Part shown: in pieces, positions 1-23,705 of the stretch | Position numbering within the stretch: position 1 is the stretch's first letter | Layout: each line of letters starts with the position of its first letter | NCBI GenBank assembly: GCA_016928995.1 | Contig: JAFGJS010000010.1 | Coordinates: forward strand, 1-23,705 | Reading direction: 5' to 3' | Source: Candidatus Sumerlaeota bacterium | Lineage (GTDB): Bacteria; Sumerlaeota; Sumerlaeia; JAFGJS01 | Length of the DNA: 23,705 bases | The notes under the pieces: model-generated | The model's input: only the letters and a program-made list of their open reading frames with translations | What the model was told of the DNA's origin: nothing | Database searches by the model: none | Program-made: the position numbers and the translations under genes

Positions 1-1
1 C

Positions 2-1309
2 CGGAATTATCAGTCGCCGGCGCTGGATGAGCTCAGAGAGGTTCCGCTGAGTTGGCAGATAATACTCTTTTACTGCTACTTTCCCGCTTGCGCGGCGGTT
101 GTGGTTTTCCGGCAGGGCATCGCCAGGGCGGCGAACTCATTCTGGCAATCGGTTCGAGTAACAAAACCATCCCGGAAGACTGGCAAGGACAGGAAACGAG
201 ATAAGAAACAAAAAAAGGTCAGTCACGAAGAAAGCGTCGTTGAGCAATCCAGCGCATTCAACTGGCGCCGCTGGACGGCGGGCACTATCCTGCTATTGAC
301 GCTGCCTGCGGCGATCGGACTTTACACGCTGGATCGGAACACAAAGACGTTGTCTAAAATCCAATACTGCTCCGAACATCAAATGTGGAATGATGTGCTC
401 GTGAACGCCAGGCGCCTGCCTTTGTCGCTTTACCTGTCCTCCTATGTGAATCATGATGTCAATCTCGCTTTGTACCACACCGGCCAAATGCCTTATGAGA
501 TGTTTCTTTATCCTCAGACAAAGCCCTACTGGGCTATTTTCGAGTTCAACGACCTGCCCGTCCAGCAGATCATCAAGCCATGCGATCTTTACCTGGAATT
601 GGGACGCGTGGGCGAAGCGGAACACATGGCGATGGAACTGTTGGATATGCAGCCCACCGGCGGCGCGCTTAAACGCATGGCGCTGGTGAAGATGATCAAA
701 GGCCAGATTCCCGCCGCGACGGTGTTTCTCAACGTTCTGCAGGATGACATGGTCTGGGGGCGCTGGGCTCAAGAATACCTGCAACGTCTCGCGAAGGATC
801 CGGAGCTTTCAAGCGATCCGGAAATCCAGCGCATCCGCGGACTGATGATCACGGAAGACGACCTTGAGCAAACCACGATCTATTTCCCCGATGGATCCAA
901 ATCCAACTATGTCGCGATGCTGCATAACCAGCTCGAACAAAACGGCCGGAATCAAATGGCCTTTGAGTATTACATGGCTCAGTGCCTGGTCATCGGCAAC
1001 TTGAAGAACGTTGTCGATGCGTTTCCCTTGCTGGATAACTTTTCCTATCCATCGATTCCGCCGGTTTACGAGGAAGCGGCGATGATTTACGGCTCAGTGA
1101 CTCAAGGCGAGATTGAGGAAAGACCATCGGGAGTTTTCTTTCGCGACTATAAAATCAGCGAGCCGACGTTAGCCAGGTGCCAAAGTTTTATGGAGATTTT
1201 AAGACGTTACGACGGCTTCAACAAGAAAGCAGAACCGGAAATCGCGCGCGCGGTTGGCGGCAGCTATTTTCATTATTTTTATTTGATGAAGTGTGGAGAC
1301 GCCCGATGA
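2..1309 (+). CDS. Membrane protein with C-terminal helical-repeat domain, copy 1 (5' end outside window)
   Basis: The frame is open from base 2 with no start, and its first residues align with the last membrane segment of the paralogue at 3362-5335 (shared 'LFYCYFPACA'), so the N-terminal membrane part lies left of the window. Seen: a final membrane-segment end, a Lys-rich linker (KDRKRDKKQKK), one more hydrophobic segment (around 295-325 nt), then a roughly 320-residue soluble domain opening with 'YCSEHQ'. That domain has helical, TPR-like texture ('LELGRVGEAEHMAMELL', 'MIKGQIPAATVFLNVL'). The stop TGA overlaps the ATG of the next gene (ATGA). From memory this resembles the DUF6057 family of Bacteroidota, which also sits beside PD40 proteins; not verified. 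Function unknown. It is probably an inner-membrane partner of the downstream heme-motif protein (inference from the conserved pairing). Confidence 0.8.
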   Translation, partial: RNYQSPALDELREVPLSWQIILFYCYFPACAAVVVFRQGIARAANSFWQSVRVTKPSRKTGKDRKRDKKQKKVSHEESVVEQSSAFNWRRWTAGTILLLTLPAAIGLYTLDRNTKTLSKIQYCSEHQMWNDVLVNARRLPLSLYLSSYVNHDVNLALYHTGQMPYEMFLYPQTKPYWAIFEFNDLPVQQIIKPCDLYLELGRVGEAEHMAMELLDMQPTGGALKRMALVKMIKGQIPAATVFLNVLQDDMVWGRWAQEYLQRLAKDPELSSDPEIQRIRGLMITEDDLEQTTIYFPDGSKSNYVAMLHNQLEQNGRNQMAFEYYMAQCLVIGNLKNVVDAFPLLDNFSYPSIPPVYEEAAMIYGSVTQGEIEERPSGVFFRDYKISEPTLARCQSFMEILRRYDGFNKKAEPEIARAVGGSYFHYFYLMKCGDAR

Positions 1310-2880
1310 ACAGGCGACACCTGATACTGATGCTTGTCGTGACTGCCTCCGCGGCGCTGGCGGCGCTCACGGCAATCGGGTGGAAGCAGGATAACAAGAA
1401 TCTGCCAACGGAGTGGACGGACGCCGGACGCCTTCCACAAATACGGCCTGACTATTGTGACATCGTTATTCCGCCGAATATCGCCCCGCTCAATTTCACG
1501 GTGGAGGAGCCTGGCATCGAGTACCAGACGCGCATTCATGGAACTCAGGGCGAGGAAATTTTCGTCGCCTCGCGCAATCCGGGCATTGTCATTCCAGAGC
1601 AACCGTGGCGTGAATTGCTCCAGGTGAATCGCGGCGGCAAAATCGGATTGGATATCTATGTCAAAGAACAGAATGGCAGCTGGCGCCGTTTTGCAATGAT
1701 CGAGAATGCCGTCGCGCAGGAGGAAATTGATTCACATCTGGCCTACCGGCTGCTGGGACCAGTGGGCGTCATGTACCGTAAGTTGGGAATCTATCAGCGG
1801 AACCTGGAAAACTACGACGAATCGCCGATCGTTAACAACGACTCAACCGGCGGCTGCTTCAATTGCCACACTTTCAGGGACAACTGTCCTGATGAATTTT
1901 CATTCCACGTTCGACCGGGAGTGCAGAAAGAATTAGTCACTTTGGGAATGATTGTCGCTCGCGACGGTAAAGCGAACCGGCTTGAGACCAAATCGGAGGC
2001 CGCGCCAAGCGCGCCGGGTTATCATTCCTGGCGCCGGGACGGACTTGCCGTCGCATTCTCATTCAGCAAAACGAGACAATACTTTCGCAATTGCGGACCC
2101 GATGTACGGGATGTTTTCGATATCGCGTCCGATCTGGCGATCGCGGATGCCAAGACCGGCGCCGCCTCAACGTCGCCGGACATCTCCACTCCCGACCATT
2201 TGGAAACTTTCCCCTGCTGGTCGGCCGACGGCAAGCATCTCTTCTACTGCAGCGCCCAAACGCCATGGAGCGCGGATGAATATCCCCGCGCGGAAAGCAT
2301 TCAACAGGTCAAATTTGACCTGATGCGCATACCATACGACATCGAAAGCAACACATGGGGCGAACCGGAAACGATGCTGGCGTCCGCGGAAACCGGAAAG
2401 ACCATCCTCGAACCCAGGGCTTCGCCTGACGGACGCCACCTGCTTTTCTGCATGTCGGACTACGGCGGTTTTCCAGTGCATCAGCCGGGTTGCGATTTGC
2501 ACATGATGAACCTGGAAAGCGGCGAGCATTGGCGTCTGGAGTGCAACAGCGACGAAGCTGATTCATGGCACTGCTGGTCAAGCAACTCCCGCTGGATCGT
2601 CTTCAGCAGCAAACGCGACAACGGATTCATGGCCCGGCCGTATTTCAGTTACATTGACGCGGATGGACGCGCACATAAGCCGTTCGTCCTGCCGCAGAAA
2701 AACCCAGCCTTTTATGACACCTGGATTAAAACGTATAATGTGCCGGAGTTGATCACAGGCCCCGTCACCGTGCCGCAAGAAGAATTATTGCAGGCCGTCC
2801 TTGCCGGCAGCGCCACGACCGGCGGAGCCGCGAGAGACAATGCATCGTGGCGAGCAACAACGAATTCGCCGATGCAATGA
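1306..2880 (+). CDS. Anchored PD40/TolB-like beta-propeller protein with CXXCH heme-c motif, copy 1
   Basis: 524 residues. The ATG at 1306 overlaps the upstream stop as ATGA and has GGAG at 1294-1297; an open frame upstream of it only duplicates the end of gene A. Residues 1-25 are a basic start plus a hydrophobic stretch without a clear cleavage site, so a signal anchor or signal peptide. An N-terminal beta-rich domain (about 40-170) precedes C184-F-N-C187-H188, a covalent heme-c motif. Propeller-type strands follow, such as 'FPCWSADGKHLFYCS', 'EPRASPDGRHLLFCMSDYGG' and 'SSNSRWIVFSSKRDNG', typical of PD40/WD40-like TolB repeats. If exported, it would be a periplasmic monoheme protein. Relatives are often labelled TolB-like or cytochrome c biosynthesis protein (memory), but nothing here shows a role in cytochrome assembly. 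Function unknown; the domain calls are firm. Confidence 0.85.
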   Translation: MNRRHLILMLVVTASAALAALTAIGWKQDNKNLPTEWTDAGRLPQIRPDYCDIVIPPNIAPLNFTVEEPGIEYQTRIHGTQGEEIFVASRNPGIVIPEQPWRELLQVNRGGKIGLDIYVKEQNGSWRRFAMIENAVAQEEIDSHLAYRLLGPVGVMYRKLGIYQRNLENYDESPIVNNDSTGGCFNCHTFRDNCPDEFSFHVRPGVQKELVTLGMIVARDGKANRLETKSEAAPSAPGYHSWRRDGLAVAFSFSKTRQYFRNCGPDVRDVFDIASDLAIADAKTGAASTSPDISTPDHLETFPCWSADGKHLFYCSAQTPWSADEYPRAESIQQVKFDLMRIPYDIESNTWGEPETMLASAETGKTILEPRASPDGRHLLFCMSDYGGFPVHQPGCDLHMMNLESGEHWRLECNSDEADSWHCWSSNSRWIVFSSKRDNGFMARPYFSYIDADGRAHKPFVLPQKNPAFYDTWIKTYNVPELITGPVTVPQEELLQAVLAGSATTGGAARDNASWRATTNSPMQ

Positions 2881-2928
2881 ATCAACCAACCCTCCACGCT
2901 TGAACTTCAGTCGCCGCCTGGAACGATC

Positions 2929-2990
2929 AGTAGTTATCATCTTAAACGCATACATATACTACAAGAAGAATAAACCTCAAGATAACTACT
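2929..2990. repeat. 10-bp inverted repeat with 42-nt spacer
   Basis: AGTAGTTATC at 2929-2938 is perfectly complementary to GATAACTACT at 2981-2990. It lies 49 nt after the stop of the first propeller gene. No U-tract follows directly, so it is not a classical intrinsic terminator. It may be a transcript-end stem or chance. Confidence 0.35.
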
Positions 2991-3096
2991 ACTTATTTAT
3001 AAAACCACAGGCGCCTTTCTTGCGGCATCCTTCAATGACAGATCTATTCGATTGACTGCTGATCCATTAATAGCGCCTTCTAAAAAATATGATTCT

Positions 3097-3188
3097 CGCA
3101 CAGGGCGCACAAAGCGCAGAGATTCAACAATTGTATATACACGGTCTAGCCAATCAGTCCTTTGTGTCTTCGTGTCTTTGTGGTGAAT
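3097..3188. repeat. Dispersed intergenic repeat ('HHKDTKTQR' type)
   Basis: The segment starts with a CGCACAGGG-CGCACAAAGCGCAGAG block (3097-3121) and ends with CTTTGTGTCTTCGTGTCTTT plus GTGGTGAA (3160-3187). The reverse frame gives the peptide HHKDTKTQR. I recall this pair of low-complexity blocks as a repeat seen between genes in many unrelated environmental bacterial genomes, often mis-called as short proteins. Only one copy lies in the window, so repetition within this genome is not shown here. Confidence 0.5.
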
Positions 3189-3361
3189 TTCCAAAGGTTG
3201 CCTAATGGCAAAACATTAATCGAAACCATGACTGCTAAAATTTCAACGTATTCGTGCAGGTTGACTACCGTTCCTTGTGCGAATCGCATTTAAAAATCTT
3301 CTTGCGAAGTTTACTCAAGATTTGCTACGTGCTGTTATCGAAAATGTGAGAATTGGCGATA

Positions 3362-5335
3362 ATGTTATCCTCTCATTCCGATCAGCCATCCCAGACGAAA
3401 GACCGTTTGAGTTTCTCGCGATCCGTGCGCGCGATGGGCGCTGTTCTTTTTCGCCCGCGCGTCGTCCTGTTCGTGGCGCTTTTGGGCTTGTACCTGTACG
3501 CCATTGTGGATGCGCGCCTGATCTTCCAGCTCCGCGATAAAATTTTTCTGTGGAATCTCCGCTTTTTCATGGGTTTCACCGGCCAATCTGGAGCATTATT
3601 GGAATGGTCGGACAGCCTGCTGGTGCAATTGTGCTACCGTGGCTGGCCGGGCGCGCTTGCTCTCTCAGCCATAACGTGGCTCCTTTTTGCCTCTACAATC
3701 GGATTCATGAACGCATCGGGCCGCGCAAACATTGGCGGCACGTGGATCATTCCGGGAATCTTCTTCATCTGGTTGTTCGGCAAATACTCGTTTCACACAT
3801 CGACAATCGTCGGATCAACTATGGCCATGGCCCTGGCCAACGGCTGGGCCAGACTGCCAGTGAAACGAATATGGCTGCGCCTGCCGTTATTTGCCGCTTT
3901 TTCAGCCGCCATATACTACATCGCGGGCGAAGCCGGTTTCTATTGTTTCGCAGCGTGTTGCATTATTTATGAGACGCTGGCCGAAAAACGGCGGTTGTCT
4001 GGAATATGGATGCTGCTGATCGGCGCCGGGGTGAAGTTCGGACTCCCTCCCGCGCTGGCCAGCCTGAACCTGACTGCCTGGACGTTTCATCCGCCTTTTC
4101 TGAATGATTACCTCAGAATCCCGCGAGGCTGGCACGTTACGCTTTTTTACTGTTACTTCCCGGCCTGCGCGTTGTTTGTGATCTATCGGCAGACTGCCGT
4201 CAGCTGGATAAAGTCATTGGGCAGGAAAAGTTCGGAAACGCCGCAAGACAAAGACGTTGAACAGGAACGCGCCACAGGCGTTTGTGGACGGATCCGCTGG
4301 ATGACCGAAACGCTGCTGCTGTTATCGCTGGCAGCTGCGGCGGGATTATACGGCTTGGATCGGGATCGCAAGGCGCTGCTGGAGATCGACTATTGCTCCG
4401 AGCATCAACAATGGAAAGATGTGCTTGAGCAAGCCGCGAATCTGCCGCCACAGCAATACACGCCCTATGTGAATCATGATGTCAATCTTGCGCTGTATCA
4501 TACGGGACATTTGCCTGATCGGATGTTTAGCTACCCTCAGAAATACATGGCTTTATTATTTCAGGAACAAGTTCCCGAATTCGCGATGCTCCGCAAGCCG
4601 TGTGATCTGCTGCTGGAACTGGGGCGCGTCAACGAGGCTGAGCACAAGGCCCTGGAAATGATGGAACTATGGCCGACCGGCGGAGCGCTCAAACGCGTCG
4701 CGCTGGCGAAGATGATCAAAGGCCAGATTCCCGCCGCGACAGTTTTACTCAACGTCTTGCGGGATGATCTCGTGTGGGGCCGCTGGGCCGAAGGATATTT
4801 GCAGCGCCTGGCGGAGGATCCGGAGCTGGCGAGCAATGAGGAAATCCAGCGAATACGCCAGCTGATGGTTACTGAAGACGACCTCTATCTCTATGGAACA
4901 TTCACCCAAGAAAACGAATTCTGGTATTACAACCCACCCGCCCTGTTATCAGGGTTGCTGAAAAAGAACGGGCGAAACCAAATGACCTTCGAGTGCCTCA
5001 TGGCGATGTATCTCTTCAATGACAACGTGCAGGCGGCGGTCGAAACATTTTCCTATCTGGACAACTTCTCCTATCCGTCGGTTCCATTGCATTATGAAGA
5101 AGCGGCAATGATTTATGGCACGCAACATCCCGAGGAGATCAAGCAAACGCCATCGGGAATCTTTATCCGCGGCCTGAAAATCAGCCCTGCTACAGAGGAC
5201 AAGTGCCGCCGCTATCTGGAGCTTGTCCGGCGATATCGCGGCTTCAAAAAGGAAGCGGAACCGGATGTCGTACGCGAGCTGGAAGGCAGCTATTTTCAGT
5301 ATTATTATCTGTCACGTTGTGGAGATGCGCCATGA
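3362..5335 (+). CDS. Polytopic membrane protein with C-terminal helical-repeat domain, copy 2
   Basis: 657 residues from the ATG at 3362; a TTG nine bases earlier is possible, and no strong Shine-Dalgarno decides. About eight hydrophobic segments are visible: near 34-51, 96-115, 126-140, 144-161, 172-200, 203-222, 248-265 and 316-330. After a charged linker (270-305) and the last segment, a soluble domain (about 335-657) begins with 'EIDYCSEHQ' and contains TPR-like helical pairs. It is clearly paralogous to the gene ending at 1309 over the whole shared part, with near-identical blocks such as 'MIKGQIPAATV' and 'NFSYPS'. It ends in an ATGA overlap with its propeller partner, as in copy 1. It probably belongs to the DUF6057 family (memory). 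Not recognised as an enzyme; likely an envelope complex subunit (inference). Confidence 0.8.
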   Translation: MLSSHSDQPSQTKDRLSFSRSVRAMGAVLFRPRVVLFVALLGLYLYAIVDARLIFQLRDKIFLWNLRFFMGFTGQSGALLEWSDSLLVQLCYRGWPGALALSAITWLLFASTIGFMNASGRANIGGTWIIPGIFFIWLFGKYSFHTSTIVGSTMAMALANGWARLPVKRIWLRLPLFAAFSAAIYYIAGEAGFYCFAACCIIYETLAEKRRLSGIWMLLIGAGVKFGLPPALASLNLTAWTFHPPFLNDYLRIPRGWHVTLFYCYFPACALFVIYRQTAVSWIKSLGRKSSETPQDKDVEQERATGVCGRIRWMTETLLLLSLAAAAGLYGLDRDRKALLEIDYCSEHQQWKDVLEQAANLPPQQYTPYVNHDVNLALYHTGHLPDRMFSYPQKYMALLFQEQVPEFAMLRKPCDLLLELGRVNEAEHKALEMMELWPTGGALKRVALAKMIKGQIPAATVLLNVLRDDLVWGRWAEGYLQRLAEDPELASNEEIQRIRQLMVTEDDLYLYGTFTQENEFWYYNPPALLSGLLKKNGRNQMTFECLMAMYLFNDNVQAAVETFSYLDNFSYPSVPLHYEEAAMIYGTQHPEEIKQTPSGIFIRGLKISPATEDKCRRYLELVRRYRGFKKEAEPDVVRELEGSYFQYYYLSRCGDAP

Positions 5336-6906
5336 GCCGGCGAAGATTCATCCTGGTGATTGTCGTGGCAGCTGCGATCGCGTCGGCGTTGCTCGTCGCG
5401 TATGGATGGCGACAGGCCAGCCAGGATCATCCCGATCAATACGTTGACACTCCTCGCCTCCCGCAGATACGACCCGACTACGGCGAGATCGTCATTCCGC
5501 CCAACATCGCTCCGTTGAATTTTTTGGTGGAAGAACCGGGTATCGAGTTCCGTGTGCGAATCCATGGAGCCGGAGACCAGGACATTCTCATCGCCTCGCA
5601 CGATCCGAGCATCGTTATTCCACAGCAACCGTGGCGCGAACTGCTCCTGGAAAATCGCGGCGGCAAAATCGGTCTGGACATCTATGTCAAAGGGCAAGAC
5701 GGCCGCTGGTCCCGCTTTAAGCAGATCGAGAACACCGTCGCGCAAGAAAAAATCGATTCGCACCTCGTTTACAGATTGCTGGGACCGGTATGCAATTACT
5801 TCAACGAAACCGGAGTCTATCAGCGGAACCTGGAAAACTTCGACGTATCGCCGATCCTGACGAGCCATTCGTTCGGCGGCTGCGTCAATTGTCACAGTTT
5901 CAAGGGGAATGATCCCAAAGAGTTCTCGCTCCACATACGCCCGGGGCCGTATAGCATGAATGCCGCGTCGGGAATGATCCGCGTGCGCGATGGACACGCG
6001 GTGCGGCTGCAGACCAAATCAGCGGCCGCGCCGAGGCCGCCAGGTTACATCGCCTGGCATCCTGACGGTTTGGCGGTCGCCTACTCGATGAACAAACCGG
6101 CCCAGGTCTTCCGCGCGGCTGGGGATGAAATCCGGGACGTGCTAGACTTCTATTCCGATCTGGCGGTTGCCAACACTGAGACCGGCGCCTCTTCCTCGTC
6201 GCCGGACATCTCCGATCCCGGTCGGCTGGAAACTTTCCCATGTTGGTCGGCCGACGGCAAAGAGATTTACTATTGCAGCGCCCAATCGAAGTGGGGCAAG
6301 GACAACCCCCCAGATCCGGAAAGCATGAAGAAACTCATGTTCGATCTCGTGCGCGTTGAATACAACGCCGAAGACAATACGTTCGGTCCGCCGGAGACGG
6401 TCCTGGCAGCCTCGGATACAGGCATGAGCATCACCGAGCCCCGCGCCTCGCCCGACGGACGCTATCTCCTTTGCTGCATGTTGGACTACGGCATGTTCCC
6501 GCTCTTCCGGTCCAGCGCCGATTTGTATCTCATGGACCTTAAGACCGGCGATTACCGGCGGCTGGAATGCAACAGCGACAGTTGCGAGGCATGGCACAGT
6601 TGGTCGAGCAACTCGCGCTGGATCGTCTTCAGCAGCAAACGCGACAACGGATTGCTGGCGCGGCCTTATTTTAGTTACATCGACGCGGAGGGGCGCGCGC
6701 ACAAGCCATTCGTCCTGCCGCAGAAAGACCCAGCCTTTTACGATGCTTGGCTCAAGACATATAATGTGCCGGAGTTGATCACGGGACCGGTCAAGGTATC
6801 CCAAAAGGAATTGTTGCAGGCCATCTTTTCCGTCAACGCCTCTGCCGACGGAGTTCCCCAACCCGGCGGATCATGGCAAGCAACCAAAAGTCCGCAGATG
6901 CACTAA
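5332..6906 (+). CDS. Anchored PD40/TolB-like beta-propeller protein with CXXCH heme-c motif, copy 2
   Basis: 524 residues, the same length as copy 1 and collinear with it. The ATG at 5332 overlaps the upstream TGA as ATGA, with GGAG at 5321-5324. It has an N-terminal hydrophobic anchor (about 6-24), then the heme motif C184-V-N-C187-H188 at exactly the position seen in copy 1, then propeller strands ('FPCWSADGKEIYYCS', 'EPRASPDGRYLLCCMLDYG', 'SSNSRWIVFSSKRDNG'). The last third ('YFSYIDAEGRAHKPFVLPQ', 'YNVPELITGPV') is almost identical between copies, while the stretch after the heme motif differs more. Likely a periplasmic monoheme propeller protein working with the adjacent membrane protein. 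Substrate or electron partner unknown. Confidence 0.85.
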   Translation: MSRRRFILVIVVAAAIASALLVAYGWRQASQDHPDQYVDTPRLPQIRPDYGEIVIPPNIAPLNFLVEEPGIEFRVRIHGAGDQDILIASHDPSIVIPQQPWRELLLENRGGKIGLDIYVKGQDGRWSRFKQIENTVAQEKIDSHLVYRLLGPVCNYFNETGVYQRNLENFDVSPILTSHSFGGCVNCHSFKGNDPKEFSLHIRPGPYSMNAASGMIRVRDGHAVRLQTKSAAAPRPPGYIAWHPDGLAVAYSMNKPAQVFRAAGDEIRDVLDFYSDLAVANTETGASSSSPDISDPGRLETFPCWSADGKEIYYCSAQSKWGKDNPPDPESMKKLMFDLVRVEYNAEDNTFGPPETVLAASDTGMSITEPRASPDGRYLLCCMLDYGMFPLFRSSADLYLMDLKTGDYRRLECNSDSCEAWHSWSSNSRWIVFSSKRDNGLLARPYFSYIDAEGRAHKPFVLPQKDPAFYDAWLKTYNVPELITGPVKVSQKELLQAIFSVNASADGVPQPGGSWQATKSPQMH

Positions 6907-6988
6907 GTCAATCGCACTCGCCTCAGTGTCTTTTTCATTCACTGCTGTATAACATGAAATGATCGTTTCGGCGTGCGTCAGAAGAGAA

Positions 6989-7231
6989 TCAGCCGGCGAG
7001 TTCGTAGAATTGTATTGCAGCGCGGTTGGCGCAGATACATGAAGCGCAGGCAGGTCCGTAGCAACCGGCGTCGCAGCCGGGCGGATGAACCTGGCGCACA
7101 TGCCCCTTGCGGATGAGCAATTCGAGCATAGGCTCGATCACGGACGGATCCTTATGGAAATGCCGGCTGATGTCCAGCAGACTGCACTGGCTCTGATCGC
7201 GGAGAATTTGTTTGATTTCATGCAACATCAT
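6989..7231 (-). CDS. feoC: FeoC-like [Fe-S]/winged-helix regulator
   Basis: 80 residues. The N-terminal half ('LHEIKQILRDQSQCSLLDIS', 'RHFHKDPSVIEPMLELLIRK') has the helix-turn-helix/winged-helix texture of FeoC. The C-terminal half carries a cysteine cluster C53-x3-C57-x4-C62-x2-C65-x-C67, matching the iron-sulfur or zinc cysteine loop of the family. It is the last gene of feoABC, 9 nt after feoB. AAGGAG lies 4 nt before the first ATG (7231) and 7 nt before the second (7228); the second start is equally likely. FeoC-type proteins bind FeoB or protect it from proteolysis, and some may act as regulators (family knowledge). Confidence 0.85.
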   Translation of the reverse strand: MMLHEIKQILRDQSQCSLLDISRHFHKDPSVIEPMLELLIRKGHVRQVHPPGCDAGCYGPACASCICANRAAIQFYELAG

Positions 7232-7240
7232 CGCGCTCCT

Positions 7241-9538
7241 TTATTGACGCGCATGCGCGACAGCGGCGCGTGTCACGCCGCCGCGAAAATGCAGCGCGGC
7301 ATAAAAACCGATCAACGCGGCCGCGCATACAATCAGCCACGCCACGGATTGTCCCGGATGCTGATGAAAATAGTATAACTGATAAAAAGCAACCGCCACG
7401 ATCCAGGCCAGCCCTGTCAGATACGACACGGAGAAGATCGCCCAGTTCAGATTCGTTTCGCGGTAGATCGTGGCGAGTGTCGATAAGCACGGCGCGTAGA
7501 TCAGGATGAAAAGCAGATAGGCGATCGCGCCTGCTTGCCCATTGAAACGTTCGGACATGGCGCGGAAGGAACTGGTGTGCAACTGGAGTTCTTCCGCGAC
7601 AACGTCCTGTCCGGCGGCAGCGGCGCCCAGTCCCAGCGGATCGATCAGTGAAGCCCAGAATCCCTCGAAGCCTCGCGGTATGGCCAGGAAGGCGTCCCTC
7701 ACGCCGCCCCAAAAGTCAAACTCCGCGCCCATCTTCTCGCCGGGAGTGGAATAAAGCGCATCGAGCGTGCCGACCACGACCTCCTTGGCGAAAATACCGG
7801 TGAACAAACCGACCGTGGCCTGCCAATTGTTCTGCTCGATCCCCATCGGACGAAACACCGGCGTGATGACCTGGCTGATGCCGGCGAGCATCGAGTTGTC
7901 CGTGTTCTGATTGCCGAACGAACCATCGCGGCCGAATGAGTTGAGAAAGCTGAGAATGACAACGACGATGACAATGGCCTTGCCCGCGCGCAGAATGAAA
8001 CTCTTCAACCGGTTCCAGGCGTGAAACAGCACTCCGCCGAACGTCGGCAGGTGATACGGCGGCAGTTCCATCACAAAGGTGGCAACTTCGCCGCGCAGGA
8101 TCGTGCGCTTGAACAGCATACCCGTGCCGATGGAAAGCACGATGCCCGTCATATACAGCCCGAAGAGCAGCGCGCCGCCAGTGCGCGGAAAGAACGCGGC
8201 GGCGAACATGGCGTAAATCGGCAGCCGCGCGCCGCAAGACATCAGTGGATTCATCATGATCGCCAGGATCCGGTCGCGCTCGTTCTCCAACGTGCGCGTG
8301 GCCATGATTCCGGGCACGTTGCAGCCGAAGCCGACCATCATCGGGATGAACGCCTTGCCCGGCAATCCGATGGCGCGCAGGAAACGATCCATCACGAACG
8401 CCGCGCGGGCCATGTAGCCGCTATCCTCGAGAAACGCAAGGCAGAGAAACATCAGTGCAATCGGGGGGATGAAGGTCGCCACGGTCTGAATGCCGCCGCC
8501 CAGCCCTTCGGTGAGCAGCGTGGCGAGCCACACTGGACAATGCATCGCGGCCAGCAACTGACTGAAGCCATCCACGCAAATCACGCCGAACAGGATGTCG
8601 AAAAAATCGATGAACGGGCCGCCGACGTTGATCGTGATCACGAAAACCAGATACATGACCAGCAGAAAGATGGGGATGCCGATGACGCGATTGAGCACAA
8701 CATGGTCGATCAATTCAGTCACATTGCGCCGCAGCTGCATATCGCGCCGGACCACGTCGCGCGCCAGACCGTGAATGAAGCCATAGCGCCCGTCGGCCAC
8801 CGCGATGTCGCAGTCCTCGCCGATGTGCCGCGCGACGGCATGCGCCTCGTGTTCAACCTGCTCGAAGATCGCCGGATCCTGCACGTATTGATGGCCAATG
8901 TCATCGTGTTCAAGCAACTTCAAAGCCAGCCAGCGGGGATCCACGCTTCGCGCTTCGGCGATTTCTTCCACGATCCCCTGCACATTCGCAATGGCCTTTT
9001 CCAGTTCCGAGTCGTACTGCACACGAGTCGGCGAGATCTTTTTCTCGCGCGCCTGCCGCAGGATCGCGGCGCGCAACTCATGCAAACCCTCGCCCCGGCA
9101 CGCCACGATCGGAATGACCGGACAGCCCAGATGCATCGCCAGATGCTCCACCTCGATCTTGATGCGGCGCTTGCGAACCACGTCCATCATATTCAGCGCG
9201 ACGACAATGGGAACCTTGATCTCCAGCAACTGGGTCGTGAGATACAGATTTCGTTCCAGATTCGTGGCGTCGAGGATGTTCACCACCACATCGGGGTGAT
9301 CGGTGAGAATATGGCTGCGGGAGATGGATTCATCAATCGAGTAGGCGGAAAAGGAATAGATGCCGGGCAGGTCGGTCGCCTCGACCTTGCATCCATCGTC
9401 GATGTATTCGCCGGTTAAACGCTCGACCGTGACGCCGGGCCAGTTGCCCACGCGCTGCCGTGCGCCGGTCAGCGCGTTGAACAGGCATGTTTTTCCGCAA
9501 TTAGGATTGCCCGCCAGAGCGATCTTGATCGTCTGCAT
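7241..9538 (-). CDS. feoB: Ferrous iron transport protein B (GTPase-permease)
   Basis: 765 residues, typical full-length FeoB. The N-terminal G domain shows G1 GNPNCGKT (10-17), a switch region with GVTVE, G3 DLPG (56-59) and G4 NMMD (116-119). A helical GDI-like region runs to about residue 270. The membrane part contains the two gate motifs, 'GFGCNVPGIMATR' near residue 400 and 'GIFAKEVVVGTLDALY' near 583. It imports Fe2+ across the inner membrane under GTPase control. The start ATGCAGACG at 9538 lacks a strong Shine-Dalgarno; feoA ends 47 nt upstream, so coupling is possible. No frameshift or missing motif was seen. Confidence 0.97.
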   Translation of the reverse strand: MQTIKIALAGNPNCGKTCLFNALTGARQRVGNWPGVTVERLTGEYIDDGCKVEATDLPGIYSFSAYSIDESISRSHILTDHPDVVVNILDATNLERNLYLTTQLLEIKVPIVVALNMMDVVRKRRIKIEVEHLAMHLGCPVIPIVACRGEGLHELRAAILRQAREKKISPTRVQYDSELEKAIANVQGIVEEIAEARSVDPRWLALKLLEHDDIGHQYVQDPAIFEQVEHEAHAVARHIGEDCDIAVADGRYGFIHGLARDVVRRDMQLRRNVTELIDHVVLNRVIGIPIFLLVMYLVFVITINVGGPFIDFFDILFGVICVDGFSQLLAAMHCPVWLATLLTEGLGGGIQTVATFIPPIALMFLCLAFLEDSGYMARAAFVMDRFLRAIGLPGKAFIPMMVGFGCNVPGIMATRTLENERDRILAIMMNPLMSCGARLPIYAMFAAAFFPRTGGALLFGLYMTGIVLSIGTGMLFKRTILRGEVATFVMELPPYHLPTFGGVLFHAWNRLKSFILRAGKAIVIVVVILSFLNSFGRDGSFGNQNTDNSMLAGISQVITPVFRPMGIEQNNWQATVGLFTGIFAKEVVVGTLDALYSTPGEKMGAEFDFWGGVRDAFLAIPRGFEGFWASLIDPLGLGAAAAGQDVVAEELQLHTSSFRAMSERFNGQAGAIAYLLFILIYAPCLSTLATIYRETNLNWAIFSVSYLTGLAWIVAVAFYQLYYFHQHPGQSVAWLIVCAAALIGFYAALHFRGGVTRAAVAHARQ

Positions 9539-9585
9539 CCGTCTCGATCCGATCTATGATAATATTCGCCGCTTGGAATTGTGAT

Positions 9586-9813
9586 CTATGCGGATTCGAT
9601 ATCCAGAATCTCCGCTTCGTTTTGCCGAAGCGTCAGGCAGCATCCGTTGACTTCCAACACAACCGGATCCCCCAGTGGAGCGCGCCGAACCAAGGTGAAG
9701 AGCGCTCCGCGAATTAATCCCATCCTCAGCAATTTCTGTAGATACGCGCGATCGCGGCAACAATATCCCGTGATCTTGCCCCGCTGCCCTGGAACCAACT
9801 CGCGCAACTTCAT
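9586..9813 (-). CDS. feoA: Ferrous iron transport protein A (SH3-like)
   Basis: 75 residues, the usual FeoA length. The conserved core is readable: 'LLRMGLIRGALFTLVRRAPL' followed by 'GDPVVLEVNGCCLTLRQNEA', matching the family pattern of 'MGL..G', 'APLGDPV' and 'LR..EA'. AAGGAG lies nine bases before the ATG at 9813, a strong start. It is the first gene of the minus-strand feoABC operon. FeoA is a small cytosolic SH3-fold partner of FeoB that supports Fe2+ uptake. The two Cys pairs (CC near 18-19 and 58-59) are not something I can assign a role to. Confidence 0.93.
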   Translation of the reverse strand: MKLRELVPGQRGKITGYCCRDRAYLQKLLRMGLIRGALFTLVRRAPLGDPVVLEVNGCCLTLRQNEAEILDIESA

Positions 9814-10351
9814 CGCCCCTCGCTCCTTGCCGCTTTCGCCGCCCCGTGATCTTGATTTCTGGATAACTGGCGCCCGAGGCGTTATAAATATATATAAAAT
9901 TTCTCACAATCGCACATAATAGTGAAGCAAAAAATATCAATCCCGGAAATCACCGTGCTAATGTATTGTTTACTATACGAAACTCCACCCTGGTCGGCAA
10001 GCTTTATTTATTGAAAAACAAATTATTATCGAGAATCGCTTCAAATGCGCCATAGGAAGCCTGAGATGCAGCAAATCATTCTTTGAATCTGGTACAATCA
10101 TTGTTTCAACCTTTGCGAACTCCGCATTCTCGGATAAAATATCCGTTTCTTGGATCTACAAAGCAGCCTCTTCCCTATCAATCACTCGACAATTCGGTTT
10201 GTTCCAACTTGACTCAGCCAGAACATTTAAAATAGGCTGTCTTTACTAACGGAATTTTTAATCTGCTATAGTTATTTTTTGCATGCATCCACGAAAAATG
10301 TCATTTTTCATTGGTTGAAGATCTCTACAGATCACCATATGAGGCGAAGAC
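9814..10351. other. AT-rich divergent intergenic region upstream of feoA
   Basis: 538 nt between the divergent feoA and the FG-GAP gene, clearly more AT-rich than the coding regions. I see no gene, tRNA or riboswitch. I looked for a 19-bp Fur box and found none convincing; ATTATTATCGAGAATC near 10022-10037 is only weakly similar to one half. Very AT-rich stretches at about 9880-9900 could hold the feoA promoter. A plus-strand extended -10 is listed separately. Confidence 0.5.
10242..10272 (+). promoter_or_regulatory. Possible extended -10 promoter for the FG-GAP gene
   Basis: TGCTATAGT at 10264-10272 is an extended -10 (TGnTATAAT with one mismatch), preceded by a TTTACT-like -35 at 10242-10247 with a 19-nt spacer. 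It sits about 80 nt before the ATG at 10352. Inferred from consensus only. Confidence 0.3.
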
Positions 10352-11005
10352 ATGAACGTGACACAAGGGCAAAGATGGCCGAAGACTCTCTCGACGGCAT
10401 TAGTGATCATCGCAGTCGCGATTAGAGCAAGCATCAGCTTCGCGCAAGAAGCAGGCGTGAACGAGTTCATGTTCGAGGGTAAAATTCACAACCCGGATAT
10501 GGATTGGCCGACTAAGCATCTTGGCGAGTCCGTCAGTGCCGATAGCGATACAATGATCGTCGGCGCGCCATATACCAATCTCAATGGTCAGAATTATGCC
10601 GGATTTGCCCAAGTTTATCGTGCCGATGGTCTGGGCGGCTGGACGCTCGAGGCGGAGTTGAATATCTACGACGCCGAAACAGCTGATTACTTCGGCTGCT
10701 CCGTTTGTGTTTCGGGCGATACGGCTGTAATCGGGGCTTATCAAGACGAAGAGGGAGAGCTCAATTCCGGCGCGGCCTATATCTTTATACGCTCAGGAGA
10801 CGTCTGGACGCAGCAATCAAAACATACTGCCGGCGATCCTTCATTGGACGACTTTTTCGGCTTTTCGGTTGCCGTTTCAAATGACGTTTTTTTGGTTGGA
10901 TCTCATTATCATGATGATCCGGAAAGCAACGCAGGATCGGTCTATGTCTTCAAACGGATGCCGGACCTGACAAAAACGCACATCCCTTGGGGCGTCCTCA
11001 AATAA
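10352..11005 (+). CDS. Secreted FG-GAP repeat protein, short (three blades)
   Basis: 217 residues; ATG at 10352 with GAGG at 10341-10344, 7 nt upstream. It has a signal peptide (hydrophobic 12-27, probable cleavage near A31 before QEAG). Three integrin-alpha/FG-GAP-like repeats follow, at about 58-105, 114-160 and 169-202, each of the pattern 'FG.SV..(S/D)..(T)..IVGA' then 'GSAYVF.R'. After the third the protein ends in a nonhomologous tail (PDLTKTHIPWGVLK). Family members usually carry more blades plus a C-terminal sorting or dockerin domain, so this may be a truncated remnant or a protein completed by oligomerisation. It is probably extracellular or periplasmic; ligand unknown. Confidence 0.75.
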   Translation: MNVTQGQRWPKTLSTALVIIAVAIRASISFAQEAGVNEFMFEGKIHNPDMDWPTKHLGESVSADSDTMIVGAPYTNLNGQNYAGFAQVYRADGLGGWTLEAELNIYDAETADYFGCSVCVSGDTAVIGAYQDEEGELNSGAAYIFIRSGDVWTQQSKHTAGDPSLDDFFGFSVAVSNDVFLVGSHYHDDPESNAGSVYVFKRMPDLTKTHIPWGVLK

Positions 11006-11087
11006 TAGAGAAAACTGAAGCAATACGCACGATGAACATCTTGCGAATACCGATAGTGTCAAGCTGCACCCGATATAATGGTTGCGC

Positions 11088-12230
11088 TTAACCGGAATAG
11101 TCGGCGCGGATGGCTTCGATCTGTTCGTAGGCGCCGTTGAGGATTTCGACGAGCTGGGGATCGAAGTGTGTGCCGGCGCCTTCCTGGATGATGCCGAGCG
11201 TTTTTTCAATGGGGAATTCCTTTTTATACGGCCGCTCGGAACGCAACGCGTCGTAAACGTCGGCCAAAGCCACAACGCGGCATTCAACCGGAATGTCCTC
11301 GCCCGCCACTTTATTCGGATATCCGCTGCCGTCCCATTTCTCATGATGCCCGATGGCGATAGTAGCGGCGACCTGCAACAAGGGATTCATCATCACCTGT
11401 GCGCCATTGCCGCCGTTTCCGTTGTCATCAGTCATACGGTCTCCAAGCCATTCCAGAAACCGCAGCATGCCGATCGGCGGTTTCATCAGGATGTTCGCGC
11501 CAATCTCGCAATGCCGTTCCATGACCGCGCGCTCATCAGGATCCAGTCTGCCGGGTTTGAGCAGCACGGAATCGGGAATGCCGATCTTGCCGATGTCATG
11601 CAGCGGCGCGGCGAGGAAGACTTTGTTCGTGAAATCTTTGTCGAGCTCCAACTCGCTGCAAAGAATGCGCGCATAATGCCCCACACGGATAATGTGGTTG
11701 CCGGTTTCCTCGTCGCGGTATTCACCGGCCTTGGCCAGCCGCCAGATGATGTCGAGGCGCGAGACTTCCAGCTCCTGCGTCCGTTCGCGCACCCGTTGCT
11801 CCAATTCCTCGTTCTGACGGCGGATTGTGTCCTGATACTCTTTCAGCCGCAGGGAGTTGCGCAGCCGCGCAATCAGATCTTCCTGATTCACCGGTTTGTT
11901 CAGCAGATCCGTCGCGCCCAAATCCAGCGCCTTTCGCTTGGCCGCCTCGTCGGTGTTGCCGGTGACGATGATGACCGGCGTGTCCTTAGTGACTTCCAAC
12001 GCGCGAATCTCGCGCACCAGGTCGAAGCCATTCTTCAAGGGCATGTGGAAGTCCGAGACGACAACATCAGGGGCTGTCTCGCGCGCCTTGTCCACGGCTT
12101 CATCGACGCTATTGGCGAATTCGAAGGTCCATTCATCACGAAACTTGCGCAGTAACCGTCGGATCGCGCTGAGGAAATGCGGATCGTCGTCGACGAATAA
12201 TATTCGGGGTGATCCATTTAAGCCATTCAT
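11088..12230 (-). CDS. Response regulator with HD-GYP c-di-GMP phosphodiesterase domain
   Basis: 380 residues. The REC domain (about 8-125) has acidic pocket D14-D15, phosphoacceptor D60 and K112. A coiled coil (about 130-158) links to an HD-GYP domain (about 160-375) with H211-D212 in HDIGKIGIPD, GHH at 294-296 and GSGYP at 301-305, so the catalytic motifs are intact. It should hydrolyse c-di-GMP when phosphorylated. An insertion of roughly 30 residues (about 250-283, including DDNGNGGNG) lies between the usual 'GANIL' and 'LLQVA' positions. It is the last gene of the operon, 13 nt after the REC-HDOD gene, with AAAGAG directly before the ATG. It most likely receives phosphate from the kinase two genes upstream (inference). 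Confidence 0.92.
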   Translation of the reverse strand: MNGLNGSPRILFVDDDPHFLSAIRRLLRKFRDEWTFEFANSVDEAVDKARETAPDVVVSDFHMPLKNGFDLVREIRALEVTKDTPVIIVTGNTDEAAKRKALDLGATDLLNKPVNQEDLIARLRNSLRLKEYQDTIRRQNEELEQRVRERTQELEVSRLDIIWRLAKAGEYRDEETGNHIIRVGHYARILCSELELDKDFTNKVFLAAPLHDIGKIGIPDSVLLKPGRLDPDERAVMERHCEIGANILMKPPIGMLRFLEWLGDRMTDDNGNGGNGAQVMMNPLLQVAATIAIGHHEKWDGSGYPNKVAGEDIPVECRVVALADVYDALRSERPYKKEFPIEKTLGIIQEGAGTHFDPQLVEILNGAYEQIEAIRADYSG

Positions 12231-12243
12231 CTCTTTTATCCTG

Positions 12244-13488
12244 TTATAACGCCCTGTTTTTAGCTTCGTGCTCCAAAGCGTCGTTCGCGCCGGCTTCAGG
12301 GCAAAACTGCGCCCATGGCGACAGACGATCCGTCATCCCCAGTCGTTTAAAATACGCAAAGTCGAGCTCATGCGCAGGGAGAACATCAGGCGCTGGCAAA
12401 GCGCCGTTTAATTTCATCAACCCGTTCGCCGCATGCACGGCTGTCAGCGGATTGAATTTTTCACTCACACTGTCGCTGGGCGTATGGTGATACGCCAGCG
12501 CTTCGATGATGTCGTCTCCCAGCCCCCAGACGCTCATCAGATAAGCGCCAATCGAGGCATGCGACGTGCCGATGATCTTCATCTCGGCCTCCCAGTAGCT
12601 CAGGCCTTCGTTCTGCACGGCCAACAGCACTTGCGCGTATTGCTCCGGATTTTGGCTGGCAAGCACGAGTTTTCCGATGTCATGCACGATCCCAGCCAGA
12701 AACGCGGCGTCTCCCAAGCGCTTCTCGTCGCTTTCTGTCGTGGCGATCTGCCGCGCGGCCACGCCTACGTACATGCTGTGGGCCTGCATCTGTTCGAGCG
12801 AAAATCCGGGAAGCTGCTCCAAGGTGGAATTGGAAAAAATATGCACCGTGAGCACGAGCGACTTGATCGTTTCCATTCCAAGCAGCTGGACGGCCTGCGG
12901 GATGTTGCTGATGTGCCGCGGCATGCCGAAAAAGGCGGAGTTGACCAACTGCAGGATTTTCGAAGCCATGCCCAGATCGCTTTCAATGATGCGACCGACG
13001 TTCTTGATCGACGAGTCGGGAGAGTTCAGTTCCTCCACGATGCGTGTGTAAAGCTGCGGCATGCTTGGCAATGATTCAACCTGCAGCACCAGGCGGCTCA
13101 ACGTTTCATCCGCGAGCAGCTCGCGCAGGGCGCAGGCGCGCTGGATCGCCGTTTTCAGCATATCAGGATCGCAGGGCTTGGAAAGAAACTGATGCGTCAG
13201 TCCGACAGTGCGCAGCGTGGCCTCCTGTTCGGTGAAGCCAGTGAGCACGATGCGCGCCGCGCGCGGGTATTCCTTCTTGACGCGTTTCAACAGCTCGCCG
13301 CCGTCCATGCCAGGCATGCGCATATCGGTGACCACCACATCGCACGGCTCGACGGCCAGCAGATCCAGCGCCTGCTGCCCGCCAGAGGCGTAGACCATCT
13401 CCCACTCCTCACGCATCGAGCGGAGCATGCGCCGCAAGCCATTGAGCACATTGCGGTCGTCATCGACAAAAATCACACGCCGTTTCAT
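12244..13488 (-). CDS. Response regulator with HDOD output domain
   Basis: 414 residues. The REC domain (1-120) has D10-D11, phosphoacceptor D55 and K104. The HDOD domain (about 135-330) shows 'LPSMPQLYTRIVEEL', the 'DLGMASKILQLVNSAFFG' signature and 'HDIGK' at 269-273. HDOD domains are usually non-enzymatic signalling domains; here the HD pair is kept, but the GYP signature is absent. The start overlaps the kinase stop by 4 nt (ATGA at 13488-13485), so the two are translationally coupled. The role is probably downstream signalling with the kinase and HD-GYP protein. The target is unknown. Confidence 0.9.
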   Translation of the reverse strand: MKRRVIFVDDDRNVLNGLRRMLRSMREEWEMVYASGGQQALDLLAVEPCDVVVTDMRMPGMDGGELLKRVKKEYPRAARIVLTGFTEQEATLRTVGLTHQFLSKPCDPDMLKTAIQRACALRELLADETLSRLVLQVESLPSMPQLYTRIVEELNSPDSSIKNVGRIIESDLGMASKILQLVNSAFFGMPRHISNIPQAVQLLGMETIKSLVLTVHIFSNSTLEQLPGFSLEQMQAHSMYVGVAARQIATTESDEKRLGDAAFLAGIVHDIGKLVLASQNPEQYAQVLLAVQNEGLSYWEAEMKIIGTSHASIGAYLMSVWGLGDDIIEALAYHHTPSDSVSEKFNPLTAVHAANGLMKLNGALPAPDVLPAHELDFAYFKRLGMTDRLSPWAQFCPEAGANDALEHEAKNRAL

Positions 13489-14414
13489 GATCCATCACCG
13501 CCGTCATCAGAGCGGATGGGCAGGAAGATGTGGAACGTGGTTCCCTGCCCCACTTCGCTTTCCAGTTTGAGTTCGCCGCCGTGTTTATCCACCACGACGG
13601 AACGGGCAATGGCCAATCCCTGTCCCGTGCCGCGCCCCACTTCCTTAGTCGTAAAAAAAGGCTCAAAAATACGCTCGCGGATTTCCAGCGGGATTCCCGC
13701 GCCAGTGTCGCTGATCGTAATCTCTACCCGCTCCCCTGCCGTCCGGGCGCCGATGCGAATCAAGCCTTTTTCCTTGCGATCCTTGCCGACCTTCTCCTCG
13801 ATCGCATGCGCCGCGTTGATGATTAAATTCAGGAACACCTGGTTGATTTCGCCAGGCAGGCAGGTCACCATCGGCAACTGCGGCTCGATATCCGTCTCCA
13901 GCTCCGCCACGTATTTCCACTCATTGCGCGAAACAGTGATCGTGCTGTTCAGCGCGCGGCTCAGGTCCACTTCCTTCTTCTCATCGCTGCCGGGATGCGA
14001 AAATTCCTTCATCGCCAGCACAATCTTCGATACGCGCTGCACACCGTCCAACGACTGTTCCAAGGATTGAGGAATTTCCTCTTCGAGATATTCGATGTCG
14101 ATTTCTTCCCGGACATCGCTAACGACCCGGCAATACTCCTGTAAATCATCATGCTTTTGAGCAGCTTCCCACAGCGCCAGATAAGCCTCGCACATTTTTT
14201 TCAGGTCGCTCAACGCTTCATCCAGGAAGTGCAGGTTGTCGCCGATGTACTGAATCGGCGTATTCAGCTCATGCGCGATGCCCGCCGCCAGCTGCCCAAT
14301 CGCGGCCAGCTTGCTGGATTGCCCCAGCTCCAGCCGCGATTCCGCGTCCTTACGGGCGGCTCGCTCACGATCCAATTCGAGTCTCAATGATTGCAAATCG
14401 TCTTGTTGCAGCAT
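13485..14414 (-). CDS. Soluble sensor histidine kinase
   Basis: 309 residues; an in-frame stop just upstream fixes the start region at 14414. There are no membrane segments and no recognised sensor domain: the N-terminus is a short coiled coil (1-35). The kinase core has the H box 'GQLAAGIAHELNTPIQYI' with H48, a long dimerisation/linker segment (60-180), the N box 'NLIINAAHAIEE' (196-207), G1 'DTGAGIP' (236-242), F 'FEPFFTTK' (250-257) and G2 'GTGQGLAIA' (262-270). All catalytic boxes are intact. Its input must come from a partner protein or through the coiled coil (inference). It is first in the operon with the REC-HDOD and REC-HD-GYP genes. Confidence 0.92.
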   Translation of the reverse strand: MLQQDDLQSLRLELDRERAARKDAESRLELGQSSKLAAIGQLAAGIAHELNTPIQYIGDNLHFLDEALSDLKKMCEAYLALWEAAQKHDDLQEYCRVVSDVREEIDIEYLEEEIPQSLEQSLDGVQRVSKIVLAMKEFSHPGSDEKKEVDLSRALNSTITVSRNEWKYVAELETDIEPQLPMVTCLPGEINQVFLNLIINAAHAIEEKVGKDRKEKGLIRIGARTAGERVEITISDTGAGIPLEIRERIFEPFFTTKEVGRGTGQGLAIARSVVVDKHGGELKLESEVGQGTTFHIFLPIRSDDGGDGS

Positions 14415-14429
14415 AATTCACCCGTTTCC

Positions 14430-14467
14430 GGGCATGGCAGAGCCTGCCCGTTCATGGACTTATCCAT
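14430..14467. promoter_or_regulatory. Two adjacent inverted repeats in divergent promoter region
   Basis: The first is GGGCA-T-GGC-AGA-GCC-TGCCC (14430-14449), a near-perfect stem with one bulged T. The second is ATGGA-CTTA-TCCAT (14454-14467), a perfect 5-bp stem. They lie 16 nt before the kinase ATG (leftward) and about 130 nt before the sigma-54 activator ATG (rightward). They may be operator sites or a leader hairpin of the kinase mRNA; no binding protein can be named. Confidence 0.4.
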
Positions 14468-14600
14468 AGTTCTTATCGGCGCCGCAAAAGGAATCCAAAG
14501 CGAAATCCTTGCAATTCATCCGATGCATTCGTACTTGCGGAATCCGGGAAAACTTGACATATTTCGTCATCCAGGCTGCAAAGAATGCAAGGAGCGCACA

Positions 14601-16172
14601 ATGCCATTTATCTCCAAAAATGAACGGCGGATGCTTGAGGTCATTTCCGAGCTGACCTATGTCAATCCCTTTCTCCCCGAGCGCATCGCGCTGGAGCGCA
14701 GCCTGCTGGGCGAGCATTTCCACGAATCGCGCGCCGACTGGAACGTCACCGCCGAAATCAACTGGGATCATCCGAACGTGATCCGCGTGGTGAGCGAGGC
14801 GGAAAAACTGCAACTCCGGATCGGTGAAGCGCTGAAATCCGGCGGCGCCGAACCGTCCACCGAAGAGACGCGGCTATACATCGACCTGGTGCTGTTTCTG
14901 ATCTACCATCGCTATCGCCGCCAGTTCGACGAAATGATCGAGGGCGAGGAAGGCGGCGTGATCTCGCGCAAGGTGCCGATCTGGCAAAACTTCTGGGAAG
15001 ACTACCAAAAGGCCATTGATCTGCCGGGATTGTCCGGCGCCGACCACAAGGTCGCGGCCCATTTCTTCGCCGGCTTCTTCCAGGTGCGGCGGGCGTTCTA
15101 CCACATCTTCCGCTCGATGATCGGCGGCTCGCGTCCGATGACGCAACTCCGCGCGCAGGTCTGGCAGTCGATCTTCACCCACGACATGCGGCGCTACAGC
15201 CGCCTGATGCATCAGCGCATGCAGGACATGACCTGCCTGATCACCGGTCCCTCCGGCACAGGCAAGGAGCTCGTCGCCCGCGCCATCGGACTCTCGCGCT
15301 ACATCCCGTTCGACACGGGATCGATGCAGTTCGCCCACGATTTCTCCGAGACATTCTTCCCGCTCAACCTTTCGGCGCTCTCGCCGACGCTGATCGAATC
15401 GGAGCTCTTCGGCCATAAGAAGGGCGCCTTCACCGGCGCGCTGCAGGATCGCGCGGGATGGCTCGAAGCCTGCCCGGCGATGGGCACGGTTTTCCTCGAT
15501 GAAATCGGCGACATCACGCCGGAGATTCAGGTGAAGCTGCTGCGTGTGCTGCAACAGCGCGTGTTCAACCGGCTCGGTGACACGCAGGCGCTGCGCTTCC
15601 AGGGCAAGATCATCGCCGCCACGAACCGCGACCTGGCGCGCGAAATCGAGGCCGGGCGTTTCCGCGAAGACCTATACTATCGCATCTGCAGCGACCGGAT
15701 CGTGACGCCGTCGCTGCACGAGCAAATCGCCGACAACTTCGACACGCTGCCGCGGCTCGTGCGGCACATCGCCGAGCGGCTGACCACCGAGGATGAGGCG
15801 GACGGACTGGCGGCGGAGGTGATGGAGTGGGTGGAAGGGCGGCTAGGCCGCGAATACGCCTGGCCGGGAAACGTGCGCGAGCTCGAGCAATGCGTGCGCA
15901 ACATCCTCATCCGCAAGGAATACCACCCTCACGGCGCCAGCCGCGCCACGAGCGATGCGCCGTTCAGCAACATCACCGGACGCATGCAGAGCGGCGACCT
16001 TCCGCTTGACGAGCTGCTTCAATTCTACTGTTCCTGGATCTACGCCCAAAGCGGCAACTACCAGGAAGCCGCGCGCCGCCTACAGGTCGATCACCGCACG
16101 GTCAAGGCCCGCGTGGATCAAACGCTGGTGGAACAATTCCAGCAATCGCAAAATTCATCCACGCAACGCTGA
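14601..16172 (+). CDS. Sigma-54-dependent transcriptional activator with unassigned N-terminal domain
   Basis: 523 residues; ATG at 14601 with AAGGAG at 14589-14594, so longer in-frame extensions upstream are rejected. The AAA+ domain has Walker A GPSGTGK (216-222), the sigma-54 contact loop GAFTGA (275-280), Walker B VFLDEIGD (297-304), 'REDLYYR' (355-361) and WPGNVREL (421-428). A Fis-type HTH '[20 protein letters not shown]' lies at about 485-504. The usual 'LRER' after 'LYYR' reads LHEQ here. Residues 1-195 are neither REC, GAF nor PAS by eye; they include '[20 protein letters not shown]' and are mostly helical, presumably sensing. It is divergent from the kinase operon. Its target promoter was not found in the window. 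Confidence 0.9.
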
Positions 16173-18242
16173 TTTCCGGATGCGGAAATGTTGCCAACCG
16201 TAAAGACACGCGAGCAACAGGAGCGCAAAGGGCGCGGTGTAATAACGCTGGGCATGCGGAATGCTCAAGAGTTGCGCCGTGGCGTCGGGCCGCAGGAGCA
16301 CCAAGGCCGCAATGAGTAAAAACGACGCTTCATACCAGCGATTGCGCGCATGAAACCAGTGTTGCGTCAGGGCGGCGAAGGCGCAAACGCCGGCGCAGGC
16401 GGTGAAGGCGATCAGCAAGGGCATCAACAGCCCATCGATGTTGTGCAGAATCAAGTCGGGATTCAGCACGAAGACGAACGGAAGAATCGCAGTGCGGATA
16501 TCATAGAGAAATCCCTGAATCCCGATCGGAATCGGCGGGGATTTCGCTATCGCGGCCGCGGCGTATGCGGTCAGACCGACGGGCGGTGTGTCGTCGGCGA
16601 GGATGCCGAAGTAGAAAACAAAGAGATGCGCGGCTATCAACGGCATAAAGATGCCGTGCTTGCCGGCCAGCTGCACGATGACCACGGCGGTGAGCGAGGC
16701 CATAGTGATATACGTCGCGGTGGTCGGCAGGCCCATGCCGATAATCAAACTGGCGACCGCCGTGATAAGCAGCATCAGGTGGACATTGCCCCGGCTGATG
16801 TGATCCACGATATTGACGATCTGGCTCCCGAGTCCCAGGCTGACCACTCCGACGATGACCCCGGCTCCGGCGCAGGCCAGCGCGACGGCGACCATGTTTT
16901 TCGCTCCGTGTTCGAGCGCGGCGAAAAGATTGCGAAACGCGGCGAGCGCGCTTTGATTTACGGATCGGCTCGCATGGCGGGCCTTGATGAAATCCTGCGC
17001 CAGCATCACTACGCCCATCATGCCGCAAGCGTAATAAGCGGCCGCCTCCGGCGTGACTTGCAGCCAAATCAGCTGATACAGCAGCACGGCCAGCGGAAGA
17101 AGGTAATGCAGTCCGCCGAGAAGCGTGGCGCGAAAGTCGGGCAGTTCGGATTTCGGCGCGCGCTCCAGGCCAAGTTTGCAGGCTTCGAGATGCGTAATAT
17201 ACACCAGCGCGGCGTATGAGGCGAAAGCCGGAATCGCGGCGGCCTTGACGACTTCAATGTAAGCGACGTTGCAATATTCAGCGATGATAAAAGCGGCGGC
17301 GCCCATGATCGGCGGAGCCAGTTGTCCATTCGTGCTGGCGGCGACTTCGATGGCCGCGGCGGTGCGCGCCGGATAGCCGCTGCGCTTCATCAGCGGAATG
17401 GTGAAGGTGCCGGTGGTGACGATGTTGGCGATGCTGGAGCCGCTGACCATGCCGGTGAGTCCGCTGCTGACCACGGCCGCCTTGGCCGGTCCGCCGCGAA
17501 AGCCGCCCAGCACACTCAGCACGAGTTCCGTGAAAAAACGTCCACCGCCTGCGCGTTCGAGCATCGAGCCGAAAAGGACGAAGAGAAACACGGTCTTGGC
17601 CGAGACGCGCAAGGGCAAGCCGTACACGCCCTCGTCGGACATGGTCATCTGGCCGATCAGGCGGCGCAGCGAGACGGACTTCATCGCCAGAATGTCGGGC
17701 ATGTGCTCCGCGAAAAAGGCATAGGCGATGAACGCGGCGGCGAGCATCGTGAGCGCCGGGCCGATGGCGCGGCGGCAGCCTTCGAGCAACAAGATCAGCA
17801 ACGTGACGCCCACGACGATGTCGCGCGGCAGCGCCGTGCCGGAACGCGCGGCCAGCCCCTCGCGGTCAAACACGATGTACAGCGCGGAACCCAGCGCAAG
17901 CGACATCAGCAGCCAATCATACCACGGCACGCGGTTCATCGCCGTGAGGCTTTTCAGCCCCAGGCGCGGTTTCTTCAGCGCCGGACTGCAAAGGAACACA
18001 AGCGCCAGCGCAAAGGAAAGATGGATCGCCTTGATGTAGATGCTTTCCAGCGAACCGAAGTGCTGCGCGATCCATTTCGACGCGATGGCGAATTGAAACA
18101 GCGACCAGCCAATGGCGATGCACGCAGCGAGCATTTTCGGCGCGCCCGCAAGCCGGCGCGTCAAGCCCTCTTCTTCAGCGGCCCAATCGCCAAGCAAATC
18201 CAGTGAATCGTTGTTTTCCGTTTGCAGCGGTTCTGAAGTCAT
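16155..18242 (-). CDS. TRAP transporter fused permease (TAXI-type, DctQM fusion)
   Basis: 695 residues from the ATG at 18242. A TTG at 18341 would add 33 residues, mostly read from a repeat array (SDESDWSDESD), and is disfavoured, though no clear Shine-Dalgarno supports either start. Many hydrophobic segments are visible. About 40-180 corresponds to the small DctQ-like part. The DctM-like part carries 'GSMLERAGGGRFFTELVLSV', 'GMVSGSSIANIVTTGTFTIP', 'NGQLAPPIMGAAAF' and 'GMGLPTTATYI', 'ADDTPPVGL', which are signatures of 4TM/12TM fused TRAP permeases. It works with the upstream TAXI receptor to import an unidentified organic anion using the ion gradient. The stop lies inside the 3' end of the sigma-54 activator gene (18-nt tail overlap). 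Confidence 0.93.
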   Translation of the reverse strand: MTSEPLQTENNDSLDLLGDWAAEEEGLTRRLAGAPKMLAACIAIGWSLFQFAIASKWIAQHFGSLESIYIKAIHLSFALALVFLCSPALKKPRLGLKSLTAMNRVPWYDWLLMSLALGSALYIVFDREGLAARSGTALPRDIVVGVTLLILLLEGCRRAIGPALTMLAAAFIAYAFFAEHMPDILAMKSVSLRRLIGQMTMSDEGVYGLPLRVSAKTVFLFVLFGSMLERAGGGRFFTELVLSVLGGFRGGPAKAAVVSSGLTGMVSGSSIANIVTTGTFTIPLMKRSGYPARTAAAIEVAASTNGQLAPPIMGAAAFIIAEYCNVAYIEVVKAAAIPAFASYAALVYITHLEACKLGLERAPKSELPDFRATLLGGLHYLLPLAVLLYQLIWLQVTPEAAAYYACGMMGVVMLAQDFIKARHASRSVNQSALAAFRNLFAALEHGAKNMVAVALACAGAGVIVGVVSLGLGSQIVNIVDHISRGNVHLMLLITAVASLIIGMGLPTTATYITMASLTAVVIVQLAGKHGIFMPLIAAHLFVFYFGILADDTPPVGLTAYAAAAIAKSPPIPIGIQGFLYDIRTAILPFVFVLNPDLILHNIDGLLMPLLIAFTACAGVCAFAALTQHWFHARNRWYEASFLLIAALVLLRPDATAQLLSIPHAQRYYTAPFALLLLACLYGWQHFRIRKSALRG

Positions 18243-18261
18243 CAGGTGAAAAAATTCTAAA

Positions 18262-18275
18262 TTCAAAAATTTGAA
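18262..18275. repeat. 14-bp AT-rich palindrome
   Basis: TTCAAA-AA-TTTGAA, a perfect inverted repeat just beside the GTCnGAC array and 20 nt before the permease ATG on the minus strand. It may be part of the same inserted noncoding element. Confidence 0.35.
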
Positions 18276-18290
18276 AATCTCTCTTTGGAA

Positions 18291-18333
18291 GTCAGACTCG
18301 TCTGACCAGTCTGACTCGTCCGACAAGTCAGAC
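18291..18333. repeat. GTCnGAC array, five units of period 9
   Basis: Five units GTCAGAC, GTCTGAC, GTCTGAC, GTCCGAC, GTCAGAC separated by 2-nt spacers (TC, CA, TC, AA). Each unit is itself palindromic around the middle base. The array lies between the stop of the TAXI receptor (18351) and the permease ATG (18242). On the minus strand one frame reads as a Ser-Asp repeat. From memory, similar 'SDxSD' arrays are scattered in environmental genomes. Confidence 0.75.
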
Positions 18334-18350
18334 TTTTTCAAATTAAGATT

Positions 18351-19406
18351 TCAATCTTCATCCGCATCCATGAGTCCGGCTTCCTTGTAATAACGCTCCG
18401 CACCGGGATGGATTTCGGCGGTTTGTCCCAGCAACATATTCTGCGGAGTCAATTCCTGATACGCCGGATGCAGTACCTTGAAGGCGTCGAGGCGCTCGAA
18501 GATTTCCCGGGTCATGGCGTACACAACATCGTCCGGCACATCCTTGCGCGTGAGCATAGTAGCCTTGACGCCGAACGTAGGCACATCCTCCTCGTTGGTC
18601 GCTCCGGGGTAATGCTGAATCAGAATTTTCGTGGGCGAGTAATACGGATACTTCGCCGCGATGGCTTCGATATGGCTGATCGGCACGAAATGCACGGGCC
18701 GGTTGGCGATGGCGGTGGCTTGCAGCACGGAGCCGTTCGGGTGGCCGACGACATAGAAAAAGGCGTCGATCTTGCCGTCGCGCATCAACTCCGCCGCGTC
18801 GTCGGGCTTGACCGATTCGGCCATGATGTCTTTCTCCGGATCGATGCCCGCGGCTTCCAACGCGATCAACGCAGCCACACGAGTGCCGCTGCCGGGATTG
18901 CCGATGTTGATGTGCTTGCCCTTGACGTCCTCCAGCGAGTTGATGCCGGAGTCGTCCATGGCGACCAGCGTGACGGCTTCGGAGTAAAAGGAAAGCATGA
19001 AGCGCAGATCATGCTGCGGACCTTGATCGCTCCATTCGCCCATGCCGTTCCAGGCCTGGTATTGCACGTCGGCGGAAACGATGCCGAACTCAAGATCGCC
19101 CTGAAGGAGGGCATTGGTGTTGAAGACCGATCCGGCGGTTGATTCGACTGAGAGAAAGACGCCGTTCTGCGCCTGGTTTTTCTCGACCATTTTCTTGATC
19201 GCGCCGCCGGTGGGATAATACACGCCGGTCTTTCCGCCAGTGCCGATCTTGGCGAAAAAGCGCTCAGGCTTCGCCTTGCCGCCGCCGTCTGTTTGCGTTC
19301 CGCTGTCTCCGCCGCACCCCAAGGGCAGCAAAGCGGCAAACAAAAACAACGCTGTTATTGCGATGAGATTTTCAAAATGGAATTGCGAACGATTAAATAA
19401 ACACAT
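18351..19406 (-). CDS. TAXI-family TRAP transporter solute receptor, lipoprotein
   Basis: 351 residues; ATG at 19406 with GGAGG 5 nt upstream. The N-terminus has a long n-region, a hydrophobic core and a lipobox ending LPLG-C31, then a Gly/Ser/Asp-rich linker to about 48. The mature domain starts 'FFAKIGTGGKTGVYYPTGGA', the TAXI signature, with later blocks 'VESTAGSVFNTNALLQGDLE' and 'INIGNPGSGTRVAALIALEA'. It binds the substrate on the outer side of the inner membrane and delivers it to the fused permease encoded downstream. The ligand is unknown; glutamate, 2-oxoglutarate and similar acids are known for the family. It is first gene of the two-gene operon. Confidence 0.93.
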   Translation of the reverse strand: MCLFNRSQFHFENLIAITALFLFAALLPLGCGGDSGTQTDGGGKAKPERFFAKIGTGGKTGVYYPTGGAIKKMVEKNQAQNGVFLSVESTAGSVFNTNALLQGDLEFGIVSADVQYQAWNGMGEWSDQGPQHDLRFMLSFYSEAVTLVAMDDSGINSLEDVKGKHINIGNPGSGTRVAALIALEAAGIDPEKDIMAESVKPDDAAELMRDGKIDAFFYVVGHPNGSVLQATAIANRPVHFVPISHIEAIAAKYPYYSPTKILIQHYPGATNEEDVPTFGVKATMLTRKDVPDDVVYAMTREIFERLDAFKVLHPAYQELTPQNMLLGQTAEIHPGAERYYKEAGLMDADED

Positions 19407-19573
19407 GACGGCCTCCGGCTGATCTTATCGTTGACAACATCAGTCAGAGGCTAGGTTAAAGGGAGAAACCGGCCTTGTCCATCAAAAGCGGGCCAGAAAA
19501 TTCCACGACACATTTGAGCTCAGCCATCATGCTTGCACATGAAAGCAAAACACTGTTTGCCATCCGGCGCCGG

Positions 19574-19915
19574 TCAGCCGGAAAGTTTGTCCGACAAACG
19601 GTCGGCGAGTTCGCTGATGCGTTCGAGTTTTTGTTCGATCTGCTCGATGCGCGCATCAATGCGCTGCTCGACGGATTCGTCCGGCTCCGCCTTGATCTTT
19701 TTCATGGCGTTTTCCAGCAACTTTTCCACCTGCGCCTCAAGATCCTTGCGCGCGCTTTCCGAATTCTTCGACAGCTCCTCGTAAAGTTTACGCCCCTGCT
19801 CCTCGGAAAGTTTGCATTCCTTGGCCACGTTCTTCGCCATTTCCTCAAGCTTGCCCTTGGCCATCCAGCCCAGACCCAGGCCGGTGAAAATTCCTTTTTT
19901 AATCATTTCGATCAT
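19574..19915 (-). CDS. Phasin-like coiled-coil protein
   Basis: 113 residues from the ATG at 19915, chosen because AGGAGG lies nine bases upstream; an earlier in-frame start would place this ribosome site inside the gene. A short hydrophobic/Gly-rich N-terminus (MIEMIKKGIFTGLGLGWMAK) leads into a long charged helix: 'LSEEQGRKLYEELSKNSESA', then 'RKDLEAQVEKLLENAMKKIK' and a heptad-like C-terminus 'RIEQIEQKLERISELADRLS'. This is the layout of the small phasin/PHA granule-associated-like family found widely in bacteria, including hosts without PHA. No PHA synthase is in the window. It may be structural or a membrane-adaptor; function uncertain. Confidence 0.7.
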   Translation of the reverse strand: MIEMIKKGIFTGLGLGWMAKGKLEEMAKNVAKECKLSEEQGRKLYEELSKNSESARKDLEAQVEKLLENAMKKIKAEPDESVEQRIDARIEQIEQKLERISELADRLSDKLSG

Positions 19916-19994
19916 TGTCGTATGCCTCCTATGTACTTCTTCCTTCATGCAAATCGGCTATTTATTCCGACAACAATGCGCGAAAAAAGTTGCG

Positions 19995-20393
19995 TCATTC
20001 TCCGCGATAGGCCGCGGAATTTTCCGGAGTCTCATACACGCGCACCTCGCATAGCAGCCCTTCGGCCAGATGCGGCGCCAGCGCGTTCCAGAATTGCACG
20101 GCGAGCGTTTCGGCGGTGGTGATGCGCCCCTTGAGCATCGGCACATCGTTCAGATTCCGATGATCGACCTGCGAGATGATCTCGCGCTGAATAAGCGCGT
20201 TGAGATGATCGAGATTCATCACCATGCCGGTCCGCGGATCAACCTCGCCGCGCAGCGTGACATCCACCCAGTAGTTATGGCCATGAAGCGCGTTGCAACA
20301 GCCGTAGAGTTCGCAATTCTGATCATCCGGGAGCTGCGGACTGTGGAGCCGATGACTGGCGGAAAAATATGCGCGCCGTGTAATTTCAATCAT
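19995..20393 (-). CDS. 6-pyruvoyl-tetrahydropterin synthase / QueD family enzyme
   Basis: 132 residues. The zinc ligands are H14 in 'FSASHRL' and H37 and H39 in 'LHGHNY'. The Cys four residues before the first His of HGH (C33) has the same spacing as the catalytic Cys of QueD (C-G-R-L-H-G-H). 'DPRTGMVMNLDHLN' (52-65), 'DHRNLND' (77-83) and 'TAETLAVQFWNAL' follow the family, and 'VRVYETPENSAAYRG' carries the catalytic Glu near the end. It should convert dihydroneopterin triphosphate to 6-carboxytetrahydropterin (queuosine path) or a related pterin. No queC/queE is nearby, so the gene symbol is left open. The start at 20393 has no strong Shine-Dalgarno. Confidence 0.87.
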   Translation of the reverse strand: MIEITRRAYFSASHRLHSPQLPDDQNCELYGCCNALHGHNYWVDVTLRGEVDPRTGMVMNLDHLNALIQREIISQVDHRNLNDVPMLKGRITTAETLAVQFWNALAPHLAEGLLCEVRVYETPENSAAYRGE

Positions 20394-20491
20394 GAGCGGG
20401 ACACCGGTTTCGTTGATGGCATTCGTGTGTTAGAAAATGTGATTCTTGTCAGTCGCAAGGCGAGGTTCAAACAAAAAATGCACCGTTGGCG

Positions 20492-21535
20492 TCATGGATG
20501 CTGCGCCTGGAGCGCTTGTGGATGGGGCGTGCGATGATATTGATGCGCCTGCTCCAGCCGTCCGGGATAGCCGGACGGGTAATACTGATGCTGATAATAC
20601 GCCGGATGCAAGGGCAGGCGTGAGTGCAGTTGATAGCCTTGCTCTTCACAGGCGATTCGCGCGCGTTCAATTGTCGCCTTCCAAAAAGACGGATCGGTCT
20701 CGTCCTCGCGGCGCACGGAAATGCCGCCAAAATCCGTAACGCCGGCTTGCAACAGTTCCTTGATGATCGCCGGATGCTCCTGGGCTTTGACAATGATCGG
20801 AATATCCATCGGCAGCAGGTCTCGCGCCATTACGATCATGGTGAGCAGATCGTCGACGCTGGGCGCTGGATGATTCGCCATCAACGTGCCGGGTTGCGGC
20901 CAGAAGGTCTGGATTTCGAAAGACTGAATATGGCCGTAACGCTGATGCACCTGGGCGATGATCTCCAGCGCTTCGACCTGGCTGGCTTCCGACTCCCCGA
21001 TGCCAAGCATGCATCCCGTGGCCACGGGAATGGCCAGCCGGCCGCACTGGAGAATCGTCTCCAACCGGCGTTCCGGAACCTTGCATGGCGCGTCGCGATG
21101 GGCGTCGGAGGATTGCACTTCCACATCGACGGATTCGAGCATCACTTGCACAGCGCAAAGTTTGGGGCGCAGCCGTTCAAGCTCGGCAAAACCGAGGTTG
21201 CCGACATTGACCAGCGAGAAAAGCGGATGATTGGAATTGGTGCATTCCACATAGCCCAGCAAATCATGAAGATAATCGATAAATGAAGCGTAGCCGAAAT
21301 AACGCAGATTCTTCGACACCGCGTAAATGGAGTCGAGGCCTTCCCCGGCGATCAGCTCGACTTGCACCGCGCCGAGGGCGATCGCCTGACGGATGACAGC
21401 CAGCAACGATTTTTTGGATGGCAGCGTGCGCTTCTCGGAATGCGGGTAGGAACAATACCCGCACTTGTTGGCGCAGTGGCGTGTCAGCACCAAAGGATAA
21501 CTCAAGCAGTAATGGACTGTTTTCAGTTGCGGCAT
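20492..21535 (-). CDS. cofG: CofG-family radical SAM enzyme (FO synthase subunit 1 homologue)
   Basis: 347 residues from the ATG at 21535; a GTG at 21613 would add 26 residues with no family match. The radical SAM cluster motif C21-x3-C25-x2-C28 is in 'RHCANKCGYCSY'. CofG-specific blocks are visible: 'VQVMLESVDVEVQ', 'DAHRDAPCKVPERRLE', 'PVATGCMLGIGES', 'AQVHQRYGHIQSFEIQ', 'LQAGVTDFGGIS' and 'RLPLHPAYY'. CofG with CofH makes the deazaflavin FO from tyrosine and a ribityl-uracil, for F420 or as a photolyase antenna. No cofH is in the window. The C-terminus ends in a His/Gln-rich tail. It lies 98 nt upstream of the QueD-family gene on the same strand. Confidence 0.88.
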   Translation of the reverse strand: MPQLKTVHYCLSYPLVLTRHCANKCGYCSYPHSEKRTLPSKKSLLAVIRQAIALGAVQVELIAGEGLDSIYAVSKNLRYFGYASFIDYLHDLLGYVECTNSNHPLFSLVNVGNLGFAELERLRPKLCAVQVMLESVDVEVQSSDAHRDAPCKVPERRLETILQCGRLAIPVATGCMLGIGESEASQVEALEIIAQVHQRYGHIQSFEIQTFWPQPGTLMANHPAPSVDDLLTMIVMARDLLPMDIPIIVKAQEHPAIIKELLQAGVTDFGGISVRREDETDPSFWKATIERARIACEEQGYQLHSRLPLHPAYYQHQYYPSGYPGRLEQAHQYHRTPHPQALQAQHP

Positions 21536-21628
21536 ATTTTGACCGTGATAGAGCACCCTGGACAAAGCAAATTCATGAAAGATGACCGACTGAAAAAAAA
21601 CACTGCATCCCACGTTTCAAGGGGGGCA

Positions 21629-21658
21629 ATCTTAGCTGAAGTTTCTTCCCCGGTGCAA
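21629..21658 (-). promoter_or_regulatory. Possible sigma-70-type promoter for cofG
   Basis: On the minus strand TTGCAC (21658-21653) and TAAGAT (21634-21629) are separated by 18 nt. A transcript would start near 21622 and leave about an 85-nt leader before the ATG at 21535. This is consensus matching only. Confidence 0.35.
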
Positions 21659-21696
21659 GGTAAAACTTGATCGCTTCTAAGGATCGGACGCACTGT

Positions 21697-21731
21697 AAAA
21701 TGGCGTCAGTTCGCCCTCTCTGCCATTTTTT
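21697..21731. terminator. Inverted repeat with T-run, terminator-like
   Basis: AAAATGGC (21697-21704) pairs with GCCATTTT (21722-21729), with a 17-nt loop, followed by two more T. The A and T tracts make it symmetrical. It lies between divergent genes, so a terminator role is unexpected; it may be an operator or leader attenuator. Confidence 0.3.
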
Positions 21732-21909
21732 CAGTCATTGACTCTCTCGCTCATTGATTATATTCATGATATATCTCTCGCAAAATAATGTCATTTTTTT
21801 ATTTAACCGATATAAAATTTTGATGAATTTCATCGCCCGTAAAAAAACGATGCGCGGAAATGATTTGCCACCGCCGCATCGGTCTGCCAAACTTGGAGCG
21901 TCCAGGTAG

Positions 21910-21972
21910 ATGATGAACGAAAAAAAATCAGCCAAATTTGAACCGCATCAATTAATATGGCCTGCATCATGA
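21910..21972 (+). CDS. Possible 20-codon leader ORF
   Basis: ATG ATG at 21910 opens a 20-residue peptide (MMNEKKSAKFEPHQLIWPAS) directly after an in-frame TAG. Its TGA (21970-21972) overlaps an ATG at 21969 of the permease as ATGA, the same overlap type used elsewhere in this window. AGG at 21904-21906 is a weak ribosome site. It could be a translationally coupled leader, the tail of a decayed gene, or chance. Confidence 0.3.
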   Translation: MMNEKKSAKFEPHQLIWPAS

Positions 21973-22835
21973 ATATCTATATGAGAATCTGGCGGCTCTA
22001 TCGCAATGAACTGGCGAAGTTCGTCCGGCAACGCTTCCCCTGGCTGGCGGTGTTTCTCGTCGCACTGGCGGCGTTCTTAATCGCGCACAATATCGATTCG
22101 ATGATGACCGCCATGGACCTTACCGGATACCGGGTGTTGATCCTGGGGGCGACGCTGGGGTGCAGTTCGTTCATTCCCATGCTGGTGATCATCTTCGGCT
22201 CGACGCTGGTGGCGTCGGAGGTCGCCGCCGGAACAACGCGGCTGGCGCTGGCGCGACCCGTGACCCGGTTTGAATTCATGACGGCCAAAGTGATGATCGG
22301 GCTGACTTTCGCCATGATGCTGATGGCCGCGTATTTCGCCACAATCGTGCTGGCCACGCCGGAGCAGTTCGCCTACGAGGCCGTGGTGGACGAAGGGGAA
22401 GTGCTGGCGTCGCAGTCGCGGTTGATCGGCGCCCTGGCGATCGCGTTTCTGGGCACGCTGTTTCAACTCACCGCGGCGCTGGCCTATGGCATGATGATGT
22501 CGGTGCTCGCGCGCGGCTTGATCAACGCCATCGGCGCCGCGATCGGCATCTTCATCGGCGTCGACGTATTCAAACACGTATTGCAAATCCCCGTGCCGGG
22601 CGCCGGGGAATACGACCTTGCGCCGATGATCTTCACCAGCTATATGACCGATTTCCTGAAAACGGCGCAGGACATCGCCCTGGGGCTTGATACGGTCTGG
22701 TTCGAACGACAGGGCGCAGCATGGACGAGCATTGAAAATCCTGGCATCGCCGCAATCCTGATTCCCGCCCTCTCATGCATCGTCTTCTGGGGTGTGGCGT
22801 ATGGGATTTTTTTAAGGCGGGATTTGCACGAATAG
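21969..22835 (+). CDS. ABC-2 type transporter permease (orphan in window)
   Basis: 288 residues from the ATG at 21969; an ATG at 21957 adds four. Neither has a good Shine-Dalgarno, but 21969 overlaps the stop of the short upstream ORF. Six or so hydrophobic segments are visible: 'WLAVFLVALAAFLIA', 'FIPMLVIIFGSTLVASE', 'MIGLTFAMMLMAAYFATIVL', 'LIGALAIAFLGTLFQLTAAL', 'GAAIGIFIGVDV' and 'AILIPALSCIVFWGVAYGIF'. The block 'ASEVAAGTTRLALARPVTRF' is the ABC-2 permease hallmark (the 'E...GT...L..P..R' pattern). It should form an exporter or drug/Na+-type pump with an ATPase. The ATPase gene is absent from the window, which is unusual because it normally sits next to the permease. Substrate unknown. 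Confidence 0.82.
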   Translation: MNIYMRIWRLYRNELAKFVRQRFPWLAVFLVALAAFLIAHNIDSMMTAMDLTGYRVLILGATLGCSSFIPMLVIIFGSTLVASEVAAGTTRLALARPVTRFEFMTAKVMIGLTFAMMLMAAYFATIVLATPEQFAYEAVVDEGEVLASQSRLIGALAIAFLGTLFQLTAALAYGMMMSVLARGLINAIGAAIGIFIGVDVFKHVLQIPVPGAGEYDLAPMIFTSYMTDFLKTAQDIALGLDTVWFERQGAAWTSIENPGIAAILIPALSCIVFWGVAYGIFLRRDLHE

Positions 22836-22946
22836 GATCGTTCACATTGAATCCCTCGCTGCCGAAAGCACTCAATATGAATCCAGAGCGGTGGTTTGAG
22901 TATTCAATTCAGAGTAGACATCAATATTATCCGGGAGGGCGGCCTT

Positions 22947-23588
22947 ATGACGTTTCCACTAGTCACATGGCGTGAGAAACTGCGTTGGATGCTGATCGCA
23001 TCTCAGGAGCAGAGCAAGCTTCCCTTGTTCGACGCCGTTGAGCAGGCGCTGGAGGGCGGTTTCACTTCCGTGCAGCTCCGCGAGCCTGGCATGTCCGCCC
23101 GAGAGCTATATGACGCGGCAATTCCATTGCGCCGCCTGACTCGTAATTATGACGCGCTGCTGATCATCAACGACCGGCTCGACGTGGCGCTGGCCATCGG
23201 GGCGGACGGCGCCCATCTGGGCTGGCGTTCGCTCAAGCCGGATGCGGCGAAACGCGCCTCGCGGGGGCGGCTGATCATCGGATGCTCGGCGCATAATGAA
23301 TATAAGGCGCGCACAGCGGTCCAGCTGGACGCCGATTACCTGACGCTGAGTCCCATCTTTCCCACTGAATCCAAAGATGGGCTTGGCTCGCCGCTTGGAA
23401 CGGAACATCTCCAGTCGATTGTGGAGAGCCTCGACCGGCCGGTCATCGCGCTGGGCGGCGTCAACTCCGGCAACGTCTGCGGCTGTTTCAACGCCGGGGC
23501 GCATGGAATCGCCCTCATTCGAAGCGTGCTGACCGCAGACGATCCAAAAACCGCGGCCCATGAACTCATTCATGCCGTCGCCATATAA
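22947..23588 (+). CDS. ThiE/TenI-family protein (TMP synthase or thiazole tautomerase-like)
   Basis: 213 residues; ATG at 22947 with GGGAGGG at 22933-22939 (7-nt spacing), so an upstream in-frame start at 22896 is rejected. The TIM-barrel landmarks are 'SVQLREPG' (41-48), 'LLIINDRLDVALAIGADGAH' (71-90), 'IIGCSAH' (110-116), 'SPIFPTESK' (135-143) and 'VIALGGV' (156-162). ThiE enzymes usually read 'LREK' and 'HLGQ.D', giving a phosphate-binding Lys and a magnesium-binding Asp. Here these positions are P47 and 'HLGWRSL', closer to TenI-like proteins. The thiamine pathway is likely, but the exact reaction is open. No TPP riboswitch was seen upstream. Confidence 0.85.
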   Translation: MTFPLVTWREKLRWMLIASQEQSKLPLFDAVEQALEGGFTSVQLREPGMSARELYDAAIPLRRLTRNYDALLIINDRLDVALAIGADGAHLGWRSLKPDAAKRASRGRLIIGCSAHNEYKARTAVQLDADYLTLSPIFPTESKDGLGSPLGTEHLQSIVESLDRPVIALGGVNSGNVCGCFNAGAHGIALIRSVLTADDPKTAAHELIHAVAI

Positions 23589-23705
23589 AAACGGCGATAC
23601 GCGGGTATTACTGGTTGTATATAGAGCCAATTTAAAAATACACTCTACTTTTGCTCATCCCAATCTCTGCTGAATGCAATTCCGCCGTCCCCCCGTTTTT
23701 TCAAG
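23589..23705. other. Noncoding right end of window
   Basis: 117 nt after the ThiE/TenI stop. No gene start, tRNA or clear terminator was seen. AAAACGG just after the stop and CCGTTTTTT near 23694-23702 are complementary but far apart. Confidence 0.4.

Follow-up and report, generated by a model that had tools for sequence, protein, structure and literature searches.

The closest known counterpart of the gene pair analysed here is found in Parabacteroides distasonis, where the NCBI annotation records a DUF6057 protein (hereafter protein A) followed by a "PD40 domain-containing protein" (protein B): the same families in the same order, in a tandem A-B-A-B arrangement and with a CxNCH motif in B. 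The annotation gives neither a function nor a named system. A literature search found no paper naming DUF6057, and none on PD40 proteins in Bacteroides or on combined propeller/cytochrome proteins. By fold, B comes closest to TolB of the Tol-Pal system (Z 26.6 over 276 residues), but it differs from TolB in carrying a c-type heme motif and scores 24.7 and 28.2 bits on TIGR02800, well short of the cut-off of 343; no Tol-Pal genes were noticed beside the A-B pairs examined. Lower among the fold matches stands the alpha subunit of hydrazine synthase (5c2v; Z 24.1 over 295 residues), which combines, like B, a propeller with c-type heme. Its heme alpha-I, with residues His587 and Tyr591 (PMC12758564), lies beyond the aligned propeller (chain 54-551), and a second heme site accompanies it, whereas the single CxxCH of B stands at residue 184, ahead of most blades, and B is not a member of that family; a PDB sequence search with B did not match hydrazine synthase alpha. 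The FkbO/Hyg5/XanB2 chorismatases resemble a third protein, R, which shares with them the catalytic Glu and, as it appears from the alignment, the Gly of the SGTA motif and a Cys seven residues ahead of that Glu (CH-II; PMC7170507). R differs from these enzymes in its N-terminal third and scores far under the NCBIfam cut-off, and no polyketide genes were seen around it. Finally, TMTC-type O-mannosyltransferases consist, like A, of a polytopic membrane part followed by TPR, but no sequence relation is detectable between their membrane part and that of A.

The window, the whole stretch of DNA that was analysed, comprises 23705 bases and is the entire contig C47 of a genome in 161 contigs that is 92.5% complete and 0.53% contaminated. 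ORF calls in region 2-6906 reveal two successive A-B pairs, with all four genes on the plus strand. The first A gene (A1, 2..1309) is represented by its 3' 435 codons; because the window is all of the contig, A1 is open at its 5' side, and most of its N-terminal membrane part is missing, lost at the contig end. It is followed by B1 (1306..2880; 524 aa), which comprises an N-terminal hydrophobic segment, an N-terminal domain, a CxxCH motif and a TolB-like propeller, then by a complete A2 of 657-660 aa (3353 or 3362..5335) and by B2 (5332..6906), another heme-propeller protein of 524 aa. Sequence inspection showed that the stop codon of A and the start codon of B overlap in ATGA at both junctions (1306..1309 and 5332..5335, plus strand), each with a ribosome-binding-like GGAGA upstream. 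By alignment, the heme c motif occupies residues 184-188 of both B proteins, as CFNCH in B1 (1855..1869, plus strand) and CVNCH in B2 (5881..5895, plus strand). The initial annotation, made from the sequence alone, had described two pairs of the same order with the same 4-nt overlap and B proteins of 524 residues each, and the ORFs and junctions confirm this description.

Profile searches, which that annotation had recommended, assign both proteins to families. A2 and the partial A1 score 243.4 and 179.6 bits on PF19529 (DUF6057; cut-off 29.8 bits), and B1 and B2 score 39.8 and 44.7 bits on PD40 (cut-off 20.9 bits), B being TolB-like by fold and not by TIGR02800. B1 and B2 align without gaps; complete B proteins elsewhere in the source genome range from ~510 to 540 aa, and the identical length of the two window copies is partly coincidence. 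The pairs had been thought intact, and indeed both are under purifying selection (dN/dS 0.37/1.11 for A1/A2 and 0.28/0.96 for B1/B2), with no decayed copy found. Downstream of the array lies a FeoB gene on the opposite strand and, farther on, unrelated regulators and transporters. FeoB was considered as a partner of the module and rejected, as it was not seen beside the other A-B copies of the genome.

The source genome encodes 11 A proteins (PF19529 above the cut-off) and 11 B proteins (found by a search with B), bearing out the expectation that further copies might exist, and in all 11 cases B lies directly downstream of A, with an overlap or a short gap. Among 40 genomes of its phylum, this is the only one with the A-B pair. 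A B-profile scan of 84,980 species genomes, from which the best 78 loci were kept, extended the pairing to Planctomycetota, Lentisphaerota, Verrucomicrobiota, KSB1, WOR-3, Ignavibacteria, Calditrichaeota, Bacteroidota, Armatimonadota, Acidobacteriota and further groups, named as in the record titles. An A gene neighbours B at 71 of these loci; in 4 of the remaining 7, B stands at a contig edge, hence 71 of 74 testable loci are paired. Many are tandem arrays, the longest reading A-B-A-B-A-B-A (L056). In 20 whole genomes, which were reached via B and are therefore no random draw, 44 of 46 B genes are paired, 40 of them in the order A-B. When 148 Bacteroidota genomes were drawn from the side of A, 3 had A above the cut-off, and both of the newly found ones have a B with CxNCH beside it. 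Four DUF6057-PD40 pairs are annotated in Parabacteroides distasonis, of which two stand in tandem, and records from Phocaeicola and Bacteroides fragilis also contain A-B.

The complete pairing in the source genome and the near-universal pairing elsewhere are far beyond chance. The tree distances of A and B are, moreover, strongly correlated, with r 0.94 for the 11 pairs of the source genome (a value reached in 0 of 5000 permutations) and 0.84 for 81 pairs (no permutation as high); the value of 0.94 is the one free of shared species history. A and B are thus inherited together and constitute an ancient, often amplified evolutionary unit. The idea that they work as a unit had been put forward at the outset, together with what would speak against it, namely partners found mostly apart or a decayed copy, and neither was found.

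The origin of the two window copies proved less simple than the local tandem duplication first envisaged. Identity is 54% between the two A proteins and about 60-62% between the two B proteins, whereas B1 and the B of another contig of the same genome (C33) share about 69-71%. A tree with B1 and B2 as sister duplicates was rejected (p-AU 0.017), B1 grouping with the C33 copy. The A tree is equivocal: A1 and A2 group with support of 80/78, and the grouping of A1 with the C33 copy is not rejected (p-AU 0.355). The 11 copies of the genome form no single clade and fall into at least three lineages, one with a Lentisphaerota relative, one near a planctomycete locus (L067) and one near a Pirellulales locus (L120). 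The natural reading is horizontal acquisition followed by local copying; alternatively, the rarity of A-B across the phylum may reflect gene loss in the relatives.

Clustering of the neighbouring genes revealed one recurrent family, R, of ~400 aa, present in 13 of the best 78 B loci and in several phyla, mostly immediately 5' of A or 3' of B. Against a link between R and A-B, R stands beside only some A-B copies, and the source genome has a single R for its 11 pairs; this R abuts A on contig C121 (L037:10994-12274, minus strand; about 27993-29273 of the contig). A further family, C, of ~770 aa, contains a CxxCH-propeller and then TPR in a single chain and adjoins A-B or R at five loci (L081, L095, L100, L154 and L159). 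The fusion hints that propeller and TPR belong or act together, although TPR is a generic fold. An R-type match was obtained in all 20 A-B genomes (92-567 bits); the lower scores in some of them (92-180 bits) may represent other chorismatase relatives. Within the phylum, R matches above 120 bits were obtained in all 3 genomes that have A-B or C-like genes (G000, G003, G005), compared with 3 of the 37 that have neither; R-bearing genomes devoid of A-B, such as G004, G006 and G008, count against the link.

R matches PDB 5ag3 (E 7e-23) and FkbO (4bps, E 1e-17), and scores 34-67 bits on TIGR04444, whose cut-off of 325 places it outside that family. E410, C403 and G324 are invariant in 13 R proteins and align to 5ag3 and FkbO. 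With the residue roles reported for Hyg5-type (CH-II) chorismatases, in which the catalytic Glu is E334 of Hyg5 (PMC7170507), our own reading of the alignment suggests that the Gly and Cys of R are equivalent to the CH-II positions. R is a distant relative of the FkbO/Hyg5 chorismatases in which the catalytic Glu is kept. Relatives of R with no recognised heme neighbour were found in nine genomes (G004, G006, G008, G043, G044, G051, G053, G054 and G055), and R is therefore a wider family. A benzoate-CoA ligase beside A-B in G059 was also considered as a partner and set aside because it was absent from every other locus examined.

A structural model of B built from 88 sequences (pLDDT 92.1) comprises an N-terminal helix, a small domain and then the propeller, and 81 of the 88 B proteins have a hydrophobic N-terminal segment. 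An envelope location, initially a conjecture, is supported by the fold, by these segments and by the c-heme motif. Two His residues of the propeller are near-invariant, H243 (98%) and H422 (93%), and could be regarded as candidate second ligands of the heme. TolB is a protein-binding propeller, and its place as nearest fold fits an alternative reading of A-B as an envelope scaffold or sensor, in which a TolB-like B would dock partners and carry a gas- or redox-sensing heme, A would relay its state over the inner membrane, and R would be a loose metabolic neighbour. The same two His residues could complete a six-coordinate sensor heme, and the many paralogues per genome resemble a receptor set. 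However, profile searches found no signalling domains on A or B, the neighbour clustering shows no conserved regulator adjoining the pairs, and R recurs beside heme-propeller proteins in several phyla, which makes this reading an unlikely one. We prefer to regard A-B as an inner-membrane-anchored c-heme module tied to a predicted product of R.

PF19529 also matches all 71 rows of the A alignment (A3), from which a model was obtained with pLDDT 89.5. In the model, A2 has membrane helices in about residues 30-331, followed by a helical C-terminal half; residues 333-492 resemble TPR proteins in structure comparison (Z up to 11.8, which is modest for helical repeats), and Pfam TPR models match several relatives of A. 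A combines a polytopic membrane part, for which no recognised fold is among the structure matches listed, with a TPR half. This layout is that of the TMTC proteins, and A could be conceived as a diverged GT-C (TMTC-like) transferase with B as its periplasmic adaptor, moving the aromatic made by R, or a sugar, to an envelope acceptor. A weak, sub-threshold DUF6057 match in the source genome is a PMT_2 protein, and in G005, a genome of the phylum without A-B, R adjoins two TMTC-type membrane-plus-TPR proteins (L149 1477-8267). In profile comparison, however, the membrane part of A matched 12 GT-C proteins no better than 7 unrelated membrane proteins: alignments with single GT-C proteins gave 0.1-1.2% probability for the membrane parts, like the controls, and the two higher values (9.4 and 12.1) fall in the TPR; an earlier set gave 6.6%. 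No GT-C protein is among the Foldseek/VIA structure matches listed for A, which are dominated by TPR, and the DD motif of TMTC was not seen in A. We consider a transferase role improbable and return to the heme module.

One CxxCH is present in each B of the window, and the motif is kept in 99 of 99 aligned B proteins (11 of 11 from the source genome and 88 of 88 rows of alignment A4), with C184, C187 and H188 invariant across the 88, which come from many phyla. A cytochrome c assembly gene (PF01578) was found in 23 of 24 genomes checked, and ResB/CcsA genes lie inside the locus itself in a WOR-3 genome (A-B-A-B-ResB/CcsA-R) and in a Lentisphaerota genome (A-B-R-ResB-CcsA). With a CxxCH motif, the signs of an exported protein and a heme-attachment system in its host, B has the sequence attributes by which a c-type cytochrome is predicted. 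That the motif is a structural metal or disulfide site in a propeller strand, with no heme, would accord with its single occurrence per protein and with the heme-free model of B, which draws residues 183-190 as strand, an unusual setting for a CxxCH heme site, but is very improbable given the invariance of C-C-H in the 99 aligned rows, its presence also in family C, and the occurrence of genes for cytochrome c assembly in almost every genome checked and inside two of the loci.

These observations suggest a model where A and B would be obligate partners in an inner-membrane-anchored periplasmic module, the TPR half of A lying in the periplasm and docking the propeller of B, with heme c supplied to B by the ResB/CcsA system of the cell. 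R would convert chorismate to a small aromatic, most simply a hydroxybenzoate, and the module would carry out one-electron redox chemistry on or with this aromatic, or bind it in a redox-dependent manner; the multiple A-B copies could serve different substrates or partners. The components of this model differ in strength. A paired, heme-bearing, membrane-anchored A-B module is highly probable, and a functional link of A-B to R is likely. For the whole, an inner-membrane-anchored periplasmic c-heme module tied to a chorismate-derived aromatic, the balance tips slightly in favour. In a bolder and less probable reading, R, A and B would make up a system not described before, with a hydroxybenzoate derived from chorismate as the substrate, electron carrier or cofactor of a membrane-docked periplasmic c-heme propeller, the R type also serving family C and YncE/CCP_MauG-type proteins. 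A specific aromatic redox step is doubtful.

Both A and B are catalogued in databases and yet undescribed, and R as a third partner is new here. The module is best filed with membrane-anchored periplasmic c-heme proteins, and could turn out to be a system of a new kind should the link to R be confirmed. The model proposes a concrete role for two uncharacterised families that occur across many phyla, common human gut Bacteroidales included, and a functional handle on them, namely the c-type heme and a partner that uses chorismate. If true, the link to R would imply periplasmic use of hydroxybenzoate by heme-propeller proteins outside the known pigment and polyketide pathways.

Several further observations were made in the window and at related loci. 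A PADLOC search for defence systems matched neither A nor B. The spacer between B1 and A2 contains a dispersed repeat (window 3079-3205) with the core CACCACAAAGACACGAAGACACAAAG on the minus strand; more than 20 similar sites occur in the source genome, with about 72-94% identity, and an Rfam search of the window, this repeat included, gave no match. Positions 11088-16172 of the window hold a cluster of an HD-domain response regulator, an HDOD response regulator, a histidine kinase and a sigma-54 activator. At another locus (L068 1853-5905), one open frame of 1350 aa has DUF6057 confined to its last 560 residues; its first part appears ABC permease-like by eye and has no Pfam match.

Relatives of R were also seen in other settings. 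In an Acidobacteriota A-B genome (L192 2539-8922), one follows aroB, aroE-aroK, aroA and aroC on the same strand, with a multiheme cytochrome beyond; its place behind the chorismate synthase gene of an aro operon speaks for the proposed role of R. Also in favour, others adjoin proteins that unite a propeller with CCP_MauG or cytochrome c domains in P. distasonis (L185 6139-16474), where the cluster also includes ccsA, and in G056 (L194 5666-9353). Another R relative of P. distasonis (L186 1594-9486) lies amid genes for a porin, an imelysin, a di-heme oxidoreductase and a hemerythrin.
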